A stretch of 64,000 nt of DNA from Anaerolineaceae bacterium (GTDB lineage: Bacteria > Chloroflexota > Anaerolineae > Aggregatilineales > Phototrophicaceae): contig WGMX01000006.1 of NCBI GenBank assembly GCA_016124855.1, positions 1-64,000 of the forward strand. The letters run 5' to 3'. A program made the position numbers and the translations under genes. The notes under the pieces are model-generated. The model had not been told where the DNA came from. It saw nothing but the letters and a program-made list of their open reading frames with translations, and did not search any database. Of the stretch, positions 1 to 64,000 are shown piece by piece. Positions within the stretch are counted from its first letter, which is position 1. Every line of letters begins with the position of its first letter.

Positions 1-160
1 AATCTTGAACATTTGCTTTTACTTGTTTGTTTTTGCTACTCATTCGGAATACCTTTCTTTCGTCACAAATGCGACGTATTATAACGAGAATTCTCTCTCT
101 ATACTGGCATTCCATTTACACAATCTATTTTACACTCTCGGGACGCGCAGCCATGCACCA

Positions 161-964
161 CTACGAGGTTCGTTTCTGAGCATCATCTTCAGCCAACATA
201 CGTTCGATCTCGGCATATTCCAAGTCATCGACGTATTGATTGATGCCTGACTTCATATATTCGGCTAGCTCAGGATGAATTTTACTGAAGTTGGCGATGA
301 AGTCGGGATGTGAGGTATAGAGTTCACCCAGCCCGCGCAGAATGTCTAGGGTCGGTTCGTAGAAGTAGCGTAGATGATCGTGCCAGCGCTTGAGGATGGT
401 CTGCACTTCCGCGCTTGTTGGTTCTTTGCCTGCTTCGATGGCATCTACTATATCGCTGTAGACTTGATTGCCTTCATTACCGATGGCTTCTTTTTGCGCC
501 TGTGTATAACTATTCCAGCGTTTAATCGACTGGTTGACATTATCCGGCCCATATTGAAGGCGGGCTTCGCGTTCATATTCTTTTTGCTTTTCGTCACTGA
601 AGGCTTGGAATAGCTGTCGTTTGCTCATTTCTTTTTCTCCCTTTAAATGCTTAATTGTATCGTCTACGGTACTCACCAGATTCAGCAGACGTTCGCTCTT
701 TTCGATCAGCACTGCTCGATGCGATTGGAGGGCTTTCACCAAATCAAAATCGGGGCTGTCCAACACGTCTTTGATCTGCATGAGTTCCATGCCAATTTCG
801 CGATAAAACATAATTTGTTGCAGGCGAAGTAACGCGTCGTCATCGTAGTAACGGTAGCCGTTACCGCCGACCTGTGAGGGTTTCAATAAACCGATTTCGT
901 CATAATAGTGCAGCGTCCGAACGCTGATCTGTGCCAAATCGGATAGTTGTTTAACGGTATACAT
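161..964 (-). CDS. MerR-family regulator, TipA (TipAS-domain) type
   Basis: Predicted transcription activator. The N-terminal winged helix-turn-helix (about residues 1-70) has the MerR signature YTVKQLSDLAQISVRTLHYYD followed by EIGLLKPS. A short coiled linker (about 75-115) leads to a C-terminal helical domain resembling TipAS and albicidin-binding domains, which bind bulky ligands. ATG 964 is preferred over ATG 967 because GAGGAG lies 6 bases upstream. The gene is divergent from a TetR-P450 operon, and its own promoter has the stretched 19-bp spacer with an internal dyad typical of MerR targets, so autoregulation is likely. The ligand cannot be read from the sequence; family assignment is firm. 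Confidence 0.93.
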   Translation of the reverse strand: MYTVKQLSDLAQISVRTLHYYDEIGLLKPSQVGGNGYRYYDDDALLRLQQIMFYREIGMELMQIKDVLDSPDFDLVKALQSHRAVLIEKSERLLNLVSTVDDTIKHLKGEKEMSKRQLFQAFSDEKQKEYEREARLQYGPDNVNQSIKRWNSYTQAQKEAIGNEGNQVYSDIVDAIEAGKEPTSAEVQTILKRWHDHLRYFYEPTLDILRGLGELYTSHPDFIANFSKIHPELAEYMKSGINQYVDDLEYAEIERMLAEDDAQKRTS

Positions 965-987
965 CATCTACTCCTCATTGTGTAGGC

Positions 988-1018
988 ATCATAAACCATG
1001 ACGTAACGTCAGAGTCAA
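988..1018 (-). promoter_or_regulatory. MerR-type promoter with 19-bp spacer and central dyad
   Basis: On the minus strand the -35 TTGACT (1013-1018) and -10 TATGAT (988-993) are separated by 19 bp (994-1012). This is the over-long spacing that MerR-family activators correct by twisting DNA. The spacer contains the perfect dyad TGACGTTACGTCA (999-1011). It drives the MerR gene, with a leader of only about 15-20 bases. Confidence 0.8.
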
Positions 1019-1037
1019 GCATTTGATGATGACCATC

Positions 1038-1066
1038 TTGACAAACGATATTATTGTTCATATCAT
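1038..1066 (+). promoter_or_regulatory. sigma70 promoter of the tetR-P450 operon
   Basis: The -35 TTGACA (1038-1043), a 17-bp spacer and the -10 TATCAT (1061-1066) form a near-consensus promoter. The TetR operator palindrome overlaps its -10 and start region. Confidence 0.75.
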
Positions 1067-1093
1067 AATGAATGAACGTTCATTCATTATGAT
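1062..1093. promoter_or_regulatory. 32-bp perfect palindrome, probable TetR operator
   Basis: The left arm is ATCATAATGAATGAAC (1062-1077) and the right arm 1078-1093 is its exact reverse complement, with the core TGAACGTTCA. It covers the -10 element and transcription start of the operon encoding the TetR protein 26 bp downstream, as expected for autorepression. Confidence 0.82.
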
Positions 1094-1119
1094 GAATAAC
1101 CATTCAGTGAAAGGTGGCT

Positions 1120-1746
1120 ATGTCAAAAACCAGTAACGATCTAATACAAGAACAGCTTATCGCAGCACGACGCAACCAAATATTGGACGCGGCAACCACG
1201 ATTTTCGCCGAGAAGGGTTTTCACCGTGCGACGATCCGGGATGTGGCTAAAGCGGCAGGCATCGCTGATGGGACGATTTACATCTATTTCGAAAACAAAA
1301 CCGCCCTGCTGATGGGCATCTTAAACCGGCTAAATGAGTCGGATGAGCGTGAGGCGAGTTTTGAAGAAGCCGCCGATACGGACATCAATACTTTTTTCCG
1401 GAAGTACGTTCGTCAGCGATTAGAAGTATTCGACCAAATGGGCATGAACGCGGTGAAAATTGTTCTATCCGAAGTGCTAACCAACACTGACCTGCGTGAT
1501 ATGTATTACCAGCATGTGGTCGAGCCAACCTTTGAGCTGGCACTAACCTACTTTCAAAAGTGGATGGACAGCGGACTTATCCGGCGATTTGATGTGCAGA
1601 TGACCATGCGGATGATAACCAGTATGGTGTTGGGCCTGCTGGTGCTGCGTTTGATGGGCGACCGAACGATTGAAGAACAGTGGCAGAAACTGCCCGACGT
1701 CATTACTGATATGGTGCTGTATGGCATCCAAGGAGAACAACCATGA
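1120..1746 (+). CDS. TetR/AcrR-family transcriptional repressor
   Basis: Predicted ligand-responsive repressor of about 208 residues. The N-terminal TetR helix-turn-helix is clear: RRNQILDAATTIFAEKGF, then ATIRDVAKAAGIADGTIYIYFENK. The rest is the variable helical ligand-binding and dimerisation domain. ATG 1120 is chosen over GTG 1114 because GAAAGG ends 5 bases upstream. The stop codon overlaps the P450 start (ATGA), so the two genes are one operon and translationally coupled. The perfect palindrome at 1062-1093 is its likely operator. It probably senses the substrate or product of the P450; that ligand is unknown. Confidence 0.94.
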   Translation: MSKTSNDLIQEQLIAARRNQILDAATTIFAEKGFHRATIRDVAKAAGIADGTIYIYFENKTALLMGILNRLNESDEREASFEEAADTDINTFFRKYVRQRLEVFDQMGMNAVKIVLSEVLTNTDLRDMYYQHVVEPTFELALTYFQKWMDSGLIRRFDVQMTMRMITSMVLGLLVLRLMGDRTIEEQWQKLPDVITDMVLYGIQGEQP

Positions 1747-2975
1747 ACCTGACAATGACACCTTATGAAAATATCGACATCACCAGCCGCGAATTTAAGG
1801 CTGATCCTTTTCCCTTTTATGCCTATTTGCGGGCAGAAGCACCGGTTTATCAGACGATAGTCAAGATGCCTGACAAGAAGCGTCCGGTATGGATTGTCAG
1901 CCGCTATGACGACGTGCTGGCAGCACTGAAGGATGATCGTTTTGCTAAGGACAAGCGAAATGTCATGACACCGGAGCAGCTTAAAAAGCAGCCGTATGTG
2001 CCAGCGGCGTTCAAGGCCATCGAGCGTAACATGCTGGATTTAGATGCACCGGATCATACCCGTTTACGCGGGTTGGTACACAAAGCCTTTACGCCACGAC
2101 TGGTGGAGGACATGCGGGCACGTATCGAACGGCTTTCCAACGAACTTTTGGACGAGATGGAGCGCAAAGATGAGATTGATTTGATCCATGATTATGCGCT
2201 GCCCATTCCACTGACGATTATCGGGGAGATTCTGGGCGTACCGAAGGAAGATGCTCACAAATTCCATCAATGGTCGAAAAAAGCATTGTCGATGCAATCC
2301 ATGTTCCAAGCGCTGCTGGCAACACCGTCATTATTGATGTTCATGCGTTATCTGCGTCATCTTTTCAACCTGCGACGGGCAGATCCGCAAGACGATCTGA
2401 TTACTGCGCTAGTAGAAGCCGAAGAAGCTGGCAACCAGATGAGCGAGGATGAACTGCTGGCGATGGTGTTCATTCTGCTGATTGCGGGGCATGAAACCAC
2501 AGTCAACTTGATTGGAACAGGTTCACTAGAACTGCTGCGACATCCTGACCAGCTAGTGCGGCTGCGGGATAATCCGACATTGATTAAACCGGCTGTGGAA
2601 GAATTGGTGCGCTTTGGGACACCGGTGGAAACTGCAACCGAGCGTTATGCCCGTGAAGATATCACGATTGCCGGCGTGACTATTCCCAAAGGTGAAATGA
2701 TGTTCGCGGCGTTGGCTTCGGCTAACCGTGATGAAAATGTGTTCGCCAATCCTGATGTGCTCGATATTACACGTGAGCCAAATCGTCATTTGTCGTTCGG
2801 GCAAGGGGCGCATTACTGTGTGGGTGCGCCATTGGCACGTTTAGAAGGTTCGATTGCTATCAATAATCTGGTACAGCGGTTTCCAAATCTACGGTTAGCG
2901 ACTTCATCGGAGGATTTGGTGTGGCGTAAGGGCATGACCATACGCGGGTTGGAAAAACTGCCGGTGAAGGTGTAA
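1743..2975 (+). CDS. cytochrome P450 (CYP107-like class)
   Basis: Haem-thiolate monooxygenase of 410 residues, the usual length for soluble bacterial P450s. Visible motifs are the I-helix oxygen-binding AGHETT (248-253), the K-helix EELVR (286-290, ExxR) and the haem loop FGQGAHYCVG (352-361) with the axial Cys at 359. It starts inside the TetR stop (ATGA overlap) and has AAGGAG upstream. No ferredoxin or reductase gene is nearby, so electron donors must come from elsewhere. Control by a TetR repressor suggests a xenobiotic or secondary-metabolite oxidation role; the substrate is unknown. Confidence 0.95.
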   Translation: MNLTMTPYENIDITSREFKADPFPFYAYLRAEAPVYQTIVKMPDKKRPVWIVSRYDDVLAALKDDRFAKDKRNVMTPEQLKKQPYVPAAFKAIERNMLDLDAPDHTRLRGLVHKAFTPRLVEDMRARIERLSNELLDEMERKDEIDLIHDYALPIPLTIIGEILGVPKEDAHKFHQWSKKALSMQSMFQALLATPSLLMFMRYLRHLFNLRRADPQDDLITALVEAEEAGNQMSEDELLAMVFILLIAGHETTVNLIGTGSLELLRHPDQLVRLRDNPTLIKPAVEELVRFGTPVETATERYAREDITIAGVTIPKGEMMFAALASANRDENVFANPDVLDITREPNRHLSFGQGAHYCVGAPLARLEGSIAINNLVQRFPNLRLATSSEDLVWRKGMTIRGLEKLPVKV

Positions 2976-2981
2976 ATATGA

Positions 2982-3012
2982 GGTAAGGAATGGTCTGCGA
3001 TCATTCCTTACC
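2982..3012. terminator. convergent-gene hairpin terminator
   Basis: Perfect 11-bp stem GGTAAGGAATG / CATTCCTTACC with a 9-base loop, between the P450 gene and the convergent gene at 3030. There is no strong T-run, so it may act as a bidirectional structure. Confidence 0.6.
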
Positions 3013-3029
3013 GAAAATTCTTCATGAAA

Positions 3030-3839
3030 TCATTGAAATTTGAGTTCGTGTGGGAAGGGAAAACGAGCTGAAAATGACCAGTTTTTACCATCCAAGCGAA
3101 CGGCATAGGCTTTTTGCCGGAGTTTTAGATAGTGATCATATTCGCTGATCGGCACGTAGATACTGTAGAGTGATTCGCGTTGGACGGTGGTTGGGTCGGT
3201 CAGCGTAGGCCAATCGGAAGGCCATAAGACAGCGTCAGCCGTATCGCATGACCAGAGCATGACTTCAAACTTTTCAGGCAGCCATGTTTGGGCTTTGGGA
3301 TGGCTGTAGCCGGTGAGTGTGTCAAACAGGTCAATCAGGCGTTTGGGTGCAGCCATTTGGCGGGCTTCAGGATCATCAAATAAGTCACCATAAATCGAGA
3401 TGGTTTTGTCACCTAAAACCGCATCAGACAGGCGAATGACGTTAGTCGGCTGATCGGTTTTGGTGTAGTAGTCCTTGTTGGCATCCAAAGCGTACAAATC
3501 CTTGTCGATTTTCAAGTCAGATTTGAGGGTTTTGAATTCGTCGTCGGTCAATTGGACGGAAGCGAATTCAAAATCACCGGATGTATTTTTGCGCTGGTAG
3601 ATGACGAGGCCGTTGTCATAGAGGGCGAAAGTCGGTTCATCTGAGCCAATGACCATTAACCACGGGTTGTAGATAGTGAGCAAAACGAGTGGTTTGGGCG
3701 GCTGATTTGGCGGTGTTGGACTTGGTGGCAAGAAAGTTGTCAGCAGTTGGTTAGACTGCATAGGAGCAGCAAATGCCAGTGAGATGCTGCTTAAGACGAT
3801 GATGGTAAGCATCAAAATTAGTGTTAAGAGGCGTTTCAT
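3030..3839 (-). CDS. secreted hypothetical protein
   Basis: About 269 residues with a clear Sec signal peptide: KR, a hydrophobic stretch (residues 4-23) and a likely signal-peptidase site after AFA. A Pro-rich linker (PPSPTPPNQPPKP, about 40-55) precedes a predicted mixed alpha/beta body. No known domain is recognised; WLMVIGSDEPTFALYDNG resembles lines of secreted bacterial proteins of unknown role. ATG 3839 has AGGAA about 7 bases upstream. It stands alone and is convergent with the P450. Exported location is likely; function unknown. Confidence 0.75.
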   Translation of the reverse strand: MKRLLTLILMLTIIVLSSISLAFAAPMQSNQLLTTFLPPSPTPPNQPPKPLVLLTIYNPWLMVIGSDEPTFALYDNGLVIYQRKNTSGDFEFASVQLTDDEFKTLKSDLKIDKDLYALDANKDYYTKTDQPTNVIRLSDAVLGDKTISIYGDLFDDPEARQMAAPKRLIDLFDTLTGYSHPKAQTWLPEKFEVMLWSCDTADAVLWPSDWPTLTDPTTVQRESLYSIYVPISEYDHYLKLRQKAYAVRLDGKNWSFSARFPFPHELKFQ

Positions 3840-3934
3840 CAAATATTCCTTCAGTTGAGAGAGCGGAATACTGATAAAGACGTGGATTTATAGCGATTTG
3901 TTCCCATCATTTTTCCCGTAAAAGGGTCGAAAAT

Positions 3935-4106
3935 ACCTGCTTTGCAGGTTGAGCAGGTAAAACAGGGTTGTTTAAGGGGTATTCGTGAAGATAACGCTTG
4001 GGAAAACAAACCGATTTCTAACCGGAACCCCCTCCCTAACCCTTCATCAGTTACCTTCGCAGGCTCATTCGCTGATAGCCCGCAAGCGATGGAGGGAATC
4101 AATACC
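3935..4106. repeat. dispersed composite intergenic repeat, copy 1
   Basis: It begins with the hairpin ACCTGC-TTT-GCAGGT (3935-3949), continues with a block ending near GAAGATAACG, and closes with a segment containing GATAGCCCGCAAGCGATGG. The same blocks in the same order occur at 28847-29086. No reading frame is supported here. The 3840-4132 gap holds only this element. Confidence 0.75.
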
Positions 4107-4132
4107 AACACAGCCCAATATCATTCAAAATT

Positions 4133-5095
4133 TCACCATTTTTGTGCCCAATCGGGCGCTTCGATGGGTTCAAATATGTTGGCGTTGAAGTCAGCGAGTT
4201 CGGTCAGTTGGAGGTCGCCATTTTCGAGCGCGGCTGAAAACAGCTTACCTTCATTAGCTACTACCAGTCGGCCTTGTTGGTCGAAGTCTGCCCAAGTGGC
4301 ATCACCCAACGGGAATTTTTTGTCACTGGCGTTGTCCACGACAAACAGTTTATTGACTTCACCGTGGCTGAAGCGGTAGCCGAAGTAATGCTTTTCGATG
4401 CTGTAAGTTGGATACTGCTTACGCCAGATGGTCGGGAGATTCATCTTCCGCAGCCAAGGATTGCGTCCTTTGCCTTCCATCTCCATATCTAGAAGCTGAT
4501 ACCAATCGCCATCCACATCGAGTTGGCTGTGGTGTGTTCCTTCATTCAAAGTGGAAACTAAGGCTTGGAAATCATCGCGGACATCGCGCCCTTTTTGGAC
4601 AAGTTCCCAATGGCGCTGCACAATATGTTTGAGCCGTTCCCAATCAAGCTGTTCTTTACTTTCACTGTCGAGGACGGTAATCCCACGCGGCGGATGGTCA
4701 GGATGCTGATAACTGTTCGGCACATAAATACGCACAGTTTTGTTATCGAGGAAATGCCCGCCCCCGCCCCATGTCCCGTATTCTTTCCACAAGGCTATGG
4801 CAGTAAAGTACGGTGGCTTGCTAATGGCTGTCCATGTATACAGGTGTTCACCACTAGAATGGTGGCTATTCCCCTTGAATACAAAATAAACAAACAATTC
4901 GCCGTCAGGCGAGAGATCGCATTTGTTTTCGTAGACGCGACCTTTGAACCACTGCCCCTGCTCAAAGGTATCCGTCGCAGTATCCCATTTGATCATTTGT
5001 ACCCAACGACTTGGACCACGTCGCAAAATCACGCCAACAGGTGCTTCACGCGCGAGGACAACATGTAAACGAGCGGGTGCTGGAGGTGTTGTCAT
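4133..5095 (-). CDS. hypothetical protein, possibly beta-propeller-like
   Basis: A 320-residue soluble protein without signal peptide or membrane segment. It is rich in aromatic residues and has short strand-like stretches such as DLSPDGELFVYFVF (about 59-72) and DFDQQGRLVVANEGKLFSA near the C-terminus, which recall WD40/TolB-type blades, but no complete repeat series is clear. Its ATG overlaps the stop of the upstream VOC gene (ATGA), so the two are co-translated. The family is not recognised; function unknown. Confidence 0.75.
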   Translation of the reverse strand: MTTPPAPARLHVVLAREAPVGVILRRGPSRWVQMIKWDTATDTFEQGQWFKGRVYENKCDLSPDGELFVYFVFKGNSHHSSGEHLYTWTAISKPPYFTAIALWKEYGTWGGGGHFLDNKTVRIYVPNSYQHPDHPPRGITVLDSESKEQLDWERLKHIVQRHWELVQKGRDVRDDFQALVSTLNEGTHHSQLDVDGDWYQLLDMEMEGKGRNPWLRKMNLPTIWRKQYPTYSIEKHYFGYRFSHGEVNKLFVVDNASDKKFPLGDATWADFDQQGRLVVANEGKLFSAALENGDLQLTELADFNANIFEPIEAPDWAQKW

Positions 5096-5451
5096 GTTCG
5101 TGCGCCTTTGGTCATGTCGAGGATGGCGAGGGTATTGCCGAATGGGTCTTCAACCACAGCACATTTACCGATGACAACATCGAAGGGCGGCGTTCGGATG
5201 ATGCAGCCTTGTTTGGCTAAGGTATCAACGGCTTGGACGACATCATCAACTAAATAATGAACATTGATCTCTTTGGGTAGGTCAGCATTATCGTGCAGCA
5301 CAATCTCAGCATCGGTTTCGGGCATCCCCATGCCGACGGAATGTTCATCTTGCCACAGCCGTTTGAGGCCAAAGACCGTTTCATAATAGGTGGCGGCTTT
5401 TTGAAGTTCCGCTACTTTCAGCATGACGCAGTCGATTTTACGGAGAATCAT
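5092..5451 (-). CDS. VOC-superfamily (glyoxalase/bleomycin-resistance fold) protein
   Basis: About 119 residues with the vicinal-oxygen-chelate pattern: KIDCVMLKVAELQKAATYYE, VFGLKRLW and a C-terminal VVEDPFGNTLAILD. Such proteins bind a metal or small molecule and include lyases, dioxygenases and drug-sequestering proteins. ATG 5451 is chosen because GGAAGG lies 8 bases upstream and the canonical strand starts directly after it; ATG 5484 would add 11 unrelated residues and lacks a ribosome site. It overlaps the next gene by ATGA. Reaction not predictable. Confidence 0.85.
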   Translation of the reverse strand: MILRKIDCVMLKVAELQKAATYYETVFGLKRLWQDEHSVGMGMPETDAEIVLHDNADLPKEINVHYLVDDVVQAVDTLAKQGCIIRTPPFDVVIGKCAVVEDPFGNTLAILDMTKGART

Positions 5452-5533
5452 TGCCGAAACCTTCCATGATGACGACTTCACCATAACAGTGTAGCATTAT
5501 TCGGATTGATTCAAGCAGCGTGTGGGATGGTGT

Positions 5534-5824
5534 ATGGGCGACGCATTAGCAGGAGCACAGCAACTGTTTTCGGCTGGTGAATATGAACAGGCATTAGTGC
5601 TGTTCCAGAATGCAAGCGCTCAATCGCCGTTGGAAACCGAGCCAATTGCGGCGATGGCCTTGTGCTATTTCGCGCTCGGTAAAACACCTCACGCACGACG
5701 CATCTGGAAAATCGTGGTCAGCCGTGATGAACGCTATTTGCTGCCGCGCTTTCTACGCACCGCACTTCATTGGCCTGATGCGATGCTTACGGTTGCGGCG
5801 AAAGTTAATGAATTGGTGGTGTGA
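5534..5824 (+). CDS. small TPR-like protein
   Basis: A 96-residue helical protein. AGAQQLFSAGEYEQALVLFQ followed by ALCYFALGKTPHARRIW resembles two tetratricopeptide helices pairs, a protein-protein interaction fold. ATG 5534 or GTG 5522 could be the start. The end overlaps the ankyrin gene start region (GTGA at 5821), so the two are probably one transcription unit. No enzymatic motif is visible. Confidence 0.65.
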   Translation: MGDALAGAQQLFSAGEYEQALVLFQNASAQSPLETEPIAAMALCYFALGKTPHARRIWKIVVSRDERYLLPRFLRTALHWPDAMLTVAAKVNELVV

Positions 5825-5826
5825 AG

Positions 5827-7218
5827 ATGCAAATTCACTATGCTGCGGCTCGAAATGATTTCCGAGCTGTGCAACGTCAGCTTGCCAAAGGTGTATCGGT
5901 CAATGCTCAAATCAATGGAGGCTATAGCTTTGATGGCAATACACCACTCGCATTTGCGACGAGAAGCCCTCACGCCAGTGTCGAGATGGTAGACATGTTG
6001 GTTAAGGCTGGTGCAGATGTCAACCCACCTCCTTCGAATGTTTACGCGCGGCCTCTAGGGCTGGCTGCAAAGGTAGGCGATATTGATAAGGTTAAATATC
6101 TTCTAGATGCCGGAGCAGATGCTAAGTATATCGATGAAAATCACTATACTTCTCTATTCCTCGCAATACACACTTACGCCAACGATAAGCCAGATGAACG
6201 TTTGCAAATCGTGCGACTGTTGCTCGAAGCAGGCGCTAATCCGAACATTGTGACCACCCACAACGAATCAGTCATGAGGACAGTTGTCCGATTCAGTCAG
6301 TTCGCTATTATGAAATTTTTACTGGATGCGGGTGCGAAACCGGACATTCTAGGCTGGACACCTTTAATGAGGGCTGTAGCCGTTGGCGATCTTGAAGATG
6401 TAAAACGCGAAATTGGCTCAGGCGGTGATTTAGAAGCAAAGAGCACGATGGGCTTAACAGCATGGTCTTTTGCTGTTGCATTGGGTGATGTTCAGAAAGC
6501 TGAATTAGTTATGAATAACAGTGCCTTAGAAAACGGTGATTTATCGCAAGCAGTCACAAAAGATAACCCTGAAATGCTGAGATGGTTGATGTCATTGGGA
6601 CTCAATCCAAACGAAACTAAAGATTTTATGGGAGCCTCAGTGCTGAGTAATGCTGCTGAATCTGGTTCAACTGAGTGTGTCCGTGTCCTGCTGGAAGCAA
6701 ACGTAGATATTGAAGTAGGGGATGATTTCCAACATAGAGCTATCAGTCACGCTGCTAATCCAGAGATCGTTAAACTTTTAGCTAACGCAGGCGCTGACAT
6801 CAATCATGAAGATGGTGAAGGATACACCCTTCTGAAAAGTGCTGCCGAAGATGGGAATAATGAAATCGTGCGAACCCTTCTCGATTTAGGAGCAGACCCC
6901 GATGCTTCACGGTTAAATGATACTCCGTTGCGGGTCGCCGTGCGTGAAGACCATCTCGACATCGTCAAAATGTTACTGGAAGCAGGCGCTGACCCTAATA
7001 TGCATACGTTGGCGGATGGATGGTGTCCCTTGGGTGAAGTTAAAACAGTCGAAACCTTAAGGATTTTGTTGGATGGTGGAGCTGATCCTCGTTTAAAGAA
7101 CTATTCAGAATATGATCCTACTCGATTTCTCACCGATCCAGAACTCATTGAGATGATTGAGGCTGCTAAACAACCGCGAAAAGGTAAATCTAAATCATAT
7201 AAACACAGAAAGCGTTAA
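5827..7218 (+). CDS. ankyrin-repeat protein
   Basis: About 463 residues made almost wholly of ankyrin repeats: recurring MVDMLVKAGADVN, KVKYLLDAGAD, IVRLLLEAGANPN, IVKMLLEAGADPN and ILLDGGADPR, each after a T/A-P-L-x-x-A line. There is no signal peptide or membrane segment; the extreme C-terminus is Lys/Arg-rich (KGKSKSYKHRKR). Ankyrin arrays bind protein partners. Start ATG 5827 or GTG 5821. It follows a small TPR protein with overlap, giving a two-gene interaction-scaffold unit of unknown role. Confidence 0.9.
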   Translation: MQIHYAAARNDFRAVQRQLAKGVSVNAQINGGYSFDGNTPLAFATRSPHASVEMVDMLVKAGADVNPPPSNVYARPLGLAAKVGDIDKVKYLLDAGADAKYIDENHYTSLFLAIHTYANDKPDERLQIVRLLLEAGANPNIVTTHNESVMRTVVRFSQFAIMKFLLDAGAKPDILGWTPLMRAVAVGDLEDVKREIGSGGDLEAKSTMGLTAWSFAVALGDVQKAELVMNNSALENGDLSQAVTKDNPEMLRWLMSLGLNPNETKDFMGASVLSNAAESGSTECVRVLLEANVDIEVGDDFQHRAISHAANPEIVKLLANAGADINHEDGEGYTLLKSAAEDGNNEIVRTLLDLGADPDASRLNDTPLRVAVREDHLDIVKMLLEAGADPNMHTLADGWCPLGEVKTVETLRILLDGGADPRLKNYSEYDPTRFLTDPELIEMIEAAKQPRKGKSKSYKHRKR

Positions 7219-7222
7219 TCGA

Positions 7223-7918
7223 CTATTCTTTCAACGCCCAGTCGACAGCGGATAAGGCATGAAGCAAAGTCGTGTCGTAGAGACGAATCGACGTATGCTC
7301 CGGTTTGATGAGTAAAGTGATCTCGGTGCAGCCAAGAATAACCCCTTGAGCGCCACGCGCCGTTAGATCATCCATAATGCGGAGATATTCCCCCCGCGAG
7401 TTGTCGCGCACATCTCCGAGGCACAATTCATCATAGATAATATCGTGAATAATCTTGCGGTCGGCATCGTTGGGCGTAACGACTTTCAATCCGAAGTTAT
7501 CAGTCAGGCGCCCTTTGTAAAAGTCCTGTTCCATCGTGAAGCGCGTTCCGAGCAAGCCGATGGTATTTAAGCCGTCGTCACAAATCTTTTGAGCGGTTGT
7601 ATCCGCAATATGCAGAATTGGGATGCTCATCGCGGCCTGAACCTGTGGTGCAAGTTTGTGCATGGTGTTGGTACAGATAACGATGCCATCCGCGCCACCG
7701 CGTTCCAATGATTGTGCGGCAGCAACCATTTTTTGTGCGGCGCTGTCCCAATCCCCTGCCATTTGCAGCGCCTCGATTTCGGCAAAATCGAATGACCAGA
7801 GCAAGCACTGTGCCGAATGTAATCCACCGAGGCGGCGTTTCACTTCCTCGTTGATGATGCGGTAGTATTCAACGGACGATTCCCAACTCATGCCGCCGAG
7901 TAAGCCGATGGTTTTCAT
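7223..7918 (-). CDS. aspartate/glutamate racemase family protein
   Basis: Predicted PLP-independent amino-acid racemase interconverting L- and D-aspartate (or a related acid). The two catalytic cysteines sit in ICTNTMHK and GVILGCTEITLL, and IGLLGGMSWESSVEYYR is the classic aspartate racemase N-terminus. The 231-residue length is typical. ATG 7918 is preferred to 7936: it has GGAGAT 7 bases upstream and begins at MKTIGLLGG. The upstream region is the REP-like double hairpin at 7942-7989. D-aspartate use in cell wall or other products is inference. Confidence 0.93.
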   Translation of the reverse strand: MKTIGLLGGMSWESSVEYYRIINEEVKRRLGGLHSAQCLLWSFDFAEIEALQMAGDWDSAAQKMVAAAQSLERGGADGIVICTNTMHKLAPQVQAAMSIPILHIADTTAQKICDDGLNTIGLLGTRFTMEQDFYKGRLTDNFGLKVVTPNDADRKIIHDIIYDELCLGDVRDNSRGEYLRIMDDLTARGAQGVILGCTEITLLIKPEHTSIRLYDTTLLHALSAVDWALKE

Positions 7919-7941
7919 GGGGTGTATCTCCAACATTCCGT

Positions 7942-7989
7942 CAGAGGCTCAAGCCTCTGCCTGAGTATAAAAAGGCCGCTAAAGCGGAC
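7942..7989. repeat. left inverted double hairpin of REP-associated element
   Basis: Hairpin 1 is CAGAGGCT-CA-AGCCTCTG (7942-7959). Hairpin 2 is CCGCT-AA-AGCGG (7976-7987) inside GGCCGCTAAAGCGGAC. The pair recurs in inverted orientation at 8503-8549, bracketing the transposase gene. Confidence 0.85.
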
Positions 7990-8015
7990 AACCAATACCT
8001 GACGATTTTATCATG

Positions 8016-8429
8016 CTATTCGTCATCAATTTCTTCCAATTTGGGAAATATGTTTCTATTAGCATGATGTTCTTGTTGGTGAACGATATAACTTTGAACA
8101 AATGGAAGATTCTTTTCACCAAATGTAACAAGCCCATAGCCTTCCTGCCATTTGAATGGTGAATCAAGGTCGACAAAATTGGCATTAATAGCGTGTGCTG
8201 AAAGTCCTTTTACGTGTCGAAACCACTCGGCGGCAGCAACATTTGGAACAATGCAAACGGCTACATGAACATGATTTTCTACAGCATTTAATTCTAAAAT
8301 CGGACAACGCATTTCAAGTGATTTCAACCGAATGCTTGAAAGTAACAACGCTTTGATTTCGTGGTTAATGATTGGTTGACGGTTTTTAGTTGCCCAGATT
8401 GCGTGATAAAAGCACTTTACATAAGGCAT
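8016..8429 (-). mobile_element. REP-associated tyrosine transposase (IS200/IS605-like, Y1_Tnp)
   Basis: Single-strand DNA transposase-like protein, about 137 residues from ATG 8429 (145 from ATG 8453). It has the HUH motif HVH in ELNAVENHVHVAV and a candidate nucleophile Tyr in FVQSYIVHQQEHH (Tyr about residue 114). The upstream conserved line is YHAIWATKNRQPII and the WFRHVKGLSAHAIN helix follows. The gene sits between two inverted double hairpins, the arrangement of RAYT/REP elements, where the enzyme acts on REP hairpins rather than moving as a classical IS. No tnpB or target duplication is seen. The frame and motifs look intact. Confidence 0.88.
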
Positions 8430-8502
8430 ATTTGGCTTCCCAATATGATTCATTATGAAATAATCATATTGGATTTTTATGATCGGCTAGATAAGGTTTT
8501 GA

Positions 8503-8549
8503 GTCCGCTTCAGCGGCCTTTTTTCTTCAGACAGAGGCTTGAGCCTCTG
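8503..8549. repeat. right inverted double hairpin of REP-associated element
   Basis: CCGCT-TC-AGCGG (8505-8516) and then CAGAGGCT-TG-AGCCTCTG (8532-8549), the mirror of 7942-7989. The second hairpin lies inside the 3' end of the GT4 gene and encodes its last residues, PEAQASV. Confidence 0.85.
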
Positions 8550-9666
8550 GATTATTCGCTTTCATCTTCTCATACACCTTCACTGTATCCGCCGCCACCT
8601 GTTCGTGAGTGAAGTGCGATAGCACACGTTCCCGTCCGGCATTGGCATAACGGACACGCCAATCAGAATTACAGCGCAGACCGTCGAGCATGTCCCGCAA
8701 TTTTTCGACGTTTCCTTCAGGGAAGATCAAACCGGCCTCACCGATGATGTCGGGGATTGCGCCGCTGTCTGAGCCGATGACCGGAACACCGCTGGACATA
8801 GCCTCAGTAATGACTCGACCGAATTGTTCTTTCCAGTTAGGGCGGGTTAAGGATGGAATGACCAGCACGTCAAACAGGTGGTATTGTTGGGGCATATCGG
8901 TGGAAGCGACCCATTCGATCCATTTGATGCGGCTGGCGATATTGAGCCGATCAGCAAGGGTTATTAGTTCGGGTTTATAGGGTCCACTGCCAACAATACG
9001 CAAGCACCAGTCGCCTTGAAGTCCGACAGCCGCTTGCAGTAGGTGCTGAACCCCTTTTTCCTCGACCAAACGTCCCACATAGCCCATAGTGAAGGGTTTC
9101 TGTTCCGTCTCCTTTTTTATGGGGGTGAATAATTGAGGATCAGTGCCGAACTGTGGCACGACCGCCATTTGCCCTTGATAACCTTTTTCGCGCCAAACTT
9201 GGGCAGCACTGTCTGTGCCTGCCAACGCATAATCAACATTGTTCAGTACCCAACGTTCGCCCCAGCTAAAAGGGGGCGGATAATCGCGTTTGATATTCTG
9301 CCAGCTAAAAAAGAGCGACTTCGCACCACTGCGGCGGGCATGATACAACGCTTGCCATGAAGCGAGGTTATACGGTTCTTCGTCAATGTGGACGATATGC
9401 GGACGAAAACGGTTTATCCATTCGCTGATTGTTGGATAGTAATGCAGATGAAAGTTACCGTTGAAGGTTATCGGAACAACTTCGAGTTGATACCCCTCGG
9501 TATAAACGCGTTCGAGCTTGGTTTCGCCGCGTTCATCTTTCCATGAGGGTGGAACGAGGGTCAGTAATTCCACGCCCAACCGCGCGATTTCTTCCAGTTT
9601 GCGTTGATAAATGCCGACGATGCAGGCTTTGGAGAGCATCAGTACGCGCAGCGAGTTGCCGGTCAC
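8527..9666 (-). CDS. glycosyltransferase family 4 (GT-B)
   Basis: A 379-residue GT-B glycosyltransferase using a nucleotide-sugar donor. The acceptor domain is N-terminal (LRVLMLSKACIVGIYQRKLEEI). The donor domain shows MGYVGRLVEEKGVQHLL (about 210-226) and the retaining E-x7-E motif EQFGRVITEAMSSGVPVIGS. It is the last gene of a minus-strand operon with GT2, an MFS exporter and DUF4288. The GTG start 9666 has only a weak ribosome site. The final seven residues come from a REP-like hairpin, suggesting the original C-terminus was replaced. It probably builds a glycan or glycolipid. Confidence 0.92.
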   Translation of the reverse strand: MTGNSLRVLMLSKACIVGIYQRKLEEIARLGVELLTLVPPSWKDERGETKLERVYTEGYQLEVVPITFNGNFHLHYYPTISEWINRFRPHIVHIDEEPYNLASWQALYHARRSGAKSLFFSWQNIKRDYPPPFSWGERWVLNNVDYALAGTDSAAQVWREKGYQGQMAVVPQFGTDPQLFTPIKKETEQKPFTMGYVGRLVEEKGVQHLLQAAVGLQGDWCLRIVGSGPYKPELITLADRLNIASRIKWIEWVASTDMPQQYHLFDVLVIPSLTRPNWKEQFGRVITEAMSSGVPVIGSDSGAIPDIIGEAGLIFPEGNVEKLRDMLDGLRCNSDWRVRYANAGRERVLSHFTHEQVAADTVKVYEKMKANNPEAQASV

Positions 9667-9683
9667 CAGTTGTCATTCTCCGA

Positions 9684-10106
9684 TTATTTGTCATCATGAA
9701 CAACGTGTTCTTCGCCAATAATGCGCCATTCCTTTTGGAAAGGAGAACCGAATATACTGAGTTCATCCTGTGTGTGTACCAATTCTTGCGGCGCGATGTG
9801 GGTAAAGATACGACTTCGAATTTCTGCGCCATCGGCCAAATCAGACGGAATCAGGCTTAAATCTTGCAGGCCGACAAATTCACAGTAAACCATTTCGCCT
9901 GAATTATTCAAGGAAACGGTTTCTTGCGCTTTGCCCACTTTATAGGCTTTTTTGTAAGCCTTTTCGGCGGTTCGGGCGTGGATGAGACGAATTTGCTCGT
10001 CACATGTATACGAACCTTCGTGATCTTCAATGCGGTCACGAACAATCAACGTCGCAGCGAACCAGCGTTTTTTGTTGGGCTTAGTCGATGATGATTTAGC
10101 GCTCAT
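9684..10106 (-). CDS. DUF4288-domain protein
   Basis: About 140 residues. RWFAATLIVRDRIE near the N-terminus, then SYTCDEQIRLIHARTAEKAYKKAYKVGK and GLQDLSLI, match the DUF4288 pattern, a small domain of unknown function. ATG 10106 is chosen; the 53 residues upstream in the same frame overlap the MFS gene and are low complexity. The gene lies 2 bp after the MFS stop and 17 bp before the GT4 start, so it is an operon member. Confidence 0.8.
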   Translation of the reverse strand: MSAKSSSTKPNKKRWFAATLIVRDRIEDHEGSYTCDEQIRLIHARTAEKAYKKAYKVGKAQETVSLNNSGEMVYCEFVGLQDLSLIPSDLADGAEIRSRIFTHIAPQELVHTQDELSIFGSPFQKEWRIIGEEHVVHDDK

Positions 10107-10108
10107 GA

Positions 10109-11416
10109 TTACACCTGATAATCGGGCAAATCGGTTTCGATCCGGCGTATAGATGGCACGATGTAAGTTACGATGGTCATGATAAGTATAACGCCACCCA
10201 CCACGACTAGCACCAAACCCATTCCTGCGCCGGGTTGGTCGCCGACGATGGGCGCGAATATCCAACCGGGTTCTACAGCAGGCTCAAGGATGCGATCTAC
10301 CAATGGACCGACTGAGAGGAACGAAGTGGTAGAGGCCACAAACCCCAATTGACCAAAAAGGCTGAAGACTCGTCCCTGCATATCAGGCGGTGTTTTGACT
10401 TGAAGCAGCGCGGTAAAAAGTCCCCAGCCCAAAGGCAGCGTGAAGAACAGAAAAAACATGCTGATCGCCAGCGGAATCGGCGTGCGGCTTGTACCATAAA
10501 CGATGAACATTGCCCCTGTAAGCAGGAAAGTCGGCATAAATACGTTTACGCGCTTCCAAGTTTTGCGACGTAAGGCAATCGCCGCGCCACCGACCAACGC
10601 TCCAGCATTCATCGCCGCGAGGAGCAGTCCGGTTACACTCTCGCTGCCTGTGACTTTAATCAAATAAGGAATACCCAAATCCAGCGGGCCGTTGAGCAAG
10701 AAGTTAAGAACCGTGAAATAAATCATCAAGCCGAGCAACGGTCGACGTGCGCTCAAGAAAGCCAAACCCCCTCGCAGTTCACGCCAAAATCCGCCGGATG
10801 CCGCTTTGCCCTCTTCACTGGGCGGCGGCTGCGGGATGTCCATCTGAAAGACAACCGCCACCGCAATTAAGAAAGTGACCATATCGACCAGTACCACACC
10901 GGCAATCCCGACCAGTGGATAGATTAAGCCGGTAACCGCTGGCGCGATCACACCTGCTAATGGGAAGGCCATCTGCTTAAGAGCGTTGGCGCGGTCACGA
11001 TGAGCATCATCTACAAGGACACTGGTTACCGCGTCCTCGGCAGGCGCTTGGAACATAGCGAACGTGCCTTGTAGAAACACGATGACATACAAATGCCACA
11101 GTTGAAATTCACCAGAGAGAAAACTCGCCAACAAGAGCAGACTGCCAACGGCTTGGCCTGCGTCGGAGATCATCATCACCCCACGACGATTCCAGCGGTC
11201 AACCAGCACTCCGGCAGCACTGCCAAAGAGCATCGGCGGTAACTCATTAAAAAAAGCGACCAACAGCAGCGGCGCGGCTTGTCCGGTATCAATGCTGACA
11301 CGGATGCCAATGGCAATGCTGGTCATACGGCTGCCGATAAGGGACAGCGTTTGGGTCAAAACAAGGATATAAAAAGTGCGAAGGGAGGGTTTCGCTTGCG
11401 CGATGTCAGCAATCAC
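10109..11416 (-). CDS. MFS transporter (EntS/MFS_3-like exporter)
   Basis: A 435-residue membrane protein with about 12 predicted helices. It resembles EntS/MefA-like drug or siderophore exporters: LVLTQTLSLIGSRMTSIAIGI opens helix 1, and AGVLVDRWNRRGVMMISD is the loop 2-3 motif A. QAPAEDAVTSVLVDDAHRDRANAL is typical of the group. A GTG start at 11416 is likely. It lies 12 bp after the GT2 gene and next to DUF4288, in a four-gene operon. Substrate not predictable. Confidence 0.92.
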   Translation of the reverse strand: MIADIAQAKPSLRTFYILVLTQTLSLIGSRMTSIAIGIRVSIDTGQAAPLLLVAFFNELPPMLFGSAAGVLVDRWNRRGVMMISDAGQAVGSLLLLASFLSGEFQLWHLYVIVFLQGTFAMFQAPAEDAVTSVLVDDAHRDRANALKQMAFPLAGVIAPAVTGLIYPLVGIAGVVLVDMVTFLIAVAVVFQMDIPQPPPSEEGKAASGGFWRELRGGLAFLSARRPLLGLMIYFTVLNFLLNGPLDLGIPYLIKVTGSESVTGLLLAAMNAGALVGGAAIALRRKTWKRVNVFMPTFLLTGAMFIVYGTSRTPIPLAISMFFLFFTLPLGWGLFTALLQVKTPPDMQGRVFSLFGQLGFVASTTSFLSVGPLVDRILEPAVEPGWIFAPIVGDQPGAGMGLVLVVVGGVILIMTIVTYIVPSIRRIETDLPDYQV

Positions 11417-11428
11417 AGCAGTGACGAG

Positions 11429-12157
11429 TTAGGGTATGCGGGCGGCGGTCGGAGGACGCACGACATCGACAAGGATCGCGAGGATAACCTTGATCATGTA
11501 ATAAGCTGAACGCAGGGCAGTGATTGAAGATTGACCTGCGAGGCGCGGCTGCATCGTTACGGGCATTTCCAAAAGGCGGATACCTGCCCGACACAGCAGC
11601 ACTATTGACTCCGGTTCGGGATAATCATGAGGATAAATTTGGGCGCATAGATGGATAGCCTGCCGGTTGCAGACGATAAAGCCGCTGGTTGGGTCAGTTA
11701 CGCGCTGGCGGACAATCAGCGAAATCAGATTTGCCAAAATAATGCTGCCCAAACGGCGCATGGGCGAACCGACATAACCACGATTTTCAATATAACGCGA
11801 ACCGATTATCATGTCGGCTTCGTTGGCCGCGAGTGCGTCTAACATGCGTATGATTTCAGCCGGGTCATGCTGTCCGTCACCGTCATTGCGGACGACCACG
11901 TCATAACCCTGTTTATCCGCGAATTGAAAACCCGCCTGCACACTGGCGCCAATGCCCACGTTATAAGGCATATGCAGCACCATTGCACCAGCGGCCTCGG
12001 CACATTTACCGGTTTCATCTGAAGAACCATCATTCATGACCAGCACATCGGCGTGCGGTATTCGCTGGCGCACGCTGCTGATCACACGCTGAATACTTGC
12101 CGCCTCGTTCAGCGCGGGAATGATGATCAAAATCTTCGGAGCCGGACGATCTGTCAT
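11429..12157 (-). CDS. glycosyltransferase family 2, polyprenyl-phosphate (DPM-like) type
   Basis: About 242 residues of GT-A fold. KILIIIPALNEAASIQRVI opens the fold, VLVMNDGSSDET gives the nucleotide-binding Asp, and VVRNDGDGQHDP is the DxD-like region. DMIIGSRYIENRG and PTSGFIVCNRQA are usual for dolichyl- or undecaprenyl-phosphate sugar transferases. One hydrophobic segment near the C-terminus may anchor it. ATG 12157 or GTG 12178 may be the start. It leads the operon ending in the GT4 gene; a lipid-linked sugar role is inferred. Confidence 0.9.
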   Translation of the reverse strand: MTDRPAPKILIIIPALNEAASIQRVISSVRQRIPHADVLVMNDGSSDETGKCAEAAGAMVLHMPYNVGIGASVQAGFQFADKQGYDVVVRNDGDGQHDPAEIIRMLDALAANEADMIIGSRYIENRGYVGSPMRRLGSIILANLISLIVRQRVTDPTSGFIVCNRQAIHLCAQIYPHDYPEPESIVLLCRAGIRLLEMPVTMQPRLAGQSSITALRSAYYMIKVILAILVDVVRPPTAARIP

Positions 12158-12303
12158 GAGCCGCTTACTTTTATCCACTTACACCAACCTGATTTTGGCG
12201 GTTGTATGGCGGCGTGTCAATGCTCAGTGGTCTATGGTATGCGGGCATCGGGGCTGCGCTTAGGTATAATTTCCTACGAGCAAATTAATAGGGAGTCGTT
12301 CAA

Positions 12304-13221
12304 ATGAAAAATGTTCCTCTTGTAAATTGTGATCTTAAAGCATCTGAAGTCTCGTTGGGCTGTATGCGAATCGCGGATATGGCAAAATCCGATATATCTA
12401 CACTGCTGAACACCGCCCTAGACGCGGGTATTAATTTCTTCGATCATGCCGATGTTTATGGGGGTGGAAAATCAGAAGCAAACTTTGCCGAAGCGCTGGG
12501 TATGAACGCCCAACTACGCGAAAAGCTCATCATCCAAACCAAGTGCGGCATTCGCAAAGGTTCCTTCGACTTTTCTAAAGAACATATTTTAGAAGCGGTG
12601 GACGGCAGTCTGAAACGCTTGCAAACCGATTATTTGGATGTGCTGCTCTTACACCGCCCCGATGCGTTGGTCGAACCCGAAGAAGTGGCTGAAGCCTTCG
12701 ACACCTTGGAAAGCAGCGGCAAGGTCAAGTATTTCGGTGTCAGCAACCAGAACCCGATGCAAATTGAACTGCTGAAAAAATCAGTCAAGCAGCCTATTAT
12801 CTTCAACCAATTGCAGTTGAGCATCACCAACACCGGCATGATTGACGCGGGTATTAACGTCAACATGGAGATTGATTCCTCCATCGACCGTGACGGCAGC
12901 ATTTTGGATTACTGCCGCTTACATGACATCACCATTCAACCGTGGTCGCCATTCCTTTATGGCTTCTTTGAAGGTGTTTTCTTGGATAACCCCAAGTTCC
13001 CCGAACTCAATGCCAAGATTAATGAAATCGCGTCGGCTTACGGCGTGAGCAACGTCACGATAGCAATTGCATGGTTGCTCCGTCATCCTGCGCATATGCA
13101 GCCGATCATCGGCACGACCAATCCACAACGTGTCAAGGACAGTGCCAAGGCTTCGGATATTCGGCTGAGCCGCGAGGAATGGTATGCCGTTTATCTGGCA
13201 GCGGGTAACAAGCTGCCGTAA
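12304..13221 (+). CDS. aldo/keto reductase (YdhF-like)
   Basis: A 305-residue NADPH-dependent TIM-barrel reductase. The catalytic tetrad is visible: Asp47 and Tyr52 in FFDHADVYGGG, Lys80 in IIQTKCGI and His117 in VLLLHRPD. C-terminal cofactor residues lie in IIGTTNPQRVKDSAKAS. The start has AGGGAG 8 bases upstream. It is monocistronic and ends at a good hairpin. It reduces aldehydes or ketones; the physiological substrate is unknown. Confidence 0.95.
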   Translation: MKNVPLVNCDLKASEVSLGCMRIADMAKSDISTLLNTALDAGINFFDHADVYGGGKSEANFAEALGMNAQLREKLIIQTKCGIRKGSFDFSKEHILEAVDGSLKRLQTDYLDVLLLHRPDALVEPEEVAEAFDTLESSGKVKYFGVSNQNPMQIELLKKSVKQPIIFNQLQLSITNTGMIDAGINVNMEIDSSIDRDGSILDYCRLHDITIQPWSPFLYGFFEGVFLDNPKFPELNAKINEIASAYGVSNVTIAIAWLLRHPAHMQPIIGTTNPQRVKDSAKASDIRLSREEWYAVYLAAGNKLP

Positions 13222-13241
13222 TTGACTGATTTGAGTGTGAA

Positions 13242-13260
13242 GGGCGCATCAGATGCGCCC
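13242..13260. terminator. bidirectional terminator
   Basis: GGGCGCATC-A-GATGCGCCC between the convergent aldo/keto reductase and DUF4058 genes, followed on the plus strand by an A/T-rich tract. Confidence 0.75.
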
Positions 13261-13268
13261 TTAAAATA

Positions 13269-14267
13269 TTAATTTCTTGTGAGGAAAGGCTCTAGTTGCA
13301 CAAGTGCTGCGTCAAGTGGCAAATTACTGACCGACAGCAGTTCCGCCTCCAAATTATGTCCTTCCGCAGCCGCTTGAAGTACCACTAACATTCGATTAGC
13401 AATACGAGCTTGGTCGGTTTCGCGATATTGATCGAAATGAATAGGGAACTGACTATAATCAACCCATTCGAGGCCGTATAAGGCATCGATTAACGTTTTG
13501 TGATATGGCGGTCCAAAATTGAATTCCAACACATCATTACCATTCAGGGCGATGCTCATCGTCGGAATGATGTCGTCAACATCAAACTGTTTGACCCGAA
13601 CCACACCGTCTACAATATTGGGACGTGGATCGACAATTAGGATGCGGTAAGGATGCGCGGTCGATTCGGTTAGGTGATCTTTCTTGGTGTGATAATCTGG
13701 CAAATCACGAAGCGTCGGTGCCGATTCATGTAGATAATCTAGTTCAATAAAGACCAAGCCACTCTCAATGATTTTGATCCGCTTATTAAAATAATCCCTC
13801 ACGTCGCGTCCGCCGGGTTTATTGGATGGCGACAATAATTCTATCCACGCGACCGCTTCGCCTCGCTCAGATCGTCCGGGAATGACTTCATAAATTCCGA
13901 TTGCGTTATAAGTTTTCTCAGAAACTTGATCGTCAAGTAATACATCGGTGATGGAGAAGACAAGCTCGCCCATTGTTCCAGCAGGCGAGGCTGTCAATGG
14001 ACGGCGTGGACGGTGGGGATGCAAATCATAAATGCTGACATCCGACTCTGGATATTCAGATGGTTGTGGGGAATCAATACGCCGAATTTGCAGTGAGGGT
14101 TCAAGCGCGGCGGTGTAGCCCATCGGCAGCAAAACAGCTTTTAGAGAGTCGGCTAAATGAACGATATGACGGGTATGAAATTCGGGCCAACCACCTTGTG
14201 CCTGCCATAAGCTGTGCAAGTGAGCGTTGATACCCATGTATTGATTTTTAATTGAACGAACAGCCAT
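13269..14267 (-). CDS. DUF4058 family protein
   Basis: A 332-residue soluble protein matching DUF4058. Recognisable lines are MGINAHLHSLWQ, GGWPEFHTRHIVHLAD, a central VAWIELLSPSNKPGG-RDVRDYFNKR block and LVFIELDYLH. The latter Glu/Asp-Lys arrangement resembles a restriction-like nuclease core, but the family has no proven activity. GGAG lies 7 bases upstream of ATG 14267. Monocistronic; role unknown. The family is common and often multi-copy in Chloroflexota and Cyanobacteria. Confidence 0.85.
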   Translation of the reverse strand: MAVRSIKNQYMGINAHLHSLWQAQGGWPEFHTRHIVHLADSLKAVLLPMGYTAALEPSLQIRRIDSPQPSEYPESDVSIYDLHPHRPRRPLTASPAGTMGELVFSITDVLLDDQVSEKTYNAIGIYEVIPGRSERGEAVAWIELLSPSNKPGGRDVRDYFNKRIKIIESGLVFIELDYLHESAPTLRDLPDYHTKKDHLTESTAHPYRILIVDPRPNIVDGVVRVKQFDVDDIIPTMSIALNGNDVLEFNFGPPYHKTLIDALYGLEWVDYSQFPIHFDQYRETDQARIANRMLVVLQAAAEGHNLEAELLSVSNLPLDAALVQLEPFLTRN

Positions 14268-14309
14268 AAGCAGACTCCAGAATTTGCTATCCGTTCATTA
14301 TACCGGAAT

Positions 14310-15272
14310 CTACGTCACCAAAATGACCTTGCCGGATGTCGCACGACTTTCCAGCGCACGATGGGCATCTGCGGCTTGTTCCAATGGCAGCGCACGATCA
14401 ATGCGAACGTTGAGTTTTCCGCTTTCTACGAGAGCGAACATGGCTGTGGCACGGTAACGGGTTTCATCAGCAGTTGCGGTATAAGAACCGAGTGAAGGAC
14501 GGGTCAAAAAGAGCGAACCTTTACTATTCAAAAGCTGCGGATCAAAGGGCGGTACTGCTCCGCTGGATTGTCCGAACAGCACCATGTATCCGCGCGGGCG
14601 TAAGCAGTTCAGGCTGCGCTCAAATGTATCTTTGCCAACCGAGTCATAAACCACATCCACACCATAACCATTGGTCAACCGTTTGACTTCGGTATCAAAA
14701 TCGGCATACAAAAACACCTTGTCTGCGCCTGCTTCTCGAGCCAGTTCAGCTTTTGCTTCAGTAGAAACGGTCGCCAGAACCCGTGCCCCCCGCAGTTTCG
14801 CCATCTGAACCAAAAGCAGCCCAGTTCCACCCGCCGCCGCGTGAATAAGAACCGTTTGTCCGCTGTGAATTTGATAGGTATCGGTCACCAAGTAATGAGC
14901 GGTCATGCCTTGCAGCATCAAAGCCGCCGCTGTGCGCAAGTCAACTTTATCAGGCACAGGTACAACCTTGTCGGCAGGCACTATCGTATATTCAGAGTAT
15001 GCGCCGATGGTAAATCCATAAGCCACGCGATCACCGACTTTGAAATCAAAAACGCCTTCACCCACCATATCGATCACGCCGGCGGCTTCCTGACCGGGTG
15101 TAAAGGGCAGCGCCGGACGATATTGACCAGACCGTTGGTAAATGTCGATGAAGTTGATACCAATAGCCTCGACTTTGATCCGTACCATGCCCGCGATGGG
15201 TTCTGGCGGCCCCATATTCTCAATTTGCATGACTTCCGGCTCGCCATATGCATGGACACGTACAATGCGCAT
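14310..15272 (-). CDS. NADPH:quinone oxidoreductase, zeta-crystallin type (MDR)
   Basis: A 320-residue zinc-independent medium-chain reductase. GFEAAG-like substrate loop appears as [15 protein letters not shown], and the Rossmann glycine motif as [18 protein letters not shown] (about 143-160). [12 protein letters not shown] and [11 protein letters not shown] are typical of Qor. No structural or catalytic zinc cysteines are seen. GGGGG lies 7 bases before ATG 15272. It likely reduces quinones or enals with NADPH. One of four MDR reductases in the window. Confidence 0.94.
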
Positions 15273-15321
15273 GATCTATCCCCCGATTAACAGCGTTTAG
15301 AGATAATGATAATACGTTTGA

Positions 15322-16083
15322 CTAATCGCCGCCTATTTCGTGCAACACCCATACATTCGGCTCGATGTAGGTGCCTTTGTCACTTTCACGATCAATGATG
15401 ACAGGGGCAAGCGCTCCCGGTACGATATATTGACCACTATCCGGGAAGCGCATCAGAGTCCAACCTTCCCACGCAGCGACCGGCGCGTTGATGGTCATCG
15501 AGCGCGGACAGACCTTAAGGATTGAAGCACCCATACGCACGTGCGTTCGCAGCCACGGATCAAATACCGAGCCATCATTACGCTTCCATTGGATATAGCG
15601 TTCCATGGGTGTGAGTGGATAAGCATGTTTGAGATTGGGACGCACAGGCGCAATCAATTTGTTTAATCCGCGATGTGCAACCATCCTTCGCATCGCCCTT
15701 ACGATTTGCTTGCTGATGCCCTGCCCCATATGCTCCGGCGCAACCACCGCTTGGATGGCGGAAACGCAGTTCGGCGGAATCTGGTTACGAAAGTTCAGGA
15801 CTCCGCGTTCAAGGATGGCATCCCAACCTTCATCGGGCAGACCTTCTGTTGTTCCATCCCATGTGACCGGAATGGTATTGCCCATCGCGACTAACTGTCC
15901 ATCTGAATCCATCAGCACCGTTTGATAAGCCGGAAAGGTATCATACAGCCGCCAAAAATACTTGGAGGCAATTGGATCATGCAGCATGAACTCAGGCCAA
16001 GCGCCCGTTTCACTGGCTAGTTTATCGGCTGCATCAATCAAATCGGGACGCTCATCGAGGGTGAGAACGATGAAATCAGGCAT
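15322..16083 (-). CDS. GNAT-fold acetyltransferase-like protein
   Basis: About 253 residues. The acetyl-CoA-binding signature is VVAPEHMGQGISKQIVRAMRRM (about 112-133), matching the Q/R-x-x-G-x-G/A loop as HMGQGI. The N-terminal half (AWPEFMLHDPIASKYFWRLY) resembles larger GNAT-like proteins of actinobacteria and Chloroflexota. The start is either ATG 16083 or GTG 16098. It stands just downstream of nothing co-directional; monocistronic. Substrate unknown. Confidence 0.75.
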   Translation of the reverse strand: MPDFIVLTLDERPDLIDAADKLASETGAWPEFMLHDPIASKYFWRLYDTFPAYQTVLMDSDGQLVAMGNTIPVTWDGTTEGLPDEGWDAILERGVLNFRNQIPPNCVSAIQAVVAPEHMGQGISKQIVRAMRRMVAHRGLNKLIAPVRPNLKHAYPLTPMERYIQWKRNDGSVFDPWLRTHVRMGASILKVCPRSMTINAPVAAWEGWTLMRFPDSGQYIVPGALAPVIIDRESDKGTYIEPNVWVLHEIGGD

Positions 16084-16202
16084 GATGGAACTACTCACTT
16101 CATAATAATAACGAACGACATTAATAAGGTCATCCGCATACTATAACGAGTGACTTTCAATCATCACAAATACAACTTTGTTATTTATGTTAGGTGCAAA
16201 AA

Positions 16203-16232
16203 TCAAAGGTGTTTCTCAGTTCATTCACCTTT
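16203..16232 (-). terminator. intrinsic terminator
   Basis: CAAAGGTG / CACCTTTG with a 14-base loop, followed on the minus strand by ATTTTTG. It ends the two-gene membrane-protein unit above it. Confidence 0.7.
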
Positions 16233-16276
16233 GAATTTATGTCGAGTCTCGCTGGTCAATAGGTGAACAAGGAAGT

Positions 16277-16792
16277 TTAATAATCCACCGTTGCTATGAG
16301 CTTTGTTACACCTCGCCATACTGCCCAGCGAAACATGATATAGAAAAGCAAGATACCAATGACGAGCCAAGGAATAACGTTCAATACACCACTCGTTTTG
16401 GGTGAATCGATGGGTACAGACAGGACATAAGACGATAGAAACGGCAAAACGAGGAATATGCATCCCACAACAAGGAATGCAATCGTAATCCCATAGAAGC
16501 TTAAATCGAATTCGGATAAACCCACAAATAAGGTGGATGTGGCCGTTATTTTCTGAACCGTTCCTTTTACTGTTGCCATATCGAGAACCATTGTGAACGA
16601 CGATACTTCATCCTCAAAATCTAATGTCAGGCTTGGTCGCCATCTCCTATTATCAACAGGTTGTGCTTGAAACTCAGTCTGCAATTGCTGTAAGCGCCCG
16701 ATGCAATCTTCATATGAATAAGGCACACTGAACTCGAATTGCTGCAAGTTCCATGTGTGGCGGTTGATAATCATTTTGTGTTTGCGGTGCAT
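16277..16792 (-). CDS. membrane protein, paralogue of the upstream gene
   Basis: A 171-residue protein with a cytoplasmic-like N-terminal alpha/beta domain (FEFSVPYSYEDCIGRLQQL to KGTVQKITAT, about 18-88) followed by two hydrophobic helices (about 101-125 and 137-160). It has the same order of elements as the gene at 16811. AGGAAA lies upstream of ATG 16792 and the gap to its neighbour is 18 bp, so they are a tandem pair in one operon. No family recognised. Confidence 0.72.
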   Translation of the reverse strand: MHRKHKMIINRHTWNLQQFEFSVPYSYEDCIGRLQQLQTEFQAQPVDNRRWRPSLTLDFEDEVSSFTMVLDMATVKGTVQKITATSTLFVGLSEFDLSFYGITIAFLVVGCIFLVLPFLSSYVLSVPIDSPKTSGVLNVIPWLVIGILLFYIMFRWAVWRGVTKLIATVDY

Positions 16793-16810
16793 GGCTGTTT
16801 CCTGTGAAGA

Positions 16811-17323
16811 TTAATTGGCCTTACCTGTTTCAGAAAATGTGTCATGAATAAGATTTTCCAGTCGCTGATAGTCGCCATAATCACGGATAACGTAAAAAAG
16901 CACAAAAGCGAACCACAGAATATAAAAAACCAAATAACTCCAAAAAAGATCACTCCTGAGAACAATCAAAACAAGTGGAACTAGAAACGAGATAGGTTTT
17001 GCTAAAAAATGGAGGCCAAAGCGTATATTGCCATTGACAATAGTTCTCGCTGTTTTGTCAATTGTCGCTGTGATTGTTCCAGCTGCTTTGACTGCATTGT
17101 AAGTGCTGCCATTACGTCCATAGCGCTCAATACAAATCTCAAATCGAAAATGTCTTTCTTCTTTCGTTAGAAACACAGTTTGACTGATGGCGTTCACAAA
17201 ACCCGTTTTGGGTTGGGATAAACCACGTATAAGTTGTAAACAATCTTGTGGCGACATCTGAACCGTGTAACTAAATGACTTTCTCATCAAAAGTAAATTG
17301 AAAAGACGCTTTAAAAAATCCAT
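16811..17323 (-). CDS. membrane protein, first of a tandem pair
   Basis: A 170-residue protein. The N-terminal domain (FSYTVQMSPQDCLQLIRGLS to AAGTITATIDK) matches the downstream paralogue's S-x-x-DC-x-x-x-L and GT-x-x-x-I-x-A lines. Two membrane helices follow (about 105-125, 128-145) and a charged tail. AGGA lies 9 bases from ATG 17323. It heads a two-gene unit with 16277-16792. Function unknown. Confidence 0.72.
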   Translation of the reverse strand: MDFLKRLFNLLLMRKSFSYTVQMSPQDCLQLIRGLSQPKTGFVNAISQTVFLTKEERHFRFEICIERYGRNGSTYNAVKAAGTITATIDKTARTIVNGNIRFGLHFLAKPISFLVPLVLIVLRSDLFWSYLVFYILWFAFVLFYVIRDYGDYQRLENLIHDTFSETGKAN

Positions 17324-17386
17324 GCTTACATGTTCCTAATAATGGGGCTGAGAAATATTTTCAGTATAAATCTACCTGAAAAGCAA

Positions 17387-17409
17387 ACAGCCCCGTTTTC
17401 CGGGGCTGT
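17387..17409 (-). terminator. intrinsic terminator of the VIT-vWA gene
   Basis: ACAGCCCCG / CGGGGCTGT, a 9-bp stem, followed on the minus strand by TTGCTTTTC. Confidence 0.8.
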
Positions 17410-17439
17410 TGCATCAATCAATTCAGTTCAAGTTTGTGA

Positions 17440-19722
17440 CTACTGAGCCGTTACCTCGTAGGCCACACCCTCAACCACCGCGATGACCTTGTCACCGATG
17501 GCGAAGTAAGGCGCGAGTGCAGGTGTCTTATCCAGCAGCGCGAAGTATTCGTCACTCAGGAAGACCACCTTTTGTGTCTGCATCGTGTCCGGCTGGAAGG
17601 CCGTATCCGTCCAAACCCCATTCTGTAGGATGAAGGTCTTATCGCCAACGGTTTGGATCGGATTGACCGCAGGTTCAGCCGGAGCTACGGCTTCGCCACC
17701 AACTGTTTGTGCTGACAAAGTCCCTGTAGGCATGGCGGTCGCCATCGCATTCAATTGTACCGGAGCAGACGCGTTCGCCATGCCTGCGCTGGTGTCGGCA
17801 GCGCTCACAGCGGCGGAACCTGTTTTATCAGTGGCGAGTGTTTGTGCTTCTTGTTCGAACGCCGCCTGCGCCCGATCACGTCCATCGGCTGTAAGAATAT
17901 CGTTCTCGGTGATCAAGAAGCTGGTGTAAGGCGTAATGATGCCGTAACGCACACTCAGGCTGACAACACTGTCAATCAGTTCTTTATTTTCACCATTCAA
18001 ACGGATGCTGTTCAACAGATCACCGATGCGGCGGGTTGCCCACAGCCGCGCAATGAACGAGTCGCCGCCTGCATGAGATGGGAAATTCAAGTTGCTGTAA
18101 ACAAAGGTTTGGTCTTCGCCATTCACCTTGCCCTTGAGGGTAAAGCTCAGGTTGCTCCCATCACCACGATAGCGTCCAACCAAGGTTAGCTGAGTACCGG
18201 CGAACAAGTCCGGCAGCGGTGTAGTAGGGTACACATCACCGGTATTCAAACCGCCCATATCCAGCGTGATGTCCGTCAAAACGGGTGCGCTGATCTTGTT
18301 GTATAAACTGGCCACTTCCTCATCAATGCGTTCGGTCGGACGGACATAGGTTCCCGTGCCATGCTGATCACGCACAATCGAGTCCAGCAGCAAAGTATCA
18401 ACATCATCGCCCACACCGAAGCTAAAGACACGCACATTCGGACGCGCAGCGGCTTTCAAGTTCGCCAGAATTTGTGACGAGTCGGTCGTGCCTTCGGTAG
18501 CAAGGCCATCGGTCATAAACAGTACGGTCGTCGGACGTTCTTTATCCGCCATATTGAAGGCGGTCGTTAGCGCACCGTTGATGTCTGTGCCGCCAACGGC
18601 TTCCTGTCCACGTACCCAATCTATCGCGGATTGTGATTGAGCCGGTGATTCCATATTGTTGCTAAAAACGCGCCAACCGGTGCTGAACAAGATCACATTA
18701 AAGCGGTCATTGGGATTGAGCTTCTTCAACACATATTCAGCAGCGTTGCGTGCTTGATCCCACTTGTCGCCAAACATGCTGCCTGATTGGTCCAGCACAA
18801 TAATGACGTCCTTAGCAATAGCTTGATTTTCGGGCAGCGTCAGCGGCGGCTGCACCAACAGCATGAAGAAGCCGTCTTCATTGGCGCTTTCACGGTAGGT
18901 GAGCAAGTTAGCATTAATAGTCTGCGTTGAAATGCCGTAGTATAAACTGAAATTGTCACTTGGAATGCTGCCAGCCGATTCGTATCCAACTGTGAACTTT
19001 TTATCGCCATTGCGACTGATGGCAATCGGGTGGCTGGGTGAATAGACGTTGCTGATGGGATCATTGCTATCCACTTCCACCCGCACGCTCATTTTTTCGA
19101 CGGGATTTTTGGACAGTAGATTAGTGACCTTCAGTGGATAAACGAAGTGCAGCAAACCATTATCGACCGTCAGCACCTGCGAATACTGGATGTTGATCTT
19201 GCGGCTTTCCCCCGGTGGAATCGGGAACACGTTGGCTTGAATAGCGCTGTCACCGACGTATTCCAGCAAAGCAGGATCACGATATTGACGCACGATTTCG
19301 TTGTAAACACTGCGGGCTTCGTCTGCCTTTAGAATCTTGGCCTCAATGACTTGACCATTGATGGTCATCGTCAGCTTATCGACCGAGGCACTGTTGGGCA
19401 GAGGGAACATGAATGTCCCTTCCGCCATTCCGTTGCCTTCGTTGCGGAATTCCATCTCGACGTTGGTGGTAGCAATCTGGTCTTTGATATTGACCGTCAC
19501 CTGATGATGGTCAATTCGCAGCCATTCAGGATTGGTGAACACACCCGGTTGTCTCGGCGGACAGGGTGGTACTGTGGGACATGTACCCGTTGTTGGACAC
19601 AATGGCGGTGGTGGGCATGTCGGTTCCTGTGCAGCCGCAGGCAGGACAATGGCTAATAACAGCAATAGAAATGCAGCGGCGACTGGTATCGGTTTAAAGT
19701 GGGGTCTAACTAGGCGCTTCAT
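17440..19722 (-). CDS. secreted VIT and von Willebrand factor A domain protein
   Basis: About 760 residues, resembling inter-alpha-trypsin-inhibitor heavy chains. A signal peptide (to about residue 32, AAAQ) is followed by a Cys/Pro-rich stretch, PTCPPPPLCPTTGTCP. The VIT domain is about 65-200 (VNIKDQIATTNVEMEF; FPIPPGESRKINIQY). The vWA domain is about 305-480 with an intact metal-binding MIDAS DQSGSM (312-317) and FMTDG. The remainder is beta-rich and Ala/Thr-rich. GGAGG precedes the start. Exported or surface-bound, probably an adhesion or metal-dependent binding protein; the partner is unknown. Confidence 0.93.
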   Translation of the reverse strand: MKRLVRPHFKPIPVAAAFLLLLLAIVLPAAAQEPTCPPPPLCPTTGTCPTVPPCPPRQPGVFTNPEWLRIDHHQVTVNIKDQIATTNVEMEFRNEGNGMAEGTFMFPLPNSASVDKLTMTINGQVIEAKILKADEARSVYNEIVRQYRDPALLEYVGDSAIQANVFPIPPGESRKINIQYSQVLTVDNGLLHFVYPLKVTNLLSKNPVEKMSVRVEVDSNDPISNVYSPSHPIAISRNGDKKFTVGYESAGSIPSDNFSLYYGISTQTINANLLTYRESANEDGFFMLLVQPPLTLPENQAIAKDVIIVLDQSGSMFGDKWDQARNAAEYVLKKLNPNDRFNVILFSTGWRVFSNNMESPAQSQSAIDWVRGQEAVGGTDINGALTTAFNMADKERPTTVLFMTDGLATEGTTDSSQILANLKAAARPNVRVFSFGVGDDVDTLLLDSIVRDQHGTGTYVRPTERIDEEVASLYNKISAPVLTDITLDMGGLNTGDVYPTTPLPDLFAGTQLTLVGRYRGDGSNLSFTLKGKVNGEDQTFVYSNLNFPSHAGGDSFIARLWATRRIGDLLNSIRLNGENKELIDSVVSLSVRYGIITPYTSFLITENDILTADGRDRAQAAFEQEAQTLATDKTGSAAVSAADTSAGMANASAPVQLNAMATAMPTGTLSAQTVGGEAVAPAEPAVNPIQTVGDKTFILQNGVWTDTAFQPDTMQTQKVVFLSDEYFALLDKTPALAPYFAIGDKVIAVVEGVAYEVTAQ

Positions 19723-19806
19723 CATAATGCCTCCAGAACTAACTTGACTATTACATTCTGGAGGCTAAGACGTAAACGGTGCGGATTTAGTTCCGTTATA
19801 CAGTGG

Positions 19807-21132
19807 TCAATCTTGAACTTCGATGACACTATCTGCGAAAACTTCATCAAACGTTTTCACCGCAAATGGCAGTTCTGTCTCAGAAAAAACGCAGAGGTGA
19901 ATATCAGTCAGAGCAAGATCAGTATTAGCTTTATTCGCTTGGACAAAATTCCTAAAGGCTATAGCCATTGGTTCAATGACATCGAATGCGGATCTCCCGG
20001 CATGGCCAGCACCAAAAATAGGGAAGATGATACTTTTGATTTTATCGTATTGGGCTGCATCATCTTGCTGTGCTGCATATCTCGGATTATTTTCTGTCCA
20101 AATAACTCCGTTTTGCGCATCAATCTCAGAAATTAACTTGAGGCAATTCTGAACGGCTCTTTGCAGCCCATCATCCGTTTCAATTGGCACTAAAGTTTCA
20201 TTTCGAGTAATTGCATCAACCCGTACAGTGGCGGCGTGAAAAATGTAACGCGCTTTATTGGTCATGCGCAAAACACTTTGCGGATGACCTGCCGTAGTTG
20301 GTATAACCTGTCCCATAGCAATTGGCCGGCCACAAAAATCTGAATATCGAATTTGATCGTCAAGTTCATCTTGGACGGTATCTTCGCGGATACGTCCTTT
20401 AACAATATGTGAGCCTTCGCGCCTTAATGCCGAAGAGAGCGTAGCCCTTTCATATATACGAGCCATTTGCATGTAGTCGTTTTCAGTGTTTACCAAAACA
20501 TCAATATTACGCAGCTTAGTAATGTCACCAGTAGCAATATGTATGTTGAATGGTGTTCCAGCAATCGGGTATTGTTTAAAGCTTTCTAGATCTTTAGCTT
20601 TTGTAACTCGCCTACGCAATTCAAGCTGTTTCATCCACGATTTTTGATTGTCGCGGGTACGCTTGGTAAGATTTTCAATAAGCTTGACTAAGTTTTCGAA
20701 GAGCTTTGGATTTTCTTGAGCATCGTCATCGGTATAGCGAAAATATTGTGTATCCGAAATCCCTAACGCAGACTGTACGCCACTAATATCTTCATTTGGA
20801 GCGGTCAGCACAACAGGCAGTATCGAAATATTGCCACCGCGAGCCGTATTAACTTCACGCTTTACCCATTCAGACGCCGTATCCTTCTCGACGATTAGCA
20901 GCAAAATATCACTTTCACGGAGTTCGTCATATATTTTGGCTTCCCATTGGTCGCCACCTTCTAAACTAAATATATCTAAAAAGCATCCATACTCATTTAT
21001 TTCGTCAAGCCTAGCTTGGAGTTTTTTTGCTTGTTGGTTACTAAATTGAGCATTTCGATGACTAATGAATATTCTTGTCTTTGTTTTTTTCTTTGGCTCA
21101 TTTTCTTCTTTTTTGGTGGTTTTAGTACCCAT
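19807..21132 (-). CDS. TIR-macro domain fusion protein, candidate NAD-based immune protein
   Basis: A 441-residue protein. After a Lys-rich tail (1-18) comes a TIR domain (about 18-155): TRIFISHRNAQFS, FSLEGGDQW, SDILLLIVEKDTASEW, and EWVKREVNTA, whose Glu93 aligns with the catalytic Glu of NAD-cleaving TIRs. A linker helix (about 155-190) leads to a macro domain (about 195-430) with IATGDITK, VLVNTEND where macro domains usually have VNAAN, RYIFHAAT, and the phosphate loop IFPIFGAGHAGR (370-380). ATG 21132 is chosen because GAGGGG lies 4 bases upstream; the ATG at 21183 would add 17 residues. TIRs yield ADP-ribose derivatives from NAD and macro domains bind them, so product sensing in one chain is inferred. 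Domain calls are firm; function is not. Confidence 0.85.
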   Translation of the reverse strand: MGTKTTKKEENEPKKKTKTRIFISHRNAQFSNQQAKKLQARLDEINEYGCFLDIFSLEGGDQWEAKIYDELRESDILLLIVEKDTASEWVKREVNTARGGNISILPVVLTAPNEDISGVQSALGISDTQYFRYTDDDAQENPKLFENLVKLIENLTKRTRDNQKSWMKQLELRRRVTKAKDLESFKQYPIAGTPFNIHIATGDITKLRNIDVLVNTENDYMQMARIYERATLSSALRREGSHIVKGRIREDTVQDELDDQIRYSDFCGRPIAMGQVIPTTAGHPQSVLRMTNKARYIFHAATVRVDAITRNETLVPIETDDGLQRAVQNCLKLISEIDAQNGVIWTENNPRYAAQQDDAAQYDKIKSIIFPIFGAGHAGRSAFDVIEPMAIAFRNFVQANKANTDLALTDIHLCVFSETELPFAVKTFDEVFADSVIEVQD

Positions 21133-21309
21133 TTTTCCCCTCAATCCTTCATTTATGCGCTTACTAAATAATAATATAAACATACTTACAAGATCATAAC
21201 ACCCCAGAAATGAGTGGTTGCGTTTACGGTATGCTAGGCGAGGTTGTGCTAGAATACCATCATAACGTTAGGATGATTGTGTTTTAATTCGCATTTGGGG
21301 AGTTACATC

Positions 21310-21915
21310 TTGCCAAAACAAGTCAAGATTATCAGCGAAAAACGTGTATTCGATAAGTTTTTCAAAATTGATGAAGCCCATTTACAACATGAACTGTACA
21401 ACGGCGAGATGAGTCCTGAATTGACGCGGCTCAACTTCGAGCGCGGCGACAGCGCGGCAGTAGTGCTGCACGATCCCATTTCGGATACGGTCATTATGAC
21501 CGAGCAGTTCCGCTATCCAGTTTACGCAAAAGACAAAGAGAAAGCATGGCTTCTCGAAATTCCAGCAGGCTCAATTGAAGAAAATGAAAATGCCGACCCC
21601 ACCATTACTTTGCGGCGCGAATTGATGGAAGAAATCGGTTACAGTGTCAACAGCTTTCGTAAAATCGCCTCCTTTTTTGTGTCACCCGGCGGTACATCGG
21701 AACGCATACATCTTTTTTATTCGAGCATCACCAGCAAAAGTAAAATTTCTTCAGGCGGTGGATTGGTGAGTGAAGGCGAAGATGTGCGTACCGTGTCTAT
21801 TGGTGTCCAAGCAGCGCTGTATAAAATCACCACTGGCGAGATCATGGATGCCAAAACCATTATCGGCCTCCAATGGTTGCAGTTGAACCGCCAGAATTTG
21901 GTTCCGGGACGCTAA
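21310..21915 (+). CDS. Nudix hydrolase, ADP-ribose/nucleotide-sugar pyrophosphatase type
   Basis: About 201 residues. The Nudix box begins at AGSIEENEN and ends RRELMEEIGY. It has nine instead of seven residues between the first Glu and REUxEE, a two-residue expansion. FVSPGGTSERIHLFY after it is typical of ADP-ribose and GDP-mannose pyrophosphatases, and EQFRYPVY gives the N-terminal strand. TTG 21310 is chosen: GGGGAG lies 7 bases upstream and the protein core begins there; no ATG fits. It is divergent from the TIR-macro gene. It hydrolyses an NDP-sugar to NMP plus sugar phosphate. Confidence 0.9.
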   Translation: MPKQVKIISEKRVFDKFFKIDEAHLQHELYNGEMSPELTRLNFERGDSAAVVLHDPISDTVIMTEQFRYPVYAKDKEKAWLLEIPAGSIEENENADPTITLRRELMEEIGYSVNSFRKIASFFVSPGGTSERIHLFYSSITSKSKISSGGGLVSEGEDVRTVSIGVQAALYKITTGEIMDAKTIIGLQWLQLNRQNLVPGR

Positions 21916-21988
21916 GTCCTTATCAGCCTGACTTTGCACGGATGCGTTATAATCGCGGAGTTCGTTTGCAAAGTGAGGAGGAGTCGAC

Positions 21989-22813
21989 ATGAGAAGATTA
22001 CTACTTTTAACTGCGACATTTATTGCGGCTTGCATCCTGTTGGTGCTAAGCAGTGTACCGATGAGTGTGGTTACAGCCGGACCAGCGATGGCCCCGACTT
22101 ATGATCCAAGACCGTTATGCGCTGACCGTACCGGCGCGACGACACCCATTGTCCATTATGACATTCCGGCGGGAACGGTTTCCAGCGGCGGCATTTACTG
22201 CCGTCCGTTGGTGCAAAGTGGAAAATATCTGGTGAATGCCGCGCAAATTGGCAGCCAGCAGGCCATCGACTTGGGCATTAACCAAGCCGTAGATGTCTAT
22301 GCCATTTTGTTCAGCGGTGCGACCGTGACCAGTTTCAATAATCCGTTTAAGATTTGCCTCTTGGGAACGGGTTACGTTTACTTCTTAGATGCCAACCAAT
22401 CGCCACGGCAGTTGCAGCAGTTGACCGGTGATTCGGATGGCACTTATACCTGTGCGACCTTATCCACAGCCGGAATTGTCATGTTGACGAATGCCGGTGG
22501 ATCAGCACCTGCAGCCCAGCCCACCGCAGAAGGCACACCCGGAACACCGGCTCCGGCGGCGACCTTAGCACCGGGCGTAACACCAACCGCAGCCACCATC
22601 GGCGCGGTAGGCAACTGCACGTTGACCATCAACAAGATTGTGCGTTTGAGAGCAGAAGCCAATACCACCAGCGAAATATTGACCCGCTTGGCTTATAACA
22701 CGACATGGAAAGTGACTGGACGTGTGCCGGGTTGGTATCAGATTGTATGGACAGATAAGCAAGGTTGGGTCAGTGACCAATTTGTACGGGCAACAGGCCA
22801 ATGTGGTAATTAA
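21989..22813 (+). CDS. secreted SH3b-domain protein
   Basis: A 274-residue exported protein. The signal peptide is strong (residues 1-30, ending near VTAG). The middle part carries paired Cys (CADRTG, YCRPLV, ICLLGTG, YTCATL). A Pro/Thr/Ala linker (about 170-205) leads to a bacterial SH3 domain: VRLRAEANTTSEILTRL, WKVTGRVPGWYQIVW, GWVSDQFV. SH3b domains bind cell-wall peptides or extracellular ligands. GAGGAGGAG precedes ATG 21989. It ends at a good terminator. Ligand unknown. Confidence 0.88.
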   Translation: MRRLLLLTATFIAACILLVLSSVPMSVVTAGPAMAPTYDPRPLCADRTGATTPIVHYDIPAGTVSSGGIYCRPLVQSGKYLVNAAQIGSQQAIDLGINQAVDVYAILFSGATVTSFNNPFKICLLGTGYVYFLDANQSPRQLQQLTGDSDGTYTCATLSTAGIVMLTNAGGSAPAAQPTAEGTPGTPAPAATLAPGVTPTAATIGAVGNCTLTINKIVRLRAEANTTSEILTRLAYNTTWKVTGRVPGWYQIVWTDKQGWVSDQFVRATGQCGN

Positions 22814-22846
22814 ATTGACCGAGTAGAAAACTTCAAAACATTTCGA

Positions 22847-22875
22847 AAGGCACAGCTAGGGTTGTGCCTTTTTGT
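22847..22875 (+). terminator. intrinsic terminator of the SH3b gene
   Basis: AAGGCACA / TGTGCCTT stem with loop GCTAGGGT, then TTTTGTTT. Confidence 0.8.
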
Positions 22876-22971
22876 TTCCAGAGACTTTTAAGGGAAAACC
22901 AGCATTTCTTGCAGGTGTACCTGTTTCACGTTCTAATAGATGAATTAGTAATTTATCGGAGGATGAACAAT

Positions 22972-23082
22972 ATGTCCCGCACCCACATCAAATGGATCGC
23001 GATCACCGTCTTTGTCGTCTTCATGACCCTGCTCCCAACCTTCGTCCTGTTAGCAGGCATGGCTCCCGGCGGCAGCGACTAA
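22972..23082 (+). CDS. 36-residue single-pass membrane peptide
   Basis: A small gene encoding MSRTHIKWIAITVFVV followed by a hydrophobic stretch and the tail AGMAPGGSD. One membrane helix spans about residues 8-29. It has a perfect GGAGG (22958-22962) 9 bases before ATG 22972 (the ATG at 22963 touches the ribosome site) and a terminator right after the stop. Its own flanking signals support expression despite the length. No family recognised. Confidence 0.7.
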   Translation: MSRTHIKWIAITVFVVFMTLLPTFVLLAGMAPGGSD

Positions 23083-23102
23083 CCTCATCTCACCATCGCT
23101 CA

Positions 23103-23130
23103 TGCCCCTGATAAAGGGGCATTTTATTTC
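23103..23130 (+). terminator. intrinsic terminator of the small membrane peptide gene
   Basis: TGCCCCT / AGGGGCA stem with loop GATAA, followed by TTTTATTT. Confidence 0.8.
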
Positions 23131-23196
23131 AGGCAGTAGATAATAGACTAGTTGGGTTTCGATGAAGCCATTTTACTATTTTTTAATAATATATCT

Positions 23197-24774
23197 CTAT
23201 ATAATTAAAGCGCTTGCTGCACTGGCAAGCATTTGTGAGCGCTCACTTACAAAAACAGCAAAATTATCAGCAAACACCATTGGGGGGCAAAAAGATAACT
23301 GTAAAATTTCATTTACGTCATTAGGCATTTTCAGTCGATATTGACTGGGCGCAACACCGCCAAGTTGAACATTATCTTGCTTCGACATAAAACAAAAGTT
23401 TGCAAGACAATTAGGATTGGGGGTAAAGATTTTGTTTGAATCCAGATAGTCTCTAGGGTAGATATGATGGAATTCATTGCGATTATATACTTTCAAAACA
23501 TCACGCAAAACTATCCTTACTCCGCTGATAAAACTCCGAGGTTTTTGTTGAGCAAGCAAAAGAATGAAGGTCTTAGTATTAACTGTTCCAATTCTGAATG
23601 TGTTAACACTAAAAAAATCAGGAGTCACAGAAGCAGAAAAATCGCCTAATGTTGTTGGATCCGCTGCATTTTTTCGTTTAAGCTTCAACACCTCGGCAAT
23701 ATCTGTCCTTAAATTGCGGAGAATTCCCCCACTGTATCGCTTTGAAAAACAACATCTCCAAAACCACCGTATTAAAACGCGTCTATCGTCATCAGTGTAT
23801 TGAACATGCTGATTACCAAGAGCAGCAAAAAACACAGTTAATGGTACTAATATTCCCGGATAAGGCAGGCTATCCAATGAATAAACTTCTAGATTAGTTT
23901 GTAAGAAATCAATAGCTCCTTTAACTCCGTTTACCACTTCCTGAAATCGTCTCCTCACTTCTGACCCTCGAATATTGACCAAACTGCTTGCCGAGGCATC
24001 TGCAACTAAAACGCCAGCGCAACATCGTAGCAGCAAATCCGTATCCATTCCAACGTCTTCAAAACCAAATGGCACAAGTTCGTCTTTCAAATCTTCGAAT
24101 TGACCTTGGAGTTGAAAATCATCACTCCAAGTCCAAGCTGAAAGCAGTTGTAGAGTATCTAACGGAACTCCCTTCCTATTTACCCGTTCAAAGACTAATG
24201 CCACAGTAGCTTTGTCATCCGTCGTTACATACTCTACAGGAATACGTGCCTCTTTGAATTTAGTCTGCATCTCATCAATACGCTTAAGAGTTTCATCATC
24301 GAAGCTCTGGGTTGCTCTACGATATTTCACAGTATCAAAAAGGGAATTTAGAGGGAAATAACGACTAAGATCAACACCTTCAGGTTCGAGAGCAAAAAAT
24401 TGCGATTCCTGAGCATCAGGATCAGCTTGAAAATCAAAATATATATTCGTCCAAATTTCTGGTAATGATTGATCCAATTCCGTTTGGAACACACCAAATA
24501 ATGATGTGATTCTTTGTTGACCGTCCAAAACATAATCAATTGGATAATCTGGATCGGTTCTTGGCAGTTCAAAGGCACCAAGTGTTCGTTCAGAATTAAG
24601 TTGTTCCTTTGTCCTCCAGAGTAATAGATTTCCCACGGGGTATCTCTTAAATAAACTATCCATAAAAAAAGCTACAGTATCGGGATCCCAAACAAATCCA
24701 CGCTGAAAAGCAGGAATTCGAATTTGCCCTCTAGTAACATCATGAATGATTTCGCGAATACTGAGTTCAGACAT
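23197..24774 (-). CDS. DUF262-HNH protein, GmrSD-like candidate nuclease
   Basis: A 525-residue protein. The N-terminal DUF262 domain shows IRIPAFQRGFVW (18-29), the signature DGQQR (84-88) and FERVNRKGVPL (195-205). The C-terminal part has an HNH-type (DUF1524-like) block: NEFHHIYPRDYLDS (433-446) then NCLANFCFMSKQDN (455-468). Families with this architecture include GmrSD type IV restriction enzymes and SspE, which act on modified DNA or sense phosphorothioation. No partner modification genes are next to it. DNA here is AT-richer than average. Antiphage role is inferred from the family. Confidence 0.85.
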   Translation of the reverse strand: MSELSIREIIHDVTRGQIRIPAFQRGFVWDPDTVAFFMDSLFKRYPVGNLLLWRTKEQLNSERTLGAFELPRTDPDYPIDYVLDGQQRITSLFGVFQTELDQSLPEIWTNIYFDFQADPDAQESQFFALEPEGVDLSRYFPLNSLFDTVKYRRATQSFDDETLKRIDEMQTKFKEARIPVEYVTTDDKATVALVFERVNRKGVPLDTLQLLSAWTWSDDFQLQGQFEDLKDELVPFGFEDVGMDTDLLLRCCAGVLVADASASSLVNIRGSEVRRRFQEVVNGVKGAIDFLQTNLEVYSLDSLPYPGILVPLTVFFAALGNQHVQYTDDDRRVLIRWFWRCCFSKRYSGGILRNLRTDIAEVLKLKRKNAADPTTLGDFSASVTPDFFSVNTFRIGTVNTKTFILLLAQQKPRSFISGVRIVLRDVLKVYNRNEFHHIYPRDYLDSNKIFTPNPNCLANFCFMSKQDNVQLGGVAPSQYRLKMPNDVNEILQLSFCPPMVFADNFAVFVSERSQMLASAASALII

Positions 24775-25228
24775 GTGCTATTACTCTTTCGTATTTTTAA
24801 GGCTTTTTGTGATCGTTAGTACAAAACATTTGTTATTTAATTTATAATATTGTAATCAAGAATCGACATAAGTTCAACGCAAGAGGTCATAAAGACAGCG
24901 TCTAATCACTATATCTTTTAGAGTTCACAATGGATTTGTTGCAATTACTAAGTTTACACTTTTTGGTTCATATTATTACTTACGTTTAAATTACATTTGT
25001 CGACATACCGATTTCCAACCATCCAACAACTACTTACTCCGTTTCCTCCCTCGCAAAGTTAGCGCCAAATCTTGCGAAGAGTTACCAAATGTTTTTCCAA
25101 ATGGTAACCCTTTCCTACTGCATCTGTTGTATGATTTTCGTAGGGACGAGATACATCTCGTCCGGCATCTTAACATCCGTTGATATGTTCTTTAGAGGCT
25201 GATCGCCTGCTTGCAGCAAACTGAAAAC

Positions 25229-25357
25229 AAAACCGATTTGCCAAGTTTGCCGCTTTCGCTGCTTTCGCCGCATTTTTCGCTTAATCGGTTTTCCAACTCT
25301 GTATTCGACTGGAGACTGATAGCTGACGACTGGCGACTACTGAATGGCAAACTTGGC
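25229..25357. repeat. structured element with nested inverted repeats
   Basis: AAAACCGATT (25229-25238) pairs with AATCGGTTTT (25283-25292). GCCAAGTTTGCC (25240-25251) pairs with GGCAAACTTGGC (25346-25357). The two pairings are interleaved, not nested, so only one long stem forms at a time. No coding capacity is supported. Confidence 0.6.
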
Positions 25358-25514
25358 GACAGACATCCTTCCACTCTATTGACGCAACGCTAGCCGAGCC
25401 ATCCGCCGAATTGACACAAATTTCGCCATATGTCACGCCGACATTGACAACATTTTTGACATAAAATCGACTGTAGTATTTGTCTTTTGACTGATGACTG
25501 GAGACTTGTGAATC

Positions 25515-25538
25515 AAAAACGGTAGCTTTCAGCCACCG
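25515..25538 (-). terminator. intrinsic terminator of serS
   Basis: On the minus strand CGGTGGCT-GAA-AGCTACCG, with one G-U pair, is followed by TTTTT. Confidence 0.75.
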
Positions 25539-25575
25539 CTTTTCTTGTAACTTGCAACTTGCGTCTTAAAGCTCT

Positions 25576-26997
25576 CTATGCCTTCGTAATCCGATCAGCC
25601 CCACCCATATACGGGCGCAGCACATCGGGGATCACCACGCTGCCATCCGCGAGCTGGTAATTCTCCAAAATCGCGATAATCACGCGGGTGTCCGCCAAAC
25701 CGGAACCGTTGAGCGTATGCACAAACTGGGTTTTCTTACCCTCCGCCGGACGATATTTAATATTCGCACGTCGCGCTTGAAAGGCTTCATCGTTGGAACA
25801 TGAACTCACTTCCAGCCACTCTTGGCAGCCCGGTGACCACACCTCAACATCGTATTTCTTGGTCGCTGCGAAGCCCAAATCGCCGGTCACGATTTCCAGT
25901 CGGCGGAAGTGTAGACCCAACTTCCGACAAATATCGCAAGCCGCTTCAGTCAGCGATTCCAGTTCGGCGTAGCTCGTTTCCGGTGAGGTGAACTTATACA
26001 TCTCCACCTTCTCGAACTGATGTACACGCTTAATGCCACGCACATCCCGACCAGCGCTGGTTTTCTCCCGACGGAAGCACGGTGTATGCGCCACATAGTA
26101 CAGAGGCAGTTGTGCCTCATCCAAAATCTCGTCACGGTGCAAATTGGTGATCGCCACCTCAGCCGTGGGCAGCATATAGACTTCTGCCTCAGGATCGGAG
26201 TAAACCACATCCTTAAACTTGGGGAACTGCGCTGCGCCGTACAACATCTCTTCTTTGACGAAGTACGGAACATTCACCTGTGTAAAACCTTTTTCCCGTG
26301 CCATATCCAGATAGAAGCTGATGAGTGCCCGTTGTAAGCGTGCACCAAGTCCCTTCAGCACATACGCCCGTGAACCAGCCAACTTCACACCGCGCTCAAA
26401 GTCGATGATGCCTAACTCCGGGCCAAGTTCCCAGTGAGGCTTCGGCTCAAAGCTGAATTCACGTTTCGGGCCTTCCGGTGTCCAAGGAATATTATTTTCC
26501 TCACTGTCCGATACCGGAACACTTTCGTGAGGCATATTCGGAACCCAGTACATATTCTCTTGCAGGTTCGCGTCAATCACACGGAGTTGGTCGTTGATGG
26601 CCTCGACACGTTCACCCATGCTCTTGAGCGCTGCCATCATCTCGTCCATAGCCTCAGCTACAGAGTCATCTTTGCGTGGGGCGTTGACACTTCCACCGCC
26701 TTCAATGACGTGGACGGCTTCCTCAAATTCGCCTTCACGGATGGCTAAGGCAATGTGTCGAGCCATTGCTGCACGCATTCCATCGGGAGTCTGTTTATCA
26801 CCACGCAGCTTGCCGACACCTTTGTTCAGCTTATTCCGTGCTGCTTGGATCGACTCACTTTCGGTGAGCAAAACACGACGCTGCTTATCGAGGTCGATAA
26901 TCGCATCGATTCGGGCTAAGGCTGGTGCATCATTCAGCTTAGCGATTTGTTCTTTGACCCATTCCGGTTTTTCGCGGATCAGGTTAATGTCGAGCAT
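25576..26997 (-). CDS. serS: seryl-tRNA synthetase
   Basis: Class II synthetase charging tRNA-Ser (and tRNA-Sec precursor where present). 473 residues, about 45 more than the usual 425. The N-terminal coiled-coil arm starts MLDINLIREKPEWV. Motif 2 is TPCFRREKTSAGRDVRGIKR, and motif 3 is near NGSGLADTRVIIAILENYQ with the conserved Arg. The extra length falls in the arm between about residues 65 and 115 (GEFEEAVHVIEGGGSVNAP), which lengthens the tip. GGAG lies 8 bases before ATG 26997. A small membrane-peptide frame sits 55 bp upstream on the same strand. Confidence 0.98.
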   Translation of the reverse strand: MLDINLIREKPEWVKEQIAKLNDAPALARIDAIIDLDKQRRVLLTESESIQAARNKLNKGVGKLRGDKQTPDGMRAAMARHIALAIREGEFEEAVHVIEGGGSVNAPRKDDSVAEAMDEMMAALKSMGERVEAINDQLRVIDANLQENMYWVPNMPHESVPVSDSEENNIPWTPEGPKREFSFEPKPHWELGPELGIIDFERGVKLAGSRAYVLKGLGARLQRALISFYLDMAREKGFTQVNVPYFVKEEMLYGAAQFPKFKDVVYSDPEAEVYMLPTAEVAITNLHRDEILDEAQLPLYYVAHTPCFRREKTSAGRDVRGIKRVHQFEKVEMYKFTSPETSYAELESLTEAACDICRKLGLHFRRLEIVTGDLGFAATKKYDVEVWSPGCQEWLEVSSCSNDEAFQARRANIKYRPAEGKKTQFVHTLNGSGLADTRVIIAILENYQLADGSVVIPDVLRPYMGGADRITKA

Positions 26998-27052
26998 GAT
27001 TTTGTCTCCGTGTAGATATGTAGGGGTTTACCGCTGGTAAGCCCAATCTAAA

Positions 27053-27205
27053 TTATTGAGGTCGGCGCGGGTGGGTATCATCATCCGGCGAGGGCGGCGA
27101 AGGTGGAAGGGGTCGGGTAAAATCGTCATAAAGTCGCCGTGCTGCCAGCACTAATCCAACGATGATAATCACGATGATCAGTGTATCAAATACTTCGCGT
27201 GTCAT
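27053..27205 (-). CDS. possible 50-residue single-pass membrane protein upstream of serS
   Basis: A short frame starting MTREVFDTLIIVIIIVGLVL, giving one membrane helix (about 8-22), then AARRLYDDFTRPLPPSPP and an acidic tail. It has no strong ribosome site, which lowers confidence. It is co-directional with serS and separated by 55 bp. The hydrophobic/proline composition looks protein-like. No family recognised. Confidence 0.4.
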   Translation of the reverse strand: MTREVFDTLIIVIIIVGLVLAARRLYDDFTRPLPPSPPSPDDDTHPRRPQ

Positions 27206-27334
27206 GAATTGCAAGATAGTCTCCAGTCGTCAGTCAACAGTTTACAGTCCAATTCAGTTCCAAACTTATCATTTCATTCAGTCCTAAGCATTTAGCTGAA
27301 GACTGGCGACTATAGACTGATGACTGTAAATAAA

Positions 27335-27366
27335 AACGCCTCCACTGACCGATGCAGAGAGGCGTT
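27335..27366 (-). terminator. intrinsic terminator of the kinase-like gene
   Basis: AACGCCTC / GAGGCGTT stem, followed on the minus strand by TTTTTATTT. Confidence 0.8.
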
Positions 27367-27398
27367 AGATGTCGCGTCTTCTTGAACGGTTGAGTGGT

Positions 27399-28577
27399 TT
27401 AATCGTTAATGGTCGACGAACTTGAACGCGAAGGTTGGGTCACATCATCACGCCATTGAGGCAGCTTAAAACTGAAGGTCGTGCCGACGTTTTCTTCGCT
27501 TTCGAACCAGATTTTTCCACTCATCGCTTCAACCTCTTGTTTGCACAGATACAGGCTTAGACCGTAGCCAAATTCACCAATAATCTGCGGTTGTCTTGCA
27601 CGTTCGAAGGGCGCAAAGACCCGTTCAAACTCTTTTGCACGTACACCATAGCCTTCATCAACCACATCGATTTGCACACTTTGGTTGCCCGAAGACGAGC
27701 TAGCCATAATCATAATCGGCGTGGCTTTCATGCTGTACATGATAGCATTACGCAGCAGGTCATGCAAGATGTCGGCTACACGTCCGGGTGAGGCATAAAC
27801 CACCAAATCGTCAGGGATAGTAGCCGTGATTCGGGCACGATAATCCTGCTGTTCGGTTTCGGGATCAATCAGCGTGAGTTCGGGCAAACCTTCGATGAAA
27901 TCTTCCACAAAGTTGGCTAAATTGAGCTTTCGACGGTCAGAACGGATGAGTTCAGCCAGTTTGCCGGTACGAATCAGTTCCAAACGGTTGAACAATTTCA
28001 TGAGCCGTTCTTGACGGTGCATGTGGGTGGTGATGAGCGTGACGAAACCGGATACCCGTTTGCCGAGTTGTTCGGTGGTTTCACCTTTTTTGGGTGATTT
28101 GAGCGTGTTGGTGATGAGTTTGGTATGACCCATTGTGGCGGTGGCAGCATGTTCAACTTCATCACGGAAATGGTCGAGCAAGTCGGTCATGGCTGACCAG
28201 TCCGGCAGTTCGAGGGTAATCATGGTAAATGCTTCACCACTGGTGGCATAAACGGTTGATGCCCAACAGGGGATATATTCACCGGAACGATAAATCCGAA
28301 AACGAACCGGACGGGCGGATTCGAGGGCTTTTTTACGAGCGGTATCAGACGTGTCGGAGGTGGCGTTGGTACGGGTGTTAAACAGGGCAGAAGCGGCTGA
28401 CCAACCGTTGGCACGAATGAGCTTGAGATCAGCACCAAGCAGGCTGCGGGCAGCCAGATTTTCCATAACCAGATGGTCTTCATCATCGAAAATAAGGATA
28501 CCTTGACCCATACCATCGAGGACTGATTGATAGTTGAGCTGTTTATCGAAGACCATAGCCACCATAAATCCTGTCAT
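27399..28577 (-). CDS. PAS and HATPase sensor-kinase-like protein
   Basis: A 392-residue soluble protein with no membrane segment. A PAS-like domain (about 15-125: SVLDGMGQGILIFDDEDHLVM) is followed by a dimerisation helix pair and an ATPase domain: N box DLLRNAIMYS, G1 DVVDEGYGV, F/G2 FGYGLSLYLCKQEVEAMSGK and GTTFSFKLP. The H-box region (EVEHAATATMGHT) has a His but lacks the usual Glu-Leu-Arg-x-Pro, so phosphorylation is uncertain. Start codon is ambiguous among 28577, 28565 and 28556. No response regulator is adjacent. Confidence 0.85.
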   Translation of the reverse strand: MTGFMVAMVFDKQLNYQSVLDGMGQGILIFDDEDHLVMENLAARSLLGADLKLIRANGWSAASALFNTRTNATSDTSDTARKKALESARPVRFRIYRSGEYIPCWASTVYATSGEAFTMITLELPDWSAMTDLLDHFRDEVEHAATATMGHTKLITNTLKSPKKGETTEQLGKRVSGFVTLITTHMHRQERLMKLFNRLELIRTGKLAELIRSDRRKLNLANFVEDFIEGLPELTLIDPETEQQDYRARITATIPDDLVVYASPGRVADILHDLLRNAIMYSMKATPIMIMASSSSGNQSVQIDVVDEGYGVRAKEFERVFAPFERARQPQIIGEFGYGLSLYLCKQEVEAMSGKIWFESEENVGTTFSFKLPQWRDDVTQPSRSSSSTIND

Positions 28578-29169
28578 ATCACATTAAAAGACTTACATGG
28601 AGTAATTCAAATTGTAACTGCTTTTTCGTTTTGCGCTATGGGCATAACGGGCTGTAAGAATGAAGAAAATCATTCGGAATTAACCACAGAGACACAGAGG
28701 ACACAGAGAATGGTTAGTAGATTCATGCAAAAGGTGAAGTGCGACAAAGTTTGTGGGACAAGGGAGGCAAGATGGTGGGTTGAGGTGGTCAAAAGGTCAA
28801 TTTTGGGGCGATTGTGGTGAAAACTGAGGGAGTGGAGGATGAAATTACCTGCTTTGCAGGTGGAGCAGGTAAAAATGGGGTGTTTTTAGGCCATTTATGA
28901 AGATAACGTTTGGAAGTTGAAACCAATTTCGAACGATCAAATTTGGAAATTTGTTGTAGAATATTTGTTCGAAATGGTGTCAGTCAGGATTCTGCGTGTC
29001 TAGGCGACCCCCACCCTAACCCACATCGCCAACGTTCGCAAGCTCACTCTGGCGATAGCCCGCAAGCGATGGAGGGAGTCAATACGAATACAAAAGTCCG
29101 TTTTTAGACCGTAAAATTTATCGAACGCAGCCAAAGCATTTGTCGTAGACGAAAAGCGAGTGTGAAGCG
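28578..29169. other. repeat-rich intergenic region
   Basis: No gene is seen. It holds a TTAACCACAGAGACACAGAG-type repeat at about 28679-28711 and composite repeat copy 2 at 28847-29086. Confidence 0.6.
28847..29086. repeat. dispersed composite intergenic repeat, copy 2
   Basis: It starts with the same hairpin ACCTGC-TTT-GCAGGT (28847-28861) and the block ending GAAGATAACG, then an extra AT-rich insert, then the closing segment with GATAGCCCGCAAGCGATGG shared with 3935-4106. Confidence 0.75.
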
Positions 29170-29562
29170 ATGACCGAAAAAAGCACAAACAGTGGACGCT
29201 GGAAGGCCGGACAAAGTGGCAATCCGAGAGGACGTGCGCCTGCCAGCCGTGCGATCAGTGAAATGCTGCGACTCAAGGGCGAGGAAACGGTGGTTGTAGG
29301 CGGGCAAGCGCTTACGGCTCAAGAGGCGTTGGCGGAGGCCATCTGGCGATTCGTGTTGAAGGGTGATGTGCGGTTGGGGTCAAAGCATCTCAAGGCGGAG
29401 TCAGTTGGGGATTGGGTGCAGGCAGTGAAGTGGCTTTACACGTATGTCGATCCGCCACGCGCGACGACGACTAAGGACGAACCTGAGGTGGTGGTGCGAG
29501 TGGTGAGGGTGAATATGAATAGTACCGAGTCACGAGTGCCGAGTACCGAGGAAGAAATCTAA
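29170..29562 (+). CDS. DUF5681-like protein, possible terminase small-subunit partner
   Basis: 130 residues. RWKAGQSGNPRGRAPASR (about 11-28) is the DUF5681 signature found upstream of phage terminase large subunits. The middle is helical. The C-terminal residues NSTESRVPSTEEEI are encoded by an intergenic-type repeat of the GTACCGAGTACCGAG class (29520-29560), so the original C-terminus has probably been altered. It precedes the terminase gene by 158 bp filled with hairpin repeats. A DNA-recognition role is inferred from position. Confidence 0.7.
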   Translation: MTEKSTNSGRWKAGQSGNPRGRAPASRAISEMLRLKGEETVVVGGQALTAQEALAEAIWRFVLKGDVRLGSKHLKAESVGDWVQAVKWLYTYVDPPRATTTKDEPEVVVRVVRVNMNSTESRVPSTEEEI

Positions 29563-29570
29563 AACCCTCA

Positions 29571-29702
29571 CCCTTAGTCCCTCTCCCTCAGGGCGAGGGA
29601 GACCAGAGACCCCCACCTTAATCCTCCCCCGTAGTAACAGGGGAGGAAAATAAGAACCTCACCCCCTAGCCCCCTCTCCGTGTACAGAGAGGGGGAATAA
29701 GA
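29571..29702. repeat. cluster of three C/G-rich hairpin repeats
   Basis: Three successive units: CCCTCTCC / GGGCGAGGGAGA near 29577-29602, CCTCCCCC / GGGGAGG at 29623-29646, and CCCCTCTCC / GAGAGGGGG near 29670-29697. The middle type recurs at 30969-30992 and a relative at 55938-55960. Confidence 0.7.
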
Positions 29703-29720
29703 GAAGATAGGATTGTGTGA

Positions 29721-30953
29721 ATGATTGAAATTCAGTTGGCGGCGTTACATGAGGGGCAGCAGGCGATTGTTGATTCGGCGGCGCGGTTTAAAGTGCTGGC
29801 GTGTGGGCGGCGATTTGGCAAGACGCTGGTGGCGCTGGATATGCTGACCAACCGCTTATTGGATGGGCAGAATGTGGCGTACTTCGCGCCGACTTACCGG
29901 ATGGGCGCGGAAGTCTGGCGGGAGTTGAAGCAGAATTTGCATCCGCTGATTCGGACGATGAACGAGCATGAGTGGCGGATGGAGTTGTATACGGGCGGGG
30001 TGTTGGAGTGCTGGTCATTGGCGAACCAAGCAGCAGAAACGGTGCGCGGACGCAAATATCATTTTGTGGTGATGGATGAGGCGGCATTGTTTGATTCGGC
30101 GGAAGTTTGGCACGGGGCGATCCGTCCGCTGCTGACGGATTATGAAGGCGGGGCGCTGTTCGCCAGCACTCCACGTGGGCGAAATTGGTTCTGGCATTTG
30201 TATCTGCAAGGGATGAGTGCGGGGTTTCCTGAGTGGGAAAGTTGGAGTTTGCCAACGGCGGCGAATCCGCATATTAAGACGACGGAGATTGAAGCGGCAC
30301 GGTCAGGGATGCCAGAGCGGTTCTATAAACAGGAATACGAGGCGGTGTTTCTGGATGATGGCGGGGTGGTGTTTCGGAATGTGGAACGGGTTTGCGTAGG
30401 GGAAAATGCAATTGAACCGCCAAGTCGCCAAGAACGCCAAGAAGAGGAAATACAGAGGTATGAGGGGTGTTATTTTGGGGTGGATTGGGGGAAGGACAAT
30501 GATTATACGTGTGTGTCGGTGATGACGCGGGATGGGCGGCAGATTCATTTGGAGCGATTCAATCAGATCGGTTGGGCGGTGCAACGGGGTCGGCTAGCGG
30601 CGTTATATGAACAGTTCAAGCCGAGAATCATTTTGGCGGAGGAGAACAGCATCGGGAGTGTGAATATTGAGGCGCTGCAAGCCGAGGGTTTGCCGGTGAC
30701 CGGATTCACCACGACGAGCAAGAGCAAAACGCCATTGATTGATGGGTTGGCACTGGCGATGGAGCGGGAAGAAGTTGTGCTGCTGAATGATCCAGTGTTG
30801 AAGCATGAACTCACGGCTTACGAGATGAAGCGGACGAGTACGGGGTGGTCATACAGTGCGCCTAGTGGCAGTCATGATGATACGGTGATTGCGACGGCGC
30901 TTAGTTTATGGGCGAGCAAGTGGTATGGGGGTGAGATGATTTCGTTTGTTTAG
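29721..30953 (+). CDS. orphan phage terminase large subunit
   Basis: A 410-residue packaging motor/nuclease. The ATPase has CGRRFGKT (Walker A), VVMDEAAL (Walker B) and LFASTPRGRNWF (coupling motif). The RNase H-like nuclease keeps GVDWGKDNDYT (first Asp), ILAEENS (Glu) and GSHDDTVIA (last Asp). All catalytic positions look intact. The segment PPSRQERQEEEIQ is encoded by an intergenic-type repeat (30416-30456) inserted in frame between the two domains. AGGA lies 8 bases upstream. No portal, capsid or tail genes follow, so it is a prophage remnant or a domesticated pair with the DUF5681 gene. Confidence 0.9.
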   Translation: MIEIQLAALHEGQQAIVDSAARFKVLACGRRFGKTLVALDMLTNRLLDGQNVAYFAPTYRMGAEVWRELKQNLHPLIRTMNEHEWRMELYTGGVLECWSLANQAAETVRGRKYHFVVMDEAALFDSAEVWHGAIRPLLTDYEGGALFASTPRGRNWFWHLYLQGMSAGFPEWESWSLPTAANPHIKTTEIEAARSGMPERFYKQEYEAVFLDDGGVVFRNVERVCVGENAIEPPSRQERQEEEIQRYEGCYFGVDWGKDNDYTCVSVMTRDGRQIHLERFNQIGWAVQRGRLAALYEQFKPRIILAEENSIGSVNIEALQAEGLPVTGFTTTSKSKTPLIDGLALAMEREEVVLLNDPVLKHELTAYEMKRTSTGWSYSAPSGSHDDTVIATALSLWASKWYGGEMISFV

Positions 30954-30968
30954 GAGACCCCACCCTAA

Positions 30969-30992
30969 CCCTCCCCGTAGTAACAGGGAGGG
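30969..30992. repeat. C/G-rich hairpin repeat
   Basis: CCCTCCC-CGTAGTAACA-GGGAGGG, second copy of the 29623-29646 family, right after the terminase stop. Confidence 0.7.
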
Positions 30993-31146
30993 AACAAAAC
31001 CAAATTCTAATAGTACGGTTTTGTTATGCTTTAACCCCATACTACAAGAGGACAAGCGCATTAAAGACACTACAAATTGAAATGAGAGTTATGTGATCAG
31101 TAAGGCATATAACTTGATTAAAACAAGTGATTATTGGTATGAAAAT

Positions 31147-31162
31147 CCAGTTATATAACTGG
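31147..31162. promoter_or_regulatory. 16-bp palindrome, probable HicB operator
   Basis: CCAGTTATATAACTGG lies about 28 bp upstream of the -10 TATAAT at 31190-31195 of the HicAB-like operon, where an antitoxin would bind to repress its own promoter. Confidence 0.55.
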
Positions 31163-31238
31163 CGTTTTCTGTTAAGTGTGATAAAACGGTATAATAGCAA
31201 TATAGATTTCATCAAATTGTTTTAAATTAGGAGACTTA

Positions 31239-31304
31239 ATGGTATCACACATAGATTGTGTGCTAATATCATATACGCTATCATGCCTACAGTTAAACAA
31301 TTAA
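31239..31304 (+). CDS. possible 21-residue leader peptide overlapping hicA
   Basis: A short frame starting MVSHIDCVLISYTL with the strong ribosome site AGGAG 5 bases upstream. It ends inside the HicA start. HicA itself lacks a good ribosome site, so translation of this leader may be coupled to it. Could instead mark a frameshifted old start. Confidence 0.35.
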   Translation: MVSHIDCVLISYTLSCLQLNN

Positions 31305-31600
31305 AACAACTACACAAGCAACTAATAGCCCTTAGGAAGAATAAGAGCAATATTACTTGCAAAAAAATGGAGAAATTTGCTAATGCTTGTGGGAGACACA
31401 GACATGATATTCGTGGCAAAGAACCCACCTATTTCAGCGAATGGATAGAAAACAGCAAGCCACTCACTATACCTCATCACACAGGTAGAAATGCAACGCT
31501 TAAAGGTGGCACAGCAGGAAATATTTTAGACTTTTTAGAAAAGGATTTGTTAGAAATGATAGATAAATTATCAGGAGAACATGGAGGTAATGATGAATAA
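31283..31600 (+). CDS. HicA-like toxin of a HicAB module
   Basis: About 105 residues, longer than the usual 60-residue HicA. The C-terminal half carries the HicA-type line PLTIPHHTGRNATLKGGTAGNIL, and a His-rich element CGRHRHDIRG sits upstream where HicA has its catalytic His. HicA toxins are double-stranded RNA-binding-fold mRNA interferases. It overlaps the HicB-like gene by 8 bp. The DNA is AT-richer than the surroundings. The assignment rests on the C-terminal motif plus the downstream HicB, so it is good but not certain. Confidence 0.65.
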   Translation: MPTVKQLKQLHKQLIALRKNKSNITCKKMEKFANACGRHRHDIRGKEPTYFSEWIENSKPLTIPHHTGRNATLKGGTAGNILDFLEKDLLEMIDKLSGEHGGNDE

Positions 31601-32144
31601 GAGGGCGGAAGAATATATCAATGAACCCTACACCAGAATCCTTATACCAAACGAGGATGGCTCATATTCTGCCGAAATCTTAGAATTTTCAGGTTGCTTT
31701 GCTGAGGGCGAAACGGCAAATGAAGCAATGGAAAACTTGGTAAATGCCGCCTTAGCTTGGCTTGAATCCTGCATAGAACAAGGCTTAGACATTCCAGAAC
31801 CTTTTGAAAATCAAGATTTTGGCGGCAAGATTGCATTACGTTTACCCAGAAGTCTGCATCGTCAAGCGAGCCGAATGGCCGAACGTGATGGAGTGAGTCT
31901 GAATCAATTCTTGGTTAGCGCTATTTCCGCACGAGTAGGTGCAGAAAATATGTTTATGCATCTAATGGATAAATTTGAGCAAGGAATAGGAACCACAACA
32001 TTGAATACAACCAATATGTTCATGGTAGGAGTAAGCAATAGTAGTCTTATCCGAACATTAAATCCCCAAGATTTACGCCGTTTACCAGACACCGCAGCTA
32101 CATTAGGTATTAGGGCATTAACCGGAGAACACAGCAATGGCTGA
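31593..32144 (+). CDS. HicB-family antitoxin
   Basis: About 183 residues. The N-terminal HicB fold shows YTRILIPNEDGSYSAEILEF then GCFAEGETANEAMENL. A ribbon-helix-helix DNA-binding segment follows: ALRLPRSLHRQASRMAERDG then VSLNQFLVSAIS. Beyond it is an extra 60-residue tail. ATG 31593 has GGAGG 5 bases upstream and lies inside the upstream gene. It neutralises the toxin and probably represses the operon at the palindrome 31147-31162. Confidence 0.85.
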   Translation: MNKRAEEYINEPYTRILIPNEDGSYSAEILEFSGCFAEGETANEAMENLVNAALAWLESCIEQGLDIPEPFENQDFGGKIALRLPRSLHRQASRMAERDGVSLNQFLVSAISARVGAENMFMHLMDKFEQGIGTTTLNTTNMFMVGVSNSSLIRTLNPQDLRRLPDTAATLGIRALTGEHSNG

Positions 32145-32412
32145 AACATCTCAAATTACCTTTTCGCACCAAGAAGTAGCAGAAGCTCTCGTAAAAGCGC
32201 AGAACCTTCACGAGGGAATATGGGGGATATATATTGAATTTGGAATCATAGCAGGGAATATTCCTAGTGCAGGAGATACAAGCTTAATTCTTCCTGCGGC
32301 GGTCGTTCCGGTAGTTAAGATGGGAATACAACGCTTTGCAGAGCCAAATAATCTGACAGTTGATGCGGCAGTCGTCAACCCCATCCCGAAATCCAAAAGA
32401 CCTACAAAGTAA
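32137..32412 (+). CDS. small hypothetical protein, third gene of the HicAB operon
   Basis: A 91-residue protein starting inside the HicB end, with GGAG 9 bases upstream. The line IWGIYIEFGIIAGNIP then AGDTSLILPAAVVPVV is hydrophobic but without a clear membrane helix. It is followed by a strong terminator, so the operon is hicA-like, hicB-like and this gene. No family recognised. Overlap suggests co-function with the module. Confidence 0.7.
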   Translation: MAETSQITFSHQEVAEALVKAQNLHEGIWGIYIEFGIIAGNIPSAGDTSLILPAAVVPVVKMGIQRFAEPNNLTVDAAVVNPIPKSKRPTK

Positions 32413-32451
32413 ATCCGTTCTATCAATAATAACAGCGAGATAATCGACCGC

Positions 32452-32486
32452 AAAAACCTAGCTAATCGGTGCTAGGTTTTTTCTAT
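32452..32486 (+). terminator. intrinsic terminator of the HicAB operon
   Basis: AAAACCTAGC / GCTAGGTTTT stem with an eight-base loop, ending in TTTTTTCT. Confidence 0.85.
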
Positions 32487-32593
32487 TTTAGTCAACGCAT
32501 GACAGCGAACCATTATGGAGGCCATACTGTATTTAGCCGTAGTTGGGTACAATCGGGCGGCATTACTCGTATTCACGACAATAGGATGCCGCT

Positions 32594-34378
32594 ATGTTCC
32601 CAACACCGCGTTTTGACGACTCGATTGACCGGCTTGAAAAACTGCGAAATGCTTTCCCACGGGTGGAAGAACTCTTCCGCGAGTTCGCCGAGAAGAATCC
32701 GGTTCCGGGTGTGGCCTACGGGATTGTGGTCGATGGTGCGTTGGTGCTGTCGGGCGGCGTGGGTGTGCAGAATGTGACCAGTCAGCTTCCGGTCACAGCC
32801 GACAGTGTGTTCCGCATCGCCTCAATGACCAAGAGCTTCACCGCGATGGCGTTGATGAAGCTGCGCGAAGATGGCAAGTTCAATCTGGATGACGCAGCCG
32901 AACGTCATGTGCCGGAGTTGGCGGGCTTGCCCTACCCAACCCGCGATTCAGCACGGATCACGGTGCGGCAGCTTCTGACGATGAGCGCGGGCTTTCCACA
33001 GGATGATCCTTGGGCAGACCGTCAACTGGCGGCGGCGGAAGATCAATTTTCGGCGTGGATGAAGCAAGGCATCACGTTTTCCAATCCGCCGGGTGTGAAG
33101 TACGAATACTCCAATTTTGGGTATGCGATTTTGGGGCGAATCGTCACCAATCTGGCGCGGATGCCTTACCAACAATATGTGACTGAAAATATCCTCAAGC
33201 CGCTGGGGATGACCTCGACCACGTTTGATGTCAGCCAAGTTGATCCCAAACGGTTGGCGATGGGTTATCGTCGTCAAGATGATGAGTGGATCGAAGAACC
33301 GCCGCTGCCAGATGGCGCATTCGCGTCGATTGGTGGGTTGTTCACGACGGTGACGGATTTCGCCAAGTACATGAATTATTTATTGGCGGCTTTTCCGCCA
33401 CGTGATGATGCCGAAAGTGGGCCAGTCAAACGGAGTTCGCTGCGGGAAATGATGCAGGCGCACCGTCAGCGCATCGTCGGTTCGTCACGGTCTACGCCGG
33501 ATATGCCCGCGTGGTATACGAGCGATGGTTATGGTTACGGCTTGGCCTGTGGAATCGATTCGATTTTGGGATATTCGGTGTGTCACGGCGGTGGTTTGCC
33601 GGGATATGGGACGTTCTATAAAATTCTGCCGGATTGCAATGTCGGTTTGGTAGCGTTGGGCAACGTGACTTATTCATCCATTTCGCTGAAGGTCAATGAT
33701 GCGCTGGTGATATTGAGTCAAAGTGGCGGATTGATTCCGCGACAAGTGCCAACTTCGCAGGCGCTGTTGGATGTGCAGAAGGGCGTTAGTGATCTGTACG
33801 AAACGTGGAGCGATGATGATGTGACGGCCCTTTCAACCGCGACATTTTTTCAGGATATGTCGCTGGAACGTCGTCGCAAGCAGGTACAAGATTTGCGTGC
33901 GAGCTTCGGTAAGGTCAAGTCCATAACACCGTTTGTCGCCGAGAATAATCTACGTGGACGATGGACGCTGCAATGCCAACGCGGGAATATCGAGGTGTAT
34001 GTGACGCTTGCGCCAACGGTTCCGCCGAGGATGCAGACGTTGCAGTTGATCGCAGCCAAACCGTTGAGCGCGGCACTGAAGATGGCGGTGAATCAGATGC
34101 TGAAGATGACTACGGCATGGGATGAGGAAAAAGCCAAATCACTGTTTGCTCCGCCACTCAAACGCAAGGATATACAAAGCCAGTTAGAGGCTGTGCGGGT
34201 ACAGTACGGTAAGCTGCGCGGCGGTGATGTGTTGGAAGGCGACGGACAAAATCAGGCGCGGGTGCGGTTGGAAGGCGAACGCGGCATGATCGACATGAAG
34301 GTCGGGATTAACCCTAAGTCGGGTCAGGTAACTGAGGTGGTATTTACACGACCGCGCGAAACGCAATTTGTGCCGTAA
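32594..34378 (+). CDS. beta-lactamase-family serine hydrolase with C-terminal extension
   Basis: 594 residues. The N-terminal hydrolase (about 25-365) has the Ser-x-x-Lys active site in RIASMTKSFTA, the Tyr-x-Asn in YSNFGYAILG and the HGG element in SVCHGGGLPGYG, as in class C and esterase-type penicillin-recognising enzymes. The remaining 200 residues hold two similar blocks (SLERRRKQVQDLRASFGKVK and QSQLEAVRVQYGKLRGGDVL), resembling DUF3887-type beta domains. No signal peptide is seen. AGGA lies 7 bases upstream. It may be a D-aminopeptidase, esterase or amidase; resistance to beta-lactams is not implied. Confidence 0.9.
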   Translation: MFPTPRFDDSIDRLEKLRNAFPRVEELFREFAEKNPVPGVAYGIVVDGALVLSGGVGVQNVTSQLPVTADSVFRIASMTKSFTAMALMKLREDGKFNLDDAAERHVPELAGLPYPTRDSARITVRQLLTMSAGFPQDDPWADRQLAAAEDQFSAWMKQGITFSNPPGVKYEYSNFGYAILGRIVTNLARMPYQQYVTENILKPLGMTSTTFDVSQVDPKRLAMGYRRQDDEWIEEPPLPDGAFASIGGLFTTVTDFAKYMNYLLAAFPPRDDAESGPVKRSSLREMMQAHRQRIVGSSRSTPDMPAWYTSDGYGYGLACGIDSILGYSVCHGGGLPGYGTFYKILPDCNVGLVALGNVTYSSISLKVNDALVILSQSGGLIPRQVPTSQALLDVQKGVSDLYETWSDDDVTALSTATFFQDMSLERRRKQVQDLRASFGKVKSITPFVAENNLRGRWTLQCQRGNIEVYVTLAPTVPPRMQTLQLIAAKPLSAALKMAVNQMLKMTTAWDEEKAKSLFAPPLKRKDIQSQLEAVRVQYGKLRGGDVLEGDGQNQARVRLEGERGMIDMKVGINPKSGQVTEVVFTRPRETQFVP

Positions 34379-34438
34379 CCAGACTCATTGCCCGCCTCCA
34401 TTACTTTGATGTGCATAAAGTTCTATCTGCAAAATTCT

Positions 34439-34466
34439 TTGAAATTGAACTGTGGTGTAATATAAT
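34439..34466 (+). promoter_or_regulatory. promoter of the first Phd/PIN module
   Basis: -35 TTGAAA (34439-34444), 16-bp spacer and perfect -10 TATAAT (34461-34466), just before the antitoxin frame. Confidence 0.65.
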
Positions 34467-34482
34467 GTAATATTAGGATTAC

Positions 34483-34752
34483 TTGACCTTGCTAAGGGGT
34501 GTCAAAATTATCACTAAACTGGTTGATGTAGCGAACTTGCAGGACATTCGTGATTTTCTAATTGATGTGGTGGAACCGGATACAGAAATTATTCTCTCAA
34601 ATGGAAATACGCCGATAGCCAAATTGATCCCTTTCAATTCTACGCAATCGTTACCGCAGGATCGTATCCCCGATTTATACCCCACGATGTGGGTCAGCGA
34701 TAATTTTGATGATCTGCTTCCGGGAGAATATTGGCTTAAAGACCAACCATGA
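34483..34752 (+). CDS. Phd/YefM-type antitoxin, module 1
   Basis: About 80-89 residues. The line EPDTEIILSNGNTPIAKLIPF is the Phd/YefM pattern, and the tail PDLYPTMWVSDNFDDLLPGEYW is the toxin-binding peptide common in PIN modules. The start is unclear: TTG 34483, TTG 34489 or ATT 34507; AAGGGG lies 7 bases before the ATT. It overlaps the PIN gene by 4 bp (ATGA) and is paralogous to the antitoxin at 35276. Confidence 0.82.
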   Translation: MTLLRGVKIITKLVDVANLQDIRDFLIDVVEPDTEIILSNGNTPIAKLIPFNSTQSLPQDRIPDLYPTMWVSDNFDDLLPGEYWLKDQP

Positions 34753-35135
34753 AATATTTACTCGACTCGCTCACATTCCTTTGGTGGTGTTCGGATTCTG
34801 CCAAGCTGTCGCGTCGTGCATTCGACTTGATTAAGAATCGGGAAAACATCGTCTGTTTGAGCTTGCTGAGTGTCCGCGAAATCCAGATTAAGTCTCAATT
34901 AGGCTTGGTCGATTTACCTATTCCTCTGATTGAGATCTACAGACAGCAGCGTGACGAACACCATTTCCAAGTGCTGGCAATCGAACTGGGGCATATGGAG
35001 GCGATGGTTCACCTGCCTAACTACCATATCGATCCGTTTGACCGGGTGCTGATCGCACAGGCAATGGCAGACGATTTAACCCTCGTGACCCAAAACCCCA
35101 ACATGGCAAAGTATCCTGTCAAAATCGTGTGGTAG
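34749..35135 (+). CDS. PIN-domain toxin, module 1 (VapC-like)
   Basis: A 128-residue predicted RNase. PIN acidic residues: Asp6 in YLLDSLTFLWW, Glu in LLSVREIQIKS, and Asp in NYHIDPFDRVLIAQAMADD. The usual LLDTHTFLWW has become LLDSLTFLWW, keeping the Asp. Overlaps its antitoxin by ATGA. It is closely similar in layout to the toxin at 35512. VapC toxins cut tRNA or rRNA; the target here is unknown. Confidence 0.88.
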   Translation: MKYLLDSLTFLWWCSDSAKLSRRAFDLIKNRENIVCLSLLSVREIQIKSQLGLVDLPIPLIEIYRQQRDEHHFQVLAIELGHMEAMVHLPNYHIDPFDRVLIAQAMADDLTLVTQNPNMAKYPVKIVW

Positions 35136-35275
35136 GGCTTGTGGCCACGGCGAAGAGTCGTTCATTCCACATCACGTCTGCTACTCAATAACCCTGATTT
35201 TTGAGGGTTTGATAAAACAAAAACTGTTATAATATGCTGTTGCACAACAGTATCATCTAGGAGATAAGCAAGACT

Positions 35276-35515
35276 GTGACAATGACCGTGGACGTTTCTA
35301 CCGTACAAAGGATTCAAGATTTACTCAGTTTATTGGAAGCAGACCCCGAAGTTGTTCTCACCCAAGCAAATGCACCGATTGCAAAACTCGTATCATTTAA
35401 ACCGCTCCACGTACCCCCAAATGGACGTGTGCCTAATCTGGTTCCGAACATATGGATAAGCGACGATTTTGATGATCAAATGCCTGAGCAATACTGGAAC
35501 AGTCGAAAATTGTGA
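35276..35515 (+). CDS. Phd/YefM-type antitoxin, module 2
   Basis: 79 residues from GTG 35276, which has AGGAG 12 bases upstream, or 77 from ATG 35282. DPEVVLTQANAPIAKLVSF and PNLVPNIWISDDFDDQMPEQYW align with module 1 throughout. A perfect -10 TATAAT lies at 35228-35233. The stop overlaps the toxin start as GTGA. Confidence 0.84.
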   Translation: MTMTVDVSTVQRIQDLLSLLEADPEVVLTQANAPIAKLVSFKPLHVPPNGRVPNLVPNIWISDDFDDQMPEQYWNSRKL

Positions 35516-35901
35516 GGTATCTACTGGATACACATACCTTTTTATCGTGGATTTCAAAGGCCGAAAAACTGCCATCCGGCGTAGCGGAGGCCATTCGAAG
35601 TCCGGAAAATTCGATTTACTTGAGCATCTCCAGTGTGCGAGAAATGCAAGTTAAATCCCAAATTGGCAGGGTCGATTTGCCCTTACCCGTATTGGATATT
35701 GTGTCGCGGCAAAATCAGGAAAATGGAATTGAACTCCTGCCGATTTCATTGGCGCATATGGTCGCACTGACCCGCATTCCTAATTATCATGGTGATCCGT
35801 TTGATTTCTTGCTTATTGCCCAAGCCATCGTGGAGGACTTGACGCTCATCACGCGGAAATCGATGCTTGCCAAATATCCTGTAAAGGTGATGTGGCAGTA
35901 A
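35512..35901 (+). CDS. PIN-domain toxin, module 2 (VapC-like)
   Basis: 129 residues starting at GTG 35512. It has the full PIN signature RYLLDTHTFLSW, ISSVREMQVKSQIGRVDLPLP and NYHGDPFDFLLIAQAIVEDLTL. All acidic positions are present. It overlaps its antitoxin and lies 377 bp after the module 1 toxin, so the two modules look like a tandem duplication that has diverged. It ends almost against the convergent helicase gene. Confidence 0.9.
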   Translation: MRYLLDTHTFLSWISKAEKLPSGVAEAIRSPENSIYLSISSVREMQVKSQIGRVDLPLPVLDIVSRQNQENGIELLPISLAHMVALTRIPNYHGDPFDFLLIAQAIVEDLTLITRKSMLAKYPVKVMWQ

Positions 35902-35902
35902 G

Positions 35903-38143
35903 TCAATCCAAAATTTGGAGGTTGGCGAAGCTGGCGGCAAGACGTTTGATGCCGACGGATTTAAAGCTGACGGTTACTTCTTCGTCGCCTCCGGAGCGCT
36001 TGCTTTCAATAACCACGCCTTCACCGAATTTCGCGTGTCGCACGTTTTGATTGGTGCGATATTTGAGATTGTCTTTAGGGGCGGGCGCTTTGGGTGTGGG
36101 TGGAGGCGATAATAAACTGCGCGATGTGCTGCTGCCTATTGGCAAAGATGGTTTGTCCCATGTGGTTTCCTCCATGTAGCTGCGGCGATCAATATCTTTG
36201 GTGAGGCGAGCCGACATCCCTTCGGTCAAGCCAGCGGGAATATCACGCAGGAAACGGGAAGGCACACCGGGGCTGCTCTCGCCGTAAGTCATGCGGCGGA
36301 AAGCATAGGTCAGATAAACACGCTGCATGGCACGGGTAATGCCGACGTAGAACAAACGGCGTTCTTCTGCCATGCCGTCGGGTTCATCAAAAGAGCGCAT
36401 GTGCGGCAGAATACCTTCTTCCAAGCCGGTGAGGAACACATAGGGATATTCCAAACCTTTAGCCGCATGAAGAGTCAACAGCGTAACCGCATTCATGTCA
36501 TCCGCCAATGTATCGACATCGGCGACCAGCGCGATTTCTTCCAAAAATTCGCTGAGCGAAATGCCTACTTTATCCTTGAGCAAGCCGCGAAATTCACGCA
36601 CATTTTCGTCACGCTCAAGGGCTTCATCGGTCGTATCACTGGTTTCGTGGAGGTGAAGCGTATAGTGCGTTTGGGCAATAATATCGTCCAAGAGAGCAGC
36701 AAGATCATTAGACTGTGCAATTTCTTGCCACGCCTTCAGCAGGTTATTAAATTCAATGAACTTTTTGATGGCACTGTTGCCGAGTGATGAGACTTCGCCG
36801 TTAGACAAGGCTTCCAGCGCTTGGGAAAAAGTAAAGTGCTGTTTGGCCGCCCACGATTGAAAGTCCTCGACGGACTTTTTGCCGATGCCGCGTTTAGGCA
36901 CGTTGATGATGCGGTTAAAGCTGACGCTGTCATCAACATTATTGACGAGGCGCAAGTAGGCCAGCAGATCACGAATTTCACGGCGTTTGTAGAAGCCCAC
37001 GCCGCCGACTAATTTATAGGGCACACCTTCTTTGATGAAGGCTTCTTCCAATGCACGGGATTGAGCGTTGGTGCGGTACATGATGGCAAAATCCCGATAG
37101 TCCATGCCCTGCCGCTTACGCTGCTGCTCAACGATGCTCACCACGTATTCCGCTTCTTCCTGATCGCTGTAGGCTTCAAAAACGGTGATGGGTGAACCGC
37201 CACGCCGGTCAGTAAAGAGCGCTTTAGGTGTGCGATGGGTATTCTGGTCGATTACGCCGCGCGCTGCATCCAGAATAATCTGGGTGGAGCGGTAGTTTTG
37301 CTCCAGCAAAATGACTTTGGCCTGTGGATAGTCTTTGCGAAACTGCATGACATTGCGATAATCCGCACCACGAAAGGCGTAAATGGCCTGATCTTCATCG
37401 CCCACGACAAAGACATTGTTTTGCGGCGCGGCAAGTAAGCTCACCAACACATACTGCGCGGCGTTGGTATCTTGAAACTCATCGACCAACAAATATTCAT
37501 AGAAACGCTGATATTTCTCGCGCACTTGGGCAGTGTCGCGAAAGAGAATGGCGGTATCCATCAACAGATCATCGAAGTCACGGGCGTTGTTGGTAATCAG
37601 CAGTTCTTGATAGCGGCTGTACACACGGCTGGTGACTTCGCCAAGATAGCCCTGCCCGACAAATTCACGCGGGCCGATGAGTTCGTTCTTCGCACCGGAA
37701 ATGGTGTTGAGCAGCGAACGCGGTTTGTATTTTTTGCTGTCGAGATTGAGTTCGGTCAGTGCTTGATTGATGAGCGATTGTTGATCGTCGGTGTCATAAA
37801 TCAAAAAATCCGCTCGCTGCGGTGTATGTTCAGATTCACGGCGTAATAATCGGGCACAGATGGCGTGAAAAGTTCCGACCTGCAAGCCTTTGAGTTTGTC
37901 GTCCAGAATTTTTTCGACACGGGCTTTCATTTCGCCGGCGGCTTTGTTGGTAAAGGTTACCGCCATAATCGCTGAAGGATGGATTCCCCGTTCGCGAATC
38001 AGATAGGCGATGCGATGCGTCAGGACGCGGGTTTTACCGCTGCCGGGGCCAGCCAAAACCAGTACCGGACCATCCGGTGCTGTGACCGCTGCACGCTGAC
38101 CTTCGTTCAAACCGCTTAGTAAATCGAGTGTACCTGCTGACAT
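35903..38143 (-). CDS. pcrA: ATP-dependent DNA helicase, UvrD/PcrA family
   Basis: A 746-residue superfamily 1A 3'-5' helicase for repair and replication-fork clearance. Motif I is LAGPGSGKTRVLTHR, motif II VDEFQDTN, motif III VGDEDQAIYAFRGA, motif IV EQNYRST, motif V TLHAAKGLEYPYVFL and motif VI RRLFYVGITRAM. The C-terminal 60 residues (GDEEVTVSFKSVGIKRL) form the Tudor-like tail of PcrA/UvrD. GGAG lies 8 bases before ATG 38143. Monocistronic. Confidence 0.97.
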   Translation of the reverse strand: MSAGTLDLLSGLNEGQRAAVTAPDGPVLVLAGPGSGKTRVLTHRIAYLIRERGIHPSAIMAVTFTNKAAGEMKARVEKILDDKLKGLQVGTFHAICARLLRRESEHTPQRADFLIYDTDDQQSLINQALTELNLDSKKYKPRSLLNTISGAKNELIGPREFVGQGYLGEVTSRVYSRYQELLITNNARDFDDLLMDTAILFRDTAQVREKYQRFYEYLLVDEFQDTNAAQYVLVSLLAAPQNNVFVVGDEDQAIYAFRGADYRNVMQFRKDYPQAKVILLEQNYRSTQIILDAARGVIDQNTHRTPKALFTDRRGGSPITVFEAYSDQEEAEYVVSIVEQQRKRQGMDYRDFAIMYRTNAQSRALEEAFIKEGVPYKLVGGVGFYKRREIRDLLAYLRLVNNVDDSVSFNRIINVPKRGIGKKSVEDFQSWAAKQHFTFSQALEALSNGEVSSLGNSAIKKFIEFNNLLKAWQEIAQSNDLAALLDDIIAQTHYTLHLHETSDTTDEALERDENVREFRGLLKDKVGISLSEFLEEIALVADVDTLADDMNAVTLLTLHAAKGLEYPYVFLTGLEEGILPHMRSFDEPDGMAEERRLFYVGITRAMQRVYLTYAFRRMTYGESSPGVPSRFLRDIPAGLTEGMSARLTKDIDRRSYMEETTWDKPSLPIGSSTSRSLLSPPPTPKAPAPKDNLKYRTNQNVRHAKFGEGVVIESKRSGGDEEVTVSFKSVGIKRLAASFANLQILD

Positions 38144-38441
38144 CGCAACTGCTCCATTTGTTCTGATGCTGTAAATTGTAACAGGTTCATGGGCTAGTCG
38201 TTAGTCTTTAGTCGTTAGAAAGACAAATGCAGTGTAACCGCAGAGATCGCAGCGTGTTTTATAGGCTTCTCATAAGGAATTTTAGAGCAGGCGCAGAGAG
38301 AGCTGAGAAGGAGAATACCAAAGCAAAACGTCTTTTAAACAAAGGCGCTATGACTCGAGCCGGAAGGCTCTATCTGATGCAACTTTCTCATCGCATTCGC
38401 GTAAACGTAATTAGAACAGCGTATATGCAAGAGAGTCGATG
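38144..38441. other. intergenic region with degenerate repeats
   Basis: It contains TAGTCGTTAGTCTTTAGTCG (about 38196-38215), related in style to the GACTGATGACTGG motifs near serS, and a weak relative of the CACAGAG repeat at 38232-38255. The hairpin GAGCC-GGAA-GGCTC is at about 38357-38370. No gene supported. Confidence 0.5.
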
Positions 38442-39359
38442 ATGAAAGCAATTGTTTATTCACAATATGGTTCGCCAGATGTGTTACAACTCGAAGATGT
38501 CGAAAAACCCTCGCCCAAAGACAATGAAATACGAGTGAACATTCGTGCTACGAGCGTCACAGCAGGTGACGTGATCATGCGAAGCCTCAATATCCCCGGC
38601 CCCCGCTGGCAGCGACTCTTCGGACGATTCTATTTGGGGCTTTTAAAACCTAAACGCCCCATACTCGGAATGGAAATCGCTGGTGCTGTTGACTTAATCG
38701 GCAAAAATGTAACGCTGTTCAAAGTAGGCGATCCGGTTTTTGCACTGACTTTGGGTACCAATTTTGGTGGATATGCCGAATACAAATGTATGCCCGAAAA
38801 TGGGATGGTTACCCTAAAACCAAACAACATGACCTACGAAGAAGCAGCTGTTATTCCGGCTGGTGGCATTACCGCGTTAACGATGCTGCGAAAGGCTAAT
38901 ATCCGCACCGGACAACAGGTCTTGATTTATGGCGCTTCCGGCAGTGTAGGGACATTCGCGATACAACTTGCCAAGTATTTTGGGGCAGAAGTCACCGGTG
39001 TTTGCAGCACAACCAATTTGAAAATGGTGTCATCGCTTGGAGCGGATAAGGTTATTGATTACACCCAAAACGATTTTACCCAAAGTGGTGAAACCTATGA
39101 TGTTATTTTTGATGCGGTTGGAAAACTTACAAGCTCACACGGAAAAAAAGTACTCAAGGAACAAGGAACTTATCTCAACGTTCTCAATTCATCTAGCCGC
39201 ATCAAACCCGTAGATTTGACTTGCCTCAGAAAGTTGGCTGAAGAAGGAGTAATCAAACCAGTCATTGATCGGTGCTATCCATTGGAACAGATTGTTGAGG
39301 CCCATCGGTACGTTGAAAAAGGGCACAAAAAGGGAAATGTGGTCATCTCGATAAATTAG
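38442..39359 (+). CDS. zinc-independent MDR oxidoreductase, tandem copy 1
   Basis: A 305-residue NAD(P)-dependent reductase. The N-terminus is [20 protein letters not shown]; the nucleotide-binding motif is [23 protein letters not shown]-type [12 protein letters not shown] follows. No catalytic zinc ligands are present. It lies 22 bp upstream of a second copy with a nearly identical first 50 bp, so they are a tandem duplication and probably one operon. It likely reduces enones or quinones; substrate unknown. Confidence 0.92.
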
Positions 39360-39381
39360 AATGTTCTTGTTGGAGGAACAT

Positions 39382-40362
39382 ATGAAAGCCATTGTTTATT
39401 CACAATATGGTTCGCCAGATGTTTTACAGTTACAAGATATTGAAAAGCCCACGCCTAAAGACAATGAGGTTTTGATCAAAATACAGGCGGCATCTGCCAA
39501 TCCGGCGGACTGGCATACGATGCGCGGCGAACCGTTTCTCGCGCGGTTGGTCAATGGATTGTTCAAGCCTAAGAGTCCCCGCCTCGGAGCTGATCTTGCC
39601 GGAACAGTGGAAGCGGTTGGTCGAAATGTGACGCAGTTTAAAGCCGGTGATGAAGTATTCGGCGAACTGTCACTGAGTGGGATGGGCAGCTTTGCCGAGT
39701 ACGTTGCTGTGGATGAACAAGCAGCGTTGACGTTAAAACCGACGAACCTGACATTTGAACAGGCTGCTTCAGTTCCATTAGCTGGATTCACGGCTTTGCA
39801 AGGTTTGCGCGATGCCGGACACATTCAGGCAGGGCAAAAAGTTCTGGTAAATGGCGCGTCGGGCGGCGTAGGAACTCTTGCGGTACAGATGGCTAAAGCC
39901 TACGGAGCCGAGGTTACGGGCGTATGCAGCGGACGCAATTTGGAGTTGGTGCGCTCGATTGGCGCGGATGCTGTGATTGATTACACCAAAGAAGATTTCA
40001 CCCAAACCAGCCAAAAGTATGATCTCATCTACTGCGCGGTCGGCAACCGTTCGATTACGGATTACAAAGCGGCGCTCAACCCAAAGGGGGTGTGCGTCAT
40101 CGCCGGATTTACTAACCTGAAGCTGCTTTTTTCTCATATGCTCATCGCGCCACGCCGAGTCAGCGACGGCAAACGAGTCGGGCTAATGGAAACGGCACAT
40201 CCCAACAAGAAAGATTTACTGGTCATCAAAGAACTACTTGAAACCGAAAAAATTAAACCGGTTATCGACAAGCGCTATCCGCTCAGTGAAACGGCTGAGG
40301 CCATCCGTTATCTTGAAACGGGGCGTGCGCGGGGAAAAGTGGTGATTAATGTGGCGACATAA
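39382..40362 (+). CDS. zinc-independent MDR oxidoreductase, tandem copy 2
   Basis: A 326-residue paralogue of the preceding gene, starting at ATG 39382 with GGAGG 6 bases upstream. Key lines are [38 protein letters not shown] and DLIYCAVGNRSIT. Compared with copy 1, the middle and C-terminal parts have diverged, including a longer loop (KLLFSHMLIAPRRVSDGK). This suggests different substrates. Ends at a hairpin shared with the convergent aldo/keto reductase. Confidence 0.94.
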   Translation: MKAIVYSQYGSPDVLQLQDIEKPTPKDNEVLIKIQAASANPADWHTMRGEPFLARLVNGLFKPKSPRLGADLAGTVEAVGRNVTQFKAGDEVFGELSLSGMGSFAEYVAVDEQAALTLKPTNLTFEQAASVPLAGFTALQGLRDAGHIQAGQKVLVNGASGGVGTLAVQMAKAYGAEVTGVCSGRNLELVRSIGADAVIDYTKEDFTQTSQKYDLIYCAVGNRSITDYKAALNPKGVCVIAGFTNLKLLFSHMLIAPRRVSDGKRVGLMETAHPNKKDLLVIKELLETEKIKPVIDKRYPLSETAEAIRYLETGRARGKVVINVAT

Positions 40363-40372
40363 CGACTGATAT

Positions 40373-40399
40373 TAGGGGTTTGCCAGCACAGCAAACCCC
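40373..40399. terminator. bidirectional hairpin terminator
   Basis: AGGGGTTTG / CAAACCCCT, a 9-bp stem with loop CCAGCACAG, between convergent genes. No T-run on either side. Confidence 0.6.
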
Positions 40400-40412
40400 T
40401 GTTGCAAAAGAA

Positions 40413-41402
40413 TTATTCAGCGAGACCTTTGGTGATATCGTCGATTTTCTTCATGACATCATCGGTCAACTGGGGGACGACCTTGATGGCTTCCATGTTT
40501 TCAGTGACCTGCGAGACTTTGGATGCGCCGGTAATGACCGTGCTGACGTTCGGGTTCTTGAGGCACCACGCAATCGCCAAACGGGGCATGGTCGTGCCCA
40601 GATCATCCGCGACTTTGCTCAACTGACGCACGGATTCCAAACGTGACTGCCACTGTTCACTCATCAGCATTTCTTTGAGCCATTCATAACCGGGAAGATT
40701 CACGCGCGAATCGTCAGGGATGCCGTCATTGTACTTGCCCGACAGCAAACCAGATGCCAGCGGCGACCAAATGGTTGTGCCGAGGCCCACGTTATCCACA
40801 TTGTAGAGTGAGGCATACTCTTTTTCGACACGGTTACGGTGGAAAATATGATACTGTGGTTGATCCATCGTCGGTGGAATCAGATCGTATTGGCGGGCAA
40901 CGGCATAGGCTTCTTGAATCGAGGCGGCTGACCATTCGGATGTTCCCCAATAGAACACCTTGCCGCGTAGAATGAGTTCGGTCATACCGCGCACGATTTC
41001 TTCCATCGGCACTTCGGGGTCAGGCCGGTGGCAGAAGTACAAGTCCAGATATTCGCAGCCCATGCGCGCAATCGCTTGATCACAGGCTTCGACCAGATGC
41101 TTGCGGCTGAGTCCCATTTGCGTGGGCTTGGGGTTTTCCTTTGATCCCCACATGACTTTGCTGGAGATGATATAGCTGTCACGCTCCCAATTCAGCTTCT
41201 TGAGCGCTGCGCCCATCACCGTTTCAGATTTACCTTTGTTGTAGACTTCAGCGTTATCAAAAAAATTCACGCCCGCATCATAGGCCGCAGCCATGCAGTC
41301 CACCGCGAGGTCAATGTCCACTTGGTTGCCAAATGTCACCCACGAACCAAAAGATAATTCACTAACTTTAAGACCGGATTTTCCTAAACGTCGGTATTCC
41401 AT
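40413..41402 (-). CDS. aldo/keto reductase, voltage-gated K+ channel beta-subunit type
   Basis: 329 residues of the AKR6-like class. Tetrad residues: Asp49 and Tyr54 in [11 protein letters not shown], Lys82 in ISSKVMWG, His125 in LYFCHRPD. The NADPH site is at [16 protein letters not shown]. Lines [18 protein letters not shown] and [10 protein letters not shown] are usual for this class. GAGGAG lies 6 bases upstream of ATG 41402. Monocistronic. Reduces carbonyls; physiological substrate unknown. Confidence 0.95.
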
Positions 41403-41625
41403 AATACGCTCCTCTATTTATATTACCTGACGGACTATAACAGACATTGATGAGTCCATTGAGACAATTTGGTATAGATAGGTCTCAAGGGAAGTACAAG
41501 AATAAGCACTAAGCCACGAAAGATATATCGATCAGGCAAGAAATTATTTATGTCCAGTTTAAAAATAAGTTGCAAGATATCACACGAAGTCGGACAATTA
41601 CAGCTATTAGTGAGGGGAAGTTCGC

Positions 41626-42261
41626 ATGGCACAAACAGCACCATCAGAACGAGGGGAGAGACGCGTTGAGCCTTATCCACTCACACTGCGGCTCAACGAT
41701 ATGCAAGATTTGTTCGCACTGCCCCGTCATAACGCTTTTCAGGAAGATTATCTGCCGGTATCGGGCATCGACCAGATTGCCCATCAACTAAAACTGGCGC
41801 GCTTGCGTCACGATGGCTCGCTGCATGTGACGTTTATCTTGCCAGAAAACAGCAAACAGGACGATGAGCTTTCCGCCGCAGTTCAAGCAGCCATTAAACG
41901 CTACTGTGAGACGCGGCTTGCGAACCTAGCAATTGACCTGAAATCGCGACAAATTTCAGTTATTCGGGGTCTGCAAGTGGGTGTTCTGATTCTGGGAATT
42001 TCGTTAGCATTAGCAGCAGCAGTCTCGCGAGCAGAAGGAATGGTCGATTGGCTGCGCAACCTGCTTTCCAACAGCATCAGCATTTTTGGTACGGTGGCAT
42101 TATGGTCACCTGCCGACGCGTTTCTATTTGGGATGCGCCCGTTATATACAGAATTACGGATTTATCAAATCATTTGCGATATGAGCTTCGATATTCAATA
42201 TGAACAAGCGGGACAAGCGCTTGCAGCGAAACTCAACATTGGTCGAAAGGAAAGACGATGA
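41626..42261 (+). CDS. hypothetical membrane protein in DUF1028 operon
   Basis: 211 residues. A soluble N-terminal part (about 1-110) precedes one clear membrane helix (VGVLILGISLALAAAVS, about 117-133) and a weaker hydrophobic stretch (ISIFGTVALWSPADAFLFG, 151-169). GAGGGG lies 8 bases upstream. The stop overlaps the DUF1028 start (ATGA), so they are co-translated. No family recognised. Confidence 0.75.
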   Translation: MAQTAPSERGERRVEPYPLTLRLNDMQDLFALPRHNAFQEDYLPVSGIDQIAHQLKLARLRHDGSLHVTFILPENSKQDDELSAAVQAAIKRYCETRLANLAIDLKSRQISVIRGLQVGVLILGISLALAAAVSRAEGMVDWLRNLLSNSISIFGTVALWSPADAFLFGMRPLYTELRIYQIICDMSFDIQYEQAGQALAAKLNIGRKERR

Positions 42262-43193
42262 AATTTCATTTTACGCAACTGAACAGCACTTACAGTATCG
42301 TCGCGCGTGACCCGCATACCGGACAATTCGGCGTGGCGGTTCAAACTCATCAGATGAGTGTGGGCAATGGCGTGCCGTGGCTGCTGCCGGGTGTTGGGGC
42401 AATCGCAACTCAATCGCTCACCAATATCAGCTTCGGGCCGATGGGACTGCGAATGCTGCGCGAAGGAGTCAGCGCGACGCATGTTATTCGGGCGCTGGTG
42501 GCATCCGATGACGGCGAGAACCGTCGACAGGTGGCGGTAGTTGACTCTCAAGGCCGTGCCGCCGCTCATACCGGCAAGGGATGTATTGCCGAGGCAGGAC
42601 ATCATGTGGGTGAGGGTTACAGTGTACAGGCCAATATGATGACGCGTAATACGGTTGTGCAAGCGATGGCAAGCGCTTATGAATCGGCGCAAGGCGATCT
42701 GGCGCAGCGCATGTTGGCGGCATTAGAAGCGGCGCAAGCCGAAGACGGCGATATTCGCGGGATGCAGTCCTCAGCGCTGGTGGTTGTGCCGGGTGATGTT
42801 CATGCGCCGGAATGGAAAAAAGACTACAGCCTGCGGGTGGACGAGCATGAAAATCCGGTGGTCGAATTGGCGCGGCTGGTCAGAAACCGGCGGGCGCAGT
42901 TGATTGATGAAGAAGGCAGTGCGCTGCTTGAAAACGGTCAACATGACGCGGCGCTGGCAAAATGGGCGGAAGCGCGGGCGTTAGCACCGGAACAGGAGGA
43001 ACTGGCCTTCTGGCAAGGCGTGACGCTGGCTGACAAAACAGGTGATTACGAGACGGCAGTCAGCATCCTCAAGCCGATGTTGGCGGCTGATGCCCGCCGT
43101 AACGAATGGATTGAGCTTATCCGGCGACTGGCTAACTGCGGTTTGATCGAGCGCGAAGGGGTCGATGTCGATTTAATCCGTTCGTTGGAATAA
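42258..43193 (+). CDS. DUF1028 protein (Ntn-hydrolase-like) with helical C-terminus
   Basis: 311 residues. DUF1028 occupies about 1-215: STYSIVARDPHTGQFGVAVQ, GAIATQSLTNISFGPMGL, and EGYSVQANMM. The fold is like N-terminal-nucleophile hydrolases and AcT-like gamma-glutamyltranspeptidase relatives. The C-terminal 90 residues are helical with a TPR-like repeat (ALLENGQHDAALAKWAEARA). A good ribosome site, AAAGGAAAG, precedes ATG 42258. Activity unproven in the family. Confidence 0.88.
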   Translation: MKFHFTQLNSTYSIVARDPHTGQFGVAVQTHQMSVGNGVPWLLPGVGAIATQSLTNISFGPMGLRMLREGVSATHVIRALVASDDGENRRQVAVVDSQGRAAAHTGKGCIAEAGHHVGEGYSVQANMMTRNTVVQAMASAYESAQGDLAQRMLAALEAAQAEDGDIRGMQSSALVVVPGDVHAPEWKKDYSLRVDEHENPVVELARLVRNRRAQLIDEEGSALLENGQHDAALAKWAEARALAPEQEELAFWQGVTLADKTGDYETAVSILKPMLAADARRNEWIELIRRLANCGLIEREGVDVDLIRSLE

Positions 43194-43583
43194 GACAAAA
43201 TCACGTAAAGTTCGAATATCGACTTCACCAGACTAAAACTCTTCAGGTCTATTCGTCTAGACATGTCGACATCTTCTGACGTATCTTGATGGTACGATGA
43301 ACCGCTTGCCGGTAATACCCGTCTTAACTTCCGGTTGAGTATGCCATGCATCCGATTGTTCTACAGTTTTCATCAACCCCAAATGCATAAATATTCACAT
43401 AAAATATAAGTATCCTCTATTACAAAGTGTAACAATTTCAAAACTGACTGAAAATGAATGAAACCTTTATTTTGGATTCAGCCTTTATTCTTTATCATGG
43501 AATGATATGCAACATATCATGTCAATGTGTAGCATATTGAGCAACAACACACGATACAAAAATCAATGAAGGATAGACTTCCG
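43194..43583. other. intergenic regulatory region upstream of the kinase operon
   Basis: No gene is seen. It is AT-rich in its second half, and carries the palindrome ATGATATG-CAA-CATATCAT at 43502-43520. Confidence 0.55.
43502..43520. promoter_or_regulatory. 19-base palindrome upstream of histidine kinase gene
   Basis: ATGATATG (43502-43509), CAA, CATATCAT (43513-43520): perfect 8-bp arms about 65 bp before the kinase start. A regulator binding site is plausible. Confidence 0.5.
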
Positions 43584-44963
43584 ATGGCGACAACTGCGTC
43601 ACCCCTGTTAAATACTGGTTACCAAACATCCCTATTGAAAATTTGGCAAAAATTGACCGAACCCGCGCCGAGCGTACAGGGTGAAAATCGGCGTAAGGCC
43701 AGCACGTTATCGGCACTACTGGTCGTATTCTTGCCCTTGGCGATACTGGTTATTTTAGCGAATCCGATTTCAACCCTTATATCAGGAACGCCGAGCAACT
43801 TCTCGATACCCGGTTTGATCGGTGTCTTTGTCATCTTCGGCGCGTATCGCTTGAGCCGTTCCCGTTATCATGAAGCTGCCGCTTATCTTACTGTCGCAGT
43901 GCCGATATTTGCGGTTGTCGCCACGGCTTTAACCAGCGCAACGCCTGCAAGCCTTAACTCGCTGGTGTATGCCATTTTGAGCATCACTTTGAGCAGTTTG
44001 CTGCTGGATGCGCGTGGCACGATTGTTGCCGGTGTTGCCACAGTTGCGGTCATCATATTTGCCCACTCACGCCCCGGCGCGACTGACGAAAGCATTGTCA
44101 CGCTGCTGATGTATGTGGTGGTGACGACCAGCATCATGGCAGTGGTGAGTTCGATCAAAGATGGTTACATGAAGTCGTTGGAAACAGCGCGTGTGCAGCT
44201 TCAAGAACAAATCGTGGTGATTGACCAAGCGCGTGAACGTGCCGAACGTTCTGACCAAGTGAAATCGGCCTTTTTGGCGAGCATGTCGCACGAGCTGCGT
44301 ACCCCTTTGAACGCGGTCATTAACTTCACCCGTTTCGTGATTGACGGGGATACTGGTCCGGTGAACGAACAGCAAACCGAACTGCTGACAGAAGTCGTCG
44401 GCAGCGCCAAACATCTGCTGAATCTGATTAACGACGTGCTGGATATGTCGAAGATCGAAGCCGGTTCGCTCAACCTATTCATCGAAGATGACGTTAACCT
44501 GAACCAACTGATTAACACGACCGTGACCACCGGACGCGGACTTCTAGCGGGCAAGCCCACACGTCTGCATACCGAGATTGAAGAAAATCTGCCGCTGATT
44601 CGTGCAGACCGGCAGCGTATTCTGCAAATTTTGCTCAACATCATGTCCAACGCTTGCAAGTTCACCGACGAAGGTGATATTCGCGTCAAGATGTCCCAAA
44701 AGAATGGTGAGGTCGTTATCTCGGTCAGTGATACCGGTCCCGGCATTGCCCCGGATGATCAGGCGATGGTGTTTGAAGCCTTTAAGCAAACCAAAGCTGG
44801 CTTACGACAAGGCGGCGGCACGGGCCTCGGTATGCCCATTGCCAAGAGTCTGGCAGAAGCACATGGCGGTCGCCTGTGGTTAGAAAGTGAATACGGGAAA
44901 GGTGCGACGTTCTATGTTGCACTGCCCATAAAATCTGAAGTTTTAGTCCCGACATCGGCATAA
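43584..44963 (+). CDS. membrane histidine kinase
   Basis: About 459 residues. Six predicted membrane helices form the sensor half (about 40-205), followed by a coiled coil (ETARVQLQEQIVVIDQARERAE). The HisKA box is intact: SHELRTPLNAVINF with the phosphorylated His. The ATPase domain shows NIMSNACKFT (N box), SDTGPGIAPDD (G1), FEAFKQTKAG and GGGTGLGMPIAK (G2). ATG 43584 is preferred because AAGGA lies 10 bases upstream; ATG 43566 is possible. It heads an operon with three receiver genes, its probable partners. Confidence 0.94.
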   Translation: MATTASPLLNTGYQTSLLKIWQKLTEPAPSVQGENRRKASTLSALLVVFLPLAILVILANPISTLISGTPSNFSIPGLIGVFVIFGAYRLSRSRYHEAAAYLTVAVPIFAVVATALTSATPASLNSLVYAILSITLSSLLLDARGTIVAGVATVAVIIFAHSRPGATDESIVTLLMYVVVTTSIMAVVSSIKDGYMKSLETARVQLQEQIVVIDQARERAERSDQVKSAFLASMSHELRTPLNAVINFTRFVIDGDTGPVNEQQTELLTEVVGSAKHLLNLINDVLDMSKIEAGSLNLFIEDDVNLNQLINTTVTTGRGLLAGKPTRLHTEIEENLPLIRADRQRILQILLNIMSNACKFTDEGDIRVKMSQKNGEVVISVSDTGPGIAPDDQAMVFEAFKQTKAGLRQGGGTGLGMPIAKSLAEAHGGRLWLESEYGKGATFYVALPIKSEVLVPTSA

Positions 44964-44975
44964 AGAGGCACGAAT

Positions 44976-45389
44976 ATGACGACAAAAGAACCCGCGATCC
45001 TGTATGTAGAAGATGATCCGCAAAGCCGTAAGTTGATGAGTATGCTGCTGAAAGGCCGCATGAAACTCCCTAACGTCACCATTCTGGAAGACAGCCAAGA
45101 CTTTTTGGCAAATGTCGAAGCACTTGATCCTAAACCGGATGTGATCTTGCTCGACATTCACATGAAGCCGTTTAACGGTTTCGAGATGCTGACGATGCTG
45201 CGCGAAATTGAAACACTGAACGACACGCCGGTGGTCGCGCTGACCGCCAGCGTCATGAATGAAGAGGTTCAAAAACTGCGCAGTATCGGCTTCAACGGCT
45301 GTCTTGCCAAACCAATTGATCTGGAAACTTTTCCCGAAACATTGGAACGTATTTTAGATGGCGAAACCATCTGGCGCATTTTCAACTAG
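44976..45389 (+). CDS. single-domain response regulator 1
   Basis: 137 residues of receiver domain only. Acidic pair VEDD, phosphorylated Asp in VILLDIHM, Thr in VALTASV and Lys in CLAKPID are all present. The C-terminal tail has the form FPETLERILDGETIW, shared with the two downstream receivers. GAGG lies 7 bases before ATG 44976, 13 bp after the kinase stop. No output domain, so it acts by protein contact or in a phosphorelay. Confidence 0.93.
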   Translation: MTTKEPAILYVEDDPQSRKLMSMLLKGRMKLPNVTILEDSQDFLANVEALDPKPDVILLDIHMKPFNGFEMLTMLREIETLNDTPVVALTASVMNEEVQKLRSIGFNGCLAKPIDLETFPETLERILDGETIWRIFN

Positions 45390-45407
45390 AGAGCAGGACA
45401 TGGTTAG

Positions 45408-45824
45408 ATGATTCTCAAAGACAAACGTATCTTCATCGTTGAAGACAACATGCAAAACCGTCTGGTCTTCCAGATGGCGCTGATACGCCATGGAGCATCG
45501 GTCGATTTCGAGCGTTGGGGACGTGACACAATCTATCATTTGCAAAGTCTTTCGCGCGTCGATTTGATTGTGCTGGATTTGATGCTGGCTGAAGGGGTTA
45601 CCGGATTCGATATATTTGATCAAATTCGTGAGCTGGATAAGTACGCCACTGTACCGATTATCGCTGTTTCAGCGATGGATCCATCAATTGCCATTCCAAA
45701 ACTGCGTAAGCAAGGATTTTCGGGCTTCATTGCCAAACCGATAGACAATGTTCAATTCCCACGACAGCTCGCTTCAATTATGGCGGGTGAAACGGTTTGG
45801 TCGGTGGGTGAACGAACTGCATAA
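45408..45824 (+). CDS. single-domain response regulator 2
   Basis: 138 residues. VEDN at the acidic pair, Asp in IVLDLMLA, Ser in IAVSAMD and Lys in FIAKPIDN are present. The second acidic position has Asn, which is often tolerated. The tail FPRQLASIMAGETVW matches its neighbours. AGGA lies 8-9 bases before ATG 45408. Middle gene of the receiver trio. Confidence 0.92.
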   Translation: MILKDKRIFIVEDNMQNRLVFQMALIRHGASVDFERWGRDTIYHLQSLSRVDLIVLDLMLAEGVTGFDIFDQIRELDKYATVPIIAVSAMDPSIAIPKLRKQGFSGFIAKPIDNVQFPRQLASIMAGETVWSVGERTA

Positions 45825-45888
45825 CGAGCTTTATGCTTTGTGCATCAAGTCGGTGATATGATATTAAAAAAGTGATGGAGAAAGACAA

Positions 45889-46272
45889 TTGAGTCAGCAA
45901 CGTGCTCTGGTGATCGATGACAACGCTCAAAACCGCAAAGTATTGGTGCAGCTTCTTGCCAAACAAGGCATTGATTCCACCGAAATTCCGGATTCGCGCA
46001 AACTTGGTAATGACATTTCAGCGATTGGCGCTGTTGATGTGGTGTTTTTAGATTTGGAAATGCCGGGTTTAGATGGCTATGATGTTAAGAATTTGCTGCG
46101 GGCACATCTTGGCGCTACGCCGATTGTGGCCTATACCGTTCATGTCAGCGAAATGAATGTGGTACGGCAGTCAGGATTTGATGGCTTTATTGGTAAGCCG
46201 GTTGATACGGTTCGCTTCCCTGACCAGCTTGCCCGTATTCTCAACGGCCAACAAGTTTGGGAACGCGCTTAA
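45889..46272 (+). CDS. single-domain response regulator 3
   Basis: 127 residues with a TTG start at 45889 (GGAGAAAG 4 bases upstream). It has IDDN, Asp in VFLDLEMPGLDGYD, Thr in VAYTVHV and Lys in FIGKPVD. The tail FPDQLARILNGQQVW follows the shared pattern. A longer gap (64 bp) precedes it. It ends with a strong terminator. Confidence 0.92.
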   Translation: MSQQRALVIDDNAQNRKVLVQLLAKQGIDSTEIPDSRKLGNDISAIGAVDVVFLDLEMPGLDGYDVKNLLRAHLGATPIVAYTVHVSEMNVVRQSGFDGFIGKPVDTVRFPDQLARILNGQQVWERA

Positions 46273-46300
46273 GCCAGCGGATTAGACAATAACGAAATTA

Positions 46301-46331
46301 AAAAGGACGCACTTGTTTAGTGCGTCCTTTT
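46301..46331. terminator. strong bidirectional terminator
   Basis: AAAAGGACGCAC / GTGCGTCCTTTT with loop TTGTTTA, flanked by A and T runs, between the response-regulator operon and the convergent GpgS gene. Confidence 0.9.
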
Positions 46332-46352
46332 GATTCATTAGATGTTAAAGCG

Positions 46353-48164
46353 TTACTTCGACGCAGTTGGTAGAGCCAAGCGGTCACGGTACGCCGGTAT
46401 TTCGATCATGGGCGGACGCTGAACATCACTGATATCGACCAGATCAAGCGCAAAACGCTCCGGCTCGTGGACGATGAGCTTCATCGTCCGGTTGGCTTTA
46501 TCCAGCAGTTCGACCCCATAGCGGTTTTCCAGACGCGAGATAAAGACCTGCAAAATGGCGAATGACATCTTGCTGAGATCGACCAGCGGTTGATTATAGT
46601 GAACACGCAGTTCAAGATCGGTTTGGGCAATCGCTTCTAGGCCGAAGCGCTCAAGTATATCAATGAGCAGCGCTGTTTCCACGCCATAGCCGCTAAAAAA
46701 TGGAACCTGTTCCAGTGCGCTGCGGCGACCGGCATATTCGCCCGACAGCGGTTGAATGACACCGGATAGTTCGGGATAAAACAGGTTGAGGAGTGGTCGC
46801 GCTACCAGTTCGGTGACACGCCCACCGCCAAAACTTTCCACTTTTTCACCGACTTTTATGGGACGGCGGTAAAAGCCTTTGACATATTGAATTTGGGGCT
46901 GACGCAGCAGCGGGCCGAGCAGCCCATAGACGAAAAGCGGATCCATATTGGAAATGTCGGTATCCACCCAAGCGATAATATCCCCTTTGAGGACGTATAA
47001 ACTCTTCCACAGGGCTTCGCCTTTGCCGCGATAACTGCCGACTTCGGGCAAAATATCGGGATGTTTGAATACCGGAATGCCCAACGATTCTGCGATTTCG
47101 ACCGTTCGATCCGTCGAATTGCTGTCAATCAGCACGATTTCATCGACTAAAGGGACTTCTTCCATCAATGTTCTTTTGAGCGTTTCGATCACGCTGCCAA
47201 TGGTGGCTTCTTCATTGAGTGCCGGTAATCCTACACTGATGGTCAAGCCCTGCGACTGTTTGAGCGCTAACAGGGCTTTAGTATCGGCAAATTCGTGGTG
47301 GTGAAAAGTTGTCTCGGCAAACCAGCGATCCACTTTAGTGGAGATCGATTCTTCAGCGATGTGCGGCCAGCGTGGTGGATGAAAAGCCAGAGTCTCGGGA
47401 TGTAAGGCACGTACCAGAACGATAGACCCTTTGGTATGCGAGTCCACATTCTTCATGAACTCGTCTGAAGGGCGCGCGGGACTATCGGGTTTGTGGAAGC
47501 TGGCACCCATGACGATGGTCTTATGACCAACGGCTTCACGAATGATGCCGTCGGCAAAGGATGTGGTCGCGGTTACCGTGCGGCTGATGCGCGGGTCAGC
47601 AAAGGTGAGCGGGCGCAGGTTAGGCACCTGTTTTTGATCCGTAACGTGGAATAGGGTGATGTCATCGCCCTGTGCCAGCGTCTTGGCGACATGCACCCCT
47701 AATGATGCATTCGGGCCACCACGCAGCGATAACAGAACCGGGCCGGTTTGCATCCAACCCCGTCCGTGTATTAATACGACATCACAGGGGGCGCTCTGCA
47801 AAATGTCGTCCGATGTCATGTTGCCGGTTAAGGATTCAGCACCGTTCCACTGAACAATCAACAAATCGGTGCGCAATTCGGCAATATCGTTTATCAGCCG
47901 CATCATGGGACTGTAATCCACAATAACGGCAGATGATTGGGGTTTTGGTGTGCCTTCATCGGCGGTCAGTGTATCAAGGGCATCGCGCCATTCGCGCGCA
48001 AGATTTGCACCTTCGCTGAGCGACTTCTCTTCCGGCACGGTCACCAAAGCCCGTATATCAATATCCCCTGTGAGCTGGCTCATTCGCCAAGCAAGATTGA
48101 CCCAACTTTTGAGATCAGAAATATCTGAAACCGCCAATAAAACTCTGTAAGGCTTGTGTTGCAT
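46353..48164 (-). CDS. universal stress protein fused to glucosyl-3-phosphoglycerate synthase
   Basis: 603 residues. Two Usp-like domains (about 1-150 and 155-255: YRVLLAVSDISDLKSW, CDVVLIHGRG, SLRGGPNASLGVHVAK, KTIVMGASF) are fused to a GT81 glycosyltransferase (about 300-590). The latter shows VGLPALNEEATIGSVI, IVLIDSNSTDRT, AWVDTDISNMDP, VESFGGGRVTELVARPLLN, and SGVIQPLSGEYAGRR as in GpgS. GpgS makes glucosyl-3-phosphoglycerate, precursor of the compatible solute glucosylglycerate. GGAAAGG lies 6 bases before the ATG. The following GT4 gene is 3 bp upstream, in the same operon. Confidence 0.92.
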   Translation of the reverse strand: MQHKPYRVLLAVSDISDLKSWVNLAWRMSQLTGDIDIRALVTVPEEKSLSEGANLAREWRDALDTLTADEGTPKPQSSAVIVDYSPMMRLINDIAELRTDLLIVQWNGAESLTGNMTSDDILQSAPCDVVLIHGRGWMQTGPVLLSLRGGPNASLGVHVAKTLAQGDDITLFHVTDQKQVPNLRPLTFADPRISRTVTATTSFADGIIREAVGHKTIVMGASFHKPDSPARPSDEFMKNVDSHTKGSIVLVRALHPETLAFHPPRWPHIAEESISTKVDRWFAETTFHHHEFADTKALLALKQSQGLTISVGLPALNEEATIGSVIETLKRTLMEEVPLVDEIVLIDSNSTDRTVEIAESLGIPVFKHPDILPEVGSYRGKGEALWKSLYVLKGDIIAWVDTDISNMDPLFVYGLLGPLLRQPQIQYVKGFYRRPIKVGEKVESFGGGRVTELVARPLLNLFYPELSGVIQPLSGEYAGRRSALEQVPFFSGYGVETALLIDILERFGLEAIAQTDLELRVHYNQPLVDLSKMSFAILQVFISRLENRYGVELLDKANRTMKLIVHEPERFALDLVDISDVQRPPMIEIPAYRDRLALPTASK

Positions 48165-48167
48165 ATG

Positions 48168-49406
48168 CTACCTTTCCAGTAATGGAACTAAGAAGCGGCT
48201 GATGATGGTTTCCCACCGATATTCTTGGCGTACACGGACGCGGAGCCGAAAGGTTGAAGCAGCATTCAGCACAGTGTGAATGTGTGCCGCAATTTGCTGT
48301 GGCGAGTCGTGCCGAGGATCGAAGTAGGTTACGTCATCACCTCCGGTTTGGCGCAGAGGCGGCAAGTTTGAACAAAAGATGGGGATTCCACTCAGTCCAG
48401 CTTCTAAAATCGGGATGCCAAACCCTTCCTGTGTGCTGGGAAATAACAGCGCGTCCGCTAACCGATAGCAGTCGGCAAGCGTGTCATCGTCGACAAACAG
48501 CGGTGTATCGGCATCTTCCCCTTCACTATATAGAAAATGAACGGCATTTTCCAACTGAAGTTGTGTGCGCTGTTCCAATAAATTATCCAGATACGATTTA
48601 TTGGTGGGGTTGTGTGGGCCGGGTGGCCCGGTGACGATTAGACGAAAATCCGAACCGGTTTGTTTGCGAAGCGCCGCCATGATGTCCAGCGCCAGCTCGA
48701 TATTTTTACGGCGAGTGAGGCGTGCCGGTAACAGCAGTATACCATCGGCATCCATAAGTTTTAGTTTTTTGACAAGCCGCTGCGTCGTTTCTGTCCAACG
48801 CAAAAACTGCGCGGGATCAAGCCCGCCCGTCACAATGGTGATGTTTTCGGCAGGTATACCCATCAACTCGGCCATCTCGTGCTGGCGCATGATGGAAATC
48901 GTGGCGTAATCCACACCTTTCCAAGCCTGCCGTAAGCGATCCCAAGGTTGACCGGCATGAAGGTCAGCCTGATATTGGCGATTCGTCCACGCCAGATCAT
49001 GACAATAGGCTACCAGATGAAGCGAAGTCTCATCGACATACTCCGCCAGAGCGCTGGTCAGTGCTAGATTTTTATGAAGCGTAAGGATATTATGGGCAAT
49101 ACACGCATCCACATCTTTGAGCGCGGTTTGCAGGGCTTTTTTAATCCGTGCAACCAAGTCATGATAAGCCGGTGTAATTTGCCCTTTGGCAAGTTCCGCT
49201 TGAACCCGCAGCACCTCAGGATGTGATGAACTGAAAAGCGGGTCAATAACAGTTTTGATTTGAGGATGAAAGGTTCCCCCGCTTCCACTGACAACGCGTA
49301 CGGCATAACCGCTGTCAAGCAGTGTACGCGCTTGGTGAGCGATGGTGACTTCGACACCGCCAATACCCGGCGGGCTGGCATAATGCATGATGGCAATCTG
49401 TTTCAA
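48168..49406 (-). CDS. glycosyltransferase family 4
   Basis: 412 residues, TTG start at 49406 with AAGGA 5-6 bases upstream. It has the GT-B pattern: IAIMHYASPPGIGGVEVTI N-terminal loop, LPARLTRRKNIELALD, RLIVTGPPGPHN, and the donor E-x7-E motif in PSTQEGFGIPILEAGLSG. It precedes the Usp-GpgS gene by 3 bp in one operon. In bacteria that make mannosylglucosylglycerate a second glycosyltransferase acts on the GpgS product, so that role is possible; a glucosylglycerate-independent role is equally open. Confidence 0.9.
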   Translation of the reverse strand: MKQIAIMHYASPPGIGGVEVTIAHQARTLLDSGYAVRVVSGSGGTFHPQIKTVIDPLFSSSHPEVLRVQAELAKGQITPAYHDLVARIKKALQTALKDVDACIAHNILTLHKNLALTSALAEYVDETSLHLVAYCHDLAWTNRQYQADLHAGQPWDRLRQAWKGVDYATISIMRQHEMAELMGIPAENITIVTGGLDPAQFLRWTETTQRLVKKLKLMDADGILLLPARLTRRKNIELALDIMAALRKQTGSDFRLIVTGPPGPHNPTNKSYLDNLLEQRTQLQLENAVHFLYSEGEDADTPLFVDDDTLADCYRLADALLFPSTQEGFGIPILEAGLSGIPIFCSNLPPLRQTGGDDVTYFDPRHDSPQQIAAHIHTVLNAASTFRLRVRVRQEYRWETIISRFLVPLLER

Positions 49407-49574
49407 AATTTTCCTTAATGATTTTTGAAATAGAGTTGTAGAAACTTAACCTAACACACTTTGATACTGTCACGCAACAGTGAATTGGCGGATTTTCTCC
49501 TAATTGACAACTCAAATTATGCTGGAAAGAATTATGAAATTCGTGACCCAGAATGCGGGAAGCATGGAAAAGCA

Positions 49575-51758
49575 ATGACGGTTGCCGTTCAAGCCGATCA
49601 ATTCCCAACATCCCCTACCCGATTAACATTGTTGAAACGGGTAATCCCATACCTCGGAATGTTCTTGTTGGCACTATTGGTTTGGCTGCCCTTTGGCTTC
49701 AAAACGACAGGACTCATTGAGGAAATAGGTATCAACCAGCTTTCGGACGCTGGTTACCAGAACTTTTTCGTAACGCTCGATTCTCCGATGTCCTATGTGC
49801 GGACGCGACCGCTGCAAATGTTTACATTCGCCTTAGCCTTTGCGCTCGACCACGACTCGTATACCTATTATAACATCTTGATGATGCTGTTCTTGTTCGG
49901 GAATATGGTTGTCGCATACTGGCTAGTGCTGCAATTTTTGCCCGGAAAGAAACTGCTGGCGTTCGTTACCGGTGTCCTATACGCAATCTATCCCGCCGAC
50001 ACGGGGCTGTTTGCACTGCGCACCATTCATATTCACTGTGCAGCACTGGCATACCTATTCGCGGTTTATCTACTTATTCAGTTCATCAAGCTGCGAAGTC
50101 GTTGGAGTTATACGGCGTTGATCGGGGCAATGCTCTTACTGGCGTTCAGCCTGTTGCAATATCAGATTGCGCTGGCTGCCGCATTAGTCACGCCAGTGTT
50201 ACTCCTATATTTTACGCGTCCTAACCGCCGCTTCTGGATAGGAACCGGTCTGTGGTACGTCGCAATGCTGGCTGTCCTGTTATACAGTTTATGGGCTAAC
50301 GGGCAATTGACGATCAAAAGTTATGAGAGCGGGCTGCTGCCAACCCAGTTCAGCTTGAACGATATTCCGTTGATGCTTCAGGCCTTGGGCATGGCCTACT
50401 TTCGACAAATCAGCAGTTGGGCGGCGGCCTTCAATAAGCTGGCAGGTTTTCCACTATTCGGCATCTATGTGATTGTGGGCGTCGCCATCAGCGCGAGCAT
50501 TGGTGGATATTTAATCTGGCGAGAACGCCGCACCAATAACATCCAACCGGTTTCGCGGCAGCGGTATGAACTTCTATTTATCGGCGCAATTGCATGGTTT
50601 ACTATTGGAATTGCGACCTATCTACCAATCCCCAGCCACCGTGTTCAAGATTTCCGCATCTTTTTTTTAGCCATGCTTGCCTCAGCCTTCATTCTCGCTC
50701 TGGTGCTGTATCTTCTAAGTCGCATTTTCCGGCGCTACAGCACCTTACTTTTTCTGGTATTCACACTTCCATTTATCGGTTTGGCCTACATGAGTGCCTT
50801 TGAACAACAGCAAGGCTATGTGAATTATTCCGTGCAGCAGCAAAACATTTTGCAGCAAACCATTGCTCAAGCGCCTCAAATCAAGCCACATACTGCCATT
50901 TTGATGATCGACCAAACGGGTGTCCTCGATCAAGAATATGTCTTTTTTTATGGGTATTATCTGTCGGGATTGATGCAATATCTCTATGAGGATTCAAGCA
51001 TCAAATCAAGTTACTGTCTTGCCGATAACATTCCCACCGTTAAAAGCATACGGTGCAGCTTTGACGGCAGTATGCTCCATATGAGTTACGACATCAAAGA
51101 AAATGAAAACTATTATGGTCCGGTATTGAATGTCCCCACTGATCAGTTATTAATCTTCATGATTGAAGCAGGCGGACGGCTGAAGTTACTGACCGCAGAA
51201 CAGGCCGCGCAAGCATTTCAGATTACGGGTTACGATCCACAAGCGCGGATTATCGGGCAAAAACCTCCGCGTCGGGCAGCAACACTGTTTTCGTGTCAGC
51301 CGGCACTGTCCTGTTATCACGTACTTCCGAATACTTTTCAAACCACATTTGAACTACCCGAAAACGGTGACATCGGTACAGGCTGGAGAACTACTGAAAC
51401 CGATGACAATGCCGGAATATTTCGCTGGTCGGTCACTCCCATAACCTCTGTCAATGTTGATTTAAGTTATGGCAGCGACTTATCTATTGACTTTAAAGTC
51501 TTGCACTGGGTAGAAGCGTCGGTCATCGACAGCCTAAAACTCAGCCTGTATGGGCAAGACCTTCCATTAACTTTTGAACCCACAGAGGATGGCGGCAGAA
51601 TTTATCATGCCACCATTCCAAGCAGCTTTTTAGTCGGTCAACCTTCACACGCATATCTGGTATTCAAGGTCGATAAAATTACGCCAATTTCAGATAATGT
51701 GTCGCTGGGTTTTGCGCTCAATTGGCTGCGGATTCGTCCGGTTTCTAGCGAACATTGA
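49575..51758 (+). CDS. large polytopic membrane protein
   Basis: About 727 residues from ATG 49575 (GGAAAAG nearby); an in-frame ATG 49461 would add 38 less convincing residues. Ten or more hydrophobic helices occupy about 20-420 (residue count from ATG 49575), then a soluble, beta-rich exported C-terminus (about 430-727). PLQMFTFALAFALDHDSYTYY and AIYPADTGLFALRTIH recall GT-C family lines. Its 3' end overlaps the convergent GT39 gene by 14 bp. Function unknown; GT-C glycosyltransferase or O-antigen-type activity is possible. Confidence 0.8.
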   Translation: MTVAVQADQFPTSPTRLTLLKRVIPYLGMFLLALLVWLPFGFKTTGLIEEIGINQLSDAGYQNFFVTLDSPMSYVRTRPLQMFTFALAFALDHDSYTYYNILMMLFLFGNMVVAYWLVLQFLPGKKLLAFVTGVLYAIYPADTGLFALRTIHIHCAALAYLFAVYLLIQFIKLRSRWSYTALIGAMLLLAFSLLQYQIALAAALVTPVLLLYFTRPNRRFWIGTGLWYVAMLAVLLYSLWANGQLTIKSYESGLLPTQFSLNDIPLMLQALGMAYFRQISSWAAAFNKLAGFPLFGIYVIVGVAISASIGGYLIWRERRTNNIQPVSRQRYELLFIGAIAWFTIGIATYLPIPSHRVQDFRIFFLAMLASAFILALVLYLLSRIFRRYSTLLFLVFTLPFIGLAYMSAFEQQQGYVNYSVQQQNILQQTIAQAPQIKPHTAILMIDQTGVLDQEYVFFYGYYLSGLMQYLYEDSSIKSSYCLADNIPTVKSIRCSFDGSMLHMSYDIKENENYYGPVLNVPTDQLLIFMIEAGGRLKLLTAEQAAQAFQITGYDPQARIIGQKPPRRAATLFSCQPALSCYHVLPNTFQTTFELPENGDIGTGWRTTETDDNAGIFRWSVTPITSVNVDLSYGSDLSIDFKVLHWVEASVIDSLKLSLYGQDLPLTFEPTEDGGRIYHATIPSSFLVGQPSHAYLVFKVDKITPISDNVSLGFALNWLRIRPVSSEH

Positions 51759-54492
51759 TGCCGGTTTGCAGCGTGATGAAATCGGCAGTTGGCGAAATCG
51801 CAACCCGTTGATTGGTCGCTGCATCGTACAAGCCGACGATTAAGCTGGCAGTCGCGGCTTTGGCATCGGCATGAAACGCGACAAGATGTTCATCAAGGAT
51901 ATATTCCCCTGTTCGCCAACCGGTCGTCGGACGTGCGCCGTTGGCAGGTAACATGTCGCTTTGTGCGAGTACCTGACCATCGGTGCTGATGAGTTGGGCG
52001 AAAACCGTATAACTGGTAAGGGTTGGCTGAGCCGCTTTCCAGACCAATGACAGCGTAAACGGTTGGCTGCGGTCGCTCATATCCCCGCTGATGGAAAATC
52101 CAACCAGCGTACCCACAGCGGGTATTTCGACGTTGATCGGTTTATCGACATTGGGCGCGTCATAAACCGCCGGAATCGACTCGATGTTGATGCTGCCGAT
52201 GACCGTACCATCCGGTAACAAGATGTTAGCTGTACCCGACCCGGCATCCAACGGAATTTGCACCTGCCGCCAATCGAGCGTCATCGTATCCCGTTCAGAA
52301 TATTCTGCTGCACCCATGCCAACCTGCCATTTGCCATCTGCCGCCACCAATTGCAAATCCGGCAAATGACCACTTCCCGACCATAACAGCGCCAGATCGA
52401 CTTTATCACCGTTACGATAGGTGGCGCCGCTTAAATTATGGGCGATGAGTTTGAGATCAGTATTCGCCACGGCCAGATCAGATTTTACGGGTAAGTCACT
52501 AACGCGGTTCACGGATACCCAATCAGAACCGGATGTTCGTGTTATAGGAAGTTGCAAATCCGGGCGTGTTTGACCGTCGGCAGTCGTCAGAGCATAACCG
52601 GAAGGCTGCGCTTGTTCATCATAAAGACGGATATGAAGCGTGTAATCACCAGCCGCTGCACCATAAGGCAGCCGCAGCAAGGCATAAGCCGTCAACAGCG
52701 TGCCGACCGGTAACTGCGAACTGGTGCGCTGCACACGATCCGCAAATATCGCATCGGTGTGGGCAACCTCTGTGCCAAACTGATTTTGGATGCTCACTGC
52801 CGCTTTGAGGTCAACGGCTGTCGGTTGCGTCAGCGTGATTTGAATGGGTAAGCAGATGGCGCGGTCAGCACTAGCCGGTACGATGTCACCTACTGCTGAT
52901 ATTTTCGCCATGTTCAAGCGCACATCATAGGGTTTGAGGACAGACGCGTGAAGGGTTGGCGCGTGGAAAAGCAAATTCGTCATACCGTAAGCATCAAAAC
53001 GTTCCGGTTCGTTGACTGTACCATCACCCAGCAAGCAGCCCATCATGCCGCGATAATCCGCGCGTTGGGTATACCAGATGTTGAGGGCAACATCCCCTGA
53101 CTTGGGCAGCAGCGGCAAAACCGTATCAAGGTCTGCACCTTCCGGCAAGGTTATGCGTTTGGCCTTCACCCCCAAACGATCCCAATAGTAAGCCAGTTCA
53201 TAACGGTCGGCATATGACCACATTAAGGCGCTGTCGTTGGCCGTCAAATGATCGGCATAATACTGTACCATACCGCGTGCGTCGTCATGTTGATAAGTGC
53301 GGTTGGTGGTGGCGAAGTGCAGCGCGAGGATGAACGTCAGCAGGAAAAAGAACGTACTGAGTAGGGATTTGCCGGCGGAAAATCCGTACAGTAAAGGGGG
53401 TCGATGGTCAGTAGTCGATAGGCCAGCAGCGATGGCAACCAAAAGCAGCGGTGCGATCATCACAAGGTAGCGTCCATGTACTTCGTTGCCGAGGATACTC
53501 AACGCCAACCATAAGCCTGCTGTGAGGACAATCACATGCAGCACCAACCAGCGGGCGTTCGCTTTGCGCCATGGAATGAGCAGTAACGCGACAACAAAAG
53601 CGATGCCAGAAAATATCACTAGCAGCGGTTCTTGTCCGACCATCGCCCATGGGCCTGTCCATACAGACTGCCATAACCGTCCCAGTTCATTGACGGTGAA
53701 AGGTGATGTACTGGTTACGGCACTGTTGGCTTCCGAAAGGCGCAAAAAGCGGTTGACGAAATACGGCAGCCACAGCAGGCCAATGATGATTTGTCCAGCA
53801 AACCAGAGGAGAAGTACTGAGTACCGAGTACCGAGTACCGAGGAAGAAGTACTGAGTATTGAGTGCTGGGTGCTGAGAGAAGAAGGTTTTTTATGTAAGT
53901 GAATATATTTAATTAGCCATGCCAACAGTGTGACAGTATTCAGCCACAGGACGACCACCGGGCCAGTATTGTGGGCATACAGCAGCCCTAATTCAGACAA
54001 CCACAAAACGAACCACCAGCGCCAACAGTTGGTCACTGGTTTATTGGGTATCAGTTTATGCCACGCCAGCGCACACAACAGCAGCAGCAGCGCCAATAAG
54101 GTATACATGCGGGCTTCTTGCGCCGCCCACCATAACAACGGCGAGAAGGTCATTAACAAGGCAGCCATCAAACCGGCGCGCGCATCAAATAAGTGTTTCC
54201 CTAACCGATAGGCCACCGCGATGCCCAATAAGCCAAAAGCCAGTGATACCCATCGCAGCGCAAACTCGCTATCTCCAAATCCACGAGCTGCAATATTAAC
54301 GATCACATAATAAAGAGGCGGATTGGTTTTGTCCGAATCAATGGCGGCTTGGATGCCCGGTTGAACAGCAGCGTAGGCTGACCATCCCTCGTCGAACCAA
54401 ATACTTTGCGTTTGTATGTGATAGAAACGTAAAGCGGCTGCTAATAACAGGAAAGATATTACAGTTTTTTGGTTATTATTACGTTTAAGCAT
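51745..54492 (-). CDS. ArnT/PMT-type (GT39-like) membrane glycosyltransferase
   Basis: 915 residues. The N-terminus has the GT-C signature: IWFDEGWSAYAAVQPG with acidic Asp/Glu, then TNPPLYYVIVNIAAR. About 11 membrane helices reach residue 430, then a long exported beta-rich region. The loop KKPSSLSTQHSILSTS is encoded by the GTACCGAG repeat at 53811-53880 and interrupts the membrane part between helices. It is expected to transfer a sugar from a polyprenyl-phosphate donor outside the membrane. A stand-alone gene, convergent with the preceding membrane protein. Confidence 0.9.
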   Translation of the reverse strand: MLKRNNNQKTVISFLLLAAALRFYHIQTQSIWFDEGWSAYAAVQPGIQAAIDSDKTNPPLYYVIVNIAARGFGDSEFALRWVSLAFGLLGIAVAYRLGKHLFDARAGLMAALLMTFSPLLWWAAQEARMYTLLALLLLLCALAWHKLIPNKPVTNCWRWWFVLWLSELGLLYAHNTGPVVVLWLNTVTLLAWLIKYIHLHKKPSSLSTQHSILSTSSSVLGTRYSVLLLWFAGQIIIGLLWLPYFVNRFLRLSEANSAVTSTSPFTVNELGRLWQSVWTGPWAMVGQEPLLVIFSGIAFVVALLLIPWRKANARWLVLHVIVLTAGLWLALSILGNEVHGRYLVMIAPLLLVAIAAGLSTTDHRPPLLYGFSAGKSLLSTFFFLLTFILALHFATTNRTYQHDDARGMVQYYADHLTANDSALMWSYADRYELAYYWDRLGVKAKRITLPEGADLDTVLPLLPKSGDVALNIWYTQRADYRGMMGCLLGDGTVNEPERFDAYGMTNLLFHAPTLHASVLKPYDVRLNMAKISAVGDIVPASADRAICLPIQITLTQPTAVDLKAAVSIQNQFGTEVAHTDAIFADRVQRTSSQLPVGTLLTAYALLRLPYGAAAGDYTLHIRLYDEQAQPSGYALTTADGQTRPDLQLPITRTSGSDWVSVNRVSDLPVKSDLAVANTDLKLIAHNLSGATYRNGDKVDLALLWSGSGHLPDLQLVAADGKWQVGMGAAEYSERDTMTLDWRQVQIPLDAGSGTANILLPDGTVIGSINIESIPAVYDAPNVDKPINVEIPAVGTLVGFSISGDMSDRSQPFTLSLVWKAAQPTLTSYTVFAQLISTDGQVLAQSDMLPANGARPTTGWRTGEYILDEHLVAFHADAKAATASLIVGLYDAATNQRVAISPTADFITLQTGINVR
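53811..53880. repeat. GTACCGAG-type tandem repeat inside coding sequence
   Basis: Imperfect tandem units GAGTACCGAGTACCGAG and GAGTACTGAGTATTGAGTGC. The sequence shares the stretch GAGTACCGAGGAAGAA with 29545-29556 region. In frame with the GT39-like gene. Confidence 0.7.
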
Positions 54493-54556
54493 GTAAAAAG
54501 CCTAGCATGAGCGCAACGTAAAATCAATCTGCCACCCCCAAATGTGGGGCATATAC

Positions 54557-54586
54557 TTGCGAGAAGGTATCATAAGACAGTAGAAT
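54557..54586 (+). promoter_or_regulatory. possible promoter of the FHA gene
   Basis: -35 TTGCGA (54557-54562), 18-bp spacer, -10 TAGAAT (54581-54586), about 45 bp before the start codon. Confidence 0.45.
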
Positions 54587-54632
54587 ATGCACAATTGATT
54601 TTCAGCCGTCCAATAGAGAAATTTTGTCTTTT

Positions 54633-55916
54633 ATGACCGATCAACCGAAACCGAATCAGCCAGCCGCTACACCGAACACGGCGGAAACCAAGCAGACACC
54701 TCATCAGGCGCCGCCCACAAACGACAAAGCGTCCGCGTCGCAGGCGAAGGGTGGTGATTCGGATGCCAAGTCGGACAAGCCGTCTGAAACGACCAGACAG
54801 GTTGAGCCGCCAAAACCAACAGGTGACGCAAAACCGATTGAAGCGGATGCAAAACGGCCAACAGCTCCCACGTCGAGCAGCAGTTCATCTGCACCGCTAA
54901 ATTCTCCCAGTGCGCCAACGGTTCCGTCCAAACCCGCGAGTATGAGCGGTTCAGAGCCGAAACCGGCATCTGCATCGACCGAACAAACTGCGCCTAAGCC
55001 GCCTGCTGCACCGGCACAGCCAACCGCGCCGACCGAGCAAACTGCGCCCAAGCCAGCCTCTGCATCGACCGAGCAGACTGCGCCTAAGCCGCCTGCTGCA
55101 CCGACGCAGCCAACCGCGCCTAAACCTGCCGAATCGTCTGCTGCTCCAGCGAGCCCCAGCCCTGCCAGTCCGGCACAAAAGCCAGCCGAGCCGCCCGCAG
55201 CGTCGAATACAACGGTACCGATGCCGCCGAAGGCCGATGCTCCGGCATCCAATGTGCCACCTGCGGCAAATAAAGAAGATACCATTCCGCCGTCAAGCAA
55301 CGGCACAAAAGTCACCCAGCGCTTTACGGATCCAAGCCCTGCTGCACAGACCAGCCCCGGCACGATTTGTCCAAACTGTGGACATCGCAACCGTCCCGGA
55401 ACGCTTATTTGTGATAACTGCGGCACGAGTCTTATCAGTGGAACCAAATCGGCAGTCGGTACGCGTGATCTGGTGAGCGCCACCGAAGCCGCCGCAGCAT
55501 CGAGCGAACCGTTAATGGATGCCGCCCAATTGAATGCGGTTGAGTCAGCCGGTGGTTCACTGTTTACGGATGACATGGTGCTTCGCATCGAGATTGAAGG
55601 CGGCGCGACACCCATGCTGGTTTATCCCAAGCAGGAAATCATCCTCGGACGGCGTGACCCGAATACCGGCACACTGCCTGATGTCGACATGACCGCTTAT
55701 TCCGGTTATCGCATGGGCGTCAGCCGTACGCACGCCTCAATCCGCTTACAGGATAAACAGCTTAACCTGTCTGATCGGGGCAGCAGCAACGGCACGTTCC
55801 TCAATGGTACGCGCTTAGTCGCCCACCGTCCCTATCCGATTAAAGATGGTGACGAAATCCGCTTGGGTCAAATGGTGCTGAAGATTTACTTCCAGTCGAA
55901 CAAAAACCGTAAATAA
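54633..55916 (+). CDS. FHA-domain protein with zinc ribbon and Pro/Ala/Thr-rich linker
   Basis: 427 residues. A disordered, Pro/Ala/Thr/Lys-rich stretch (about 1-235) contains tandem 30-residue repeats (PKPPAAPAQPTAP, PKPPAAPTQPTAP). A zinc ribbon follows: ICPNCGHRNRPGTLICDNCG. The FHA domain is about 325-425: EIILGRRDPNT, GVSRTHASI, LSDRGSSNGTFLNG, DEIRLGQM. FHA domains bind phosphothreonine and usually act in Ser/Thr-kinase signalling. No kinase is nearby. The start is ATG 54633. Confidence 0.92.
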   Translation: MTDQPKPNQPAATPNTAETKQTPHQAPPTNDKASASQAKGGDSDAKSDKPSETTRQVEPPKPTGDAKPIEADAKRPTAPTSSSSSSAPLNSPSAPTVPSKPASMSGSEPKPASASTEQTAPKPPAAPAQPTAPTEQTAPKPASASTEQTAPKPPAAPTQPTAPKPAESSAAPASPSPASPAQKPAEPPAASNTTVPMPPKADAPASNVPPAANKEDTIPPSSNGTKVTQRFTDPSPAAQTSPGTICPNCGHRNRPGTLICDNCGTSLISGTKSAVGTRDLVSATEAAAASSEPLMDAAQLNAVESAGGSLFTDDMVLRIEIEGGATPMLVYPKQEIILGRRDPNTGTLPDVDMTAYSGYRMGVSRTHASIRLQDKQLNLSDRGSSNGTFLNGTRLVAHRPYPIKDGDEIRLGQMVLKIYFQSNKNRK

Positions 55917-55937
55917 AATAGAAACCCCCTCCCCAAC

Positions 55938-55960
55938 CCTCCCCCGTAAACGAGGGAGGG
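55938..55960. repeat. C/G-rich hairpin repeat, third relative
   Basis: CCCTCCCCCG-TAAA-CGAGGGAGGG, related to 29623-29646 and 30969-30992 through the flanking CCCTAACCCTCCC / GGGAGGGA arrangement. Confidence 0.6.
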
Positions 55961-55978
55961 AGCAAAATAAGTTGTTAG

Positions 55979-56007
55979 AAAAGGCGACACATTGGAGTCG
56001 CCTTTTT
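55979..56007. terminator. terminator of the FHA gene
   Basis: AAAAGGCGAC / GTCGCCTTTTT with an 8-base loop; also serves the convergent MDR gene. Confidence 0.85.
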
Positions 56008-56021
56008 GATTGATGTGTGGG

Positions 56022-56972
56022 TTAAACCCTCAACACAATCTTGCCCCGTCGCAGTTCTCGGCTTTCAGCAAAGGCATGGGCTTTATCCATATCCTTAAGG
56101 TCGAAGACCTTCGTCACCACCATTTTGAGCTTTTCCTGCTCAATCAGATTGGCGATTTCATTTAAGTGGCTTTCAACCGGACGCACCAAAATGGAAGTCG
56201 CTTTGACTTGCCGCTTTTGGGCTTCGGTCTGATCAGCCCCACCTGCAATAGACACAAATCGTCCACCGGCCTTGATCACACTCAATGACCGGTTGATCAT
56301 TTCAGGATTCCCAATGCAGTTGAGAACCATGTCCACCGGTTCGACCACATCTTCAAACCGGGTCGTCGAATAATCCACCACTTGGTCAACGCCGAGTTCT
56401 TTTAAGAAATCGACATTATTGGTCGAACCTGTTCCGATGACATAAGCACCTTTCCATGTGGCAAGCTGCACAGCCACATGGCCTACGCCGCCTGCCGCGC
56501 CTTGAATCAACAGCCGTTCGCCGCTGACGAGGTTGCCAGCTTCAAACAGCGCTTGCCACGCCGTTAACGTCACCAGCGGATAAGCCGCCGCTTCCAGCGC
56601 ATCAATATTCTTGGGCTTGAGCGCCAGTTCAGTCTGTGGCGCCGCGACATATTCGGCATAAGCTGAACCGATGCCGGGAAAGCGCACCATCCCGAAAACT
56701 TCATCACCGACTTTGAACTTGTCAGCGTTTTCGCCAAGCGCTTCCACTACGCCGGCGATATCCCAACCGATAATCAGCGGAAAGGCACTGCCATATCTGC
56801 CGGACATGCCGCTGCCCGCGCGCGTTTTCCAATCTACCGGATTAATACCCACCGCCTGAACTTTCACCAGAACCTCACCGGCAGCCGGTGATGGACGCGG
56901 CGCATCTTCATAGATTAAAACATCAGGACTGCCGTATTGATGAATACGTACAGCTTTCATGGATTCTGTCAT
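56022..56972 (-). CDS. zinc-independent MDR NAD(P)-dependent oxidoreductase
   Basis: 316 residues. It starts [19 protein letters not shown], with LIQGAAGGVGHVAVQLA as cofactor loop and DMVLNCIGNPEMINRSL after it. No zinc ligands. GAGAG lies 6 bases before ATG 56972. It resembles the tandem pair at 38442-40362 and the Qor at 14310. Predicted quinone or enone reductase. Confidence 0.93.
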   Translation of the reverse strand: MTESMKAVRIHQYGSPDVLIYEDAPRPSPAAGEVLVKVQAVGINPVDWKTRAGSGMSGRYGSAFPLIIGWDIAGVVEALGENADKFKVGDEVFGMVRFPGIGSAYAEYVAAPQTELALKPKNIDALEAAAYPLVTLTAWQALFEAGNLVSGERLLIQGAAGGVGHVAVQLATWKGAYVIGTGSTNNVDFLKELGVDQVVDYSTTRFEDVVEPVDMVLNCIGNPEMINRSLSVIKAGGRFVSIAGGADQTEAQKRQVKATSILVRPVESHLNEIANLIEQEKLKMVVTKVFDLKDMDKAHAFAESRELRRGKIVLRV

Positions 56973-57102
56973 ACATATCTCTCTTTCAAAATCAGGTCAC
57001 ACACCATCTATTTTATCGTCGTAGTCCTATCGTGATCAATCCGTCGGGCAGCCAACTAAAGATAACTCTTATACTACAACTATGGGTTGAAGGGGGATGA
57101 GT

Positions 57103-58584
57103 ATGAACATATCCGGTCGTATCGCCCGTCTAATTGAAATGCTGCTGTTCAGCCTGCTGATGGTGCCAACTGTACGCGGACAAGATATGTCCAACCAAAT
57201 TTTAGTTGCAGTCGCAAATGAAAATGGTGATCACATCATCTACACGCTCAATGTGGATAATCGTGAAAAAACTGAAATTGGCGTCATTCACAACTTTGGC
57301 AGTGAGGCTGGATGGTCGCCAGACGGAAAATACATCCATCTGTTCGATTACAACGGGTCAAGCCTGCCGTCACTCACATTGGTCGATGTTGAAACCAACC
57401 AACGCCAAACGCTCCCTGACCGGCTGGAACAAAGTCCCTGTTCACCGCCCTTCTGGTGGTCACCTGATGGTCAGCGGATAGCCTATGCTACCCAATCCGA
57501 GTCACAGATCGTTCTCAAAATCCTTAACCTCAGCAGCGGGGACATTCAAACCCTACCTGATGCAGCGCTGCCGTATGGTGAGGTTAGCTGGTCACCGGAC
57601 AGCCGTTATCTAGCCTACCGTACAGAATCACAGCCTGTTAGTGATAAGGTTGCCATCATGAATGTGGAAACGCAGCGAACCATCGTGCTGGGCATCGCAT
57701 CGTCCTATGAATTTTTACAGTGGTCGCCTAACGAAGATTTGCTTGCTTTTATCGCTACCGATTCACTACAAGCCACAATCTACAATCTGACAAATGACAC
57801 CAAACACGAATATGACGGTGACCGTATCGGAAACTGGTCGCCTGATGGAAAATATTTGACCATTTACCGCCACAATCAAAATCAAGAAACCTTACTCTCG
57901 GTCATTGATGTTCATGCCAACACAACAGTCGAATTTGATGGTGATATGAATCAAGCCTATGTCGATACGAACACCGCTTGGTCATCAGATGGACGCTATC
58001 TTGCGTTGGCATCCATCAATACGAGCAATGACTACAAACGAACCATCTATGTTGTAGATGTTGGGGCGAGAAGCAGCCAACAGTTAAAACTTGACCCGCT
58101 CCTTTTCAACAAATTTGTGTGGTCTCCGGTAAAGAACCAATTAGCCTTCGCCTCCAATCCACAGCCGGTTGAGAATGGGGATGTCTACACGGCGCTGTGG
58201 CTGTTTGACATTGATCGCCACCAGTCGCAGCAGTACAGCGTTAAAATCCCGTTCTATTTTTATGAACCAACCCTCAACTGGTCAGGTACGGGGCGTTATC
58301 TGATGATTCGGACGGACACAGGCACTGCCTTACTCGATTCAATAGCCGGCAAACTCAATCAGATGGAAAAAGACTCACAGACATTTTTCCTGCCGCGTTG
58401 GTCACCAGATGGCACACGAGTCGCGCTGAGTTCGCCCGTTCCTGCTGCCTATGACATTTATGTATTCACGCCTGAAGATAATACACTGCGAAATATCACC
58501 AACACGCCGGACGAGTCAGAAAACTTTCTCGGCTGGCGTGGTGATAAAAATGGTGAAAAGTTGAGCTTCTGCGGAGAAGGATAA
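57103..58584 (+). CDS. secreted WD40/TolB-like beta-propeller protein
   Basis: About 493 residues. A hydrophobic signal segment (about 8-27, LLFSLLMVPTVRGQ) is followed by repeated propeller blades with the marker W-S-P-D-G: GWSPDGKYIHLF, WWSPDGQRIAYA, SWSPDSRYLAYR, NWSPDGKYLTIY, AWSSDGRYLALA, RWSPDGTRVALS. ATG 57103 is chosen: AGGGGG is 6 bases upstream. The TolB-type propeller is a binding scaffold outside the membrane. Partner unknown. Monocistronic. Confidence 0.9.
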   Translation: MNISGRIARLIEMLLFSLLMVPTVRGQDMSNQILVAVANENGDHIIYTLNVDNREKTEIGVIHNFGSEAGWSPDGKYIHLFDYNGSSLPSLTLVDVETNQRQTLPDRLEQSPCSPPFWWSPDGQRIAYATQSESQIVLKILNLSSGDIQTLPDAALPYGEVSWSPDSRYLAYRTESQPVSDKVAIMNVETQRTIVLGIASSYEFLQWSPNEDLLAFIATDSLQATIYNLTNDTKHEYDGDRIGNWSPDGKYLTIYRHNQNQETLLSVIDVHANTTVEFDGDMNQAYVDTNTAWSSDGRYLALASINTSNDYKRTIYVVDVGARSSQQLKLDPLLFNKFVWSPVKNQLAFASNPQPVENGDVYTALWLFDIDRHQSQQYSVKIPFYFYEPTLNWSGTGRYLMIRTDTGTALLDSIAGKLNQMEKDSQTFFLPRWSPDGTRVALSSPVPAAYDIYVFTPEDNTLRNITNTPDESENFLGWRGDKNGEKLSFCGEG

Positions 58585-58617
58585 ACCACGAACCTTTTTG
58601 CGGTCTAAAGTTTGATT

Positions 58618-59019
58618 TTAATAACCAAGAATTGCGGCGACTTCGCTGGCAGCTTTTTTGGTCGCGCCCAAAATATATGCGAGGCGGGCATCTTTTTCAC
58701 ACAACACCGCCAGTGAAGCGCGTCCGGCGGGATAAACCACCATCACGCCATCTTCGCCTTCCATCAGCAGGCGTTCCAGTTCACCCTGCTGCAAACGCCC
58801 CAAAGTCCGCTCGGCCAGCCCGATCAACGTGGCGGACATGGCGGCTACCTGCGGGCTGCTCGTCGGGTTTTGATGCGGATTATCCTCATCACCCGGTGGA
58901 TAAGCAGAAACCAACAGACCATCATTATTAACGACCACGGCAGCCTTGATCCCATCTGCCGCACCGTTGAGTTCTTTCAGGGCGCGTTCAAGCCGGACTT
59001 CGCGAGTTTCCTGAACCAT
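58618..59019 (-). CDS. roadblock/LC7-domain protein
   Basis: 133 residues of a single roadblock/LC7 fold: ALKELNGAADGIKAAVVVNNDGLLVSAY, then LIGLAERTLGRLQQGELERLLMEGEDGVMVVYPAG and LAVLCEKDARLAYILGATK. Bacterial forms regulate small GTPases such as MglA-type or act in gliding and polarity, and are often next to them, but no GTPase is seen here. AAGG lies 9 bases before ATG 59019. Confidence 0.92.
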   Translation of the reverse strand: MVQETREVRLERALKELNGAADGIKAAVVVNNDGLLVSAYPPGDEDNPHQNPTSSPQVAAMSATLIGLAERTLGRLQQGELERLLMEGEDGVMVVYPAGRASLAVLCEKDARLAYILGATKKAASEVAAILGY

Positions 59020-59151
59020 AAAGACTGTGCCTTGCTGTTAAGCGGTTGTGTGCATCTGTAAATATAGTGTATGTGACAATCACCTTCAACAGTATAGCCT
59101 AGATTAGCTATCGGCTCAACAAAGGTTATGGATTTCGTTCAGGCGAGATGG

Positions 59152-60138
59152 TTATCGCTTAAAGGTGGCGAACACCGGCGCATGGTCAGGATAGACCGAA
59201 TCTTTCCGCCGTGTCGGGTTGTTAACGATACTGCCTGTATGGTCAACTCTGTTACCCACCTGCCAGCGCATATGAGCCAGTTCACGGTTGACGTAGATAT
59301 GATCAATCAGCTCGCCGCGATCTTCAAAAACGCGCGAAAAGCGGCGGTACTCAGGCAAATATTCAACGAGGTTATATAAGCGCGTATCCTCATGTTTGTC
59401 GGGCGCTTTAAAAGCACCACCTGAGACACTTTCATATGTGCCATAGAGTGTTTCACCCACCACCGACCGCACCTCGTCATTCATATCCCCAACCAAAACC
59501 AACGGGTCTTTGTTATTTTCGATCAAGTTCAAGACATTGAAGCGAACAAAGGTTGCCTCTGCCGCCCGCCGGATGCTGGCTGCGCCCGTATAGAGTGCCC
59601 GTTCGCGCTCATCATTGGTATCGAAACGCGGCGCACCGCTGCCGATGGCAGGAAATGACAGCAGTTTTGATTTGAGATGCGCCGTAATGACGTGAACGTT
59701 AAAACCGGCTTCGGGTGTCACAGTCGCTTTCAAGGCGCTGCGCCCCATCTCCTTAATGTCATGACCGCCAAAATCCGCCACCTTGAATGTATCGGGAAAA
59801 ACCATCCACTGCTCGACATTATTCAGCGGAAAGCGCGAGATGAGTCCGCAGCGAATGGGATGGCTGGACGAACCGCTAAGCCCAAGCGCCGAATCAATAT
59901 AACGATTGCCCAACCGCTGCTTGAGGTCATCGAAGGCTTGCGGCTCACCTATCTCTTGCAGCGCGATGACATCCGGCTGTTCGCCGTTGTTCAGCGCATT
60001 CAGGATGATGGTCGCAATGTTATCTAATTTCTGCTCGTAGATAGCTTGGCTGGAAGGACGTGTCTCCTTCGGGCCGGGGTTGGGCTTAAATGTAAATAGG
60101 TTTTCAACATTCCATGACAAGATACTAAACTGTGGCAT
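59152..60138 (-). CDS. endonuclease/exonuclease/phosphatase (EEP) family protein
   Basis: 328 residues, metal-dependent EEP fold. Motifs: ILSWNVENLF (Asn), DVIALQEIGE (Glu), VITAHLKSK (His), LVGDMND (Asp-x-Asn), LIDHIYVN and DSVYPDHAPV with the catalytic Asp-His pair. Complete set, so probably active. No signal peptide. AGGAG lies 6 bases before ATG 60138. Substrate could be DNA, RNA or a phosphodiester lipid. Confidence 0.93.
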   Translation of the reverse strand: MPQFSILSWNVENLFTFKPNPGPKETRPSSQAIYEQKLDNIATIILNALNNGEQPDVIALQEIGEPQAFDDLKQRLGNRYIDSALGLSGSSSHPIRCGLISRFPLNNVEQWMVFPDTFKVADFGGHDIKEMGRSALKATVTPEAGFNVHVITAHLKSKLLSFPAIGSGAPRFDTNDERERALYTGAASIRRAAEATFVRFNVLNLIENNKDPLVLVGDMNDEVRSVVGETLYGTYESVSGGAFKAPDKHEDTRLYNLVEYLPEYRRFSRVFEDRGELIDHIYVNRELAHMRWQVGNRVDHTGSIVNNPTRRKDSVYPDHAPVFATFKR

Positions 60139-60219
60139 GGTAGACTCCTAAAACAATTTTACCTTGCCCTTTATAGTAAACTATTTTATTTTAATTACAA
60201 ACAGCCAACGCTTAACAAT

Positions 60220-60969
60220 CTAGCGCTTCTTTGCCGCGTATTCGTTGGCAAAGGTCGCCAGCAGATAACGCTCATCCTCGGTCAAATCAGCCTTGAGCAG
60301 CAAATCGGGCCGCTGCTGCCACGTTCGGCGCAAGCCCTGTTCACGCCGCCATTTCGCCACTTTAGCGTGATCGCCTTCTTGCAAAACCTGCGGCACAGTC
60401 AATCCACGCCATTCCGGTGGACGGGTATAATGCGGACCTTCGAGGATGCCATCAGCGTGGCTATCGGCGTCAGCCGCCCCTTCCGCCCCCAACACGCCGG
60501 GGATATGCCGGATGACCGCATCAATGATGACCATCGCCGGAAGTTCGCCGCCCGTCAACACAAAATCGCCGATGCTAATTTCGTCGGTGATAATCAGTTC
60601 GCGCACACGGTCATCAATCCCTTCATAACGACCACACACCAAAATGATCTGTTCGTGCTGCGCCAGTTCTTTGGCGATGTCATGCGAAAAAACACGTCCC
60701 TGCGGGGTCATCATAATCACCGGTGTTCCGGCAGGCGCATCCACCAGAGCTGCCTCAACCGCTTTGGCGACCGGTTCGGCCTTCATAATCATGCCACCGC
60801 CGCCGCCATACGGAATATCGTCGGCTTTATGATGTTTATCGGTGGTGTAATCGCGAATATCATGCAAACGCAAATCCAGCAGATGATGGTCGCGGGCTTT
60901 CCATAACATGCTCTCGGTCATCGGGCCTTCAAACATCGCCGGAAACAAAGTCAAAACGTCAATACGCAT
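60220..60969 (-). CDS. trmD: tRNA (guanine-37-N1)-methyltransferase
   Basis: 249 residues. TrmD makes m1G37 in tRNA and prevents frameshifting. The SAM-binding trefoil knot is visible: [33 protein letters not shown] and [13 protein letters not shown]; the N-terminus [16 protein letters not shown] is standard. Here it is not accompanied by rpsP, rimM or rplS. ATG 60969 has only a weak ribosome site. An EEP gene lies 82 bp downstream on the same strand. Confidence 0.98.
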
Positions 60970-61009
60970 AGGGTGGTCATATCTAAATCAAATGGATCAA
61001 ATAAGTTGG

Positions 61010-61031
61010 TAGGGGCGCACGGCTGTGCGCC
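61010..61031. repeat. GTAGGG-type hairpin repeat
   Basis: GTAGGGGCGCACGGCTGTGC followed by GCCC: stem GGGCGCAC / GTGCGCCC. A relative with the stem GGACGAGAT / ATCTCGTCC after GTA is at about 25140-25163. Confidence 0.65.
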
Positions 61032-61063
61032 CGATGCCATTTAGTGTATTCAATCATCCCGCC

Positions 61064-62743
61064 TTACGATAGACCTAGCTCAGTGATGGGCGGCATAGTC
61101 TGGTCATACAACCAGCGTTTGAAGAAATCCTTCAAATCCTGCTGGCTGATTTTCTCCGCTAGCGCAATAAAATCACCGGTCGTGACATTTTTGCTGGCAT
61201 ACTCGCTGGCATAAGTTTGCAGCACCTTGAAAAAGGTGTCGTCACCCAGCTTGATTCGCAAAGCTTGCAGCGCCAACCCGCCGCGCTGATAAACACTGTT
61301 GTCGAACATCATGCCGGAGTTTTGAATGTCGGCTGGGCCGTGTTGATTTTCCGCCACCAGCGATTCGGCATTTGACGGCAGCGTTTCGCCGGTGATGATG
61401 GCGTTGAACCGGTAAAAGTCAAACGTCTTGAAGGTCAGTTCACCCTTCACCGGAATCATATCAATCAGGTTCGCCAACTCCCGAACCGATGTGCCGCTCG
61501 CCGGAAGTTGGGCGATGACCTTATCAATATCCGCCTTATCCGCCGCTGAGTCCAACAGCAGATGCAGCAGTTGACCAATTTTATCCGATGACAGAACAAC
61601 GTCCGGAAGCTGCCCCGAAGCAAGCTGACCGATTAACTCGGCTTTGGTGAAATGATAAATCCCTGACAAGCCGTCGTAGCGTTCACGAACCGTCTTTTGC
61701 AGCGCGTCTTGCCCCCGATCATGTTCCGTCCACAGCAGTTCCGCGAAAGTGGCAAAGCCTTCATTCAACCAGATTTGATCCCACGAAGCGACGCTCAAAC
61801 TGTCACCAAACCATTGATGCGTCAGTTCATGAACCACCACCAACTCCGATGCGTCGAGGCCATAAACCGGTCGCGTTTGCGTTTCCAGCGCAATGCCCAG
61901 TTCGCGGTTAGCCACAATCGCCCCCGAAACATCAAATGGATAAGGGCCGAATTTTTCACTCAAGAAGGTGAGGATTTCCGGCTGGCGGGTGAAAGCCTTA
62001 GCGGGATCTGTAAAATCCGTCGGGAAGTAATTGATAATCGGCAGATTGTCGGGGCCGGTTTGGGTCGTGGTCTTAAATTTGCCGATGTTGACCGTCGCCA
62101 GATAGGTCGCCATCGGTTTACTAATCGTAAACTTATAAGTGACGCTGTTCTCATTTTCGAACGGTTTGCCCGGCATCCCATTCGCCGCGACTTGAAAATC
62201 TTTCGGCACCGTGATTTCATAGGTAAACAGCGCTTTGTCGCTTGGATGGTCATTGGAAGGGAACCAACCCTGCGCGCCCACTGGCTCGGAAAGCACGATG
62301 ACCATATCTTTCGCCGCATACCAACCGCTGGTGATGCTGTTGGGAACTTGTCCGGGAACACCCTTATAGGCCACTACTGTCTCGAAGGTTTTGCCTTTGG
62401 CAACGGCGGCGTTCACCGTCAGTTCAGTGTCTTTGCGGGTGAAGGTCGTATCTTTGCCATCGACCGTCAGCTTGATTATGTCAAAGCCCACGAAATCCAG
62501 ATTAAAGGTGCTCAAATCCTGCGTGGCGACACTATTAATGGTGGTCTGGGCATCAATCGCGCCGGTTACGTTATCCCACATAATTTGCAGATCATACTGC
62601 TGCACATCATAACCGCCGTTGCCGCTCTGAGGAAACAACTTATCGCCAACGCCGTCCGCGCCGGGTTTGGCATCTTGGGCGCTCATCAATCCAATGGTCA
62701 GTGTAAACACGCACATCAATATCAATAAACCGCGTTTCGCCAT
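61064..62743 (-). CDS. secreted M1-family metallopeptidase
   Basis: 559 residues. A signal peptide (about 1-22) precedes an N-terminal beta domain and the catalytic core. The zinc site is HELTH (305-309) with Glu328 in NEGFATFAE, and the catalytic Tyr485 in VYQRGGL. The exopeptidase-loop line is GIALETQT. Between the Glu and Tyr there is an unusual 100-residue helical insertion (about 365-470, KIGQLLHLLLDSAADK). The usual long C-terminal domains are absent. GGAGG is 4 bases upstream. It cleaves N-terminal residues from peptides. Confidence 0.95.
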   Translation of the reverse strand: MAKRGLLILMCVFTLTIGLMSAQDAKPGADGVGDKLFPQSGNGGYDVQQYDLQIMWDNVTGAIDAQTTINSVATQDLSTFNLDFVGFDIIKLTVDGKDTTFTRKDTELTVNAAVAKGKTFETVVAYKGVPGQVPNSITSGWYAAKDMVIVLSEPVGAQGWFPSNDHPSDKALFTYEITVPKDFQVAANGMPGKPFENENSVTYKFTISKPMATYLATVNIGKFKTTTQTGPDNLPIINYFPTDFTDPAKAFTRQPEILTFLSEKFGPYPFDVSGAIVANRELGIALETQTRPVYGLDASELVVVHELTHQWFGDSLSVASWDQIWLNEGFATFAELLWTEHDRGQDALQKTVRERYDGLSGIYHFTKAELIGQLASGQLPDVVLSSDKIGQLLHLLLDSAADKADIDKVIAQLPASGTSVRELANLIDMIPVKGELTFKTFDFYRFNAIITGETLPSNAESLVAENQHGPADIQNSGMMFDNSVYQRGGLALQALRIKLGDDTFFKVLQTYASEYASKNVTTGDFIALAEKISQQDLKDFFKRWLYDQTMPPITELGLS

Positions 62744-62904
62744 ATCGCCTCCAGTAAAAATGCAGCTAACCGAAGTGGTTCGTAATGAGTCATTATACGG
62801 TGGACGGGGAAATTAGGTTTGAGAGACTCGCCATTTGCTCATATCCGGTCAAGCTGTGGTCGCTATAATAACACTTGCATTTTCACACATCAGGAGAAAT
62901 TACC

Positions 62905-63720
62905 ATGACCAGCAGCCCGGAATATCTATTAGCAGGCGGAAAAGCCGAATTAGACCGGTTGACCGTCCAAGCGCGCGTTTGGGAGCCGGATACCAACCGT
63001 ATGCTGGACGAAATTGGCCTTCAAGCCGGAGCCAATTGCGTTGATCTGGGCTGCGGTGCAATCGGCGTATTGGCAAGCCTGAGGGGCAAGGTCGGAGCGC
63101 AGGGTCATGTTGTCGGTGTTGATTTAGACCCTAAATTACTCGGCGCCGCTAAAAATTTCCTTGAAGAACGCGGTATATATGATGTGGAACTCATCGTGGG
63201 TGATGCCTACCATACCAACCTGCCTGATAACACCTTCGACCTGACTCATGTCCGTTTCCTCTTTTCACCGGTTGGTCATGACGACCAACTGCTTAGTGAA
63301 ATGATCCGTTTGACCAAACCGGGCGGTATCATCGTCATTCAAGAATCGGACAGCTCCTCGTGGAACTGCTTACCGGTTCCGGCCTCATGGCCTGCTCTCA
63401 AAAACGCCCTTTTGCAGGCATTCAAGCTGGGCGGTGGAGATTTCGATGCCGGACATCGCATGTTCGGAATGCTGCGAAAAGCGGGTTTAGAAGATGTTCA
63501 CATTCACGCTTCCCTCATCGCTCTACAGGATCAACATCCCTATATGCGCTCGGCGCTGCAATTCACATCCTCGCTGCGGGAACGTATCCTAAAAAATAAT
63601 ATCCTCAGTGAAGATGAGTTGAATCGCGCTTATGCCGATTATGAACAGGCTATTGCCAAACCCGAAACAACCGTGACATCATTTACCATAAACCAAGTTT
63701 GGGGTCGTAAACCGGAATAA
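62905..63720 (+). CDS. class I SAM-dependent methyltransferase
   Basis: 271 residues from ATG 62905 (AGGAG 8 bases upstream; ATG 62875 would add 10). Motif I is CVDLGCGAIGVLASL, the acidic cofactor residue is in VVGVDLDPKLL, and motif II/III FDLTHVRFLF and KPGGIIVIQESD. This is UbiE/arsM-like, not a DNA methylase. Substrate unknown. Followed by a nitroreductase-like gene 13 bp later, so probably an operon. Confidence 0.92.
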   Translation: MTSSPEYLLAGGKAELDRLTVQARVWEPDTNRMLDEIGLQAGANCVDLGCGAIGVLASLRGKVGAQGHVVGVDLDPKLLGAAKNFLEERGIYDVELIVGDAYHTNLPDNTFDLTHVRFLFSPVGHDDQLLSEMIRLTKPGGIIVIQESDSSSWNCLPVPASWPALKNALLQAFKLGGGDFDAGHRMFGMLRKAGLEDVHIHASLIALQDQHPYMRSALQFTSSLRERILKNNILSEDELNRAYADYEQAIAKPETTVTSFTINQVWGRKPE

Positions 63721-63733
63721 ATTGGCAGAACAG

Positions 63734-64000
63734 ATGAACACACCTTACACTTTTCACCCGCTGGCCTTTGATCGCTTGTCCGAAGCCGAGCAGCTTGAAC
63801 AGTCGCGCCACTTCCTCGATACCATGCGGAAGCGCCGCACCGTCCGTGATTATTCGACTGAACCTGTCCCGTTTGAGTTGATCGCCAATGCCATCGCCAC
63901 CGCCGGAACCGCCCCCTCCGGCGCGAACCAGCAGCCTTGGACATTTGTGGTCGTCAGCAATCCCGACATCAAGCATCAGATTCGCATGGCAGCGGAGGAA
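63734..64000 (+). CDS. nitroreductase-family protein, truncated by window end
   Basis: The first 89 residues are visible: RHFLDTMRKRRTVRDYST, then FELIANAIATAGTAPSGANQ and PWTFVVVSNPDIKHQIR, the flavin-binding N-terminus of nitroreductases and iodotyrosine-deiodinase-like enzymes. ATG 63734 or TTG 63722 may start it. The gene continues beyond the window. It follows the methyltransferase gene by 13 bp. Confidence 0.85.
   Translation, partial: MNTPYTFHPLAFDRLSEAEQLEQSRHFLDTMRKRRTVRDYSTEPVPFELIANAIATAGTAPSGANQQPWTFVVVSNPDIKHQIRMAAEE

Follow-up and report, generated by a model that had tools for sequence, protein, structure and literature searches.

A single protein chain that joins a TIR domain to a macro domain is encoded in the genome of an Anaerolineaceae bacterium, beside the divergent gene of a Nudix hydrolase of the ADP-ribose-pyrophosphatase type. 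Both genes lie in a stretch of 64,000 nucleotides of contig WGMX01000006.1 (hereafter, the window), and searches of related genomes confirm that the one-chain TIR–macro fusion is a conserved family, with 25 loci in total. The best explanation for the pair, to which we give a probability of about 45%, is a two-gene, nucleotide-gated switch. The assignments of fold and family, the conservation, the adjacency of the genes and the exchange of N termini are observed; the ligand, the NADase activity and the direction of control are putative. The pair may have a role in defence or stress.

A conserved TIR–macro fusion

The TIR–macro gene (19807..21132, minus strand) encodes 441 amino acids from an ATG at 21132 that is preceded by GAGGGG, and has 24 further relatives. 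Its TIR domain (residues 19–160; 20653..21078, minus strand) scores 59 bits against the Pfam model TIR_2 (cut-off, 28 bits), which was matched by 23 of the 23 members in a profile search; it also matches a SARM1 profile, and strands and helices alternate in order in the predicted model. Glu93 (codon 20854..20856, minus strand), within WVKRE, aligns with WVHKE of SARM1, is located in the helix at residues 88–99 of the model and is kept in all 25 sequences; W89 is kept in 24 of the 25. The alignment of this WxxxE glutamate with that of SARM1 suggests that the TIR domain is of the NADase type and would cleave NAD+. The NCBIfam model ThcB4, a TIR model of type III Thoeris, matches 23 of 23 members (best, 1.3e-20), with the window protein far from its cut-off (50.3 versus 220 bits); among the matches listed for the open-licence PubMed Central literature, in the text that they display, ThcB was not found together with Thoeris. 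The TIR part has numerous other matches in relatives of the window's genome, as many as 13 in one of them, and TIR proteins look expanded in this group.

The macro domain (residues 187–433; 19834..20574, minus strand) was assigned by structure comparison. A sequence-only reading of the window had suggested profile searches as a check on both domains. The TIR domain is recovered in this way, whereas the macro part reaches 12.5 bits against Pfam PF01661, below the cut-off of 22 bits; structure prediction does recover a macro fold, with matches that span residues 180–435 of the model. At E ≤ 0.1, PF01661 matches 12 of the 23 members (best, 1.1e-7), and its cut-off is exceeded by three related proteins with other N termini (genomes G451, G655 and G1008; see below). 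An alignment of 29 sequences, including four with other N termini, reveals the signature NTENDYMQMAR (residues 215–225; 20458..20490, minus strand), in which E217, N218, Q222, M223 and R225 are kept in all 29 sequences, as are R237, D251, T279 and H299 elsewhere in the domain and G376 of the phosphate loop FGAGHAGR (residues 373–380; 19993..20016, minus strand). The fusion, the location of Glu93 in the expected catalytic helix and the phosphate loop had all been proposed from the letters of the window, and all three hold.

Hydrolytic macro domains of the MacroD type depend on a NAAN motif and a Gly-rich catalytic loop. Both are absent here, and a sequence like N[TSP]ENxxMQMxR takes their place. 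Because the Gly-rich catalytic loop is missing, binding a ligand is the likelier role of the window's macro domain, and the earlier suggestion that NTEN in place of NAAN marks a binder rather than a hydrolase is plausible. It is possible that the domain is an enzyme after all, given the kept Glu217, and the conserved set of E217, Q222, R225 and H299 could be catalytic and do more than bind.

The nearest solved macro domains are those of PARP14 and PARP15 by sequence and MacroD-type domains, AF1521 and macroH2A by structure, several of which meet protein-linked ADP-ribose. This likeness is in favour of a reading in which the macro domain recognizes ADP-ribosylation that is placed on host molecules by toxins of phages or rivals, the TIR domain is a suicide effector and the Nudix enzyme clears free ADP-ribose that would mask the mark or trigger the effector falsely. 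That reading is quite unlikely, as no gene for an ADP-ribosyltransferase was seen next to TIR–macro and nothing in the data singles out a protein-linked ligand.

A recurrent Nudix neighbour

The Nudix gene (21310..21915, plus strand) has its likelier start at a TTG at 21310, with GGGGAG upstream, in a frame that is open from 21277. This inferred start bounds the intergenic region of the divergent pair (21133..21309), and positions 21050–21350 contain one sigma-70-like match, no more than expected by chance. The protein scores 143.5 bits against TIGR00052 (cut-off, 79.55 bits), matches ADP-ribose pyrophosphatase chains at 6e-37 to 1.2e-36 and, in the alignment, has the Nudix box and the stretch SPGGTSER. 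It thus belongs to the same sequence family as ADP-ribose pyrophosphatase (the 1g0s family), but differs in that it stays below the equivalog cut-off of PRK10729, ADP-ribose diphosphatase (145.1 versus 248 bits), has two extra residues in the loop of the Nudix box and is linked to a TIR–macro gene.

A six-frame profile search found a Nudix gene adjoining TIR–macro at 15 of the 24 loci that could be assessed (12 divergent, 2 convergent and 1 codirectional), and the proposal of a one-gene system is not upheld. The assessable loci are 22 of the first 23, together with those of G466 and G469; locus G007a, which starts at a contig end, was left out, and that of G010 was included on a short contig with flanks of 1.8 and 1.0 kb. 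No Nudix gene was found within the 15–16 kb fetched around the TIR–macro genes of G466 and G469. A Nudix-like match 4 kb from the TIR–macro gene of G016 was weak (50 bits) and was left uncounted.

Across 101 genomes, 17 have both genes, 5 have TIR–macro only, 4 have Nudix only and 75 have neither; outside the window's genus the counts are 6, 1, 3 and 74 (Fisher, 1.6e-11 overall and 1.4e-6 outside the genus, both values ignoring shared descent). These counts use a Nudix threshold of E ≤ 1.5e-46, chosen after the list was seen, which dropped rows of E 5.9e-36 to 3.6e-31 that were the sole match in G001, G012, G020 and G036 and second matches in G000, G003, G009 and G015. The genome of the window itself has a second Nudix protein, which is 34% identical. 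No TIR–macro gene was found in the stretches fetched around the Nudix genes of the four Nudix-only genomes or around the distal Nudix genes of G011 and G096.

In a tree built from the Nudix proteins of these genomes alone, a branch of 100/100 support divides eight paralogues from a group that contains the copies linked to each of the three N-terminal types described below as well as free and distal ones. The weak match of G016 has a very long branch and is placed on the linked-copy side of this split. In the distantly related genomes G008 and G451 (L077, 6212–8568; L111, 1075–5453), the Nudix gene is, by eye, near dnaX- and recR-like genes, which is possibly an old Nudix locus, or coincidence.

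The same macro variant behind other N termini

Macro profiles were searched against overlapping genome sets: 400 from the phylum, 396 from the window's class, 241 from the order of G451 and 47 from the class of G655. These searches uncovered the macro variant NxENxxMQMxR behind other N termini at four more loci, all outside the window's family. The N termini of G451 and G1008 are TIR-like, with E values of 4.2e-6 and 2.5e-12, respectively, for the PADLOC model ‘Effector, TIR’, which we take to be a CBASS effector model; Pfam matches were weak, and the N terminus of G451 gave nothing of note against solved structures. In G655 and G112, the macro domain is preceded by predicted membrane segments, three and two, respectively.

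Immediately upstream, and in the same orientation, three of these four loci (G451, G1008 and G655) have a Nudix gene of the same family (219 to 248 bits with a profile from the linked copies). At the fourth, no Nudix gene was found within the 12.5 kb fetched; there, in G112, the membrane–macro gene (L133, 5480–6559) sits, by eye, between nuoL- and nuoM-like genes of respiratory complex I. The membrane–macro protein of G655 had no match in phages and, in plasmids, matched only distant Streptomyces macro proteins, one of which was read and has a different signature; its macro part alone had no match at 0.001. The macro part of G451 matched the same Streptomyces plasmid records and one Fusobacterium record without annotation. 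On a Streptomyces clavuligerus plasmid (L109, 4497–9962), genes for a distant macro protein, a RES NAD+ phosphorylase and a CHAT protein form a run, followed by a caspase-family gene on the opposite strand.

A constant macro domain, mostly with a Nudix gene, behind an exchangeable N terminus is what would be expected of a sensor whose effectors can be swapped. The earlier proposal that producer and sensor are fused is possible, but a sensor joined to an exchangeable effector fits the TIR-like and membrane N termini better. One alternative is the one-chain, Thoeris-like relay proposed from the sequence, in which the TIR domain would make an ADP-ribose-type signal on infection, a macro domain in that chain or a neighbouring one would sense it and alter TIR activity, and the Nudix enzyme would merely clean up. 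The kept TIR glutamate, the macro fold and the fusion at 25 loci are consistent with such a relay, which is nevertheless unlikely: on membrane helices the macro variant has no TIR domain in its chain, so that the ligand there must come from elsewhere, and the window protein has no separate effector domain on which the signal could act.

That the Nudix gene adjoins all three N-terminal types could also mean that its product makes or trims the signal, for example by freeing the ligand from a larger dinucleotide. We regard this as very improbable, since the enzyme is close to ADP-ribose pyrophosphatases, the products of which would be unexpected macro ligands, and since the gene is absent beside 9 of the 24 TIR–macro loci and 1 of the 4 others.

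Distribution and genomic context

Searches over both domains recovered TIR–macro relatives in 22 of 101 genomes (the window's genome and 100 relatives; 23 loci), of which 21 belong to the window's family; the remaining one, G096, comes from a different family in the window's order. The macro variant was found in 23 of 98 genomes of the window's family (G466 and G469 being newly added), where its open frames are 408 to 533 residues long, and the TIR domain is N-terminal to the macro domain in every one of these frames that was read. At E ≤ 1e-30, a profile of the TIR–macro set (A1) matched 5 of 396 genomes of the class, all from the window's family; the phylum and class searches scored up to six candidates per genome (four in this search), and absences from them are weak. 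Peptide patterns matched six named records, from four Anaerolineae, one Chloroflexi and one Bacteroidetes metagenome bin. No match was found in plasmids or phages (tblastn), and viral contigs gave one TIR-only match and no relative. In a tree of the TIR–macro proteins, 8 of 20 inner branches are well supported, and the arrangement classes change 10 times compared with a shuffled mean of 9.9; as they cluster no more than by chance, we draw no order of events from the tree.

Downstream of the TIR–macro gene is a VIT-VWA gene (17440..19725, minus strand), which adjoins nine TIR–macro genes and lies at most 2.6 kb from two more. We rejected it as a functional partner because it occurs in 77 of the 101 genomes, once in each except G087 (two matches), and is thus spread far beyond TIR–macro. 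In five genomes (G024, G037, G038, G042 and G049), the Nudix gene still adjoins the TIR–macro gene and the best VIT-VWA match is on another contig or around 190 kb away; VIT-VWA is therefore a bystander.

Presence in 15 of the 17 genomes of the window's genus and the nine loci beside VIT-VWA make TIR–macro resemble a resident signalling gene more closely than a defence system that is mobile. The same two observations suit a module for the turnover of NAD and ADP-ribose with no part in immunity, in which the TIR domain cleaves NAD+, the macro domain binds or processes ADP-ribose and the Nudix enzyme converts it to AMP and ribose phosphate, and all three domain families do act on NAD or ADP-ribose. 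We consider such a module unlikely, however, because the membrane–macro and TIR-like–macro versions are hard to fit and the patchy occurrence in the family, in 23 of 98 genomes, counts against it.

A survey for the fusion near other defence genes had been suggested as a check. The fusion recurs, but most of the neighbours examined in the window are not defence genes. One that is defence-like, of the GmrSD/DUF262 type (23197–24774, minus strand; nearest PADLOC models, the candidate PDC-M55C at 3.3e-54 and HEC-05 at 2.8e-27), is around 2 kb from the start of TIR–macro and clustered with no gene of the other TIR–macro loci. Two consecutive small proteins (16277–17323, minus strand; 170 and 171 amino acids), membrane-like by eye, had no Pfam, PADLOC or PHROGs match at the limits used. 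Farther off is a terminase large-subunit gene (29170–30953, plus strand; phrog_2, E 1.2e-39), preceded by a small gene (phrog_26239, E 4.9e-6); by eye, no more structural phage genes occur up to 48 kb among open reading frames of at least 170 amino acids, which suggests an orphan phage remnant or a captured gene.

Relation to known systems and proposed mechanism

Type II Thoeris, with its TIR protein ThsB and membrane-anchored macro protein ThsA (TM–macro), likewise combines a TIR enzyme and a macro nucleotide sensor in one system, and the layout of TM–macro ThsA resembles the membrane–macro proteins of G655 and G112. The window differs in having both domains in one chain, a Nudix partner and no separate thsB gene among the tested neighbours (VIT-VWA, the two small proteins, Nudix, SH3, GmrSD-type and GNAT). 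The likeness to ThsA that had been drawn from the sequence does not extend to the family: no A1 member matches the ThsA_Macro model PF20016 at E ≤ 0.1 and hydropathy shows no membrane segment in the window protein, which by these signs is not a ThsA. The G451 protein gives 0.0014, below the PF20016 cut-off; a search of 61 relatives gave zero matches, with 14 control genomes equally silent. In TIR-STING and TIR-SAVED effectors of CBASS, an N-terminal TIR effector precedes a C-terminal nucleotide sensor. The fusion shares that one-chain order, with a macro sensor for which the expected ligand is of the ADP-ribose type and not a cyclic oligonucleotide.

Excerpts of published work describe ThsA macro domains that bind ADP-ribose and oligomerize with ligand, and for which neither deacetylase nor glycohydrolase activity was seen (PMC11204291), and Nudix enzymes that generally convert ADP-ribose to AMP and ribose phosphate (PMC9503650). 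By analogy with these two activities, the Nudix enzyme would be the brake and the TIR domain the effector. A Nudix hydrolase that restrains TIR has a plant parallel in NUDT7 of Arabidopsis, which, in the available text, restrains TIR-dependent cell death and TIR/EDS1 signalling, the substrates named there being 2′,3′-cAMP and 2′,3′-cGMP (PMC9153377). Clover (PMC12265719) and Panoptes (PMC12657218), as excerpted, are also few-gene systems with an effector under nucleotide control, although their effectors are unrelated to TIR–macro; in Clover the nucleotide is likewise controlled by a partner enzyme, but that partner makes an inhibitory nucleotide, whereas the Nudix enzyme would degrade one. 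The open-licence PubMed Central literature, in the text that it displayed to our searches, gave no description of a TIR–macro fusion or of Nudix with macro and TIR.

In the two-gene switch that we favour, the macro domain would sense a small nucleotide of the ADP-ribose type. Binding of this ligand would gather the N-terminal TIR domains and turn on NAD+ cleavage, leading to cell arrest or death, and the adjacent Nudix enzyme would act as brake and reset by hydrolysing the diphosphate bond of the ligand. The switch would amplify itself above a threshold set by the Nudix enzyme, since ADP-ribose products are released by TIR cleavage itself. In related loci, the TIR domain would have been swapped for a TIR-like domain or membrane helices, with the macro domain and mostly the Nudix gene retained. 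Several observations speak against the switch: an adjacent Nudix gene is missing at 9 of 24 TIR–macro loci and at the membrane–macro locus of G112; Nudix occurs without TIR–macro in four genomes and far from it in two; and the tested window neighbours are mostly not defence genes.

More broadly, we tentatively propose that Chloroflexota may have a so far unnamed nucleotide-signalling module of a Nudix ADP-ribose hydrolase, a macro sensor and an exchangeable effector (TIR NADase, TIR-like domain or membrane helices), in which the Nudix enzyme would hold the ligand below threshold and the lifting of that control, for example through takeover by a phage, would fire the effector. If so, the pair would be a bacterial counterpart of the Nudix restraint on plant TIR immunity, and an additional layout of nucleotide-gated signalling that packs the sensor, the effector and the eraser of an ADP-ribose signal into two genes. 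It would permit a direct test of whether bacterial TIR signalling has its threshold set by Nudix enzymes, just as a Nudix enzyme restrains such signalling in plants, and the TIR, TIR-like and membrane versions should share one ligand, which would provide a handle for finding it.
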